A stretch of DNA of 49,281 nt from Eggerthellales bacterium (GTDB lineage: Bacteria > Actinomycetota > Coriobacteriia > Coriobacteriales > Eggerthellaceae): the NCBI GenBank assembly GCA_029006935.1, contig JAQXGX010000183.1, positions 1-49,281 on the forward strand. The letters run 5' to 3'. The translations under genes were made by a program, and so were the position numbers. Shown here in pieces: positions 1 through 49,281 of the stretch. Each line of letters opens with the position of its first letter. Position 1 is the stretch's first letter. Under the pieces are notes generated by a model. It made no database searches. It worked only from the letters and a program-made list of their open reading frames with translations, and was not told the origin of the DNA.

Positions 1-277
1 AGGCCTTTCTTCGGGGATGGACCCAGTGTAGCGGTTTTGCCCCGCGCCGCCATGGGCAAGTGGCGGCTGCCTGGGTCTGTCGGCGCGCCGTCGGCGGCGT
101 CGGCTTCCAGGGGTTCCTGGCCTATGAAGCGCAGCGCGGGAGCCAAGACGCTTGCGATACTGCGCTGCCACTCTTGCCTAATCGTTCGTGCGATGAGGGC
201 GGCGCATTGTGCGAAGCCGAGTTGTCAATTCGGGTGCCGAGAGCGTGGGCTTGACTTGTTTTGGGGTGCCCTCGTGT

Positions 278-317
278 CGATTTGGGCGCCGAGAGCATAA
301 TCTCGGCACCCAAATTG
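278..317. repeat. 17-bp inverted repeat, second repeat family
   Basis: Arms 278-294 and 301-317 pair over 17 positions with one wobble and one mismatch around a 6-nt loop. The arm motif (CAATTTGGGTGCCGAG-like) recurs at 226-244 and, in related form, in the 69-nt repeat at 341-409. The hairpin sits between a degenerate palindrome unit on its left and the main array on its right. The left flank reads as the reverse complement of the right flank, as if two copies of the composite element met head to head. Confidence 0.7.
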
Positions 318-340
318 GCACCGCCCCATGCTTTCGACCG

Positions 341-409
341 CCAAATTGACAGCGGACCCTGGATTTCAGGGGCACGAGCCCGCTTTCGACACCCGAATTG
401 ACACGGGTC
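341..409 (+). repeat. 69-bp repeat flanking array 1
   Basis: This 69-nt stretch matches 35481-35549 at 58 of 69 positions without gaps. In both places it lies 40-42 nt before the first palindrome of an array, so repeat and array look like parts of one composite intergenic element of about 270-380 bp. A shorter piece recurs to the right of array 3 at 35763-35797. No coding potential is visible. Confidence 0.8.
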
Positions 410-716
410 AGGAGAGCCTGAGTCGTGAGAGCGGTTCGTGCCGGGCAAAGTCGTTCGTGTATCGAAGAGGCTCCCTTACGCGAACGATTACCGCGCTCGT
501 TTTCGTTCGCGTATCGAAGGTGGTGCGATACACGAACGATTTCGGTCGGCCTAGCTGCTTGATAAACGGGAGTTTCAGGACGAAACAACCTGAACCTGCG
601 CTGCGCGAGCGGTTACCCGCCTCCGATTCGTTCGCGTATCGAAGGTCGCGCAATACACGAACGACTTTCTCCCGGATTTTCGTTCGTGTATCGAGGGAGC
701 GTCATTACACGAACGA

Positions 717-1191
717 TTCTCCGGCCTGGATTGAGGCGCCGACCGGGCGGCGGCCCCTCCCTTCGAGCGGCAAACCGGGGAACCGTGCGATTTCGAGACC
801 AGGGCAGAAAACGCGGCCTTTTCAGACATGAAACCGAGGTTCTGTACGATTCCTCGGGGCACCGCAGCCCCTTTTCCAGAATCTCAGCACCCTTTGCCCC
901 CTCCGTGCATCAGCACGCCGAAGAAACCCCAGGTCAGGGACTTGCCTCCATTTCACCACAAGGACGAAGGAGCAGACAACTATCCTTCTATGAGGAGCAT
1001 CGTCGTACAGAACCCCGTTTTGACCCCCGAAGCGGGCGAAAAATCTGCCCTGGGCCCGAAGGCACGCCGACGAGGCGGCAGCGATACCCCCAGGCGGAGC
1101 CGAGGGGCTCGCGCCGAACCGAGGCGGCACGGGGCGTCGAGGGTCGGTTAGGCCGAGGAGGCCGGGTGCGCCGAAGGTCGGAAAGCTGAAA
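717..1191. other. Non-coding stretch, no gene recognised
   Basis: About 475 bases between the palindrome array and the next single palindrome. Frames open here give low-complexity Arg/Pro/Gly proteins typical of chance reading of GC-rich DNA, have no convincing ribosome binding sites and resemble no family I know. The only structured element I see is the terminator-like hairpin at 856-875. Confidence 0.6.
856..875 (+). terminator. Intrinsic terminator-like hairpin
   Basis: GGGGC (856-860), a 6-nt loop and GCCCC (867-871) are followed by TTTT. It would end a plus-strand transcript, yet no plus-strand gene lies upstream in the window; the only thing upstream is the palindrome array. This hints that the array may be transcribed. 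The stem is only 5 bp, so the call is tentative. Confidence 0.45.
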
Positions 1192-1228
1192 TCGTTCGCA
1201 CAACGACGGGGTGCCGTTACACGAACGA
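1192..1228. repeat. Single 37-nt palindrome unit next to the TauE gene
   Basis: Arms 1192-1205 and 1215-1228 with a 9-nt loop. The left arm is the CACAACG type and the right arm the TTACAC type, so three central positions do not pair: it is a hybrid of the two subfamilies. It begins 20 bp past the stop codon of the minus-strand TauE gene, where, read on the minus strand, it is followed by a T-rich run and could act as that gene's terminator. Confidence 0.75.
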
Positions 1229-1247
1229 TTTCGGGCGGCCGCGCGCC

Positions 1248-2012
1248 CTAGAACACGCCGGCAAGCTCGCCCACGGTCTTGACCATGAATATGGCCAGCA
1301 CCGTGAGCATGATGGGCTTGGTCACCGCCGCGCCCTTGCTGGTGAACAGGCTCACTCCCAGGTAGTTGCCGGCCATGTTGCACAGGCCGCACACCAGCCC
1401 CAGCAGCAGCCACACGTGCCCGCTCAGCAGGAACACCACCAGAGCGGAAACGTTGGTGGTCAGGTTGACCACCTTGGTGGTCCCTGCGGCCTGGCCCAGG
1501 GTCAGGTGGGCAAAGGAGGTGAAGCCGATCATGAGAAAGGTGCCGGTACCGGGCCCGTAGATGCCGTCGTACACGCCCACCGCCAGGGAAATGCACATGC
1601 ACAGCGCCAGGGTGCGGCCCCGGCCGAAGGGCTCGCGCTCGGCGTCAAGGGAGCGGCCGCGCATCAGGTACAGGGCGGTCAGGGGAATGACCACCACCAT
1701 GATCAGGCGAAACACCCCGTCGTCGATGAGCAGGGCAAGGTTGGCCCCCGTGGCGGACCCCACCAGGCCGCAGACGGCGCAGGGCAGGGCGCGGCGCCAC
1801 TGGATCAGCCCCTGCCGCCAGAACCGAAAGGTGGCCAGGGACGTGCCCATGCAGCTGCTGAGCTTGTTGGTTCCCAGCACCATGTGCATGGGCAGGCCCG
1901 CCATGATGAATCCAGGCAGGCTGATGAGCCCGCCTCCTCCTCCGATGGCGTCCACGACGCCGGCAAGGAAGGCAAGGGGGCAGGCAATGATGAAGGGCAG
2001 TAGAGATTCCAT
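1248..2012 (-). CDS. TauE/SafE (TSUP) family membrane exporter
   Basis: A 254-residue, strongly hydrophobic protein with about eight membrane segments. It shows the two inverted half-repeats of the TauE/SafE family: a glycine run (GGGGGLISLP) near residue 24 and a matching GIYGPGTGTF motif near residue 150. Family members export sulfite, sulfoacetate or related organosulfur anions; the substrate here cannot be told. The ATG at 2012 is preferred over an in-frame TTG at 2018. Neither has a Shine-Dalgarno sequence, and a TATAGT box on the minus strand (2021-2026) ends only 8 nt before the ATG, so the mRNA may be leaderless. It diverges from the malic enzyme operon and has no sulfur-metabolism neighbours. 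Confidence 0.88.
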   Translation of the reverse strand: MESLLPFIIACPLAFLAGVVDAIGGGGGLISLPGFIMAGLPMHMVLGTNKLSSCMGTSLATFRFWRQGLIQWRRALPCAVCGLVGSATGANLALLIDDGVFRLIMVVVIPLTALYLMRGRSLDAEREPFGRGRTLALCMCISLAVGVYDGIYGPGTGTFLMIGFTSFAHLTLGQAAGTTKVVNLTTNVSALVVFLLSGHVWLLLGLVCGLCNMAGNYLGVSLFTSKGAAVTKPIMLTVLAIFMVKTVGELAGVF

Positions 2013-2127
2013 GGTCAAACACTATACCATGTCCCAATTTGGCCATCAGGCGCCTTGCGCTGATATACAATATCTTAGTTATACTGTCTGGCTTACCCAA
2101 ACTACCAATGACGAAAGGCACCCCTTC

Positions 2128-3291
<1,164 letters not shown>

Positions 3292-3306
3292 GAGCGGACG
3301 AAAGGC

Positions 3307-4056
3307 ATGGTGGAGAGCGCCCTTCTGGAGCAGCTTGCCCCTACGCTGCCGGTGGAAACCGACCCTGCGGTCACCCGCGGCCTGTTCATCACCTTCGAAG
3401 GCGGCGAAGGCACGGGCAAGTCGACCCACATACGCTTCCTATCCGAGGCTCTTCGCAGGAAGGGCCAGGAGGTGGTCTGCGTCCGCGAGCCCGGTGGCAC
3501 CTCCATTGGCGAGGAGCTGCGCCAGGTGGTGCTGAACCCCAACAACGCCAACATGGCCGATGAGTGCGAGCTGCTGATCTACGAGGCGGCCCGCGCCCAG
3601 ATCGTGCAGCAGACCATCCGCCCCGCCCTTGCCCGCGGAGCGGTGGTGCTGTGCGACCGCTTCTTCGACTCCACCGTGGCCTACCAGGCCTTCGGCCGGG
3701 GCCTTTCCCGGGATCTGGTCCAGGCCTGCAACCATATTGCCTGCCAGGGGCTTCGCCCTGACCGCACCATCTTGCTGGTGGCGCCGGGTGGCGCGGAGCA
3801 GGGCCTTGAGCGGGCTACCCGTAGGTTCGGGGCCGATCGCCTGGAAATGGAGGGGCTGGACTTCCACGAGCGGGTGCTGGCCGGATTCCAGCGCATCCTT
3901 GCGGAGGAGCCGGACCGGATGCGCAAGGTGGTCTCTTGCGAAGAGCGCTCCCAGACGGCCCGGGGCGTATTCGAAGCCCTGGCGGACCTGTTCCCCTGGA
4001 TGGACGAAGCCTTGGCGGATCCGGCCTTCTTCAGCTCCCTGGATCGGGGCTGGTAG
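3307..4056 (+). CDS. tmk: Thymidylate kinase
   Basis: Phosphorylates dTMP to dTDP with ATP. The P-loop EGGEGTGKST lies at residues 31-40, REPGGT at 60-65, the DRFFDS motif at 117-122 and a LID-like arginine segment RATRRFGADRLE at 169-180. At 249 residues it is longer than the usual 205-215, with about 24 extra residues before the first strand and a tail after the last helix. Start ATG at 3307 has GAAAGG just upstream. The stop lies 5 bp before holB; this tmk-holB-PSP1 order is the classic arrangement of Gram-positive bacteria and supports co-transcription. Confidence 0.96.
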   Translation: MVESALLEQLAPTLPVETDPAVTRGLFITFEGGEGTGKSTHIRFLSEALRRKGQEVVCVREPGGTSIGEELRQVVLNPNNANMADECELLIYEAARAQIVQQTIRPALARGAVVLCDRFFDSTVAYQAFGRGLSRDLVQACNHIACQGLRPDRTILLVAPGGAEQGLERATRRFGADRLEMEGLDFHERVLAGFQRILAEEPDRMRKVVSCEERSQTARGVFEALADLFPWMDEALADPAFFSSLDRGW

Positions 4057-4061
4057 ACGTC

Positions 4062-5204
4062 ATGGCCAACCTGTTGGACACCATATCCGGTCAGCCCAAG
4101 GTCAGGGAGTACCTGCGCACTCTTGTCGCCACGGGGGCGGTCAGCCATGCGTACCTGTTCTGCGGCCCTGCCGGATCGGGCAAGATGCAGGCGGCCCTGG
4201 CCCTGGCGCAGACCCAGGTCTGCCCCCAGGGAGGATGCGGGGAGTGCGAAGCCTGCAAGCGCGTTGCCCGTCGCAGCCATCCGGACGTGCACCTGTACCA
4301 GCCGGAAGGTGCTTCCGGCTACCTGGTGGAGCAGGTGCGCCAGGTGGTCGCGGACGTGACGCTTGCCCCCATCCAGGCCCAGCGCAAGGTCTACGTGCTG
4401 GATCGGGTGGATGCCCTGGGACCCAGCGCGGCCAACGCCTTCCTGAAGACCCTGGAGGAGCCTCCGGAGGGCACGCTGCTGGTGCTGCTGGCGCTCACCC
4501 GGGAAAGCGTGCTGCCCACCATCCTGTCCCGTTGCCAGGTGGTGCCCTTCCGCCACGTGCCGGCATCGGAGGCGGCGGGCATCGTGGCCCAGCGCACCGG
4601 GGTCGGCGTGGACCAGGCGGCCATAGCCCTGCAGGCGTGCGGCGGGTCCATGGACCGGGCCGTGGAGTTCTGCAAGTCTTCCGAGCAGCGCCAGCTTCGC
4701 GGTCTGGTGCTGTCCACCTTGGCTTCCCTGCGCCGGGCCGATGATTGGGACCTGCTCCAGGCGGCCAAGAATCTGACGGAGGCAGCCAAGGCCCCCCTTG
4801 CGGACGTGGAGGCCCGCATGGAGGCCAAGATTCAGGAGAACGCGGACTTCCTGGCCAAGTCCGCGGTGCGCCAGATCCAGGCGCAGAACAAGCGCCAGCT
4901 TTCGGCCCGCACGGCCGAGTACCTGCGCCAGGTGAGCAACGTGGTTCGCTCCTGGCTGCGGGACTGCATGATGGTCTGCGGGGAGTGCCCGCAGCTTGTT
5001 GTGAACAAGGATGCCCTGAGCGCCCTGCAAGACGCCGCAGGCGCCACCACCCAGGCCCGCTGTGCCGCGGCCTGCGCCTGCGTGGACGACTGCGAGCGGG
5101 CGTGGGCCGGTAATGTTTCCCCTCAGACGTGCCTGGAGGCGCTTCTGATACAGATAAGGACGGTGCTGTATGACCCGGATTGCTCCGGTAAACCTGCCCT
5201 ATAA
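4062..5204 (+). CDS. holB: DNA polymerase III delta-prime subunit
   Basis: 380 residues, a AAA+ clamp-loader subunit. The Walker A region reads GPAGSGKM (35-42), with Met where Ser/Thr is usual, as fits delta-prime, which does not need ATP binding. The zinc module is Cys54, 59, 62 and 65; ANAFLKTLEEPP (124-135) and the SRC arginine-finger motif (156-158) are intact. The open frame extends upstream, but the ATG at 4062, 5 bp after the tmk stop, matches the family's N-terminus. Its last 35 bp overlap the next gene, so translation of the two is probably coupled. Confidence 0.94.
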   Translation: MANLLDTISGQPKVREYLRTLVATGAVSHAYLFCGPAGSGKMQAALALAQTQVCPQGGCGECEACKRVARRSHPDVHLYQPEGASGYLVEQVRQVVADVTLAPIQAQRKVYVLDRVDALGPSAANAFLKTLEEPPEGTLLVLLALTRESVLPTILSRCQVVPFRHVPASEAAGIVAQRTGVGVDQAAIALQACGGSMDRAVEFCKSSEQRQLRGLVLSTLASLRRADDWDLLQAAKNLTEAAKAPLADVEARMEAKIQENADFLAKSAVRQIQAQNKRQLSARTAEYLRQVSNVVRSWLRDCMMVCGECPQLVVNKDALSALQDAAGATTQARCAAACACVDDCERAWAGNVSPQTCLEALLIQIRTVLYDPDCSGKPAL

Positions 5205-6774
5205 TCCCAAGACCCTGTGGTTCGATGCCCGTGACCTGGAACTTTCCGAAGGCGACCAGGTAGTGGTGCTCACGGCCCGGGGCATGGAGTTCGGCCGCCT
5301 CTCGGGCTCCGTGTTCGAAGCGTCCCCCGAGCAGCTCCAGGCTCTGAAGAGCCCCCTGAAGCCGGTAAAGCGCAAGGCCACGGAAGAGGACGTGGCCCAG
5401 GCGGAGGAAATGGAGCGCCTGAGCCGCCAGGCCCTGCCCCTGTTCAAGGAAATGGCCGCTGAATCGGAAACCCCCATGCGCCCGGTTTCCGTGGAGTACC
5501 TGTTCGACGGCGACAAGGCCGTGTTCTACTTCGAGGCCGAAGACCGCGTGGACTTCCGCGACCTGGTGCGCAAGCTTGCCGCCGAGCTGCACGTGCGCAT
5601 AGACATGCGCCAGATCGGCGTGCGTGACGAAGCCCGCATGGTGGGCGGCATGGGCCACTGCGGCCAGCAGCTCTGCTGCGCCCGCCTGGGCGGGGAGTTC
5701 TGCCCGGTTTCCATCCGCATGGCCAAGGAGCAGGACCTTTCCCTGAACCCCCAGAAGATCTCCGGCGTGTGCGGCCGCCTGATGTGCTGCCTGCGCTACG
5801 AGTACGACGCCTACAAGGACTTCAAGAGCCGCGCCCCCAAGCAAAACGCCACCATCCAGACCCCGGCGGGACCGGGCAAGGTGGTGGACCTGGACATGCC
5901 CCGCGAAATCGTTTCCCTGCGGGTGACCGTGGACGAAAAGACCAAGGTGGTGAAGGTTCCCCTGGCCGACTTCGACCCGCCGCAGGAAGAGGGTACCCGC
6001 CCCAAGTCGGTGGGGGAGGAAGCGTGGCAGCGGGCAACGGAGCCCGAGGAAGCCAAGATGCGCCTGGAGCTTTCGTTCATGACCTCCCAGTTCACCGGCT
6101 CGGACAAGCTGGGATCCGCCCAGGCCGTGCGCAGGAACAACGCCAACGTGAAGAACGCCACCGGATCGGCATCCATGGACGGCGCCCCCATCCGGGGCAG
6201 GAAGCGCCGTACCCGCGGCGAATCCCGTGCCGAAAAGCCGTCAGCATCCGCAGCTGCGGCGAACCTGCCCGAGCGCAAGCAGCGCCGTCGCCGTTCCACC
6301 CGCATCTCCGCCGAGGGAGCGCTTTCCGAGGCCGTGGTGGACGAAAGCCTGGCCCAGAAGCATCGCAGTCCCATGGAGCACCGGCTCCAGGAGGGGGAGA
6401 AGGCAGAGTCCGCGGTCAAGTCCAAGGGCCGGGAGCAGTCTTCGTCCCGTCGTCGCAGGCGTCGCAGGCGCGGCGGTTCGGCAGGGGGCGAAGGGGCCGA
6501 GGCTCCCGTGCGGGAATCCGGCGCCGCATCCGGGAAGGCCGGGAAGCCGGCGTCTTCCGAGGCGGGGTCGTCCCGTTCCGCCAGGCCGGGAAGGAAGTCA
6601 TCCGGCCTGCGTAACGGCGGGGATGCCCGTCCCAAGCAGGAAGGGGCAGAGGCAAAGCAGGAAGGATCCGCGCCGTCACGTCGCAGGCGTCGCAGGCGCG
6701 GGGGATCCGGACGCTCCGGATCGGGTGCCGTAGAAGGCAGCGGAGCTCAGAAGGGAGCAAGCAGTGAGGGCTAA
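5170..6774 (+). CDS. PSP1-domain (RicT/YaaT-like) protein with arginine-rich tail
   Basis: 534 residues. The first 280 form a PSP1 domain with the conserved Cys set of the RicT/YaaT family: Cys164, 169, 170, 178, 201, 206 and 207. In Bacillus, RicT belongs to the Y-complex that binds iron-sulfur clusters and affects RNase Y and sporulation; yaaT also follows holB there. Beyond about residue 290 the protein is not family-like: a low-complexity tail of some 240 residues rich in Arg, Ser, Gly, Ala and Glu, with a run of eight arginines at 427-434 and seven at 504-510, each followed by GGS. This suggests a disordered nucleic-acid-binding tail. The start overlaps holB by 35 bp. Confidence 0.88.
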   Translation: MTRIAPVNLPYNPKTLWFDARDLELSEGDQVVVLTARGMEFGRLSGSVFEASPEQLQALKSPLKPVKRKATEEDVAQAEEMERLSRQALPLFKEMAAESETPMRPVSVEYLFDGDKAVFYFEAEDRVDFRDLVRKLAAELHVRIDMRQIGVRDEARMVGGMGHCGQQLCCARLGGEFCPVSIRMAKEQDLSLNPQKISGVCGRLMCCLRYEYDAYKDFKSRAPKQNATIQTPAGPGKVVDLDMPREIVSLRVTVDEKTKVVKVPLADFDPPQEEGTRPKSVGEEAWQRATEPEEAKMRLELSFMTSQFTGSDKLGSAQAVRRNNANVKNATGSASMDGAPIRGRKRRTRGESRAEKPSASAAAANLPERKQRRRRSTRISAEGALSEAVVDESLAQKHRSPMEHRLQEGEKAESAVKSKGREQSSSRRRRRRRRGGSAGGEGAEAPVRESGAASGKAGKPASSEAGSSRSARPGRKSSGLRNGGDARPKQEGAEAKQEGSAPSRRRRRRRGGSGRSGSGAVEGSGAQKGASSEG

Positions 6775-8215
6775 CCAACCGCTTTTGAACGACCTGTACC
6801 AGCTGACCATGGCCCAGGGCTACTGGGAGCACGGCAAGCTGGAAGACCAGGCGTGCTTCCACATGTACTTCCGCGACTACCCCTTCAAGGGCGGCTACGC
6901 GGTGGCCTGCGGCATGGCGCAGCTGGCGGAGCTGGTGGAGGGCTTTACCTTCTCCGATGAGGATATTGCCTACCTGGCGGAGCTTCCGGCCCCCGCAGGC
7001 GGCAAGCTGTTCAATCCGGAGTTCCTGGAGTACCTGCGCACCATGGAGCTGACCGTGGACGTGGATGCCGTGCCCGAGGGTACCATCGTGTTCCCCCGGG
7101 AGCCCATGGTTCGGGTCACGGGTCCCATCCTCCAGTGCCAGCTGCTGGAAACGCCCCTTCTGAACTGCGTGAGCTTCCAGACCCTCATCGCCACCAAGGC
7201 GGCCCGGGTCTGCGCCGCGGCCCAGGGCCCCGTGGCCGAGTTCGGCCTGCGTCGCGCCCAGGGAGCTGTGGGCGGCGTGTGGGCAAGCCGCGCCGCGGTG
7301 GTGGGCGGTTGCTCCAGCACCTCCAACACCCTGGCAGGCAAGGAGTTCGGGATTCCCGTTTCCGGCACCCATGCCCATTCCTGGGTCATGAGCTTCCCCG
7401 ACGAGCTTTCGGCGTTCCGCGCCTACGCGGAGTCCTTCCCCAACAACTGCATCCTGCTGGTAGACACCTACGACGTGGAACAGGGCGTGCGCAACGCCAT
7501 CACCGTGGGCCTTGAAATGCGCCAGCGGGGCCAGCGGCTCATGGGCGTGCGCATAGACTCCGGCGACCTTGCCTGGCTTGCCAAGATGGCCCGTCGGATG
7601 CTGGACGAAGCCGGCCTGACCGACTGCGGCGTGGTGCTTTCCAACGACCTGGACGAGTTCACCATCAAGTCCATCCGCGACCAGGGCGCTCCGGTCATGT
7701 CCTGGGGCGTGGGCACCAAGCTGGCCACTGCCTTTGACCAGCCCACCCTGGGCGGCGTGTACAAGCTTTCCGCCACCCGCCAGCCGGGAGGGGAGTGGGT
7801 CGACAGCCTGAAGATATCCGGCACCCTGGCCAAGCTGACCATCCCGGGCGTTCTGGACGTGCGGCGCTACTACGATCAGTCCGGAACCATTGCCGGCGAC
7901 ATGATCTTTGACTGCAACACCGGGGTGGGACAGGACCAGATCATCGTGGATCCCTGCGATGACCTGCGGCAGAAGGACCTTGCCGGCAAGACCTTCCGCA
8001 CGCTGCTGGAGCCTTTGGCGCGGAAGGGCCGGACGGTTCTTCCTCCCCAGTACCGGGACGCCATGCAGGCCAAGGAGCGCACCCAGGCAGGGCTGCAGAA
8101 ACTGGACGAATCCCAAAGGCGCATGTACAACCCCCACACCTACCCCGTGGGCATGGAGCGCAGCCTGAACCTGCGTCGCCGGGAGCTGATCAAGAAGCTG
8201 AAGGGAATCAAGTAG
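6764..8215 (+). CDS. pncB: Nicotinate phosphoribosyltransferase
   Basis: 483 residues. Joins nicotinate to PRPP, giving nicotinate mononucleotide in the Preiss-Handler NAD salvage route. Visible: NDLYQLTMAQGYW at the N-terminus, EFGLRRAQG (159-167), the SGTHAHSW motif ending at 207 that holds the regulatory/catalytic histidine region, DTYD, GVRIDSGDL and WGVGT. The start is GTG at 6764, inside the end of the PSP1 gene (11-bp overlap), with AGGGAG upstream. It closes the run that starts at the malic enzyme; a 60-bp gap separates it from degV. Confidence 0.94.
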   Translation: MRANQPLLNDLYQLTMAQGYWEHGKLEDQACFHMYFRDYPFKGGYAVACGMAQLAELVEGFTFSDEDIAYLAELPAPAGGKLFNPEFLEYLRTMELTVDVDAVPEGTIVFPREPMVRVTGPILQCQLLETPLLNCVSFQTLIATKAARVCAAAQGPVAEFGLRRAQGAVGGVWASRAAVVGGCSSTSNTLAGKEFGIPVSGTHAHSWVMSFPDELSAFRAYAESFPNNCILLVDTYDVEQGVRNAITVGLEMRQRGQRLMGVRIDSGDLAWLAKMARRMLDEAGLTDCGVVLSNDLDEFTIKSIRDQGAPVMSWGVGTKLATAFDQPTLGGVYKLSATRQPGGEWVDSLKISGTLAKLTIPGVLDVRRYYDQSGTIAGDMIFDCNTGVGQDQIIVDPCDDLRQKDLAGKTFRTLLEPLARKGRTVLPPQYRDAMQAKERTQAGLQKLDESQRRMYNPHTYPVGMERSLNLRRRELIKKLKGIK

Positions 8216-8275
8216 CGGTTCTTCCCTCAAGTCAACGCAACCGCTTCAAACGAGTAGAAAGAAGGCGCATACCCC

Positions 8276-9184
8276 GTGATCCGAGTCATAACGGATTCCA
8301 CCTCGTCCATTTCCGCTGCTACGGCAAAGGAGCTGGGCATTCAGGTCATCACCCTGTTCGTGAACCACAACGGCGTGGAGCATGAGGACGCAGCCATGGA
8401 CCTGGAAGCCTTCTACTCCCAGATCTACCAGATGATCAACAACATTCCTCGTTCCAGCCAGCCTTCCCAGCTTGCCTTCGAGTCCGCGTTCGAAGAAGCC
8501 GCCCGTGCGGGGGACCAGGTGCTGGGCCTGTTCATGAGCAGCGGCCTTTCGGGCACCTTCGAAGGGGCCCTGAGGGCGGCGCGCAGCGTGGCGGCCCGCA
8601 ACGCCAGCTTCACCTATGCGCTGGTGGACACGCAGAGCTGCGGATACGACGAAGGCTGGCCCGTGATCGCCGCGGCCCAGGCTCGCAACCAAGGGCTTTC
8701 CCTGATGGAATGCGTGGAGGTGGCAAAGCGCAGCGTCTGCTCCACCCGCTTCCTCTTTGCCCCCGAGTCCCTGACCTTCCTGCAGAAGGGCGGTCGCATC
8801 GGCAGGGCATCGGCGCTTCTGGGCAACCTGGTCAAGATCACCCCGGTGCTCACCGTGCGGGACGGCACCGTGCTCACCGCGGCCAAGGTGCGTACCCAGA
8901 AGAAGGCCATGGCCCGTATTCTGGAGCTGCTGAAGGAAGATATGGACCGTTGCGGGCTGAAGAACATCAAGGCCCACTACATCGGGCTGAAGGAGCCGGC
9001 GGCAAAATGGGCTCGGGAGCATATCGATCCCTTGGTGGGATTTAGCGTGGATGTGGTCCCCGTCAGTCCCGTGGTGGGTCTGCACGTGGGCCCTGCGGTG
9101 GGAATCGCCTACGAATGCTGCAGCCCTCTGGACGGAAAAATGGTGGAAGCCCAGGTGCCTGTGGTGCTGTCCGCCACCTGTTAG
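8276..9184 (+). CDS. DegV family fatty-acid-binding protein (first copy)
   Basis: 302 residues. DegV/FakB proteins bind a fatty acid and present it to the kinase FakA for membrane lipid synthesis. Motifs: ITDSTSSIS near residue 5, SSQPS at 61-64 region, SSGLSGTF at 88-95 and GRIGRASALLGNLVKI later, which line the lipid pocket. The GTG start at 8276 is preceded by an AGAAAGAAGG stretch. A second DegV gene follows after 64 bp. No FakA (DAK-like) gene is visible in this window, so the kinase partner must be elsewhere. Confidence 0.9.
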   Translation: MIRVITDSTSSISAATAKELGIQVITLFVNHNGVEHEDAAMDLEAFYSQIYQMINNIPRSSQPSQLAFESAFEEAARAGDQVLGLFMSSGLSGTFEGALRAARSVAARNASFTYALVDTQSCGYDEGWPVIAAAQARNQGLSLMECVEVAKRSVCSTRFLFAPESLTFLQKGGRIGRASALLGNLVKITPVLTVRDGTVLTAAKVRTQKKAMARILELLKEDMDRCGLKNIKAHYIGLKEPAAKWAREHIDPLVGFSVDVVPVSPVVGLHVGPAVGIAYECCSPLDGKMVEAQVPVVLSATC

Positions 9185-9185
9185 G

Positions 9186-9225
9186 TACAATTTGAGCACT
9201 GCGCGGGAAGGAGCGTCCTTTCCGC
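9186..9225 (+). promoter_or_regulatory. Candidate -10 box and 10-bp hairpin before second degV
   Basis: TACAAT at 9186-9191 directly follows the first degV stop. It is followed by a 10-bp stem (9203-9212 with 9216-9225, one G-T pair, 3-nt loop) without a T-run. This could give the second DegV gene its own promoter and a structured 5' end. No good -35 box is visible. Confidence 0.35.
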
Positions 9226-9248
9226 ACGACCCATAGAAGAGGAGACCC

Positions 9249-10181
9249 ATGAGCCGACGTTGCAATCTGATCTTGGATTCCTGCTGTGACCTGCCCTATA
9301 GGATCATCGACCACGAGGGCGTGACCTTTGTCCCGTTCCCCTACGTTACCTCCGACGGGGAGCATCTGGACGATATGTACCAGAGCATCACCCCGGAGCA
9401 GTTCTACGGAAGGATGCGGGCGGGCGAAACCTCCTCCACGTCCCAGATCTCCATGCCGACCATGATCGAGCTGTTCACGGAAGCCGCCAAGAAGGGCGAG
9501 CCCACGGTGTACCTGTGCTTTTCCTCCAGCATGAGCGGCTCCTACGACGTTGCCTGCATGGCGGCGGATACCGTGAAGGAAACCTATCCGGATGCCGAGC
9601 TGTACGTGGCCGACTCCGGCCTGGCGTCCATCGCCGAAGGCCTGCTTGCCCACGAAGCCCTGCGCCAGTGGAACAAGGGCCTGACTGCCCGGGAGCTGAA
9701 GGACTGGATCGAAGAGGCACGCTACTACGTGAACTGCCGCTTTGTGGTGGAGGACCTGGAGGCTCTGGCTCGCGGCGGCCGCCTGCCGGCCATCGGCTCT
9801 TATCTGGGCTCCAAGCTGGACATAAAGCCCCTGATCACCTTCGACTCCGAAGGCAAGCTGACGCTGGTGGGCATGGTCCGCGGCAGGAAGAAGGCCCTGA
9901 AGCAGATGGTGGAGTTCTTCCAGAAGAACTTCGACCCCAACCAGGGCGAGCACACGGTGATCGTGGGCCATGCGGATTGCCCGGAAGACGTGGCCCGCTT
10001 GAGGGAAAAGCTGGAGGCCACGGAAAACGGCTCCCAGGCGGAGTTCATCGAAGGCACCATTGGCCCGGTCATCGGCTCCCATGTGGGCCCGGGCATGTTC
10101 GCCTTCACGTTCTGGGGTCCCGACCGCCGCAACAACGTTTCCCTGACCGACCGCATCGCACGTCGCGTGAAGAGCGAGTAG
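9249..10181 (+). CDS. DegV family fatty-acid-binding protein (second copy)
   Basis: 310 residues, a clear paralogue of the gene upstream but well diverged: LDSCCDLP replaces the usual DST motif near residue 9, with STSQISMP at 63-70, FSSSMSGSYD at 91-100 and ARGGRLP further on. Paired FakB proteins often prefer different fatty acids (saturated versus unsaturated), which would explain the tandem; the specificity here is unknown. The ATG at 9249 has GAGGAG a few bases upstream. The next gene follows after 9 bp, so co-transcription is likely. Confidence 0.9.
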   Translation: MSRRCNLILDSCCDLPYRIIDHEGVTFVPFPYVTSDGEHLDDMYQSITPEQFYGRMRAGETSSTSQISMPTMIELFTEAAKKGEPTVYLCFSSSMSGSYDVACMAADTVKETYPDAELYVADSGLASIAEGLLAHEALRQWNKGLTARELKDWIEEARYYVNCRFVVEDLEALARGGRLPAIGSYLGSKLDIKPLITFDSEGKLTLVGMVRGRKKALKQMVEFFQKNFDPNQGEHTVIVGHADCPEDVARLREKLEATENGSQAEFIEGTIGPVIGSHVGPGMFAFTFWGPDRRNNVSLTDRIARRVKSE

Positions 10182-10190
10182 GGGGCTTTC

Positions 10191-11252
10191 ATGGCACAGG
10201 GATTCTTCTACGCGGGATACGATTTCTTCGGCGACCTGGTGCAGGAGCGCCTGGCGCAACAAGGATGGGTCAGGACCGCCGACGTTGCCAGCGCCAAGCT
10301 GGTGGTGACCTACTGCTCTGGCATCCAGGAGCATGAGGACACCTTCTACGACGAAGGCGGCATCATGAGCTCGGTGCTTCCCGGCACGCTGCTGGTGGAC
10401 CTGACCGCCACCACGCCGCGGATGTCGCGCGATCTTTCGGTCATTGCCAAGAGCGGCGGCGTGGTCTTTGCGGAGGCCCCGCTGGTGGTGGTCGACCCTT
10501 CCGCGGCGGAGCCCTTTGCCCATCGGGGCCTGGCATGCTTCGCAGCGGGCGAAAAGGCCGATCTGGAGCAGATTCGCCCCATCCTGGATCTTCTGGTGGG
10601 CACGGTGTTTCCCGCAGGTCACGAGCCCGGGTCCGCCGCGCTGGCCCGCACCACCTACACGGTGCAGGCCATGACCCAGATCATGGCCATGGTGGAAGCC
10701 CAGGCCCTGGTCCAGGGCGCAAAGGAGCAGCTGGGTGCCGGCATTGCCCCCCAGGGGGCCGCAGGCGCCATCACCCCCATGGGCACGGCGGTTGCCAAGG
10801 CCATTGCGGAAGAGCGCTTCAGCAACGGCTACACCGTGGAGATGATGGTCGCGGAAGCCAAGGCCGCCCTGGAGACTGCGGACGAGGCATCGCTGTTCAT
10901 GCCCATCATGGAAGCGTGCCTGCAAGTCCTTGACCTTATTGTCATGGCCGACGCCGGATCCATGAGCCCTGCCGCCATTTCCCTGGTCTACGTTGAGCCG
11001 GAGGTGGCCGCGGCCCACGGCCTGAACTGGAAGATGGCGGAAGACGCCCTTGCCCAGCAGGCCATGGACTGCCTGTGCGATCATGACTGCGATTGCGATG
11101 GAGATTGCGGCGATGACTGCACCTGCGGCCATCACGGAGACGACGGACGGCGCGGATCTGCGGATGACGAAGATGACGACGATTCCCCCTTCCGGGACGA
11201 CTATGACGGCTGGGGAACCCTTCGCTTCGACGATGACGACGACTGGAACTAG
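10191..11252 (+). CDS. Dehydrogenase-like protein with Cys/Asp-rich C-terminal tail
   Basis: 353 residues. Residues 1-290 resemble the 3-hydroxyisobutyrate/6-phosphogluconate dehydrogenase fold: VDLTATTPRMSR near 69-80, EAPLVVVDPSA near 95 and a helix LARTTYTVQAMTQIMAMVEA (151-170). Key features look lost: the N-terminal glycine motif for NAD(P) reads AGYDFFG, and Arg153 stands where the family has its catalytic lysine. After residue 290 comes an unusual tail: seven cysteines between 294 and 312 (spacing 294, 296, 300, 302, 306, 310, 312) mixed with Asp and His, then a run of acidic residues to the end. The tail looks like a metal-binding segment. The function is unknown. Confidence 0.7.
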   Translation: MAQGFFYAGYDFFGDLVQERLAQQGWVRTADVASAKLVVTYCSGIQEHEDTFYDEGGIMSSVLPGTLLVDLTATTPRMSRDLSVIAKSGGVVFAEAPLVVVDPSAAEPFAHRGLACFAAGEKADLEQIRPILDLLVGTVFPAGHEPGSAALARTTYTVQAMTQIMAMVEAQALVQGAKEQLGAGIAPQGAAGAITPMGTAVAKAIAEERFSNGYTVEMMVAEAKAALETADEASLFMPIMEACLQVLDLIVMADAGSMSPAAISLVYVEPEVAAAHGLNWKMAEDALAQQAMDCLCDHDCDCDGDCGDDCTCGHHGDDGRRGSADDEDDDDSPFRDDYDGWGTLRFDDDDDWN

Positions 11253-11254
11253 GC

Positions 11255-12238
11255 GTGGATCGTCTGCCTGCGAAACACGATGCTTGCCAAAAGGGCGCTG
11301 ACCAGCAGGTTCGCGCCCTTCTTTCTGATTCCTGCGATTGGTGCCCCAGGGCCTGCGGGGCGAACCGTCGGGCAGGGGAACGGGGCGTCTGCGGTGCAGC
11401 GGACGAGCTGCGCATTGCCCGCGCCGCCCTTCATCACTGGGAGGAGCCTCCCATCAGCGGAAGCTCCGGCAGCGGAACGGTGTTCTACTCCTTCTGCCCC
11501 CTTCGCTGCGTCTACTGCCAAAACCACCGCATTGCCCTGGGAAGCTCCGGGGCCAACGTGTCCTTTGACCGCCTGGTGCAGATCTTCCTGGAGCAGCAGG
11601 ATCGAGGGGCCCTGAACCTGAACATGGTCACCCCCACCCACTATGCCCCTGTGATCGCCGCGGCGCTCAGGCAAGCCCGTGATCAGGGTCTTTCCCTGCC
11701 GGTGGTCTGGAACACGGCGGGGTATGAAACAGCGGAGGCCGTGAAGGCCCTGCGCGGGGTGGCAGACGTGTTCCTGACCGACTTCAAGTACGTAAGCGCC
11801 GCCACGGCGGCCGCCTATTCCCATGCCCCCGACTACCGGGAGGTGGCCCTGGCGGCCCTGGACCAGATGGTGGCCCAGGCGGGACAGGCCCGCTTCGACG
11901 ATTTCCGCGGGCAGCCCCGCATGGTCAAGGGAGTGCTGGTGCGCCACCTGCTGCTGCCCGGGCATGTGGAGGAGTCGAAGCAGGTCATGGAGCTGCTGTG
12001 GGAACGCTACGGCAACAAGGTGCTGTACTCGGTCATGAACCAGTACACCCCGGTGCTTGACCCCCAGGACCCGGCGGCCCTGCGCCATCCGGAGCTGCTG
12101 GTGCGTCCGACCAGCCAGGAGTACGAGCAGCTGCTTGACTTCGTGGACGACCTGGGGCTGGAAGACTACTTCTGGCAGGACGGGGAAGCGGCGCGGGAAA
12201 GCTTCATTCCCGCCTTCGACCTGGAGGGCGTTCGGTAG
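11255..12238 (+). CDS. PflX-type radical SAM protein (pyruvate formate-lyase activase-like)
   Basis: 327 residues. The radical SAM motif is CPLRCVYCQN with Cys81, Cys85 and Cys88. An N-terminal CDWCPRACGANR...GVCG cysteine motif (27-46) is characteristic of the PflX branch (COG1313) of activase-like proteins, whose true substrate is not established. The GTG start at 11255 lies 2 bp after the stop of the dehydrogenase-like gene with only a weak AGG before it, suggesting translational coupling. The tight coupling to a gene with a Cys-rich tail raises the idea that the two act together, but there is no direct evidence. Confidence 0.85.
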   Translation: MDRLPAKHDACQKGADQQVRALLSDSCDWCPRACGANRRAGERGVCGAADELRIARAALHHWEEPPISGSSGSGTVFYSFCPLRCVYCQNHRIALGSSGANVSFDRLVQIFLEQQDRGALNLNMVTPTHYAPVIAAALRQARDQGLSLPVVWNTAGYETAEAVKALRGVADVFLTDFKYVSAATAAAYSHAPDYREVALAALDQMVAQAGQARFDDFRGQPRMVKGVLVRHLLLPGHVEESKQVMELLWERYGNKVLYSVMNQYTPVLDPQDPAALRHPELLVRPTSQEYEQLLDFVDDLGLEDYFWQDGEAARESFIPAFDLEGVR

Positions 12239-12337
12239 GGCCAAGCGCACTGCGCGTTCGAGCCCTGGGTTGCCGTCCCGGGTGATCGGTGCTGGCTTCG
12301 CCCCGCACCTGGGTCGTTGCTCGCTCGCCTTAGCCCC

Positions 12338-13264
12338 CTAGTACGCGGCGGTGACCAGGCCGCTTTCGGTAATGATCTTCTCCAGCTTGGAAATGTACTC
12401 CAGGACCAGGGGGGAAGGCTTGCGTTCGTTGTGCATGATGTAGCCCACCCTCATGACCACGTCCACGTCCAGGGGAATGGCCACGATGCCGGAGTGCATT
12501 TCGGCGGAAAGCACGCCGGTGGAAAGGGTGTAGCCGGGGCCGTGGGTGAGCAGGTTGGTCAGGGTCCCGCGGTCGGAGTAGGTTATGTTCTTGGAGTGGG
12601 GGACGGAGGCCAGCGGCTCCTCGGCAAAGTGGAAGGAGTTGGCCGTGCCCTGCTCGAAGGAGTAGCGGGGGTAGTCCTTCAAGTCCTCGGGGTGAATGAT
12701 GCTGCGCCCCGCCAGGGGATGGTGGTCTCCCACGAACACGTGGGCCGCCGCCTCGAACAGCAGGGTAAAGGAAAGGTTGGCCTCCTCCAGCGCCCGCACC
12801 AGCACCCGCTCGTTGAAGTCGTCCAGGTAGATCAGGCCCAGCTCGCTGCGGAACTCCCGCACGTCCTCAATGATTTCGCCCGTACGGGTTTCCCTCAGGG
12901 TGAAGTCGTACTGGTCTCCCTGGAATTCGTTCACCAGCTCAAGGAAGGCCTGCACGGTGAAGGCATAGTGCTGGGTGGAAATGCTCAGGCGGTTGTGGTG
13001 GGATGTCTTGCGGCTGGCGTAGCGGTTCTTCAGCAGGTCGGCCTGCTCGATCATCTGCCGGGCGTATCCCAGCAGCTCGGTTCCGTCGTTGGTCAGGGTC
13101 AGGCCGCGGTTGGAGCGGATGAACACCTGGATCCCCAGCTCGTTTTCCAGGTCCTTGATGGCCATGGAAAGGGTGGACTGGGAAACGTAGAGCTTCTGGG
13201 CTGCGGAGTTGAAGGATCCGTAGCGGGCTACCTCGATCAAGTATTTCAGCTGCTGCAGCGTCAT
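12338..13264 (-). CDS. LysR family transcriptional regulator
   Basis: 308 residues. A winged helix-turn-helix covers residues 1-60 (QQLKYLIEVARYGSFNSAAQ, then SQSTLSMAIKDLE), and an effector-binding domain runs from about 90 to the end. The ATG at 13264 has AGGAG upstream on the minus strand; the frame stays open beyond it but without LysR character. It diverges from the CoA-ligase operon across a 366-bp AT-rich region, the standard LysR layout, so it probably controls that operon and itself. Its effector domain clearly resembles the orphan domain encoded at 14987-15640. Confidence 0.93.
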   Translation of the reverse strand: MTLQQLKYLIEVARYGSFNSAAQKLYVSQSTLSMAIKDLENELGIQVFIRSNRGLTLTNDGTELLGYARQMIEQADLLKNRYASRKTSHHNRLSISTQHYAFTVQAFLELVNEFQGDQYDFTLRETRTGEIIEDVREFRSELGLIYLDDFNERVLVRALEEANLSFTLLFEAAAHVFVGDHHPLAGRSIIHPEDLKDYPRYSFEQGTANSFHFAEEPLASVPHSKNITYSDRGTLTNLLTHGPGYTLSTGVLSAEMHSGIVAIPLDVDVVMRVGYIMHNERKPSPLVLEYISKLEKIITESGLVTAAY

Positions 13265-13630
13265 GGCTACTCCTGTTCGGCGTCTTGGACGACCCTTGCC
13301 CGGCAGGCTGGTCGGGCTCTGCGGGACCGGTCTGCCGTTCCTCCCGCGCACTGCCCCAATCTGCCGAATAGGCATCCAGGGGGCGAAGGAAACATGCATA
13401 AATTTTATTCATTATGGAACCACAAAATGCTATCAATTATTTCGATAACAGACTGGCACATTATTGAATAATGGAATGCATTGAATTGCCCTGGGCAACG
13501 TGGTTTCATAGCAACGTTGATTTCTGCGCAAGCAATCAGGCGCTTCGCCACGTCTTTTTCGAAAGATCGCAGCTAACGGACGTGTTCCGTTGGCAAGGCG
13601 CGCGCTTTACCTGGGAAAGGAGCCAGCATA
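13265..13630. promoter_or_regulatory. Divergent regulatory region between LysR gene and CoA ligase
   Basis: 366 bases without a gene. Bases 13385-13545 are much richer in A/T than anything nearby. They contain the perfect palindrome CATTATTGAATAATG at 13459-13473 and several near-copies (ATTTTATTCATTATGG at 13400-13415, AATGCATTGAATT at 13475-13487). Such T-N11-A dyads are the usual LysR box. AAAGGAG at 13615-13622 is the ribosome binding site of the ligase gene. Confidence 0.6.
13459..13473. promoter_or_regulatory. 15-bp palindrome, candidate LysR operator
   Basis: CATTATT-G-AATAATG is a perfect dyad with one central base, in the AT-rich core of the divergent region. Position and symmetry fit a primary LysR binding site. 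Confidence 0.5.
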
Positions 13631-14962
13631 ATGGCCAAGAAGAACATTCCATACGATCAGAAGTACTACGATCCGGAAATCGAGTGCATGCCCCGGCCCG
13701 AGCTGGAGAAGCTGCAGCTTGAGCGACTGAAGGAAATGGTGGTCTTTGCCTACGAGAACGCCCCCTACTACAAGCGGGAGTGGGACAAGGCCGGCGTGGA
13801 TCCCTACGGCATCACCTGCCTGGAAGACCTGCAGAAGTTCCCCTTTATTGACAAGAAGACCGAGCGCGAAACCCAGGGCGTGGGCAGCTTCTTCGGCGAG
13901 CTGTGCGCCGTGCCGGAGGAGGACGTGGTCTTCATGGCCACCAGCTCCGGCTCTACCGGCGTGCCCACCATGAGCCCCTTCACCCAGGATGACTTCGACC
14001 TGTGGCAGATGACCGAGGCCCGTCTGTTCTGGCAGGCCGGCATGCGCCCCACCGACCGTTACGTCCACGGCCTGAACTTTGCCCTGTACGTGGGCGGTCC
14101 GGACGCCATCGGTGCCCAGAACCTGGGTGCCACCGCCATCTGGGTGGGCGCCGTTCCCTCCGACCGCCTGCTCTTCGTGCTGAAGCAGTACCAGCCCACG
14201 GTGATCTGGACCAGCCCCTCCTACGCGTGGCAGCTGGGCAACAAGGCCATCGAAAAGGGATACGACCCCAAGGTGGACTTTGCCATCCACACCATCATCG
14301 TGGCGGGCGAGCCCGGCGGCTCCATCCAGTCCACCCGTGAGTCCATCGAAAACCTGTGGGGCGCCAAGGTGGTGGACTTCTTCGGCCTGTCCGACATCTA
14401 CGGTGCCTGCGCCGCCATGTGCGAAGCCAAGGACGGCCTGCACATTGTGGAGGACCAGATCCTGGTAGAGACCGTGGACCCGGTCACCGGCGAGGTGCTG
14501 GAGCCCGGCTCCCGCGGCGAGCTGGTCTACACCACCCTTATGAAGAAGGCCCGTCCCATGATCCGCTTCCGCACCGGTGATATCGGCTATGTTTCCAACG
14601 AAACGTGCGAGTGCGGCCGTACCCTGGGCCGCATCCACATCCTGGGCCGCAAGGACGAAATGTTCATCGTGGGCGCCGTGAACGTGTTCCCCACCGACGT
14701 GGAGTACGTGGTCCGCGCCGAGGAGGGCCTGACCGGCGAGTACGTGATTCGCGTGTACACCGAAAACTTCACCACCCGCTACGAGGTTTCCGTGGAGCGC
14801 GCCGCCGGCAGCGAAGAGCCCTACGATGCCGTTTCCCGCCGTGTGGAGGCTGCCCTGAAGGCTCATTGCGGCGTGCGCCCCGCCAAGGTGAAGGTGTACG
14901 ATGCAGGTAAGCTGGGCGCCGAGTCCGAGCACAAGGCTTCCCGTTTCATCGACGAGCGCTAA
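13631..14962 (+). CDS. Phenylacetate-CoA ligase family (PaaK-like) enzyme
   Basis: 443 residues, an adenylate-forming enzyme that couples an aryl or acyl acid to CoA using ATP, or runs in reverse. The phosphate loop SSGSTGVP lies at 105-112, a PaaK-type IRFRTGDIGY motif follows near 315, and the C-terminal lysine segment SEHKASRFIDE ends the protein. The start ATG has a strong AAAGGAG. It is the first gene of the operon controlled by the divergent LysR gene, followed after 24 bp by an orphan LysR effector domain and then by a 2-oxoacid:ferredoxin oxidoreductase. The context fits 2-oxoacid oxidation to an acyl- or aryl-CoA, with this enzyme interconverting acid and CoA ester. Confidence 0.88.
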   Translation: MAKKNIPYDQKYYDPEIECMPRPELEKLQLERLKEMVVFAYENAPYYKREWDKAGVDPYGITCLEDLQKFPFIDKKTERETQGVGSFFGELCAVPEEDVVFMATSSGSTGVPTMSPFTQDDFDLWQMTEARLFWQAGMRPTDRYVHGLNFALYVGGPDAIGAQNLGATAIWVGAVPSDRLLFVLKQYQPTVIWTSPSYAWQLGNKAIEKGYDPKVDFAIHTIIVAGEPGGSIQSTRESIENLWGAKVVDFFGLSDIYGACAAMCEAKDGLHIVEDQILVETVDPVTGEVLEPGSRGELVYTTLMKKARPMIRFRTGDIGYVSNETCECGRTLGRIHILGRKDEMFIVGAVNVFPTDVEYVVRAEEGLTGEYVIRVYTENFTTRYEVSVERAAGSEEPYDAVSRRVEAALKAHCGVRPAKVKVYDAGKLGAESEHKASRFIDER

Positions 14963-14986
14963 TTCCGCGGATTGGAGGATCTTCCC

Positions 14987-15640
14987 ATGTCTAAGACATT
15001 TGCCGTTTCCGGACAGCACTACCTGTTCGATGTCCAGGCCTTTGCCCATACCATCCTTGCCCTGGGCGGGGATTCCTACGAGTACGCCCTGCGCGACCGC
15101 ACCACCCAGGGGGTCATTGACGACGTGGCCCAGGGCGTTTCCGAGCTGGGCGTGCTCATGGTGACCGACGCCACCAAGGAAACCGTGCTCTCCGCCTTGG
15201 AGGAAGCCGACCTGACCTTCACCGAGCTGGCTGAGTCCAGCCCCCGCATTGCCCTGGGTGCCAGCCACCCGCTCTCCAATGCGAAGAAGCTGACCCTGGA
15301 CGACCTGGCCGACTGGCCCTACCTGTACTTCGAGCAGGAGCCTGACGCCAGCGCCGCCTTTGCCGAGGAGGCCCTGGGAGACGTGCCCCGCGCCAAGTCT
15401 ATTGCCTGCACCGACCGCGCCTCCCTTTCCGAGCTGGCCACCGCCATGAACGGCTACACCGTGACCAGCGGCATTCTGGTGGGCATCACCGACGGCGGCT
15501 CCCTGACCACGGTGGAGCTGGACACTCCCGTGAAGCTGCACCTGGGCTACGTGACCTGCAAGGACCAGGAGCTTTCCCGGATTGGCCAGCGCTTTGTGGC
15601 CAACCTGCAGAAGAGCCTGAAGCTCTACGCCCGGTTCTAG
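14987..15640 (+). CDS. Orphan LysR effector-binding domain, no DNA-binding domain
   Basis: 217 residues that align along their whole length with the effector domain of the LysR regulator at 12338-13264: shared features include QHY-F-VQAF near the start, ALEEA-L-FT, SHPL/HHPL, DDLADWPYLYFEQ versus EDLKDYPRYSFEQ, and GYTVTSGIL versus GYTLSTGVL. There is no helix-turn-helix, and none is hidden upstream because the CoA-ligase gene ends 24 bp before. The ATG at 14987 is chosen because GGAGG (14974-14979) lies just before it; a TTG at 14972 is unlikely. It may sense the pathway metabolite, titrate it, or form mixed oligomers with the full regulator. Confidence 0.85.
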   Translation: MSKTFAVSGQHYLFDVQAFAHTILALGGDSYEYALRDRTTQGVIDDVAQGVSELGVLMVTDATKETVLSALEEADLTFTELAESSPRIALGASHPLSNAKKLTLDDLADWPYLYFEQEPDASAAFAEEALGDVPRAKSIACTDRASLSELATAMNGYTVTSGILVGITDGGSLTTVELDTPVKLHLGYVTCKDQELSRIGQRFVANLQKSLKLYARF

Positions 15641-15697
15641 GAACCTGCCCGAAGAAGTGCGGCGGCCCGCGTCAGAAGCGGCCTCACCGATTTGACC

Positions 15698-15727
15698 AAG
15701 GGGAGCGGCTTGTCCGTTCCCCTTCTT
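15698..15727 (+). terminator. Hairpin between orphan LysR domain and oxidoreductase genes
   Basis: An 11-bp stem (15698-15708 with 15714-15724, including a G-T pair) around a 5-nt loop, followed by only CTT. It looks like a weak terminator or attenuator that could set the ratio of the ligase part to the oxidoreductase part of the operon. Confidence 0.5.
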
Positions 15728-15772
15728 GCGTACACTGACGGTATTCCTTTCCCCCTACGAGTAGGACGGTTC

Positions 15773-16738
15773 ATGATCGAGATCCTGTGGCACGGTCGCG
15801 GCGGCCAGGGCGCCTTCACGGCGGCCCGCCTGCTGGGCGCGGCGTGCTCCTTCACTCCAGGCCGCTATGCCCTGGCCTTTCCCTCCTTCGGCCCTGAGCG
15901 TCGCGGCGCTCCCATGCGGGCCTTCACCAAGCTGGACTCCCGGCCCATCGGGGATCGCAGTGCGGTGGAGAAGGCGGACTACGTGGTGTACCTGGACCAG
16001 ACCCTGCTGGCCCCCGGCTGGGAGCAGGAGCTCAAGCCCGGCGGCAAGGTGCTGGTGAACGCCAAGGGCGCTTTTGCCGATGAGCGGCTCATAGCCATTG
16101 ACGCCGACGGCATTGCCCAGGAGCTGCTGGGTCGCCCCATTCCCAACACCGTGTTCATTGGTGCGCTGGCGGCGCTGTGCCCCCAGATCGACCCCCAGGA
16201 TGCCAAGGAGGCGGTGCGCCAGTACATGGCGCCCAAGCTGCACCAGGCCAACCTGGCCGTGATCGACCGCGTGGCTTCCACGGCGGGGGAGTGGTCCCAG
16301 GCTCGGGGAACCCGGGTGGTGGAAGGCGCCGAAGAGGCTGTGGGCCAGGGGGACCCCTTTGCCCAGGCTCATGCCTTTGCGCGCCGCATACCCACCTTGC
16401 GTCAGGCTGACCTGGATCCTGCGGTCTTTGCCCGCACCACCTGCTGGGATGCCGGGCATCTGGTCAGTCGGAACGCGGGCTGGCGCCAGGTCCGTCCCGT
16501 GATCGACGTCGCTGCCTGCACGGGATGCCTGGTGTGCTACATGCAGTGCCCCGACGGCACCGTGTACAAGCGTGCCCAGGTGGATCAGGGCCAAAGCCCC
16601 GTGGGCATTGACCTGGACTTTTGCAAGGGATGCGGTATCTGCGCCCGCTGCTGCCGGTTCGGGGCCATCCGCATGGTTGACGAAGCGGTTGCCCGTGCTG
16701 CCTCCCAAGGCGCCGTGGTGGAAGGAGCGCAAGCATGA
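15773..16738 (+). CDS. 2-oxoacid:ferredoxin oxidoreductase, fused gamma-delta subunit
   Basis: 321 residues. Residues 1-190 are the gamma domain with HGRGGQGAFTAARLL (7-21). The C-terminal part is a two-cluster ferredoxin (delta) domain: Cys249, 252, 255, 259 and Cys284, 287, 290, 294, each set for one [4Fe-4S] cluster, with an extra Cys293. The complex decarboxylates a 2-oxoacid to the acyl-CoA and reduces ferredoxin. The ATG at 15773 fits the family start; upstream in-frame sequence contains a hairpin and is not coding. It overlaps the alpha gene by 4 bp (ATGA). Substrate (pyruvate, branched-chain or aryl pyruvate) is not fixed by sequence; the CoA-ligase neighbour argues for aryl or branched acids. 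Confidence 0.9.
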   Translation: MIEILWHGRGGQGAFTAARLLGAACSFTPGRYALAFPSFGPERRGAPMRAFTKLDSRPIGDRSAVEKADYVVYLDQTLLAPGWEQELKPGGKVLVNAKGAFADERLIAIDADGIAQELLGRPIPNTVFIGALAALCPQIDPQDAKEAVRQYMAPKLHQANLAVIDRVASTAGEWSQARGTRVVEGAEEAVGQGDPFAQAHAFARRIPTLRQADLDPAVFARTTCWDAGHLVSRNAGWRQVRPVIDVAACTGCLVCYMQCPDGTVYKRAQVDQGQSPVGIDLDFCKGCGICARCCRFGAIRMVDEAVARAASQGAVVEGAQA

Positions 16739-17934
16739 GAAGGTTTCTTTCCGGAGACGAGGCCTTTGCCGAGGGCGTGCGCCTGGCTCGGCCCCAGGTC
16801 ATTTCCGCCTATCCCATAACCCCGCAGACCGTGGTGGTGGAGCGGCTTTCCGAAATGGTGGAAAGCGGCGCCCTTAAGGCGGAGTACCTGCACGTGGAAA
16901 GCGAGCACACGGCCCTCTCCGCCGCCATGGGCGCAAGCGCCACGGGCGTGCGCACCTTCACCGCCACCAGCAGCCAGGGACTGCTCTACATGGCCGAGGT
17001 GCTGACCTATGCGGCGGGCGGGCGGTTCCCCATAGTCATGATGAACGCCAACCGCTCCACGGCGCTGCCCTGGAACATCTACGGCGATCAGCGGGACAGC
17101 CTTGCCCTTCTGGACCACGGATGGATCCAGGCCTATGCGGAAAACAACCAGGAGGCGCTTGATCTGGCCCTGATGTCCTACGCCGTGGCGGAGGATCCGC
17201 GGGTGAGCACGCCCTTCATGGTCAACCTGGACGGCTTTGCCCTGACCCATACCTATGAGGCCATCGACGTGCCTGCTCAGGAGCAGGCCGATGCCTTTCT
17301 GCCGCCCTATGCCACCAAGAACAAGTTCGACTTCCAGAACCCGGTGAACATGGGCTATTCCGCGGGACCGGAGTTCAACCCCTACTACAAGTACTACGAG
17401 CACGCGGACATGAATGCCGCGTCTTCGGTGATCGATGAGGTGGAGGAAAGGTTTGCCCAGGTCATGGGCAGGCGCTACACAGGCATGATCGAAGCGCTGC
17501 ACTGCCAGGACGCAGACGTGGTGCTGGTCACCCTGGGCTCCATCACCGGTCTTGCCCGCTCCGTGGCAGACGATCTGCGCCATCAGGGGCAGAAGGTGGG
17601 CGTGGTGAAGATCCGCTATATGCGCCCCTTCCCGGGATCCTTGATTGCCTCCGCGGTGGCGGGGGCCAAGGCCGTGGGCGTGCTGGAAAAGGACGTTTCC
17701 TTTGGCGCGGAGGGCACGGTGTTCACCAACGTGTGCTCGGCGCTGCAGCAGGGGGCAGCGGCGGTTCCCACGGTGAACTTCGTGGGCGGCCTGGGTGGAA
17801 GCAACATTTCCGCCGATCAGATCAGGGGGATCTTCGCCACCCTCCAGGACCGCGCCGCCGGGGCCAGCATGTCCCGTGTGCAGTTCCTGGGAATCGACTC
17901 CCTGGCAGACGCAAGGGAAGGGGAGGTGCGCTAG
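16735..17934 (+). CDS. 2-oxoacid:ferredoxin oxidoreductase, alpha subunit
   Basis: 399 residues. Carries the YPITPQT motif (26-32) that contacts the substrate and pyrimidine side of TPP, the YGDQRDS segment near 119, and the GSITGL...VVKIRYMRPFP region of the C-terminal domain. It overlaps the gamma-delta gene by the ATGA junction and its stop codon directly abuts the start of the beta gene, so the three are translated as one unit. Confidence 0.92.
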   Translation: MRRFLSGDEAFAEGVRLARPQVISAYPITPQTVVVERLSEMVESGALKAEYLHVESEHTALSAAMGASATGVRTFTATSSQGLLYMAEVLTYAAGGRFPIVMMNANRSTALPWNIYGDQRDSLALLDHGWIQAYAENNQEALDLALMSYAVAEDPRVSTPFMVNLDGFALTHTYEAIDVPAQEQADAFLPPYATKNKFDFQNPVNMGYSAGPEFNPYYKYYEHADMNAASSVIDEVEERFAQVMGRRYTGMIEALHCQDADVVLVTLGSITGLARSVADDLRHQGQKVGVVKIRYMRPFPGSLIASAVAGAKAVGVLEKDVSFGAEGTVFTNVCSALQQGAAAVPTVNFVGGLGGSNISADQIRGIFATLQDRAAGASMSRVQFLGIDSLADAREGEVR

Positions 17935-18852
17935 ATGACCGTGAACGCCAAGACCATTGCTCATGACGAGTTCTTCTACGGGCACAAGGCCTGCGCCGGC
18001 TGCGGGGGATCTTTGGTGGTGCGCCAGGCCCTGAAGGTGCTGGGCCCCAAGACCGTGTGCGCCCTGCCGGCGGGCTGCATGAGCGCCGTGGGATTCAACT
18101 TCCCCCAGCTCTGCTTTGCCAACAACGCCATGATCACTCCCTTTGCCGCAACGGCTGCGGTGCTGGGAGGCATTCGCGCGGGCCTGTGTGCCCAGGGGCT
18201 CGATCCGCAGGAGTACCAGGTGGTGGGCTTTGCCGGTGACGGTGGCACGGCGGACATAGGACTGCAGGCCCTTTCCGGCGCCATCGACCGCGACGACGAC
18301 ATCATCTACATCTGCTACGACAACGAAGCCTACATGAACACCGGCATCCAGAAGTCCAGCCTGACCCCCTTTGGCGCCAAGACCACCACCACGCCGGCGG
18401 GCAGGAACGCCCATGGCTGCCTGACCAGCAAGAAGAACCTGTTCGAGGTGGTGGCGGCCCATGGCATCCCCTATGCCGCCACCGCCAGCATCGGCTACCT
18501 GAACGACTTCCTGCGCAAGGTGGAGAAGGCTTCTGCCATACGGGGGACCAAGTACATCCACGTGATCGCTCCCTGTCCTACCGGCTGGGGCCACGGGGTG
18601 GACCAGACCGTGGACATTGCCAAGGAAGTGGTGGACTGCGGCCTGTGGTACTTAGCCGAGTACGAAGGGGAGCAGGTGTGCGGGCGCACCGGGGGACGCT
18701 ATACCCTGAACCGCAACCCCAAGGAGTTTTCCAGCGTGGAGGACTACCTGCGCAGGCAGGCCCGCTTCCGCGCCCTGACTAGCGAAGAGGTGGCCCAGGT
18801 CGTTGCCGGTCGCGATCGCAAGTGGGAGCAGATGCGCCGGGATTGGAGCTAG
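17935..18852 (+). CDS. 2-oxoacid:ferredoxin oxidoreductase, beta (TPP-binding) subunit
   Basis: 305 residues. The TPP/Mg motif is GDGGTADIG (101-109) with CYDNEAYMNTG (127-137). Cys20, Cys23, Cys48 and Cys214 (in PCPTGW) match the four ligands of the proximal [4Fe-4S] cluster in this family. The ATG follows the alpha stop with no gap. It ends the operon: the next gene, 94 bp away, converges on it. Confidence 0.93.
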   Translation: MTVNAKTIAHDEFFYGHKACAGCGGSLVVRQALKVLGPKTVCALPAGCMSAVGFNFPQLCFANNAMITPFAATAAVLGGIRAGLCAQGLDPQEYQVVGFAGDGGTADIGLQALSGAIDRDDDIIYICYDNEAYMNTGIQKSSLTPFGAKTTTTPAGRNAHGCLTSKKNLFEVVAAHGIPYAATASIGYLNDFLRKVEKASAIRGTKYIHVIAPCPTGWGHGVDQTVDIAKEVVDCGLWYLAEYEGEQVCGRTGGRYTLNRNPKEFSSVEDYLRRQARFRALTSEEVAQVVAGRDRKWEQMRRDWS

Positions 18853-18946
18853 CGGGACCAAGGCGTACGCCAACGCTTCCGCTAGCTCGTGGAATCGGGC
18901 AAAAGCCGGCGCTTCCGTGACGTCGCAGCAGCGGGGCAAAAGCCGG

Positions 18947-19765
18947 CTAGCGCTTGCTCACCAGGGAGGGCAGCACCTCCTGCACCTCCGTCAGGTTCTT
19001 CCAGAACCGCTTGGGCATGAAGTGTGTCCTGAGCTCCGGGTTGTAACGGGCGTCGATGGATACGCTGCGGTAGAACAGCCGCCAGGCCTGCTGCATCTGC
19101 GCTTCCGTGCGCGCTTCGGTGGGAAGTCGCTCCAGGAACGCCTGGTCGTTTACGGAGGCCAGGTACCAGCCCGACCCGTCGTAGATGCCTGCCAGATGGT
19201 GGACTTCGTCGTAGATGATGAAGGCCTGGGTGTTGAAGCGCCCGGCGAAGTGGTCCATCACGAAGGGGACCAGGTTGCCCCGGGGGTTGCATTGGGCAAA
19301 CCACAGCCCTCCCTCCAGCTCCCTGAAGCGCACGAACTGGAGCAGTCGCTCCTTTTCCATGGCCAGGAAATGGCGCTCTGCCAGCATGGGCTCCACGGCG
19401 GGATGCATGACCTGCCGAAGGCAGCTTCGTCCCTCCTTCATGGCGTAGCGGATGAAGCGATACACCAAGGTGCCGGCATCGGGACGGTCGGAAGCGCTGA
19501 CCACCCGGCAGAGTTCGAATGCCCGGGTCCCCGCCTTTCGGCGCAGCCCCGCCTCTACCCGCTTTGCCAGCTGCACGTCGGTGGGTATGTCCCTGACCAG
19601 CTGTCCCAGCCGGGGTTGCAGTGCGTTCGATTGCAGCACGTCGGCGGGATCTTCGTGCAGGGCATAGGCTTGGAACACGGCGGTGAGCAGTCCTTCCAGG
19701 GTTCCGTCGAAGGCGTAGGCAAGGTCGCAGTAGGCTTCCGGGTCAATGTGAGCGCGGTTCGTCAT
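18947..19765 (-). CDS. DUF4130 / TIGR03915-type DNA metabolism protein
   Basis: 272 residues. The N-terminus carries the family signature AFDGTLEGLLTAVFQAY (18-34), and the C-terminal half the DUF4130 features (RELEGGLWFAQ, YDEVHHLAGIYD). The family is always found next to a radical SAM protein of the TIGR03916 type, as here: the two overlap by 4 bp (ATGA, 19762-19765). Both are annotated as probable DNA modification or repair proteins on the basis of motif and context; the reaction is not known to me. The ATG at 19765 is chosen because of this overlap. Confidence 0.85.
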   Translation of the reverse strand: MTNRAHIDPEAYCDLAYAFDGTLEGLLTAVFQAYALHEDPADVLQSNALQPRLGQLVRDIPTDVQLAKRVEAGLRRKAGTRAFELCRVVSASDRPDAGTLVYRFIRYAMKEGRSCLRQVMHPAVEPMLAERHFLAMEKERLLQFVRFRELEGGLWFAQCNPRGNLVPFVMDHFAGRFNTQAFIIYDEVHHLAGIYDGSGWYLASVNDQAFLERLPTEARTEAQMQQAWRLFYRSVSIDARYNPELRTHFMPKRFWKNLTEVQEVLPSLVSKR

Positions 19766-21123
19766 GCCAGCGCCTCCTGCAGCTCCCGCTTCCATCCGAA
19801 GCTTTGGTCGGCAAGGGAGTCGAACAGGCTCATCTGTCCAGGCAGGGGCTTGTCTGCCCGGCGTCCGTGACGACCTCCGTCTATGGGGGCTGCCAGATAG
19901 GGGCGGATGTCCTCCGGCCTCATGCGCACCCCGGCTCCCTGGTGCTTGCCGGCACAGGTAATGAAGAAGCGGGCGCGCTTGAAGGCAATGCCCAGCTTTC
20001 TCAGCTCGTCTTCCCGCAGGCAGCAGGTGCGTCTGGCCTGTACGATCTTCCTTGCCCCGGTCACCCCTATGCCTGGAACGCGCAGCAGCATCTCGTAGGG
20101 AGCGGCGTTTACCTCCACGGGGAACAAATCCAGATTGTTCAGGGCCCAGTTGGCCTTGGGGTCCACCTGCGTGTCCAGGAACGGATGCTCCTGGTCGATG
20201 ATCTCCCCCACGTCGAACTCGTAGAAGCGCAGAAGCCAGTCGGCCTGGTACAGGCGGTGCTCCCGGTCCAGCTGCACCGCATTCTGGGAGGGCAGGCGAT
20301 CGTCCTGGTTCACCGGCAGGTACGCGCTGAAGAACACCCGCTTCAGGGAAAAGGAGCGGTAGAGCGCAGCGGAAAGGTTTAGGATCTGGTAGTCGCTTTC
20401 CGGGGTGGCCCCTATGATCATCTGAGTGCTCTGCCCGGCGGGCACGAAGGCTCGCTCCTTTCTGGGAGGCCTTCGGGTGCTCATGTGGGTGGCCTTCTTG
20501 CGCACCAGGGCGCGGGTTTCCTTGTCCTCGGCAATGCCGTCCCTGATCTGGCGCATGGGAGACAGCACGCTGCTGCGGCTCTTTTCGGGCGCAAGCAGGG
20601 CAAGGCTTTGGCTGCTGGGCAGCTCCAGGTTCACGCTCATGCGGTCTGCCAGCAGTCCCAAGGTGCCTACCAGTTCCGGGGAAGCCCCTGGCACCGCCTT
20701 GGCGTGGATGTATCCGCGGAATCCGTATTCGCCGCGGAGCAGGGAAAGGGTGCGGATCATGAGCTCGGTGGTGTAGTCGGGGGTCTTGATCACTCCGGAG
20801 CTCAGGAACAGGCCCTCGATGCAGTTGCGCCTATAGAAGGCCATGGTCAGATCAGCCAGTTCCCGCGGGGTGAAGGCGGCTCGCGTGACCTGGTTGCTGC
20901 AGCGGTTCACGCAGTAGGCGCAGTCGTATACGCACACGTTGGTCATGAGCACCTTCAGCAGGGTCACGCAGCGCCCGTCCGGGGTGAAGCTGTGGCAGAT
21001 TCCCGCGCAGGTGGTGCTGCCCAGCATGCCCTTGGTTGCCTTGCGGTCGATGCCTGACGACGTGCAGGCCACATCGTATTTGGCGGCGTCTGCCAGCACC
21101 TCGAGTTTGTCCAGAAGATCCAT
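19762..21123 (-). CDS. Putative DNA modification/repair radical SAM protein (TIGR03916-like)
   Basis: 453 residues. The radical SAM cluster ligands are Cys64, Cys68 and Cys71 (NVCVYDCAYC). A helix-hairpin-helix DNA-binding element lies at 346-364 (LLRVPGIGVTGARKIVQAR). This combination marks a small family believed to act on DNA. The ATG at 21123 is picked from the conserved start; the frame runs on upstream through the promoter. A good sigma-70 promoter with a LexA-like box is centred 30-75 bp upstream, so damage-inducible expression is likely. The partner gene downstream overlaps by 4 bp. Confidence 0.87.
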   Translation of the reverse strand: MDLLDKLEVLADAAKYDVACTSSGIDRKATKGMLGSTTCAGICHSFTPDGRCVTLLKVLMTNVCVYDCAYCVNRCSNQVTRAAFTPRELADLTMAFYRRNCIEGLFLSSGVIKTPDYTTELMIRTLSLLRGEYGFRGYIHAKAVPGASPELVGTLGLLADRMSVNLELPSSQSLALLAPEKSRSSVLSPMRQIRDGIAEDKETRALVRKKATHMSTRRPPRKERAFVPAGQSTQMIIGATPESDYQILNLSAALYRSFSLKRVFFSAYLPVNQDDRLPSQNAVQLDREHRLYQADWLLRFYEFDVGEIIDQEHPFLDTQVDPKANWALNNLDLFPVEVNAAPYEMLLRVPGIGVTGARKIVQARRTCCLREDELRKLGIAFKRARFFITCAGKHQGAGVRMRPEDIRPYLAAPIDGGRHGRRADKPLPGQMSLFDSLADQSFGWKRELQEALA

Positions 21124-21154
21124 GGTCACCGCCAAATACGTACAACAGTTCGTG

Positions 21155-21198
21155 CGAATACCTGTTCGTATTGTACGTCCTGACGGCTGGCACGGCAA
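21155..21198 (-). promoter_or_regulatory. Sigma-70 promoter with LexA-like box for the radical SAM pair
   Basis: On the minus strand, TTGCCG (21198-21193) and TACAAT (21175-21170) are separated by 17 nt. Just downstream, where transcription should start, lies CGAACAGGTATTCG (21168-21155), one base from the CGAAC-N4-GTTCG SOS box of Gram-positive bacteria and actinobacteria. A wider 8-bp inverted repeat (ACGTACAA 21138-21145, TTGTACGT 21171-21178) brackets it, and a second, poorer box-like sequence lies at 21207-21220. Confidence 0.65.
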
Positions 21199-21379
21199 GG
21201 TAAAATCGAACAACTGTACCAAAAACGTTAGGGCAGGATGCTCCGATTTTCCCCAGGAAGGGAAGCTGCGCGGATGCGGCCGAGTCCGTCCGCTCCAAGC
21301 CTTTTCGCCAGCACTCCCCAGGTCATGCGGCTGTGCTACACTTTTCGTTAACTGTTTTCGTCCGCTAAGGAGTGGCCTG

Positions 21380-22282
21380 ATGAGCTTGCACGATCGCGAC
21401 GTTCTGTACGAGTACCTGCGCAGCATCCTGTACGACGAAGAGCCGCAGCAGCCCAACTTGAGCGAGCTTGATCCCGCCTATGCCAAGTTCGGCCGGGCGT
21501 TGCAGTTCCTTGACGCCTCCATCCAGGAAATGCGCTCCTATTCCGCCGACCTGGCGGAGGGGAACCTGAACGGGCCCAAGCCCCTGGAGGACAACGCCTT
21601 CACCCATAGCCTGCTGAAGCTGGAAGGCCAGCTGCGCAACGTCACCACCAAGGCGCAGCGGGCGGCGCGGGGCGACTACTCCCAGCACATGGACTTCATC
21701 CCGGAGTTTTCGGATGCCTTCAACAGCATCATGGACCAGATCGAGGAGCTGACCGAGCGGGCCAAGGCGTCCCAGGACAGCGCAAAGCGCGCCGGTCTGG
21801 AAATGAGCAGCCACGACTCCCTGACTGGCACCTACAACCGCCGCTACCTCATGGATCATCTGCGCACGTTCCAGCTGGCCGGATGGCCGGGCTCCCTGTG
21901 CATGGTGGACCTTGACGGGCTGGGGCAGGTGAACGACCAGTTCGGTCACGAGCAGGGCGATGAGTACCTGAAGCGCCTGGTAGAGCTCCTTTCCCGCAGC
22001 ATCCGCGGCTCGGACACCCTGGCCCGCTTCGGGGACGACGAGTTCTGCCTGATTCTTCCCAACTGCCCGACTGCCGTTGCCTGCACCAAGATGGAGGGCC
22101 TGCTGGAGCGCTTTGCCTCCGCGGAGTCCCCGTATGCCTGCAGCTTCAGCTTCGGCGTGGTGGAGCTGGGCGGCCCCAATGCCGACCGCTCCGTGGACGA
22201 CCTGGTGAAGATGGCCGAGCGGACCCTGTGGGACCACAAGCAGGCCAAGCGCCTGGCCCCGGCGGCCGCCCAGGGCGCGTAG
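21380..22282 (+). CDS. GGDEF domain protein with GDDEF active site
   Basis: 300 residues, no membrane segment. A helical N-terminal half (1-135) precedes a GGDEF domain: DSLTGTYNRRYL at 146-157, VDLDG near 176, and FGDDEF at 217-222, where the second glycine of GGDEF is Asp. An inhibitory-site RxxD (Arg209-Asp212) sits 5 residues before the motif. Normal GGDEF proteins make c-di-GMP from two GTP; the altered motif makes activity uncertain, and it may instead bind nucleotide as a sensor. The ATG at 21380 has AAGGAG upstream. No other c-di-GMP gene is visible nearby. Confidence 0.85.
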   Translation: MSLHDRDVLYEYLRSILYDEEPQQPNLSELDPAYAKFGRALQFLDASIQEMRSYSADLAEGNLNGPKPLEDNAFTHSLLKLEGQLRNVTTKAQRAARGDYSQHMDFIPEFSDAFNSIMDQIEELTERAKASQDSAKRAGLEMSSHDSLTGTYNRRYLMDHLRTFQLAGWPGSLCMVDLDGLGQVNDQFGHEQGDEYLKRLVELLSRSIRGSDTLARFGDDEFCLILPNCPTAVACTKMEGLLERFASAESPYACSFSFGVVELGGPNADRSVDDLVKMAERTLWDHKQAKRLAPAAAQGA

Positions 22283-22393
22283 CCCCTTTCGCAATCTGCC
22301 TTATTGGCCCGGCGGGGGATGACTGCGCTCTTCTTCGCCCTGTTGGTGCCGTACAATACCCCTACCAGCAACCGTATTCTGAAAGGTATGGAC

Positions 22394-23074
22394 ATGGAAG
22401 ACTACAAGCGCGAGTTCATCGAGTTCATGGTAGAAAGCAATGTGTTGAAGTTCGGGGACTTTACCCTGAAGAGCGGCCGGAAGAGCCCCTTCTTCATGAA
22501 CGCGGGCGCCTACGTCACCGGCGACCAGCTTCACCGCCTGGGCCTGTACTACGCCAAGGCCATCCACCAGAGCTTCGGCGATGACTTCGACGTGGTCTTC
22601 GGCCCCGCCTACAAGGGCATTCCCCTGAGCGTGGTCACCGCCATGGCCTACCACGAGCTGTACGGCAAGGAAATCCGCTACTGCTCCAATCGCAAGGAGG
22701 CCAAGGATCACGGCGAAGGCGGCAACCTGCTGGGCTATGCCCTGCAGGACGGCGACCGGGTGGTCATGGTGGAGGATGTGACCACCAGCGGCAAGTCCAT
22801 CGACGAAACGCATCCCATCATCACCGCTGCAGCGAACATCCAGATCAAGGGCCTGATGGTTTCCCTGAATCGCATGGAGGTTGGCAAGGGCGGCGTGAAG
22901 TGCGCTTGCGATGAGGTGAGCGAAAAGTACGGCTTCCCCACGGCCTCTATCGTCACCATGGCGGAGGTGGTGGAGTATCTGCACAACCGTCCGTGCCAGG
23001 GCAGGGTGGTTATTGACGACGCGATGAAGGAGGCCATCGACGCCTACTACCAGCAGTGGGGCGCCAAGGAATAA
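22394..23074 (+). CDS. pyrE: Orotate phosphoribosyltransferase
   Basis: 226 residues. Converts orotate and PRPP to orotidine monophosphate in pyrimidine synthesis. The PRPP motif VEDVTTSGKS lies at 126-135 and the mobile catalytic loop RKEAKDHGEGG at 100-110. ATG 22394 is preferred over the in-frame ATG at 22388 because GAAAGG (22381-22386) is 7 nt from the former and only 1 nt from the latter. It stands apart from other pyr genes. A TACAAT at 22351-22356 may be its -10 box. Confidence 0.93.
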   Translation: MEDYKREFIEFMVESNVLKFGDFTLKSGRKSPFFMNAGAYVTGDQLHRLGLYYAKAIHQSFGDDFDVVFGPAYKGIPLSVVTAMAYHELYGKEIRYCSNRKEAKDHGEGGNLLGYALQDGDRVVMVEDVTTSGKSIDETHPIITAAANIQIKGLMVSLNRMEVGKGGVKCACDEVSEKYGFPTASIVTMAEVVEYLHNRPCQGRVVIDDAMKEAIDAYYQQWGAKE

Positions 23075-23080
23075 TCCCGT

Positions 23081-23133
23081 TTGAACTGCGGAGGCTATAC
23101 GGTACAATTGCGTTGCGCATGGACTGCGCAACG
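23081..23133 (+). promoter_or_regulatory. tRNA promoter and 8-bp hairpin abutting the tRNA
   Basis: TTGAAC (23081-23086), 16 nt, TACAAT (23103-23108) makes a fair sigma-70 promoter. It is followed by a perfect 8-bp inverted repeat CGTTGCGC / GCGCAACG (23111-23118 and 23126-23133) that ends one base before the mature tRNA. The hairpin would form the 5' leader removed by RNase P, or be an operator. Confidence 0.6.
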
Positions 23134-23134
23134 T

Positions 23135-23209
23135 GCCGGCTTGGCTCAACGGTAGAGCAACTGATTTGTAATCAGTGGGTTGTGGGTTCGATTCCTATAG
23201 CCGGCACCA
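23135..23209 (+). tRNA. tRNA-Thr (UGU anticodon)
   Basis: Acceptor stem GCCGGCT (23135-23141) pairs with AGCCGGC (23199-23205); discriminator A; CCA is encoded (23207-23209). The D arm (GGCTCAACGGTAGAGC), the anticodon stem ACTGA/TCAGT with loop TTTGTAA (anticodon TGT) and the T arm with GGTTCGATTCC are all present. The anticodon reads ACA and, by wobble, ACG. Confidence 0.95.
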
Positions 23210-23221
23210 TGAGTGTTCTGA

Positions 23222-23249
23222 GGGGCTCGCGTTCGCGTGGGCCCCTTTT
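23222..23249 (+). terminator. Intrinsic terminator with UUCG tetraloop
   Basis: A 10-bp stem (23222-23231 with 23236-23245, two G-T pairs) closed by a TTCG loop and followed by TTTT, 12 nt after the tRNA. It ends the tRNA transcript just before the crcB ribosome binding site. Confidence 0.9.
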
Positions 23250-23266
23250 GCTGGAAGGGGACGGCC

Positions 23267-23656
23267 ATGTTGTCTGCTCTGTGCGTGGGCGCCGGGGGCT
23301 TTCTGGGCGCGGTGTTGCGCTATGTGCTGGGCTTGCTGCCTTGGCAGTCCGACTTTCCGCTGATCACCTTCTGCATCAACTTCGTGGGCGCCTTCCTTAT
23401 CGGCGCCATTGCTGAATTCGCGTTCCAGCGGGTCGACCAGTTCAATCCGCAGCTGATCCTGTTTCTGAAGACCGGCTTCTGCGGCGGCTTCACCACCTTC
23501 AGCACCTTTTCCCTGGAGACTCTGACCCTGTTGGACAAGGGCCGTTTTGTCATGGCCGGCGCCTATGCCTTCGGGAGCCTGGCGGTGTGCCTGGCAGGCG
23601 TGATGGCGGGCCGGGCCCTGGTGCGCATGTTCCTTGCAGCCCCCGCGGTTTCTTAG
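23267..23656 (+). CDS. crcB: CrcB/Fluc fluoride channel protein
   Basis: 129 residues, four membrane segments. Family motifs: GGFLGAVLRY (10-19), Asn38 in FCINFVGAF, and GFCGGFTTFSTF (70-81) with the fluoride-lining Phe residues. Works as an antiparallel dimer that lets fluoride leave the cell. A longer in-frame start exists at 23237, but it lies in the terminator; ATG 23267 has GGAAGGGG 6 nt upstream. Only one crcB copy is seen. I find no fluoride riboswitch in the short gap before it. Confidence 0.93.
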   Translation: MLSALCVGAGGFLGAVLRYVLGLLPWQSDFPLITFCINFVGAFLIGAIAEFAFQRVDQFNPQLILFLKTGFCGGFTTFSTFSLETLTLLDKGRFVMAGAYAFGSLAVCLAGVMAGRALVRMFLAAPAVS

Positions 23657-23899
23657 CTCTAGGTGCGCCGACGGTCGGGTAGGCTGGATTTCGCCCGAAT
23701 CGGGGCCCTGTTTTCGATTGTGAGGCTGAGGTCGCTGCTCCCTTTCGTCCCTTCAAGGGCATGGCTTGATGACCTGGGCAAACGCAAGCGGGCGAAATCG
23801 ACGTCGCCTCCAACGGGCCGAGCCAGCCGCACAATCGCAATCGGGATCCGGCACGGGCCTGAAGCGCATGGGTCGTGCAAGCGGATCTTGCTTGGGAAA

Positions 23900-24062
23900 T
23901 CGTTCGTACAACGAGTGAGTGCCATTGTGCGAACGATTCCCGATCGCCAAATCGTTCGCACAACGGGGGTTTTCGGGCGAAACAGCCCCGGACCTGCGTT
24001 GTACGAACGATTCGCGGCGGCCGTTTCGTTCGCACAACAAGCGGGTGCCATTGTGCGAACGA
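23900..24062. repeat. Palindromic repeat array, copy 2 (37-59-37)
   Basis: Three units at 23900-23936, 23952-24010 and 24026-24062, separated by exactly 15 nt each. The outer units have 14-nt arms and 9-nt loops. The middle unit has 14-nt arms and a 31-nt inner segment that itself holds short inverted repeats (GGGG...CCCC and TTTCG..CGAAA). Order, unit lengths and spacing equal those of array 3 within one base. Stems and gaps are nearly identical between the two arrays while the 9-nt loops differ. Confidence 0.9.
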
Positions 24063-24200
24063 TTTGCGGGACTCCGATTCAAGTCACCAGCCGTCGAGCC
24101 GCGGAGCCAGGCTGCAGGCCTGCGGCGTGGCCGAAACGCTCCCAACCTGCGCCTCTCTGCCGCAGCTTTCGCCCGAAACTCCGTTTGCCTACCGAATCAC

Positions 24201-24344
24201 TAGACAATAGGGGCCTCCTTGGTACAATGCCAAGCGAAAGCAAATAATCGGACGCACAGCGGCAAGGCGGAAGGCAACTCCCTGACTCCCTTTCCGCTGG
24301 TCCCACGGGGGGTGGGGCCGCTGGCGCCGAAGAAAGTAGGAATC
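24201..24344 (+). promoter_or_regulatory. sufC promoter and structured leader
   Basis: TAGACA (24201-24206), 16 nt, TACAAT (24223-24228) fits a sigma-70 promoter. The leader of about 110 nt contains two hairpins: 24267-24274 with 24289-24297, and 24299-24306 with 24312-24319. They could take part in regulation of the iron-sulfur genes; I recognise no known class. Confidence 0.5.
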
Positions 24345-25115
24345 ATGCTTGAACTCAAGAATCTGCGCTTTGATGTTCCGGCCGAAGATGGGAGACCTGC
24401 TAAGACCATCATCGACGACCTTTCCCTGACCATTGAAGACGATCGCTTCACCGTGATCACCGGCCCTAACGGCGGCGGCAAGTCCACCCTGGCAAAGCTC
24501 ATCATGGGCATGGAAATGCCCACCGGCGGCCAGATCCTGCTGGATGGGGAGGACATCACCCACATGTCCATCTCCGAGCGCGCCAAGAGGGGCATCGGCT
24601 ACGGCTTCCAGCAGCCGGCCCGCTTCAAGGGCATGAAGGTGAAGAAGCTGCTGGACATTGCCGCTGGTCGGAAGCTGCCCATGCTCGCTTGCAACGAGTA
24701 CCTTTCCAAGGTGGGCCTGTGCTCTGCCACGTGGCTGAGCCGCGAAGTGGACAAGAGCCTTTCCGGCGGCGAGGTCAAGCGCATCGAGATCGCCACCCTG
24801 CTGGCCCGCGACCCGAAGCTGGCCATCTACGATGAGCCGGAGGCGGGAATCGACCTGTGGAGCTTCGACCGCCTGACCGAAACCTTCCGCGACATCCACC
24901 AGGCCCGGGACGGCCGCTCCATCGTGATCATCAGCCACCAGGAGCGCATCATCCAGCTGGCCGACGAGGTCATAGTGCTGCGGGACGGCAAGATCAGCGC
25001 CACGGGCACGCCGGACCAGATCATGCCCCAGCTGGGCTTTGCCCGCAAGGGCACGGGCTGTCCGCTGACCGAGCCCACGGAACTGCACAACACCGTCATC
25101 CCCACGACCTGCTAA
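24345..25115 (+). CDS. sufC: Fe-S cluster assembly ATPase SufC
   Basis: 256 residues, ABC-type ATPase. Walker A GPNGGGKST (40-48), the Q-loop at YGFQQPARFKG (86-96), the signature LSGGEVKR (139-146), Walker B with DEPEAGID (163-170) and the switch histidine His198. It powers the SufB scaffold. The ATG at 24345 has GTAGGA upstream. It is paired only with one sufB-like gene; no sufS, sufU or sufD follows, as in the minimal SUF-like systems of anaerobes and archaea. Confidence 0.93.
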   Translation: MLELKNLRFDVPAEDGRPAKTIIDDLSLTIEDDRFTVITGPNGGGKSTLAKLIMGMEMPTGGQILLDGEDITHMSISERAKRGIGYGFQQPARFKGMKVKKLLDIAAGRKLPMLACNEYLSKVGLCSATWLSREVDKSLSGGEVKRIEIATLLARDPKLAIYDEPEAGIDLWSFDRLTETFRDIHQARDGRSIVIISHQERIIQLADEVIVLRDGKISATGTPDQIMPQLGFARKGTGCPLTEPTELHNTVIPTTC

Positions 25116-25125
25116 GGAGGCAACC

Positions 25126-26055
25126 ATGGCAGTGGATCTTTCCCCCATTGACGAAACCATGCTCAAGGAGCTCATGGGCCTGCATGGCATGCCTTCCGGA
25201 GCGTTCAACATCCGCAAGGACGGCCAGCTGGTCCGTCGCAGCTCCTCGGCGTTCATCGACATCGAGACCAAGACCGACAACCCCGGCATCGACATCCGCA
25301 TCAAGCCCGGCACCAAGGGCGAAAAGGTCTACATCCCCGTGATCGTGACCCAGTCGGGCCTGAAGGACGTGGTCTACAACACCTTCTACATTGGCGACGA
25401 CTGCGACGTGGAGATCATTGCCGGCTGCGGCATCCACAACGACGCCCATGATCCGTCCGAGCACGACGGCATCCACACCTTCTACATTGGCAAGAACAGC
25501 CGGGTGAAGTACGTGGAAAAGCATTATGGCGAAGGAACCGGCGACGGCGAGCGCATCCTGAACCCGGTCACCAACGTGGAGATGGAAGAGGGCTCCTTCT
25601 GCGAAATGGAGTTGAGCCAGATCCGCGGCGTCACCTCCACCGTGCGCGACACCAACGCCAAGCTGGAGGCCGGTGCCAAGCTGGTGCTGATCGAAAAGCT
25701 GCTGACCCACGGTGACCAGAAGGCCGAGTCCAACATGAAGGTGGAGCTGAACGGCGAAGACTCCAGCGTCCAGGTGATCTCCCGCAGCGTTGCCCAGGAC
25801 AACTCCTACCAGGTGTTCAACCCGCTGGTCATTGGCAATTGCGCCTGCCGCGGTCACGTCCAGTGCGACGCCATCCTCATGGGCAAGGCCCGCGTCACGG
25901 CCATCCCGGGCATCGAGGCTGCTCACGAGGACGCCCAGCTGGTGCACGAGGCCGCCATCGGCAAGATCGCTGGCGACCAGATCGTGAAGCTCATGACCCT
26001 GGGCCTGACGGAGGAAGAGGCCGAGCAGGAGATCTTGGAGGACTTCCTGTCCTAG
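25126..26055 (+). CDS. sufB: SufB/SufD-type Fe-S scaffold protein, short form
   Basis: 309 residues, clearly shorter than the usual SufB (about 465). It keeps the SufBD beta-helix core: GCGIHND and HTFYIGKNSRVKYVEKHYG in the middle, RGVTSTVRDTNAKLEAGAKL, and NCACRGHVQCDAILMGKA with the cysteine and histidine that may bind the cluster, then an E-H-E-D-A rich segment and a helical end. Start ATG at 25126 has AAGGAGG. With sufC this is a two-gene system. A single SufB-like protein probably serves as both SufB and SufD in a homodimer. Confidence 0.9.
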   Translation: MAVDLSPIDETMLKELMGLHGMPSGAFNIRKDGQLVRRSSSAFIDIETKTDNPGIDIRIKPGTKGEKVYIPVIVTQSGLKDVVYNTFYIGDDCDVEIIAGCGIHNDAHDPSEHDGIHTFYIGKNSRVKYVEKHYGEGTGDGERILNPVTNVEMEEGSFCEMELSQIRGVTSTVRDTNAKLEAGAKLVLIEKLLTHGDQKAESNMKVELNGEDSSVQVISRSVAQDNSYQVFNPLVIGNCACRGHVQCDAILMGKARVTAIPGIEAAHEDAQLVHEAAIGKIAGDQIVKLMTLGLTEEEAEQEILEDFLS

Positions 26056-26169
26056 CTCGCTGTACGGCACGCCTCAGGGCCGCTGGCTTTTCTGGGGGCG
26101 CTGGTCTGGCAGATCGTCAGGGCGAAACGGACTTGCAAGCCATGGGCTCGCAGTCTGACCCAACAAGAA

Positions 26170-26192
26170 GGGGACCCCGCGGGGTCCCCTTT
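26170..26192. terminator. Bidirectional intrinsic terminator
   Basis: A perfect 9-bp stem GGGGACCCC / GGGGTCCCC (26170-26178, 26181-26189) is flanked by AAG on the left and TTT on the right, so it serves sufC-sufB on the plus strand and ahcY on the minus strand. Confidence 0.9.
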
Positions 26193-26229
26193 CGTCATGC
26201 TTGCGATTGCCCCGGCCAGGGCAAGGATC

Positions 26230-27477
26230 CTAGAAGTTCCAGGAGTTCATGTAGGCGATCTGCTCCTCGGTGAGCTGGTCGATGGCCACGCCCAGGGTCT
26301 CCAGCTTCACGCGGGCAACGCTGTCATCGATGGCGGCGGGCACGTCGTAGACCTTCTTCTCCAGCTCGTTTGCGTGCTGGTACAGGTACTCGGCGGCCAG
26401 GGCCTGGTTGGCAAAGGACATGTCCATCACCGATGCGGGATGGCCTTCGGCGCAGGCCAGGTTCACCAGGCGGCCCTGAGCCAGCACCACGATCTTGCGG
26501 CCGTCCTCCAGGGTGTACTCCTCCACCAGGGGCTTCAGCTCCACCTTGCTCACGGCATGCTCCTCCAGCCAGACCAGGTTGATCTCGGAGTCGAAGTGGC
26601 CGGAGTTGCACAGGATGGCGCCGTCCTTCATGTTCAGGAAGGCGGGCTCGTCCACCACCTTGCAGTTGCCGGTCACGGTCACCCACACGTCAGCCTGCTT
26701 GGCGGCCTCGGCGGCGGGCAGCACCTCGTAGCCCTCCATGTAGGCTTCCAGGGCAGCCAGGGGATCGACCTCGCACACGATGACCTTCATGCCCATGCCC
26801 TTGGCGCGCAGAGCCAGGCCGGAGCCGCAGTGGCCGTATCCGCTTATGACCATGGTGCGGCCGCACAGCAGGCGGTTGGTGGCGCGCACGATGCCGTCCA
26901 GAGTGGACTGGCCGGTGCCGTAGTGGTTGTCGAAGAAGTGCTTGGTGTTGGCGTCGTTGATGTTGAACACCGGATAGCCCAGGCTGCCGTCAGCCTCCAT
27001 GGCCTTCAGGCGCACCACGCCGGTGGTGGTCTCCTCGGTGCCGCCGATCACGCCGGCCAGCTTTTCGGTGAAGCGGGTGTGCAGGGCGGTGTCCAGGTCG
27101 GCGCCGTCGTCCATGACGATCTGGGGATCGGTGCCCACCACGGCGTCGATGTGACGCATGTAGGTGTCGGTGTCTTCGCCGGTGATGGCGTACACGTCAA
27201 CGCCGTAGTACTTGACCAGCGCGGCGGCGGTGTCGTCCTGGGTGGACAGGGGGTTGCTGGCGCACAGGGTCACCTTGGCGCCGGATGCCACCAGGGCGCG
27301 CATGAGGTTAGCGGTTTCGGTGGTCACGTGCATGCAAGCGCCAATGCGCACGCCCTCCAGGGGCTTCTCTGCCTCGAAGCGCTCCCGGATGCGCTCCAGC
27401 ACGGGCATGTCCCGGGCTGCCCATTCGATGCGTGCCTTGCCGGCCTCTGCCAGCTCGATGTTGCGGATATCGCTCAT
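26230..27477 (-). CDS. ahcY: Adenosylhomocysteinase
   Basis: 415 residues. Splits S-adenosylhomocysteine to adenosine and homocysteine using bound NAD. The NAD motif is GYGHCGSG (213-220); substrate motifs [11 protein letters not shown] (50-60), [11 protein letters not shown] (174-184), NSGHFDSEI and [13 protein letters not shown] are present. It is the shorter form without the insertion and the Lys-Tyr tail of the eukaryotic type. The ATG at 27477 is preceded on the minus strand by AGGAG; the upstream open frame is not coding. It converges with sufB and stands alone. Confidence 0.93.
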
Positions 27478-27778
27478 GTGGTACTCCTGTTGCGTGGTTT
27501 TCGCCCGCCCCTTGCTGGGTGCGAGCGGGTTTTTCCATAGATTGAACAAGTCTACCACGGGTGGAAGCATCGACTATAGAAGCTTCTGCAAGGAGGTTGA
27601 TCTTTCGGTCGTCTGCGACCCGATTGTGGACGATGGCGGGAATACATCAAATCACTAGAAACGACCGCGTTCGCAGGCCGTATAATCTTGTAACTTGCGT
27701 GTATGCGCGCAGGGACTGCTGCATCCGTGCGGGCACCTTTCGGGCGGCAGGCGAAACTCGAGCAAGGAGCGTAATACG
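27478..27778. promoter_or_regulatory. Divergent promoter region, ahcY and glycosyltransferase
   Basis: 301 bases without a gene. A TATAAT box on the plus strand lies at 27681-27686, about 95 bp before the glycosyltransferase start, with no convincing -35 box. AAGGAG at 27763-27768 precedes its GTG. On the ahcY side I see AGGAG but no recognised SAH riboswitch. Confidence 0.5.
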
Positions 27779-29125
27779 GTGATTGGGCAGATTCTGGCGC
27801 AGATGTCCTTTGTGGACGTTTTCAACATCTGCGTGTTTCTGATCTTTACGTTGTGCTACTTCTACCAGATCGTCTACGTGTTCGTTTCCCTGACCCGCAA
27901 GCCTCCCAGCAGGGATGCGAAGGCGAACCACCACTACGCAGTCCTCATTTCCGCGCGAAACGAAAGCGCGGTGATTGCGGACCTGATCCGGAGCATCCGG
28001 TCCCAGAACTACCCCCAGGAGCTCATCGACATCTTCCTGGTGGCCGACAACTGCACCGACAACACCGCCGAGGTGGCCCGCAACGCCGGGGCCGTGGTCT
28101 ACGAGCGCCACAACAAGCAGAAGGTGGGCAAGGGCTACGGCCTGGAGTACCTGATCGAGCACATCTGGCAGGACTTCCCCGATGCGCCCCATGAGGCCTA
28201 CTTCGTCTTCGACGCCGACAACGTCCTTGACGTGAACTACTTCAGGGAAATGAACAAGACCTTCGATTCCGGCGCCATTGCCTCCACCAGCTACCGTAAC
28301 TCCAAGAACTACGAGTCCAACTGGATTTCCGCAGGATACGCCACCTGGTTCCTGCGCGAGGCCAAGTTCCTTTCCCAGGCTCGCTTCACCCTGAACACCA
28401 GCTGCGTGATCAGCGGCACCGGCTTCTTCATTTCCACCGAGGTGATCAAGCGCGAAGGCGGCTGGAAGTGGCACCTGCTCACGGAAGACATCGAGTTTTC
28501 CGCCAGCACCATCCTGCGGGGGGAGCGCATTGCCTACTGTCCCACCGCCATCCTGTACGACGAGCAGCCCGTCACCTTCCGCGACGCCTGGAACCAGCGC
28601 TTCCGTTGGGCGAAGGGCTTCTACCAGGTGTTCTGGCACTACGGCGCACGGCTGCTCAAGGGGGCGCTGTTCGGGAAGAAGGGCACCCGCTTTGCCTGCT
28701 ATGACATGCTCATGACCATTTCCCCGGCCATGCTGCTGACCATCATCACCGTGACCTTCAACGCCATGATCTTGGTCTTGGGCTCCATGGGTCTGATCAC
28801 CCTGGGCACCGCCCTGACCTCCTCGGCGTCGTCCATCTTCTTCTGCTTCTTCAACTACTCCCTGTTCATGTTCCTGTTCGGCGTGCTGACCACGTACACC
28901 GAATGGGATTCCATCCATGCCAAGAAGTCCAAGAAGATCGGCTACCTGTTCACGTTCCCCCTGTTCATGCTCACCTACATTCCCATCGCCCTGGTGGCGC
29001 TGGTGAAGAAGGCGGAGTGGAAGCAGATCCGCCACAACATCTCCGTGGACGTGGACCGCTTCGCCACCGCTGCCGAACGTCCCTCCGAAGGCATGCTGAC
29101 CCAAGGCGCCAACGACTCCGAATAG
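27779..29125 (+). CDS. Membrane glycosyltransferase, family GT2 (processive type)
   Basis: 448 residues. One N-terminal membrane segment (about 11-37), a cytosolic GT-A domain and three to four C-terminal membrane helices. Motifs of processive GT2 enzymes: LISARNES (56-63), VADNCTD (88-94), DADN (145-148, metal binding), TEDIEF (235-240, catalytic Asp) and QRFRW (273-277). This layout is that of cellulose, hyaluronan and poly-GlcNAc synthases, so it may build a surface polysaccharide; the sugar cannot be told. The GTG at 27779 has AAGGAG 10 nt upstream; the earlier in-frame ATG at 27695 lies too close to the TATAAT box. It has no polysaccharide neighbours and no PilZ domain. Confidence 0.88.
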   Translation: MIGQILAQMSFVDVFNICVFLIFTLCYFYQIVYVFVSLTRKPPSRDAKANHHYAVLISARNESAVIADLIRSIRSQNYPQELIDIFLVADNCTDNTAEVARNAGAVVYERHNKQKVGKGYGLEYLIEHIWQDFPDAPHEAYFVFDADNVLDVNYFREMNKTFDSGAIASTSYRNSKNYESNWISAGYATWFLREAKFLSQARFTLNTSCVISGTGFFISTEVIKREGGWKWHLLTEDIEFSASTILRGERIAYCPTAILYDEQPVTFRDAWNQRFRWAKGFYQVFWHYGARLLKGALFGKKGTRFACYDMLMTISPAMLLTIITVTFNAMILVLGSMGLITLGTALTSSASSIFFCFFNYSLFMFLFGVLTTYTEWDSIHAKKSKKIGYLFTFPLFMLTYIPIALVALVKKAEWKQIRHNISVDVDRFATAAERPSEGMLTQGANDSE

Positions 29126-29271
29126 CGCTTCTTCCGCCTGCTGGCCCAGGCGCCAACGGTTCCGAGCAGCCTCCTGTTCTGCCTGCCGCCTTCCGCGCTC
29201 GAGCGGCTCGGCTTTCCCGCGTAGCCGGCCTTGCATGGGGTTGAATGGCTCCAACTTCCCGTTCCGCCTGC

Positions 29272-30048
29272 TCATACCCGCAGGAAGGTGACGCACCATA
29301 CTTGCTCCACCCCCAGGTCCTTCAGGGCGGTGGCGGCGGAAAACAAGGTCGATCCCGTGGTCATGACGTCGTCTGCCAACAGCACCCTTTTCGGGGGCGA
29401 AGGTGCAGGCGGGCTGCGTCGGCCAGGACCGCAACGGGCTTCTTCGCTTCGGCTGTTCTGGAACACCTGCCGCATGTTTGAAAACCGCTGGGTGCGGGAA
29501 AGCTTTCGCTGGTCGGTGCTATGGGGACGGGGGAGCAGGCCCCTTGCCGGCAGGTTGCACAGCTTGCCCAGGTGCTCCGCCAGCTCCTGCCCATGGTCGA
29601 AGCCCCTGCGCTTCACCGCCGCCCTGGTCGCGGGAATGAAGGTGACCGCCTGGCAGCGGCCTACCCATTCCGGCGTCAGGGAGTCGAACATGAGCCGCGC
29701 CATGACGGGCCCTAGATCCCGAGCGCCGTGGTCCTTGAAGGCCCGGGGTATGCGCGAGCTTCGGGCGTTGAACATGAGGGCGCTGGTGCAGCCTTCGAAG
29801 GGAAGCGCTCCGTAACCGCCGGCTTTCAGCATGACGGGGTTGCACTCCGTGCACTGAAGGCGCCCGAAGGCGGCGCCGCAGATGGGGCATGCGCGCCAGG
29901 TGTCCAGGTAGGGCAGGTCGTGCCGGCAGGAGCTGCAGAGTACCGATCCAGGGCGGTCGCACACAGCGCAGCGGGTGGGCCAAAGGGCCTCCTCCACGCA
30001 GTCCTTGGTCAGGAGCGCCAGATCGCGTATGTTGGTGATTGCGTCCAT
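29272..30048 (-). CDS. ComF family phosphoribosyltransferase-like protein
   Basis: 258 residues. A double zinc-finger N-terminus (Cys27, 30, 38, 41, 54, 57, 66, 69) precedes a type I phosphoribosyltransferase domain with the PRPP motif VLLADDVMTTGSTL (222-235). ComF proteins support DNA uptake and repair, probably through interaction with helicases; enzyme activity is unproven. About 15 residues of Arg/Pro-rich linker (205-220) lie between conserved parts. It is not next to comFA. It is one of only five genes here ending in TGA. Confidence 0.88.
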   Translation of the reverse strand: MDAITNIRDLALLTKDCVEEALWPTRCAVCDRPGSVLCSSCRHDLPYLDTWRACPICGAAFGRLQCTECNPVMLKAGGYGALPFEGCTSALMFNARSSRIPRAFKDHGARDLGPVMARLMFDSLTPEWVGRCQAVTFIPATRAAVKRRGFDHGQELAEHLGKLCNLPARGLLPRPHSTDQRKLSRTQRFSNMRQVFQNSRSEEARCGPGRRSPPAPSPPKRVLLADDVMTTGSTLFSAATALKDLGVEQVWCVTFLRV

Positions 30049-30362
30049 GGGAAGAGCCTACCAGCGCCACCTTTCGCGCATCGGGACCTTTTCCCTGACT
30101 GCTCTGCACTGGGTTGCGCATGCATTCTGCATGGAGTGCGCGTGTGGTCGGCTTGCGTTGCGACTGGGTTCGTCTTGGCGTCCCTTCGCGTTCGGCGCGG
30201 GTTGCGGGTGGGTTCGGTTTGAGGCGCCCATGCGCTCAACCGGGGGTCCAGCTGGACTTCGCCCCTTGCCTTATTCTCGGTTTCCAAGGATTTTCATACG
30301 GTCCAGGGGATGCTTCGTTCGTGGATAATCCGTGCTGCTTATTTTGAGCTGGCCGCGTCTGG
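30049..30362. other. Intergenic stretch upstream of structured leader
   Basis: 314 bases between the divergent ComF-like gene and the next promoter. Open frames here are short, with G/T-rich composition and no family resemblance. I see nothing definite in it. Confidence 0.5.
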
Positions 30363-30368
30363 TATAAT
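30363..30368 (+). promoter_or_regulatory. -10 box TATAAT upstream of the leader
   Basis: A consensus TATAAT. TATTTT lies 17 nt upstream as a poor -35 box. Transcription should start near 30375, leaving a leader of about 270 nt before the binding-protein gene. Confidence 0.6.
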
Positions 30369-30374
30369 CGAAAG

Positions 30375-30642
30375 GCTTTTCCTGGGTCTGTAGTTGCGAG
30401 GAAGCTCGAAAGAGCCGCCTTCAGTCCATGACAGACGCGGTCAAAGGGATCCACGTAAGCCGGCGGATACGTCCGTCGCGCGATCATGGCGCGTCCTAGA
30501 GGTAAGTCGCACCGCTCGATTACCTTACCTAACGCGGCAAAGTGTCGCGCGGGCGAGAGGGTACCAGGTTCACGCTTGGCCCCAGTGCGCGAGTGTGGGG
30601 GCAAAGACTAGGTCAGCCGGGAAAAGCTACAAGGAAGGGCGA
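30375..30642 (+). ncRNA. Structured 5' leader or small RNA of unknown class
   Basis: About 268 nt with many inverted repeats. GTCTGT (30390-30395) and ACAGAC pair around a GCTC-GAAA-GAGC tetraloop hairpin. GACGCG just after can instead pair with CGCGTC some 55 nt later. AGGTAA pairs with TTACCT, CGCGGCA with TGTCGCG, and GCCCCA with a TGGGGGC near the 3' end. The open frame crossing it gives an unlikely protein. I compared it by eye with T-box, lysine, glycine, SAM, cobalamin, ydaO, 6S, RNase P and tmRNA patterns and found no match. The following gene encodes an amino-acid-type binding protein, so a riboswitch is a natural guess. Confidence 0.55.
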
Positions 30643-31491
30643 ATGGAAGGCTTGAATATGAAGCGTTGGGGAATGGCCGTGGCCGTGGCAGCAGCTGCGC
30701 TGTGCGCTCTGCTGGCAATGGCGGGCTGCACTGCGGGCGAAAAATACACCCCTCAGTCGAAGGATGCCGTTGTCTCCACCCCGGTTATCGGGCAGGAGGG
30801 CGTTCTGCGCGTGGGCGTGAACACGGGAAACCCCCCGCTTGCGGGCCAGACCTCCGAGATCGTGGGAATCGACGTTGACGTGGCCTCCGCCTTGGCGGAC
30901 GAGATGGGCCTGAAGGTCGAGATCGTGGACGTGGGCACCGAAGCCGTGGACTCCCTGGAGAAGGGGACCGTGGACGTGGTCCTGGGCGTGGCTTCCAGCA
31001 CCTCTGACAAGAAGATGTGGAAGTCCTCCACCTACCTGCCCACCGCCGTGGCGCTGTTCGCCACCTCCGCCGATGCGGGCATGCCCACGAAGGGGGACGG
31101 CAAGAAGATTGCCAGCCAGGCCTCTTCCATGAGCGCCTATGCGTCTACGGAGGCTTTCGGCAAGGCGGCTGTTCGCTCCTCTGCGGATCTGCAGAGCGCC
31201 TTTAACGAGCTTTCTGCCGGATCAGTGGATTATGTTGCCGCAGATGCGGTCATCGGCCACTATGCTGCTAACACCTCGGGTCTTGACGTGACCGTGGTGG
31301 GTCTGGTGGACAAGGCCGCGGGGTACAGCGCCGGCGTGCTGGCGACCAACAAGGATCTGTGCAGCCAGGTGAAGAGCAACCTGAAGGCCTTAAACGATGG
31401 CGGCGTCATCGCTGCTATCGAGAAGAAGTGGCTGGGCTCGGCCCTGGACCTTTCTCAGCTTCAGGTGGCATCGGCTGACAAGGCAAAATAG
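30643..31491 (+). CDS. Amino acid ABC transporter substrate-binding lipoprotein
   Basis: 282 residues. A signal peptide with the hydrophobic run AVAVAAAALCALLAMAGC leads to a lipobox cysteine. The mature part is a family 3 solute-binding protein (GVLRVGVNTGNPPL, then VGIDVDVASALADEMGLKVEI and a second lobe). ATG 30643 has AAGGAAGGG upstream; ATG 30658, with GGAAGG 7 nt before it, is an equally possible start. No permease or ATPase gene is nearby: a terminator and a converging gene follow. It must share transport partners encoded elsewhere or act as a sensor. Ligand unknown. Confidence 0.88.
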   Translation: MEGLNMKRWGMAVAVAAAALCALLAMAGCTAGEKYTPQSKDAVVSTPVIGQEGVLRVGVNTGNPPLAGQTSEIVGIDVDVASALADEMGLKVEIVDVGTEAVDSLEKGTVDVVLGVASSTSDKKMWKSSTYLPTAVALFATSADAGMPTKGDGKKIASQASSMSAYASTEAFGKAAVRSSADLQSAFNELSAGSVDYVAADAVIGHYAANTSGLDVTVVGLVDKAAGYSAGVLATNKDLCSQVKSNLKALNDGGVIAAIEKKWLGSALDLSQLQVASADKAK

Positions 31492-31537
31492 CGCTGCCCT
31501 TGCGGCCTTTGCGGGCGCAGTCGAGCATGAAAACGTC

Positions 31538-31571
31538 AGGCCCGTCTGGAGGGATTCCAGGCGGGCCTTCT
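31538..31571 (+). terminator. Intrinsic terminator after the binding-protein gene
   Basis: Stem 31538-31550 with 31555-31568, about 12 bp with one bulge, 4-nt loop, followed by TCTT. The T-run is short but the stem is strong and lies about 45 bp past the stop. Confidence 0.75.
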
Positions 31572-31650
31572 TATGTTCGGGCTGCGGATTGAGGGCTTGG
31601 CTTTGGCCGGGCTGTTGGCGGGCTTGCAAGCCAAGGGGTTCGCAGGCAGC

Positions 31651-34617
31651 TTATTCGCCCTGCAGCTCCTGCTCGCCCTGGCCGGCAGAGCTTCCCAGCA
31701 GCTCCACCACCTCCCAGTCCAGCTTGCTGTCTTCGATGATGGCGCTGTTGCCCACCACGCAGCGGGGACGGTCCAGGGTGCAGGCGGCAACCGTGTCAGC
31801 AAGGCCGCGCACCTGGTCAAGGCTGGCGTCTATGACCTGCTGGCGGGTAATGGGCAGGACACGGGGGTCGATTCCCGCCAGGTGCCAGCCCGTCTGCCTG
31901 CGGGCCATGTCTCGCGGCTTCATCGGCGCGTCAAGCCCGGCAACGGTGCTGACCACGTACCCTTCCAGCTCCCTTTCGTCCAGCTCCAAATGCGCCAGCC
32001 AGGAAGCTGCCTGCTGGAAGCGATCGATGGTTTGGTCCAGATGGGGGTCGCGATAGGAGTAGAAGCGGGTGTTACCCAGGCGCGTGGAGGAAAAGCCCGT
32101 GCCATAGGCCCCGCCCTTCACGCGGACCTCGTTCCACAGGTAGTCGTAGGTAAGTATGCGGCCCGCCAGCAGCCAGGCGCCGTGGAAAGGAGTGTCCTCC
32201 ACCAGCCTGCGGTCAAAGCCCACGGATGCGTAGACCACGTCCGAGGGCACCGTGAAGGCTTCGTTGCGCACCTGCGGCTTAGGGGCCGAAAGAACGTCGG
32301 GGGCCTTCGGCAGGGTATTCACCCCGGGGGCGAAGCGCTCCTGCGCCTGGGCAAGGGAGGCGTTGAAGGAGTCCAGGGCCTGCTGGGTGCCGGTGAAGCT
32401 GATCAGGCAGTTGGCCGGGCGCAGGATCAGGTCCCGCAGCTGCCGCAGCTTCTGCACCAGGGAATCGGCGCGGGCGCTGAAGTCGCTTAGCAGGTCGCAC
32501 AGGAAGCGGTAGTACTCGATGCCTCCCAGCTGCTGGCGCAGCACGCCGGCGGGAAGATGGTAGGATGCCACCCTCCCAATGGCCACGCTGTGCCCGTTGT
32601 TCATGATGGACTGCTCCATGGCGGCCTTCTTCTGCGCCAGGAGCCCCCGGATCTTATCCGCGTTGTCCAGGTCCGTGGCGTACAGGATTTCCTGAGGCAG
32701 CTCGGCCAGATGCTCCACCTTGCTTTCCAGGGCCGATGAGCTCACCACCAGAACGGGCAGGGGATGATCGCGGTCGTTCTTGTTCTCATGCACCTCGGCG
32801 AACAGGTTCAGGTTCCCCAGCTTGCTCTGGATAGCGGTGTCCAGGGCGGCCGCCGTGTGCTCGGTGGTGTCCAGCTGGCTCAGCACCGATGCCAGCACGG
32901 TCACGTAGGGCAGGTCTTCGAAGGGCACGCATTCCAGACCGAAGTAGTGGTAGGCGTAGGCCAGACCGTGGGAGGGGATGCGATGGTGCAGGCAGCGTGC
33001 CGGGCCGCAGGCGATCAGGTCGGTGGCGGGCGGGTCGGGCGCGGGGCCTATGTCCGCCACGCCCAGCCGCGGCAGGGTTGCCTGGGCCTGGGGGGAGTCC
33101 GGCTGCTCCTGGGCGGCGCGCAGGGCAGCCACAGTCCGGTCGATGCGGGCGAAGTCTTCGTCCGTCAGCTCCTGCTCCTTCAGAGCCAAGCGCTTTGCCG
33201 TAGCGCTTTCCGGCATCTGGTCCGGGCTGACCGGGACCAGCTCCGCCCCGGCGGCGTGATCGTTTTCCAGGAAGAGCTCGCGGAGCAGCTGCTCGAAGTA
33301 GCCGCTGTTCAGCTGGGTGCGCAGGAAGGCGAACACGTCCTCGTAGCGCAGGTAGTCAAAGGCCAGGTCGTCGTGGTGAAGCCAGCCCGTCAGGGCGGCA
33401 ATGGAAAAGGCCACGCCGTCGGACATGCCGAAGTTGCGCTCCCGCATGACGAACTCGGAGTGTGAAAGCGCCGCTTCCACCAGCTCGGGGTCCAGGCCGT
33501 TTTCCAGGATGCCGCGGACCGCTTCCTCCACCGTGGTCTTCACCCGCTTCCCGGCGTCGGGATGCAAGCCCCGAATGACCAGGACCACGTAGGGCTGGGC
33601 CACGGAGTCATCCAGGTAGCTCAGCACATCGGCGCCCAGGTCAGCGTCCAGCAGTGCCCGCTTCAGGGGCGCTTCGTTGGAACCGGCAACGGCGTCCAGC
33701 AGAATGTCCGTGGCTATGAGGCGCGTGCGATCCCGGATGCTTCCCACCACGTATCCCAGCATCATCTGGGCGTTCTCCGGGGCGGTGGCCATGGGCACGC
33801 GGTTGCCGAAGCTGGTCACGGGCTCCTGGGTCCCCAGGGGGTTGGGGTCTCCCGCATCGGCATTCAGCTGGGCGAAGGGGGTCAGGTACTCCGTGTCCAG
33901 GAACGCAAGGAAGCGCTCCAGGTCAAGGTTGCCGTACAGGGTCAGGTAGCTGTTGCTCAGCTTGTAGTGCCGCGCGTGGGTGTTCAGGAAGCCTTCGTAG
34001 GTCAGCTCGGGAATGGCCTCGGGAGTGCCGCCAGACTCGAATCTGTACGCAGTCTGGGGGAACAGCTGGGCGCTCAGGGCGTCCTGCAGCACCGACGAGG
34101 GATCGGAAAGCGCGCCCTTCATTTCGTTGTAGACCACGCCGTTGTAGGTAAGGTGACCGTCCTTGCGCTCAAGGTGCCAGCCTTCCTGCTGGAAGATCTG
34201 CTCCTTGCCGTAGATGGCCGGGTTCAGCACGGCGTCAAGATACACGTCCATCAGGTTCAGCAGGTCGGTTTCGTTGGTGCTGGCAACGGGATAGACGGTC
34301 TTGTCCGGGAAGGTCATGGCGTTCAAAAACGTTTGCATGCTGGTCTTGATCAGGTCCACGAAGGGCTCCTTCACCGGGAACTTCCGGCTGCCGCACAGCA
34401 CCGAGTGCTCAAGGATGTGGAACACGCCGGTGTCGTCGGCGGGGGGAGTCTTGAAGCCTATGGAGAAGGCCTTGTTGTTGTCGTCGTTTCGCAGGTACAG
34501 CAGACGTGCCTTGCTGGCCTGGTGGCGCAGCACGTAGGCGGTGCCTTCGATTTCGGGCAGCTCCGCGGACCGTTCCACTACGAACCCGTGCGTGACCGTG
34601 CCTTTTTCAAGCTCCAT
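31651..34617 (-). CDS. M16 family metallopeptidase (presequence-protease type)
   Basis: 988 residues, the single-chain M16C size. Zinc motif HILEH (His67, Glu70, His71) with the distal ligand Glu165 in YNEMKGALS. The second, inactive half-domain ends with the RVKGGAYGTGF region. Relatives (PreP, falcilysin, bacterial Zn peptidases) enclose and degrade peptides of up to about 65 residues. No signal peptide is seen, so it probably works in the cytoplasm. The ATG at 34617 matches the family start and has GGAG upstream on the minus strand; about 90 in-frame codons before it are not coding. Confidence 0.9.
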   Translation of the reverse strand: MELEKGTVTHGFVVERSAELPEIEGTAYVLRHQASKARLLYLRNDDNNKAFSIGFKTPPADDTGVFHILEHSVLCGSRKFPVKEPFVDLIKTSMQTFLNAMTFPDKTVYPVASTNETDLLNLMDVYLDAVLNPAIYGKEQIFQQEGWHLERKDGHLTYNGVVYNEMKGALSDPSSVLQDALSAQLFPQTAYRFESGGTPEAIPELTYEGFLNTHARHYKLSNSYLTLYGNLDLERFLAFLDTEYLTPFAQLNADAGDPNPLGTQEPVTSFGNRVPMATAPENAQMMLGYVVGSIRDRTRLIATDILLDAVAGSNEAPLKRALLDADLGADVLSYLDDSVAQPYVVLVIRGLHPDAGKRVKTTVEEAVRGILENGLDPELVEAALSHSEFVMRERNFGMSDGVAFSIAALTGWLHHDDLAFDYLRYEDVFAFLRTQLNSGYFEQLLRELFLENDHAAGAELVPVSPDQMPESATAKRLALKEQELTDEDFARIDRTVAALRAAQEQPDSPQAQATLPRLGVADIGPAPDPPATDLIACGPARCLHHRIPSHGLAYAYHYFGLECVPFEDLPYVTVLASVLSQLDTTEHTAAALDTAIQSKLGNLNLFAEVHENKNDRDHPLPVLVVSSSALESKVEHLAELPQEILYATDLDNADKIRGLLAQKKAAMEQSIMNNGHSVAIGRVASYHLPAGVLRQQLGGIEYYRFLCDLLSDFSARADSLVQKLRQLRDLILRPANCLISFTGTQQALDSFNASLAQAQERFAPGVNTLPKAPDVLSAPKPQVRNEAFTVPSDVVYASVGFDRRLVEDTPFHGAWLLAGRILTYDYLWNEVRVKGGAYGTGFSSTRLGNTRFYSYRDPHLDQTIDRFQQAASWLAHLELDERELEGYVVSTVAGLDAPMKPRDMARRQTGWHLAGIDPRVLPITRQQVIDASLDQVRGLADTVAACTLDRPRCVVGNSAIIEDSKLDWEVVELLGSSAGQGEQELQGE

Positions 34618-34697
34618 GTGATCTCCGTTCCTGATGCCAAGTGTTAGGGTATTCTGGCTATTTTCCCACAACCGCAGCGTCTGCATGGGCTCGTGGC

Positions 34698-34703
34698 CTA
34701 TAA
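34698..34703 (+). promoter_or_regulatory. -10 box TATAAT for the small membrane protein gene
   Basis: A perfect TATAAT preceded by GTGGCC, without a clear -35 box, 134 bp before the next plus-strand start. Confidence 0.4.
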
Positions 34704-34836
34704 TCGGGCAAGCATTTGGAAGCGGCAGAGCGCGGGCGCGTGGGGCCCCGGATGGTTTCAGCCCGCTGGAAGCCTGAGCTTTTGACGTGGGCTGTTGGTA
34801 TGGGCTTTGGCGCGGATCAAGACGATGGGAGCAGCA

Positions 34837-35262
34837 ATGGAGCAGCAGGGCAGGTATTCTCGCATTCAGGTGGGTTCCAGCAACCAAGATCAGGTGATCT
34901 ACGCAGGTGCCTGGCCCTGTGAGGGGGGCTCCGCTCCCTCTTCGGCCGGGGCGGAAGGGTCCGCTGTCCAGGTTCAGGTCGAGGTCGGGGAGGGGGCTGG
35001 CGCTCCGGCTTCTGCCCAGGTCGGGGAGGGGGCTGGCGTTTCGGCTTCTGCCCGGTCCCAGAAGGCTTCACCGGCTGCAGCTCGGTCCCAGGAGGCCCCC
35101 AAGCCGGCTTCTCCCAGGGGGCGAAAGACCGCGGATCCGACTCTGGAGGATCTGGAGGCGGAGCCCATGTCCGGCCTGCAGAAAGGGGTGCTGGCCGCTG
35201 CCGCTCTTTTCGTCGCTGCCTTCGCCCTGTACTGGTTCGTGATCCGTCCCATGGGGCTGTGA
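34837..35262 (+). CDS. Small Ala/Pro-rich protein with C-terminal membrane anchor
   Basis: 141 residues, not recognised. The N-terminal 110 residues are low complexity, rich in Ala, Ser, Gly, Pro and Gln. A single membrane helix lies near 117-136 and the protein ends 5 residues later (RPMGL), so it would be tail-anchored with the body in the cytoplasm. A 36-bp tandem duplication in the DNA (34984-35019, 35020-35055) gives two copies of VGEGAG.xASA. ATG 34837 is chosen because GGGAG lies 5 nt upstream; earlier in-frame starts lack one. It is followed by a 698-bp repeat-bearing gap. Confidence 0.65.
   Translation: MEQQGRYSRIQVGSSNQDQVIYAGAWPCEGGSAPSSAGAEGSAVQVQVEVGEGAGAPASAQVGEGAGVSASARSQKASPAAARSQEAPKPASPRGRKTADPTLEDLEAEPMSGLQKGVLAAAALFVAAFALYWFVIRPMGL
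34984..35055. repeat. 36-bp tandem duplication inside the small membrane protein gene
   Basis: Two adjacent 36-bp copies (34984-35019, 35020-35055) differing at three or four positions. The unit length is a multiple of three, so frame is kept; it is a site where length could vary between strains. Confidence 0.85.
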
Positions 35263-35480
35263 TCTCCGGCGCGGGTGAGCTGGGACGCGCCCTGGGCTCC
35301 CTGCGCTTTGTTTCTGCAGCGCGGGTGCGCAGGTGCCCGCATCACTGGTGGCGGCCACTTTCCGTTCGGGGCTAAGACTGGATCCGTTCAGGTGGGCGAG
35401 ACTCGGGTTTGCCCGGAGTCATGATTGGGTCTGCTCAGGTGGGCTAAACCGGGCCTACGAGGCTCAAGTGCGGGTCTATG

Positions 35481-35549
35481 CCAAATTGACAGCGACCCTC
35501 CGATTTCGGGAACACGAGCCCGCTTTCGGCACCCGAATTGCCACGGGCC
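35481..35549 (+). repeat. 69-bp repeat flanking array 3
   Basis: Matches 341-409 at 58 of 69 positions without gaps and lies 40 nt before the first palindrome of array 3. Its right half (GCCCGC..TTCGG..C..AATTGCCACGGGCC) recurs at 35763-35797 after the array, so array 3 is bracketed by related sequence in direct orientation. Confidence 0.8.
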
Positions 35550-35589
35550 TGAAGCTCTCGGGTTGTGCGGACGAATCCTGCTTGGGAAA

Positions 35590-35751
35590 TCGTTCGCACA
35601 ACCATGGGGTCCATCGTGCGAACGATTCCCGATCGCCAAATCGTTCGCACAACGGGGGTTTTCGGGCGAAACGGCCCTGGACCTGCGTTGTGCGAACGAT
35701 TCGCGGCGGACGTTTCGTTCGCACAACGACGCGATCCCATTGTGCGAACGA
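35590..35751. repeat. Palindromic repeat array, copy 3 (36-59-37)
   Basis: Units at 35590-35625, 35641-35699 and 35715-35751 with 15-nt gaps. The middle unit has perfect 14-bp arms TCGTTCGCACAACG / CGTTGTGCGAACGA and differs from its partner in array 2 at only three of 59 positions. The first 15-nt gap is identical to that of array 2 and the second differs at one base. The short loops differ. Confidence 0.9.
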
Positions 35752-35882
35752 TTTGCGGGATGCGGGCCCGCCTTCGGTGCACAAATTGCCACGGGCCGGG
35801 AGAGCCCGCCATATGCAAGCGACTCGTGCTAGTGAAAACCGGGAAAAGGATCCAAGACGCATCCGTTCTTTTTCCAAGTAGC

Positions 35883-35911
35883 TTGCGTTGTTTTCCCAGA
35901 TAGCGTATATT
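35883..35911 (+). promoter_or_regulatory. Sigma-70 promoter of the BTAD regulator gene
   Basis: TTGCGT (35883-35888), 17 nt, TATATT (35906-35911). It lies about 50 bp before the start codon and right after array 3. Confidence 0.6.
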
Positions 35912-35960
35912 ACTTATCAAGTCCGCGCCTGGTTCCCCTTCAGTGAAAGGGGTTTTTGTC

Positions 35961-38510
35961 ATGGCCGACTTCATCTCTTCTTCTCTTTGCAAGGGCCGTC
36001 GCATTCGTCTGATCGAAACGCTGCAGATCAGACCACGAGCCCATCTTGTCACCCGACTCATGCATGAGCGAAACGTCCCTCGGTTCATCGTGGCGCCCTT
36101 CGGGTTCGGAAAGACCCACCTGGCGCTCGATTACGCCCAGACGGTGTTCAGCCTGGAGCACGTGAGCTGGATTGATGGACGCAGCCCTTGCTTCCTTCGT
36201 GACCTTGATGGAAACCGCCTGGTCGATCGGCTCATGGAGTTGGATCCGTCCCTTGCCCTGGTGGTGTTCGACGACATCCCCCGTCTGAGCTCCGCCCGCG
36301 CCGACGAGTTTTCCCACGTCATCGACGAGCTGCTCCTGCGCTCCTGCGAGGTGCTGGTGGTCACCACGCCGTCATGTGACGCCTACTCCCGCCGCCACAC
36401 CGACCGCATCCGCATCGGCTGCGACCAGCTGCTGGCAAGCGAGCGGGACAGCGATTGGACGCCGCGGCTTGCCGACGGCCCGGATCACCGGCGTATCCCC
36501 CTGCTGGCCTGGGGACCGCAGGATGCCGCCGACCAGCTGGTGATGGGACTGGTCCAGGAAGACCTGCCCGACGAGGTCATCCTGGCGCTGTTCGCTCTGC
36601 TGGCCCTGGGCTCGGGCAGGGTGGAGGACCTGCGCTTCCGCTTTCCCGACCTGAGCGAGGACGCCCTGCGGGTGCTGGCCCGGCAGTATCCCGCCCTGGG
36701 TCTGTCCGATGACCTGGAGTCCTTCGAGGCCGTGGAGGTTTCCGTTTCGGCGCTGCGGCGGGCGTTCCTTGCCCGCCTGGATTCCCTGGCCCTTCGCTCC
36801 CACCAGCACGATCGCAGCCTGCTTGCGGCATCGGCGGCCCAGGCGCTGCTGGACGCCAGGGACCCTGCCCGGGCCTGCGACCTGATCCGCGCCTTCTGCC
36901 CGAGCCGCTTCGCCGCTGACTGGCTGGCCCTTCACCTGGACCAGCTGAGCGGCATCGAGGTGGTGGCGTCGGTGGGCCTGCTTTCGGAAGCAGCTGCCGT
37001 TCCCAAGGGGACCGATGGGCAGAAGGCGGTCCTTTCCCAGGCGTGGCGCTTCTACCTGATGGGTCTGAACGAGCTGGCGGCCGAGCGCCTTTCCCGCCTC
37101 CTGGGCCGAACGAGCCTGGCAAGGCCTGTGCGCGGATGGGCTCGGTGTCTTGCGGTGGTGGTGGCCGAAACGGATCGGGCGGTAGTCCTGGCAAGGGCCC
37201 TGGACCAGATGCTTTCTCCTCAGGACGGCAGCGAAGAAGATCCCGCCGATGCCCCCGATCCAGACCAGCCGATGCAGGTCCTGGGGACGGCCTGGGGCGA
37301 ATGGACCTTCGTGGCTCGAGCCCTTACGGCGCTCATCTGCCAAAACGCCGACCCCGATGCGGTATGGAACACCCTGGACCCGACCGGCATCTCCCCGGCG
37401 TGCGCGGATCTGGTAAGCGCTTTGCTGCTGGACCAGGGCAGCGTTTCCGCCGCATCCTACGCCTGCAGGCGGGCGGAGGGGCTTTACGGGCGAAAGGACC
37501 TGGCATCCAGTCCCGCCCTGGCCCTTGCCTGCGTGCACTGCATCAACTCCCCTGATCCCAACGTGCGCGCCTGCGCTTTGGGAACGTCGCCTCGGGCCAT
37601 GGAGCTCATCGTCTGGGCGGAAGAGGAGCTGAGCTCCCAGGCATGGGCCTTCCGCCGCGCCGCATCCAGCCCCGGGGAGGTGTCCCGCCCGAACCGACGT
37701 AAGCTGGCCCTTCGCAGGACCTTGAAGGAGGAGCGGGAGCAGCGCCACGTGCCCCTGCTGCGCATCCGCCTTCTGGGCGGCCTGACGGTCTGCCTGGACG
37801 GCCGCGACATCACCGGCGAGTTCCTTCGTCGCCGCAAGGTCAGCAGGCTGCTCTGCCTGATGGCGCTGAACGTGGGAAGGGAGGTGCCTCGGGAGCGGGT
37901 GGTGCAGGCCCTGTGGCCGGAAAAGGACTCCCGAACGTCGGTGAAGAACCTGTACAGCGTGTGGTCTTCCCTGCGAAGTCTTCTTTCCGTGGGCGAAGAC
38001 TGCCCCTACCTGGAGCGCTCCCAGGGAGGCTTTCGGCTGGACGGTGCCAACGTGACGGTGGACGTGAGCCAGGTCAGGGCCCTGTGCCGCCCTCTGCTTC
38101 TGGAAACGCCCGATCCCGAGGGGTGGCGGTCCCTGCTGGCGGACTTCGACGAGCTGGTCACCGGCACGCTGCTGCCCGCCGAGTCCACCTGCTCGGCCAT
38201 CCTTCGCGAACGGGAGGCCCTTGCTACCCGATTGGTGGATGCGCTGTTGGCATCCTCGGAAAAGCTGCTGGACGCCGGCCAGGTGGACCTTGCCCGGGAG
38301 TATGCCGCCCGCGCCTTGGAGCAGGGGCAGGAGCGGGAGGACATCTACTATCTGAACATGCGCTGCCTTCTGGCATGCGGGAAGCGGGAGGCTGCCATAG
38401 ACATGTACTTTCGCAACCGCACCTTTCTGGCGGAGAAGCTGGGAATAGACCCTTCCGCAAAGATGGTGGAGCTGTACCGCAGCATTCTGGAGGACGAAGA
38501 TCCCAGCTGA
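35961..38510 (+). CDS. MalT/SARP-like transcriptional regulator with BTAD domain
   Basis: 849 residues. The N-terminal part is a STAND-type ATPase: P-loop APFGFGKT (45-52) and VVFDD Walker B (101-105), as in MalT. The middle is helical with repeat-like segments. From residue 601 a winged-helix OmpR-type DNA-binding domain (LLGGLTVCLDGRDITGEFLRRRK..) runs into a BTAD domain to the end. SARP-type proteins activate operons by binding direct repeats. ATG 35961 has GAAAGGGG 8 nt before it; the GTG at 35943 lies inside that ribosome site. Its targets are unknown. It lies right after repeat array 3. Confidence 0.87.
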   Translation: MADFISSSLCKGRRIRLIETLQIRPRAHLVTRLMHERNVPRFIVAPFGFGKTHLALDYAQTVFSLEHVSWIDGRSPCFLRDLDGNRLVDRLMELDPSLALVVFDDIPRLSSARADEFSHVIDELLLRSCEVLVVTTPSCDAYSRRHTDRIRIGCDQLLASERDSDWTPRLADGPDHRRIPLLAWGPQDAADQLVMGLVQEDLPDEVILALFALLALGSGRVEDLRFRFPDLSEDALRVLARQYPALGLSDDLESFEAVEVSVSALRRAFLARLDSLALRSHQHDRSLLAASAAQALLDARDPARACDLIRAFCPSRFAADWLALHLDQLSGIEVVASVGLLSEAAAVPKGTDGQKAVLSQAWRFYLMGLNELAAERLSRLLGRTSLARPVRGWARCLAVVVAETDRAVVLARALDQMLSPQDGSEEDPADAPDPDQPMQVLGTAWGEWTFVARALTALICQNADPDAVWNTLDPTGISPACADLVSALLLDQGSVSAASYACRRAEGLYGRKDLASSPALALACVHCINSPDPNVRACALGTSPRAMELIVWAEEELSSQAWAFRRAASSPGEVSRPNRRKLALRRTLKEEREQRHVPLLRIRLLGGLTVCLDGRDITGEFLRRRKVSRLLCLMALNVGREVPRERVVQALWPEKDSRTSVKNLYSVWSSLRSLLSVGEDCPYLERSQGGFRLDGANVTVDVSQVRALCRPLLLETPDPEGWRSLLADFDELVTGTLLPAESTCSAILREREALATRLVDALLASSEKLLDAGQVDLAREYAARALEQGQEREDIYYLNMRCLLACGKREAAIDMYFRNRTFLAEKLGIDPSAKMVELYRSILEDEDPS

Positions 38511-38593
38511 TCCGCTCCGCCGCCCACTGTCCGCTTCCCTTGCCCGGTCGACCGGGGTTGCGATGCGGATCTGCCGCAAAGGGGCCGCTGATA

Positions 38594-38622
38594 GGGGATA
38601 TGTGTAATTCCCCGACGGGAAT
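38594..38622 (+). promoter_or_regulatory. Two mutually exclusive hairpins before secA
   Basis: GGGGA (38594-38598) can pair with TCCCC (38609-38613), or ATTCCC (38607-38612) can pair with GGGAAT (38617-38622), using the same bases. This gives a possible switch or simply a weak terminator for the regulator gene. The secA promoter is not clear; TATGAT at about 38658-38663 is one candidate. Confidence 0.35.
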
Positions 38623-38700
38623 AGCGGGTGTGGTAGAGTTAAGCTCTTGCAACTGAATATGATGTTCGAACGCAACTATATCCTAGAGAAAGAATAACAA

Positions 38701-41484
<2,784 letters not shown>

Positions 41485-41515
41485 GAACCGGGCCTTCTCA
41501 GACCACGAGGAAGCA

Positions 41516-42622
41516 ATGAGCGAAACAGACCTGAAGAGCATCGACGAGCTGGCAGGGCGCGTGAGCGACGCCCACGCCTTCCTGCATATTGACGAAAAGA
41601 CCATCCGCCTGGCGGATCTGGACCGTGCCTGCGCGGCCCCGGGGTTCTGGGACGACGCCTCCCATGCCTCCGCCGTGTCCAAGGAGGCGTCTTCCCTGCG
41701 GGACGTGATCGCCGAGTACGATCGCGCCGTGGCGCTGCTGGAGGACGCCCGCACCGCCCTGGACCTTGCCCAGGAGGACCCGGATTTTGCCCAGGAAGCC
41801 CAGGAGGAGGCCGCCGAGCTGCTGGGCCAGCTGGGGCCGCTTCTTGATGAGCTGGAGGTGACCAGCTGGTTCACGGGCCAGTTCGACGACGGGGACGCCA
41901 TCGTTTCCATCAATCCCGGCCAGGGCGGCCTGGAGGCCCAGGACTGGACGGAGATGCTGTTCAAGATGCTGACCCGCTACTGTGACTCCAAGGGCTGGAA
42001 GGTGCGGGTGCTGGACACCGTGGCCGGGGAAGGAATCGGCCTTGACCGTGCCAGCTTCCAGGTGGAAGGCCGCAACGCCTACGGCATGCTCCGCAGCGAA
42101 AACGGCGTGCACCGTCTGGTGCGCATCAGCCCCACGGACCTGAAGGGGCGTCGTCAGACCACCTTCGGCGCCGTGGAGGTGCTTCCCGTCCTGCCGGACT
42201 CCATCGAGGTGGACCTGGACCCCAACGACGTGCGGGTGGACGTGTACCGCTCCAGCGGCCCCGGCGGCCAGTGCGTGAACACCACCGACTCCGCCGTGCG
42301 CCTGACCCACCTGCCCACTGGTATTGTGGTGACCTGCCAGAACCAGAAGTCCCAGCTGCAGAACAAGGAGGCGGCGTTTCGGGTGCTGCGCTCCCGCCTG
42401 TACGAGCTGGAGGAGAAGAAGCGCGCCGCCCAGGTGGACGAGCTGCGGGGAGACCAGATGGCCAACTCCTTCGGCTCCCAGATCCGCAACTACGTGCTCT
42501 ACCCCTACCAGATGGTCAAGGACGTGCGCAGCGGCGTGGAGACCAGCAACGTGGACGCGGTGCTGAACGGCGACCTGGAGCAGTTCGTCATCGGGTACCA
42601 CAAGTGGCGGGTTTCCCAGTAG
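41516..42622 (+). CDS. prfB: Peptide chain release factor 2, with altered SPF tripeptide
   Basis: 368 residues in one uninterrupted frame; the programmed frameshift of many prfB genes is absent. The GGQ motif that triggers peptide release is at 250-252 (SSGPGGQCVN). The stop-codon-reading tripeptide, normally Ser-Pro-Phe in RF2, reads Ser-Pro-Thr (205-207; DNA 42128-42136) in a setting that is otherwise RF2 (GVHRLVRISP-DLKGRRQTTF). Thr is the third residue of the RF1 tripeptide (Pro-Ala/Val-Thr). The protein is nonetheless RF2 by overall sequence and by position after secA. The gene itself ends in TAG. Confidence 0.95.
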   Translation: MSETDLKSIDELAGRVSDAHAFLHIDEKTIRLADLDRACAAPGFWDDASHASAVSKEASSLRDVIAEYDRAVALLEDARTALDLAQEDPDFAQEAQEEAAELLGQLGPLLDELEVTSWFTGQFDDGDAIVSINPGQGGLEAQDWTEMLFKMLTRYCDSKGWKVRVLDTVAGEGIGLDRASFQVEGRNAYGMLRSENGVHRLVRISPTDLKGRRQTTFGAVEVLPVLPDSIEVDLDPNDVRVDVYRSSGPGGQCVNTTDSAVRLTHLPTGIVVTCQNQKSQLQNKEAAFRVLRSRLYELEEKKRAAQVDELRGDQMANSFGSQIRNYVLYPYQMVKDVRSGVETSNVDAVLNGDLEQFVIGYHKWRVSQ

Positions 42623-42694
42623 CCGATCCCAGCCCGCTTCTTCGCCTGCCATCCGCTCCCGAAGCCGTGATGCAAGGGGCTAAACCTTCTTCGA

Positions 42695-42726
42695 GCCGTT
42701 CCTTGGTTCCAAGGGGCGGCCGTTTT
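42695..42726 (+). terminator. Intrinsic terminator after prfB
   Basis: An 11-bp stem (42695-42705 with 42710-42720, two G-T pairs) with a 4-nt loop, followed by CGTTTT. A TATGAT (42731-42736) just after may be the -10 box for the transketolase genes. Confidence 0.75.
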
Positions 42727-42774
42727 GCGTTATGATGGGCGCGTCTGTGTAGTTTCATGCGGGGAGGCAGGGGA

Positions 42775-43596
42775 ATGGTTCTAACCCAACTTCAATCAAC
42801 GGCGACCCAGATGCGCCGGGACATTGTTCGAATGATCGCCGAGGCAGGCAGCGGGCACCCAGGCGGGTCCCTTTCCTGCATTGACGTGCTGACGGCGCTG
42901 TACTTCGGCGACGTGCTCAACCACGATCCCGCCGACCCGAAGAAGGCAGATCGCGACTACTTCTTCCTGGCCAAGGGCCACGCGGCTCCTGCCCTGTACG
43001 CCACCCTGGCCCATGCCGGGTACTTCCCGGTGGAGGAGCTCATGACCCTGCGCAAGCTGGGCACCCGCCTTCAGGGCCATCCCGACTCCAACCAGCTGCC
43101 GGGAGTGGAGGTTTCCACCGGCTCCCTGGGACAGGGCCTGTCCATTGCGGCTGGCACCGCCTGCGGCCTGAAGCTGCAGGACCTGCCGGGCACCGTCTTC
43201 GCCCTGCTGGGTGACGGCGAATGCGAGGAAGGCCAGGTCTGGGAGGCGGCCATGTTCGCCGCCCATCGCCAGCTGGGCAACCTGGTTGCCATCGTGGACC
43301 ACAACGGCCTGCAGATCGACGGCAACATCACCGACGTTTGCAATCCCGAGGATCTTTCCGCCAAGTTTCAGGCTTTCGGCTGGGACGTGACCACGGTTGA
43401 CGGCCACGACCTGGAGGCTTTGATCCAGGTGCTGGGCCAGGCCAAGGCGGCGGGCGGAACCAGGCCCCATGCCATCATCGCCGAAACCGTGAAGGGCAAG
43501 GGCGTTTCCTTCATGGAAAACCAGGCGGGCTGGCACGGCAAGGCCCCCAATGCTGAGCAACTGAAGGCCGCTCTTTCCGAGCTGGCGGGCGAATAG
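42775..43596 (+). CDS. Transketolase, N-terminal (TPP-binding) subunit
   Basis: 273 residues. Split transketolase of the archaeal/anaerobe type. The TPP motif GDGECEEGQVWEA lies at 147-159; SGHPGGSLS at 26-34, His69 in KGHAAPALY and QGHPD at 100-104 bind the cofactor and substrate. ATG 42775 is preceded by GGGGAGG; the GTG/ATG upstream at 42757 overlaps that site. Partner follows after 11 bp. Works in the non-oxidative pentose phosphate pathway. Confidence 0.93.
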   Translation: MVLTQLQSTATQMRRDIVRMIAEAGSGHPGGSLSCIDVLTALYFGDVLNHDPADPKKADRDYFFLAKGHAAPALYATLAHAGYFPVEELMTLRKLGTRLQGHPDSNQLPGVEVSTGSLGQGLSIAAGTACGLKLQDLPGTVFALLGDGECEEGQVWEAAMFAAHRQLGNLVAIVDHNGLQIDGNITDVCNPEDLSAKFQAFGWDVTTVDGHDLEALIQVLGQAKAAGGTRPHAIIAETVKGKGVSFMENQAGWHGKAPNAEQLKAALSELAGE

Positions 43597-43607
43597 GAGG
43601 ATCCACC

Positions 43608-44573
43608 ATGGTAAAGCTTGCAACTGCTGAAGAGGCAGCTCAGAAGAAGGCAACCCGCGCCGCCTTCGGCGCCACCCTGGCGGAGCTGGCCTCCCAGGGC
43701 CTGCCCGTGGTAGCGGTGGACGCGGACCTGACGGGCTCCACCACCACCAAGAAGCTGGCCGACGCCGGCTTCCAGGACCGGCTGTTCAACGCCGGCATTG
43801 CCGAGCAGAACATGATCGACGTTGCCGCCGGCCTGAGCCTGACCGGGCAGATCGCATTCACCGGCTCCTTTGCCGTGTTCGGCACCGGCCGCGCCTACGA
43901 CCAGATCCGCAACACCGTGTGCTACTCCAACCTGAACGTGAAGATCGCCCCCACCCATGCGGGCATCTCCGTGGGTCCCGACGGTGGCAGCCACCAGATG
44001 CTGGAGGATGTTTCCCTGATGCGGGGCCTGCCCAACATGCGGGTCCTGGTTCCGGCGGACTACTCCGCGGCCTGCGCGGCCATCCGCCTTGCGGCCCAGA
44101 CCCCCGGTCCGGTATACGTGCGCATGGGCCGCGCTTCCGTTCCCACCGTCTACGCCTCTGACGTGGAGCTGGAGATGGGACGAGCCTACGTGCTGCGGGA
44201 GGGCACCGACGTGACCATCGTCGCCAACGGCGTGGAGATCCGCGAGGCTTTGGCGGCTGCGGACCTGCTGGCGGAAAAGGGCATCTCCGCGGAGGTCATC
44301 GACGCCTTCTGCGTGAAGCCCCTGGACAAGCAGACCATCCTGGCCTCCGTTGCCAAGACGGGTCGTTGCGTGGTGGCCGAGGAGCACTCCGTCTACGGAG
44401 GCCTATGCTCTGCCGTGGCAGAGGTCCTTGCCCAGTGCAATCCCGTCCCGGTGGAGTTCGTGGCGGTGCAGGACCGCTTCGGCAAGTCCGGGGAATTCGA
44501 CGAGCTTCTGGAGTACTTCGGCCTGGACGCCGCCTCCATTGTTGATGCTGTGGAGAAAGTGGCTCGCCGCTAG
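43608..44573 (+). CDS. Transketolase, C-terminal subunit
   Basis: 321 residues. Carries the pyrimidine-binding domain (DADLTGSTTT, FNAGIAEQNMIDVAAGL with the catalytic Glu, GSFAVFGTGRAYDQIRN) and the C-terminal transketolase domain (DAFCVKPLDKQTI, EEHSVYGGLCSAV). Start ATG at 43608 has AGGAGG. Together with the upstream subunit it forms a full transketolase. Confidence 0.93.
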   Translation: MVKLATAEEAAQKKATRAAFGATLAELASQGLPVVAVDADLTGSTTTKKLADAGFQDRLFNAGIAEQNMIDVAAGLSLTGQIAFTGSFAVFGTGRAYDQIRNTVCYSNLNVKIAPTHAGISVGPDGGSHQMLEDVSLMRGLPNMRVLVPADYSAACAAIRLAAQTPGPVYVRMGRASVPTVYASDVELEMGRAYVLREGTDVTIVANGVEIREALAAADLLAEKGISAEVIDAFCVKPLDKQTILASVAKTGRCVVAEEHSVYGGLCSAVAEVLAQCNPVPVEFVAVQDRFGKSGEFDELLEYFGLDAASIVDAVEKVARR

Positions 44574-44628
44574 CCGACCTGATAGAATCACAACGTCTCA
44601 GTACAAAACAACTTGATCGGAGCATTCT

Positions 44629-45486
44629 GTGACGAATGAGAACATCCTGCAGGATGAGCTTCATCCTGCCGATGATACGAGCGCGCAGGCCCCCCAGCGG
44701 GGCCGCCACTCCGCACCGAATCTGACGGCTCAGCTTTCGGTTTCCCTGCCGAAGGTGGACCTGCCCAATGCGCCTCGCAAGGCGGACAAGCCCATCATCG
44801 TCTTCGACCACGTGAGCAAGGTCTACGATGCCCAGCCGGACCGTCCGGCTCTGAACGACATCAGCCTGCAGATCTATCCCGGGGAGTTCGTGTTCCTGGT
44901 GGGCCATTCCGGATCGGGCAAGTCCACCTTCATCCGCACCATCAACCGGGAGATCAAGGTCACCAGCGGCCATATCTACGTGGCCAACGAAGACCTTGCC
45001 TCCCTGCGCAACAGCCGTGTCCCGTACCTTCGCCGCAACATCGGCTGCGTGTTCCAGGACTTCAAGCTGCTGCCCAACAAGACGGTGTACGAGAACGTGG
45101 CCTTTGCCCTGGCGGTAATCGGCAAGGGACGCAAGGTGGCCAAGAGGCAGGTTCCCGAGGTGCTGCGCCTGGTGGGTCTTTCTGAGAAGCTGGACAAGTA
45201 CCCCGACCAGCTTTCCGGCGGCGAGCAGCAGCGCGTCTCCATCGCCCGTGCCATCGTGAACCATCCCCCGGTGCTGATCTGCGACGAGCCCACGGGCAAC
45301 CTGGATCCCCAGACGTCCCGAGGCATCATGGAGGTCCTGGAGCGCATCAACCGCACCGGCACCACCATCCTCATGGCCACCCATGACCGCGAGATGGTGG
45401 ACAACATGCGCCGCCGCGTGATCACCCTTGACCATGGCAACCTCATCGGCGACCGGGAGCGAGGAGTGTACGGTCTCAATGTCTAG
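44629..45486 (+). CDS. ftsE: Cell division ATPase FtsE with N-terminal extension
   Basis: 285 residues against the usual 220-230. The ABC core begins only at about residue 54 ([13 protein letters not shown]); Walker [10 protein letters not shown] lies at 92-100, LSGGEQQRV at 195-203 and [10 protein letters not shown] at 217-226. The first 53 residues are polar, without structure I recognise. The GTG at 44629 has CGGAG before it; there is no later ATG in frame before the core, so the extension looks real. With FtsX it forms the complex that turns on cell wall hydrolases at division. Confidence 0.93.
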
Positions 45487-46393
45487 CTTGATCTACTTCA
45501 TCAAGGAGTCCGTGGTGGGCTTCACCCGCAATCTGTCCACCACCCTGGGCTCCATCATCACCATCTTCCTTTCCCTGCTCATCATCGGCGTGTTCCTGAT
45601 GGCAGGCGTGGTGGTGGGCAACGTGGTGTCCTCCGTGGAAGACGAGGTCTCCATCACGGCGTACCTGGCCGACCAGGCCAGCGAAGCCGAGGTGGTTTCC
45701 CTGGAAAACTACATCAAGGACCTGGAGGGAGTGTCCACGGTAGAGTACACCTCCAAGGAGCAGGCCCTGAGCAACTTCAAGGAGTCCATGAACTCCAACC
45801 CCGACATCATCGAGCAGATGGGGGACGACAATCCGCTTCCGGCGTCTCTGAGCGTTCAGCTTTCCGAGCCCGAGCGGGTGGCGGAGGTTGCCCAGCAGAT
45901 CCAGGAAAGCGAAACCTTCTCCTCCATCTGCGACAACCCCGATGATCCGGGCGAGTCCCTGAAGTACGGCCAGAAGACGGTGGAGAAGCTGTTCTCGGTG
46001 ACCTCCTCCATCCGCAACATCGGCATCGCCCTGATCGTGCTGCTGATCTTCATCGCCCTGGTGTTCATCAACAACACCATCCGCCTTGCCATCCTCTCCC
46101 GTCGCAAGGAGATCGGCATCATGCGCCTGGTGGGCGCTTCCAACGGCTTTATCCGCGGGCCCTTCCTCATGGAGGCCATCCTGCACGCCCTCATCGGCTC
46201 TGTGCTGGCCATTGCCGTGGTGGAGCTGCTGCGCAGGTTCGCCCTGCCCCAGCTTTCCTCCACCCTGGCATGGCTGCCCCTTTCGGTGTCCGGCTGGACC
46301 ATGCTGGGCATCTACGCGGCGCTGGTGGCAGCAGGTTTGGTCATCGCCCTCCTGGGCTCCGCCTTCGCCATGCGCCGCTACCTGAAGGCCTAG
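45479..46393 (+). CDS. ftsX: Cell division membrane protein FtsX
   Basis: 304 residues. One N-terminal membrane helix (about 20-45), a large outside domain (about 50-175) that contacts cell wall hydrolase partners, and three helices at the end, the last part holding the [21 protein letters not shown] coupling segment. The ATG at 45479 overlaps the ftsE stop by 8 bp; GAGGAG lies 12 nt upstream. Coupled to ftsE and followed after 40 bp by the ctp gene. Confidence 0.94.
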
Positions 46394-46433
46394 GCGCAGG
46401 GCGCGGGCCCGTTTAGCAAGGAGCAAATGCACG

Positions 46434-47783
46434 GTGAAGCACGTGGCAAGGGAATCCAAGGCCAATATCCAGCAGAATCCGGGCGGTCGCCATCAGGCGG
46501 CTGCCCGTCCTGCGTCCAGAAGGGACCGCATGGCGGAAAAGCGCCGCATGATGGCCTCCGAGCGCAAGGAGCGGGAGCGCAGGGCCCACCTGCGCTACGC
46601 CTGCGTTCTGGTGATCTCCATTGCCGTGGCCTTCCTCCTTGGCGTGGGGGTGCGGGGCAATATGGAGCTCATGGACTGGCTTGGGGTCGAAACGGAGGCC
46701 ACCGCCACCCAGCAGACGTCGGGAACGGCGGTTTCCTCAAGCACCTACGATTCCTTCTCCGCCCGCATGGCGGAGGTGGAGTCCATCCTGAACAACGACA
46801 GCCTTGACTCCTTTGACCTGGAGAACACCACCAGCGAGCTCATGCGGACCCTGGCCTCCTCTACTGAGGACCCCTATTTCCGCTACTTCGACGAAAAGCG
46901 CTACGAGCTGTATGCCCAGGAAAACACCTCCAGCAAGTACAGCGGCGTGGGCGTGCTGTTCGCCGAAAAGGAAGGTCGCGCCTACGTGGCCGAGGTCTTT
47001 GCCGGATCCGAGGCGGAGACCAAGGGCATCCAGGTGGGGGATGTGGTGAGGGCCGTGGACGGGGACAGCACCAGCAGCTGGACCAACACGGAGGTGAACG
47101 CGGTGATCTCCGCCAAGTCGGGCGACGAGGTGAACATCACCTGGGAGCGCCCCGACTCCCCGGAAAAGAAGACCTTCTCCACTACCTTGAAGTGCCTTGA
47201 GCAGAAGCAGGCCAACGTGACCTATCGCCTGAGGGATGAGAAGGTGGGCTACGTGAAGGTGTCCCAGTTCACCCAGAACGCAAGCGAGCTGGTTTCCGGG
47301 GCCCTGAAGAAGCTGGATGAAAAGGGCGCCCGCTGCTTCGTGCTGGACCTGCGCAACTGCCCGGGCGGCTACCTTTCCCAGGCGGTGGACATTGCCAGCC
47401 TGTTCGTGAAGAGCGGCAACGTGGTCCAGGTGAAAACGCGTGAGGGGCTTTCCGAGCGTACCGTTTCAGGCGTCACCGCCACCGATGCCCCGCTGGTGGT
47501 GCTCGTCAACGGCCGGACCGCTGCCGCCGCCGAGGTGCTTGCCGCGGCCCTTTCGGACAACTCCCGTGCCACCCTGGTAGGCGCCAAGACCATGGGCAAG
47601 GGGTCGGTTCAAGTGGTCCAGACCCTGTCCTTCGGCGGTGCGGTGCGCTATACCGCTGCCTACTATCTGAGCCCCAACGGGCACGACATCAACTCCCAGG
47701 GAGTTTCCCCGGACTATGCGGTTTCCGGCGAAGACCTGCAGCTTTCCTATGCCTGCCAGACGGCGGCGTCCCTGGCAAGGTAG
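46434..47783 (+). CDS. C-terminal processing protease (S41) homologue lacking the catalytic serine
   Basis: 449 residues. A basic N-terminal cytosolic segment (1-54), one membrane helix (55-72), a PDZ domain (about 165-255) and an S41 domain with QFTQNASE, LDLRNCPGGYLSQAVDIAS and TMGKGSVQ. The catalytic lysine is kept (Lys389), but the usual S-A-S-A-S-E stretch reads T-A-A-A-A-E (362-367): the nucleophile position, 25 residues before the lysine as in Prc, is Ala364. The DNA (47505-47525) is unambiguous. It is therefore probably a pseudo-protease. Start GTG 46434 has AAGGAG 10 nt upstream. The ftsE-ftsX-ctp order is also seen in Bacillus, where CtpB is active. Confidence 0.88.
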   Translation: MKHVARESKANIQQNPGGRHQAAARPASRRDRMAEKRRMMASERKERERRAHLRYACVLVISIAVAFLLGVGVRGNMELMDWLGVETEATATQQTSGTAVSSSTYDSFSARMAEVESILNNDSLDSFDLENTTSELMRTLASSTEDPYFRYFDEKRYELYAQENTSSKYSGVGVLFAEKEGRAYVAEVFAGSEAETKGIQVGDVVRAVDGDSTSSWTNTEVNAVISAKSGDEVNITWERPDSPEKKTFSTTLKCLEQKQANVTYRLRDEKVGYVKVSQFTQNASELVSGALKKLDEKGARCFVLDLRNCPGGYLSQAVDIASLFVKSGNVVQVKTREGLSERTVSGVTATDAPLVVLVNGRTAAAAEVLAAALSDNSRATLVGAKTMGKGSVQVVQTLSFGGAVRYTAAYYLSPNGHDINSQGVSPDYAVSGEDLQLSYACQTAASLAR

Positions 47784-47812
47784 ATTGTTCCTTGGCACGT
47801 AGAAGGCACCAG

Positions 47813-49281
47813 GTGCGGCGCACGCCGCGCAGCAACCCCGCGGGGATCATATCCGTGCATCCGGAAGGACATGGGTTCGTCTCCACCGCCGAGGGGGAGT
47901 TCTTCGTTCCCGCCTCTAAGGTCAACGGCGCCTTCGACGGGGACACCGTGGAGGTGACCCCTCTTCCCTACAAGGGCCAGACCCCGACTGCGCGGGTGGT
48001 GCGGGTGCTGGACCGGGCCTACCAGAGCATCGTGGGGCGATACGAGGTGGCGGAGCCCTTCGGCGTGGTGGTGCCGGAAGACCCTCATCTGCACCATGAC
48101 GTGTTCACCCTGCGCGCCCAGAACCCCCACATTCCCGACGGCGCCCTGGTCAGGGTACGCATGCTCAATTTCCCCAGCAGGGGCACGGCGGCCACGGGCG
48201 TGATCGAGGAGGTGCTTTCCCAGGAGCAGACCGGATCGGTGCTCATCGACCTGCTGGTGCAGCGGCACAAGCTGGAGACCCGTTTCTCGGAGGGCACCCT
48301 GGAGCAGGCCCGTCAGGCTTCCCTGGACGTTCCCGCGGCTCTTGCCCATGGGTACCGGGATCTGCGCCAGCGGGTGGTCATGACCGTGGACCCTGCTGAT
48401 GCCAAGGACTTCGACGATGCCATTTCCCTGGACCCTGCGCAGGGCCTGCTTCTTTCCGACGATACTCCCGCGCCCCGCGGAGCTGCGTGGCGCCTGGGGG
48501 TGCATATTGCCGACGTAAGCGCCTACGTGCCCTGGGATTCCCCGGCGGATCTGGATGCCCGGCGCAGGGGAACCAGCGTCTACCTGGTGGATCGGGTGAT
48601 CCCCATGCTGCCGGAAGAGCTTAGCAACGACCTGTGCTCCCTTCGCCCCCAGGAAGACCGTCTGACCATGACCGTGGACCTGTTCCTTGATCGCCGGGGA
48701 AACCTGGTTGCCACGGACCTGTACCCTGCGGTGATCTGCTCTGACGCCCGCCTGACCTACGGGCAGGTGCAGGGGGCCCTTGACCAGAGGGCCCGGGAAG
48801 AGCAGACTCAGCTTCCCTCCCATCTGGTGGATCGTCTGGAAGGGGTCTCTGCCATAGCCAAGCAGCGCGCCGCCCTGCGACGCTTCCGGGGAGGCGTGGA
48901 CTTCGACCGTGCCGAGGCGCGGGTGACCCTGGATTCCCAGGGCGTTCCCACCGGGGTGGAGCTGCGTCGCAGAACCGACGCCACGGAGCTCATCGAGGAG
49001 TCCATGATCTTGGCCAACGAAGCGGTTGCCTCCCATCTGGAACGTCAGGGATTCCCCTGCGCCTACCGTGTTCACGATAAGCCTGCGCTAGACGGGCTGG
49101 TTTCCCTGGCTCAGGTGCTGGGCGAGTTCCCCTGGTTTTCGCTGGAACTGGAGGGGCGCTTCGTCACCGGCGATCCCTTTGCCATCCAGGAGGTGCTGTC
49201 CTGCTCAGAGGGAAGGCCGGAGCAGGAGCTGGTGTCCCATCTGGTGCTGCGCTCCATGAGCCGCGCGGTCTACCGTCCGGA
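47813..49281 (+). CDS. rnr: Ribonuclease R, 5' part (cut by window end)
   Basis: At least 489 residues; the frame is open to the end of the window. A cold-shock-like OB domain (PEGHGFVSTAEGEFFVPASK) precedes the RNB catalytic domain: DPADAKDFDDAIS at 193-205 with the four catalytic Asp (193, 199, 201, 202), GVHIADVSAYVPWDS, and RRRTDATELIEESMILANE. It degrades structured RNA 3' to 5'. The GTG at 47813 has AGAAGG 6 nt upstream; a TTG at 47792 is possible. The helix-turn-helix arm found before the OB domain in E. coli RNase R is absent. SmpB often follows this gene but lies outside the window. Confidence 0.9.
   Translation, partial: MRRTPRSNPAGIISVHPEGHGFVSTAEGEFFVPASKVNGAFDGDTVEVTPLPYKGQTPTARVVRVLDRAYQSIVGRYEVAEPFGVVVPEDPHLHHDVFTLRAQNPHIPDGALVRVRMLNFPSRGTAATGVIEEVLSQEQTGSVLIDLLVQRHKLETRFSEGTLEQARQASLDVPAALAHGYRDLRQRVVMTVDPADAKDFDDAISLDPAQGLLLSDDTPAPRGAAWRLGVHIADVSAYVPWDSPADLDARRRGTSVYLVDRVIPMLPEELSNDLCSLRPQEDRLTMTVDLFLDRRGNLVATDLYPAVICSDARLTYGQVQGALDQRAREEQTQLPSHLVDRLEGVSAIAKQRAALRRFRGGVDFDRAEARVTLDSQGVPTGVELRRRTDATELIEESMILANEAVASHLERQGFPCAYRVHDKPALDGLVSLAQVLGEFPWFSLELEGRFVTGDPFAIQEVLSCSEGRPEQELVSHLVLRSMSRAVYRP

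Follow-up and report, generated by a model that had tools for sequence, protein, structure and literature searches.

Helically phased arrays of inverted half-sites in an Eggerthellales genome: candidate dispersed elements built of protein-binding sites

Introduction

What kind of sequence sets out palindromic units at fixed distances from one another, and what is preserved in it, the pairing of the arms or the sites that the arms spell? The question is raised by an array at positions 451–716 of a 49,281-nucleotide stretch (the window), which is contig C183 of G000, a metagenome-assembled genome (MAG) of an uncultured, gut-type actinobacterium from the Eggerthellales (1.79 Mb in 197 contigs, estimated 98.8% complete). 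The initial annotation offered three options for this array: an RNA of repeated hairpins, a set of protein-binding sites, or a REP-like mobile element. The usual explanation of palindromic repeats in bacteria is that they are hairpins which RAYT transposases have spread, whereas here helical register is conserved, pairing is not, and RAYT was not found. Independence of the arms, taken together with a 10.5-bp phase, provides a cheap sequence test, usable in any genome, for distinguishing arrays of duplex protein sites from hairpin repeats. The arrays also point to a putative new DNA-binding or mobilizing protein in a common gut lineage.

Architecture of the Array and Its Flanking Modules

The array at 451–716, on the forward strand as are all features of the window given here, comprises four subtype B units of 37 nt, namely unit 1 (451–487), unit 2 (503–539), unit 4 (628–664), and unit 5 (680–716), with a decayed central long unit of 58 nt at 555–612 and gaps of 15 nt, the first of these at 488–502. 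This agrees to the base with the original description, in unit and gap coordinates, in the lengths of units and gaps, and in the decayed central piece. Each 37-nt unit of this family of arrays (designated R3) is laid out as arm, loop, and arm of 14, 9, and 14 nt, the central unit measures 58–59 nt, the gaps are 15 nt, and the full plan in G000 is 37-15-37-15-59-15-37-15-37. The intact 59-nt form of the central unit occurs in subtype A arrays, and G094, a genome of the same genus, has a counterpart. Half-sites are alternately inverted, those of unit 1 facing each other, and read TCGTTCGYGTAYYG in subtype B and TCGTTCGYACAAYG in subtype A. TCGTTCG is common to both subtypes and the inner arm differs, being YGTAYYG in B (the 451–716 array) and YACAAYG in A (the arrays at 23900 and 35590).

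The three arrays of the window had been said to follow one rule. The 15-nt gaps are indeed kept in all of them, but the other two have the layouts 37-15-59-15-37 (23900–24062, flanked by crcB and a gene for an ABC ATPase) and 36-15-59-15-37 (35590–35751, upstream of a BTAD-regulator gene), and both carry the second arm subtype, with CACAAY in place of GTATYG. A single unit at 1192–1228, missed by the initial annotation, is chimeric, joining an A-type left arm to a B-type right arm, and a decayed unit lies at 182–218.

Several other modules accompany the arrays. Module R2 (223–403), before the 451–716 array, consists of five 21-bp sites TGTCAATTTGGGTGCCGARAG, two forward and 52 bp apart, three reverse and 31 and 52 bp apart. 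Module R4 (788–1053), after the same array, is a dyad repeat with GGTTCTGTACGA / TCGTACAGAACC arms and a CTGACCTGG core. Module R1 (23683–23842), a dyad repeat with a GACCTGGG core, lies upstream of the subtype A array, and a partial R2 (35480–35543) lies upstream of the third array. The four modules tend toward the order R1-R2-array-R4. Shuffle tests for arm covariation in R2 were not significant; the R4 arms show some double changes, on six sequences. A further module, R5, of about 350 bp, near-palindromic and with sites TGCCAATTCNGRCGNTRTTACCAC, adjoins R3 arrays at L027:4282-4641, L029:2577-2924, and L020:4216-4402. No match to R1, R2, R4, or R5 was found in the examined 1.2 of 2.4 Mb of G094. 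Elsewhere in the window, positions 30377–30625 (+) hold a raiA RNA (Rfam RF03072, 147 bits).

Abundance in the Genome

The window has 11 matches, exact or near, to TCGTTCG-N23-CGAACGA, where 1.74 are expected; 0 of 100 shuffles reached this count. The initial annotation had asked for a genome-wide search with this pattern and its 15-nt spacing. Such a search of G000 returns 48 exact units, with 0 for the reversed control pattern, and the spacing recurs: the gap pattern CGAACGA-N15-TCGTTCG, with at most two mismatches, occurs 59 times compared with 6 in the control. When up to three mismatches were allowed, 61 units at about 26 array loci were collected, chimeric A/B units among them. The G000 assembly is fragmented, and some of its contigs break at arrays; C43, C187, and C127 (L018, L035, and L028) end in or near them, which indicates that the repeats interrupt the assembly and that the number of copies counted is a minimum. 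According to rough gene calls, arrays sit in convergent, co-directional, and divergent gaps with no obvious rule, and many are located 3' of genes.

Independence of the Arms

Palindromic units of this kind might be tandem RNA hairpins, each unit folding in a transcript and the whole acting as a terminator, a stabilizer, or a protein-titrating RNA. The location of many arrays 3' of genes would suit such a role, and predicted folding is strong (z of -6.7 for one strand and -6.6 for the other). Equal folding of both strands is, however, unavoidable for any inverted repeat, and the minimum-energy folds pair across units and not only within them. Covariation between subtypes A and B also favors hairpins, but arm covariation appears only when the two subtypes are pooled, and it arises because both half-sites switch together between subtypes.

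Within subtypes the arms of the 61 G000 units vary independently. In subtype B, the four combinations of letters at position 8 are as frequent as independent draws would make them, and shuffles of whole right arms in G000 give complementarity at or above that observed [P(>=) 0.98 for A and 0.99 for B]. The same is true of 48 units from G094, in which arm letters assort independently, with all positions at expectation. In these units a left CGTTCG set against a right CGTTCC places G opposite G, and arms mismatched in this way are frequent. GT and AC mismatches are roughly balanced (49:65), with no strand-related excess of G.T over A.C, and a count of G.U bias in each array, made to infer the transcribed strand, revealed no consistent bias. 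At positions 8, 12, and 13 the arms of both subtypes show slightly less complementarity than expected from independent assortment (low tail P about 0.02 and 0.01), as if perfect palindromes were avoided.

Pairwise identity over 15 subtype B unit pairs is 96% at the half-site ends (a value somewhat inflated, as the units were gathered by their ends), 78% in the inner arms, 45% in the loops, and 46% in the gaps. Independent arms, combined with half-site ends so much more alike than loops and gaps, indicate that conservation acts on each half-site separately. Constraint falls on half-site sequence and on spacing, loops and gaps are left to drift, and no selection on arm complementarity itself can be detected.

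Rfam returned nothing credible in the array, with no match at the gathering score and just sub-threshold miRNA-precursor hits, so that neither an Rfam match nor within-family arm covariation marks the array as a structured RNA. No promoter-like site was found in window positions 1–1300. The repeated-hairpin option of the initial annotation thus loses its footing, there being no compensatory change within subtypes, independent arms in the 48 G094 units, and no excess of G.T over A.C. Units as RNA hairpins were dropped on the within-subtype shuffle tests in G000 and G094, and the hairpin reading as a whole is judged improbable.

Helical Phasing of the Sites

The spacing of the units supplies a second line of evidence. 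Unit starts in G000, relative to the first, fall at 0, 52, 104, 178, and 230 bp, giving like-oriented spacings of 52 and 74 bp. G094 has a layout that is likewise fixed and oriented and yet unlike that of G000, with gaps of 9-6-9-6-18-17-[57/58 centre]-7-18. It is found at L140, less completely at L055, reversed at L139, L151, and L153, and again at L224. Fixed spacing had been taken to mean that the array was copied or is read as a unit; the spacing is indeed fixed within a species, but it varies between species. At L140 the unit starts are 0, 43, 83, 126, 166, 218, 269, 333, and 385, and like-oriented distances in G094 are 43, 40, 52, 51, 65, and 75 bp. A scan of periods from 8 to 14 bp peaks at 10.40 bp in G094 and 10.45 bp in G000, and when the L140 spacings are jittered by up to 5 bp, equal coherence is obtained in 0.055% of trials (P about 0.0005).

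Other site families follow the same period. Like-oriented distances are 31 and 52 bp in R2; 40–42 and 51 bp in R5; 63, 64, and 43 bp among the CTTACCYACG sites of L047 in G094; 61, 52, and 125 bp among the CGACCTATGCGC sites of G094; and 53, 63, and 64 bp among the TTCGTCGTTCACACAACG sites of G073, a genome of another genus. Eighteen distances pooled from seven site families, picked beforehand by eye for their symmetry, give a best period of 10.45–10.5 bp in a scan from 7 to 16 bp, and 0 of 20,000 jittered sets is as good. Families other than R3 peak on their own at 10.4–10.45 bp, while R5 alone fits 10.1–10.25 bp better than 10.45 bp. Whole helical turns (about 10.45 bp) therefore separate like-oriented sites in several families, drawn from G000 and G094, which are species of the same genus, and from G073. 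Around the TCTGACCTGGG core (described below), an automatic repeat scan of other genera gave no sign of helical phasing, like-oriented sites at about 10.5-bp multiples not being seen.

A period of 10.45–10.5 bp is the pitch of B-DNA, and there is no reason for it to show in RNA. Spacing by helical turns belongs to duplex DNA, a further point against hairpins. The protein-binding-site option of the initial annotation gains support from the recurrence of sites at whole helical turns.

Dispersal and Turnover

If the units are duplex sites, it may be asked whom they serve. Arrays occur as closely similar copies at different loci: the array at 35590 is 93% identical over 324 bp to one on contig C169, at an unlinked locus, and the array at 23900 is 89% identical to the C169 array over 220 bp. 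Comparison with 1.2 of the 2.4 Mb of G094 reveals empty sites, at which the interval upstream of the BTAD-regulator gene is 124 bp in G094 and 707 bp in G000, that after a ribosomal-protein gene (rplS-like, by eye) is 83 bp compared with 918 bp, and that at the C43/C110 junction is 165 bp where G000 has a composite element; these sites do not separate gain from loss. Other G094 counterpart loci have an unrelated gene in place of the array, and most array loci with a readable counterpart lack an array there. The convergent gap beside a LysR gene (97% identical between species) holds an array in both G000 and G094, with different half-sites. Empty and replaced sites, together with one kept array with changed half-sites, indicate that positional turnover is high, and half-site sequence changes between species as a set. 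At the 3' site of LysR in the next genus (G041, L111:1405-1460) a different perfect palindrome, TTGTGCGCAATGAGAC...GTCTCATTGCGCACAA, is present.

The main rival to a mobile origin is that the phased arrays serve the cell as binding sites of a chromosomally encoded repressor or nucleoid-organizing protein, with dispersal by selection and duplication, and with possible roles as a domain boundary, as insulation between operons, or as a supercoil sink. Constrained half-sites and helical phase are what such a protein would require, and the one array kept in two species with changed half-sites looks as if it tracked a co-evolving protein. This proposal has to contend with the lack of an array at most readable G094 counterpart loci, with the use of convergent, co-directional, and divergent gaps under no obvious rule (rough gene calls), and with the flanking modules R1, R2, and R4, which travel with copies in the same order. 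It is considered rather unlikely, and copying in trans is preferred to chromosome organization because of the high positional turnover, the co-travelling modules, and the recent near-identical copies.

The favored reading, to which we assign a probability of slightly under 0.6, is that the arrays are non-autonomous, REPIN/MITE-like dispersed non-coding elements made of phased duplex sites for a putative binding protein. A sequence-specific protein would bind inverted half-site pairs on double-stranded DNA, and its protomers, lying on one face of the helix, would contact each other to form a multi-site complex. A trans-acting recombinase or transposase may then use this complex, by which copies would spread, and selection for spreading or for binding could preserve the half-sites, as it does in populations of REPINs or MITEs.

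Relation to Known Systems

The arrays are classed here as a variant within the known dispersed extragenic palindromic repeats. REP sequences and REPINs with their RAYTs (Bertels and Rainey, 2011, PMC3116915; Di Nocera, 2013, PMC3733652) are likewise extragenic and multicopy, with inverted doublets of a short conserved motif, a variable spacer, fixed distances, tandem clusters, and a species-specific motif, and inverted doublets of a conserved motif are numerous in the extragenic DNA here. It might accordingly be proposed that these are ordinary REP, BIME, or REPIN elements mobilized by RAYT, short extragenic palindromes in clusters being just what that system produces (compare PMC3116915 and PMC3733652). 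Three features tested from the REP/REPIN definitions are nevertheless absent. RAYT (the Y1 transposase, PF01797) has 0 matches in G000 and G094, with control genomes positive. The REP definition includes a GTAG or CGTC tag that stands unpaired at one terminus (PMC3733652), and no such tag stands beside TCGTTCG...CGAACGA in the aligned units. Compensatory changes are common in REPIN stems (PMC3116915) and not in these arrays. The arrays differ also in their longer central unit, in whole-helical-turn spacing, and in the presence of several unrelated site families per genome. Mobilization by RAYT is scarcely credible, and of the REP-like mobile element first suggested there remains the behavior, dispersed copies and empty sites, and not the membership.

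Unit geometry also recalls the core sites of tyrosine recombinases, arm-spacer-arm like loxP or dif, of which an array would offer alternative crossover sites. The 14-9-14 layout, in which symmetric arms flank a spacer that is asymmetric and variable, agrees with this, and the genomes contain Xer-like recombinases. With some 60 units of diverse spacer sequence in each genome, however, the chromosome would be unstable, integrases are few, and such sites have no need of helical phasing between units, making this a very unlikely account.

BIMEs of Enterobacteria are mosaics of palindromic units of about 37–40 nt and other extragenic modules in a preferred order, the units being stem-loops with REP tags and known gyrase or IHF sites. 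The arrays resemble them in that palindromic units of about 37 nt are joined to further extragenic modules, the preferred order here being R1-R2-R3-R4, and differ in that their arms do not covary. With bacterial MITEs they share a non-coding, dispersed, dyad-symmetric character and presence or absence between species; the array ends are inverted half-sites and so qualify as terminal inverted repeats, as would those of any palindromic array. Unlike MITEs, the arrays have multiple internal phased sites and not terminal repeats only, and neither a parent transposon nor a target-site duplication was found, the latter in empty/filled pairs whose G000 and G094 flanks are too diverged to place the junction. 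Transposon ends such as those of Tn7 (TnsB), Mu (MuA), and Tn5053 (TniA) contain several long asymmetric sites in ordered positions, on which multi-protomer complexes assemble. The arrays are similarly built of several long asymmetric ordered sites, but are symmetric overall, without cargo and without a recognized transposase. Among rve-type genes there is one in G000 (C67) and none in G073, although related arrays are present in the latter. In searches that covered the Y1 and rve classes and integrases, no transposase attributable to the arrays was found, nor was a binding protein or an excision product, and the literature on Eggerthella-like bacteria yielded no relevant described repeat family of this kind.

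Related Site Families and a Shared Core

Exact units are not found in the rest of the family beyond singles, most of them chance-like, the hit of the first model in G020 (L064) being also chance-like, and neither the pattern nor the element has a match in GTDB contigs, IMG/VR, or phage and plasmid collections. A profile built from both species and run on 397 genomes of the order finds arrays with strong scores in 2 of them and weak but informative hits in two more. G073 has arrays of a related site, TTCGTCGTTCACACAACG, and in G350, from another family, a series at L221:1397-1590 reads 37-15-37-15-37-15-37, in which little beyond CGTTC...GAACG is recognizable; the G350 series thus has the spacing rule of G000 with nearly unrelated sequence. 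Further intergenic families of symmetric or repeated design and unrelated sequence are present in G094 at L057:62-382, L060:5985-6119, L047:18657-19018, L060:6273-6335, L060:7762-7825, and L204:14395-14560.

A wider proposal, put forward tentatively and with less confidence than doubt, is that these families could form an undescribed class of extragenic mobile elements of the Eggerthellales, in which fast-evolving binding sites set in helical phase make up dyad-symmetric arrays, often around a conserved TCTGACCTGGG core. A protein machinery other than RAYT might spread them, and its site specificity would diversify into several families that coexist in one genome.

The core, extended as TCTGACCTGGG(G)(TTTT), is present in 72 of the 138 genomes of the family, and the reversed control is almost without matches. 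Copies lie in the window at 929–937 (within R4) and within 23683–23842 (R1), elsewhere in G000 at L034:8740 and L029:3511, in G094 at L187:13310, L200:16753, L053:2855, and L153:781, in G073 at L222:1692 and L225:1391, and in other genera at L242-L270. Strong inverted arms accompany 10 of the 26 core copies examined and 1 of 52 mismatched controls, coding and unclear loci having been left out. The inverted arms are mostly situated about 40–60 nt from the core, and their sequences vary between species.
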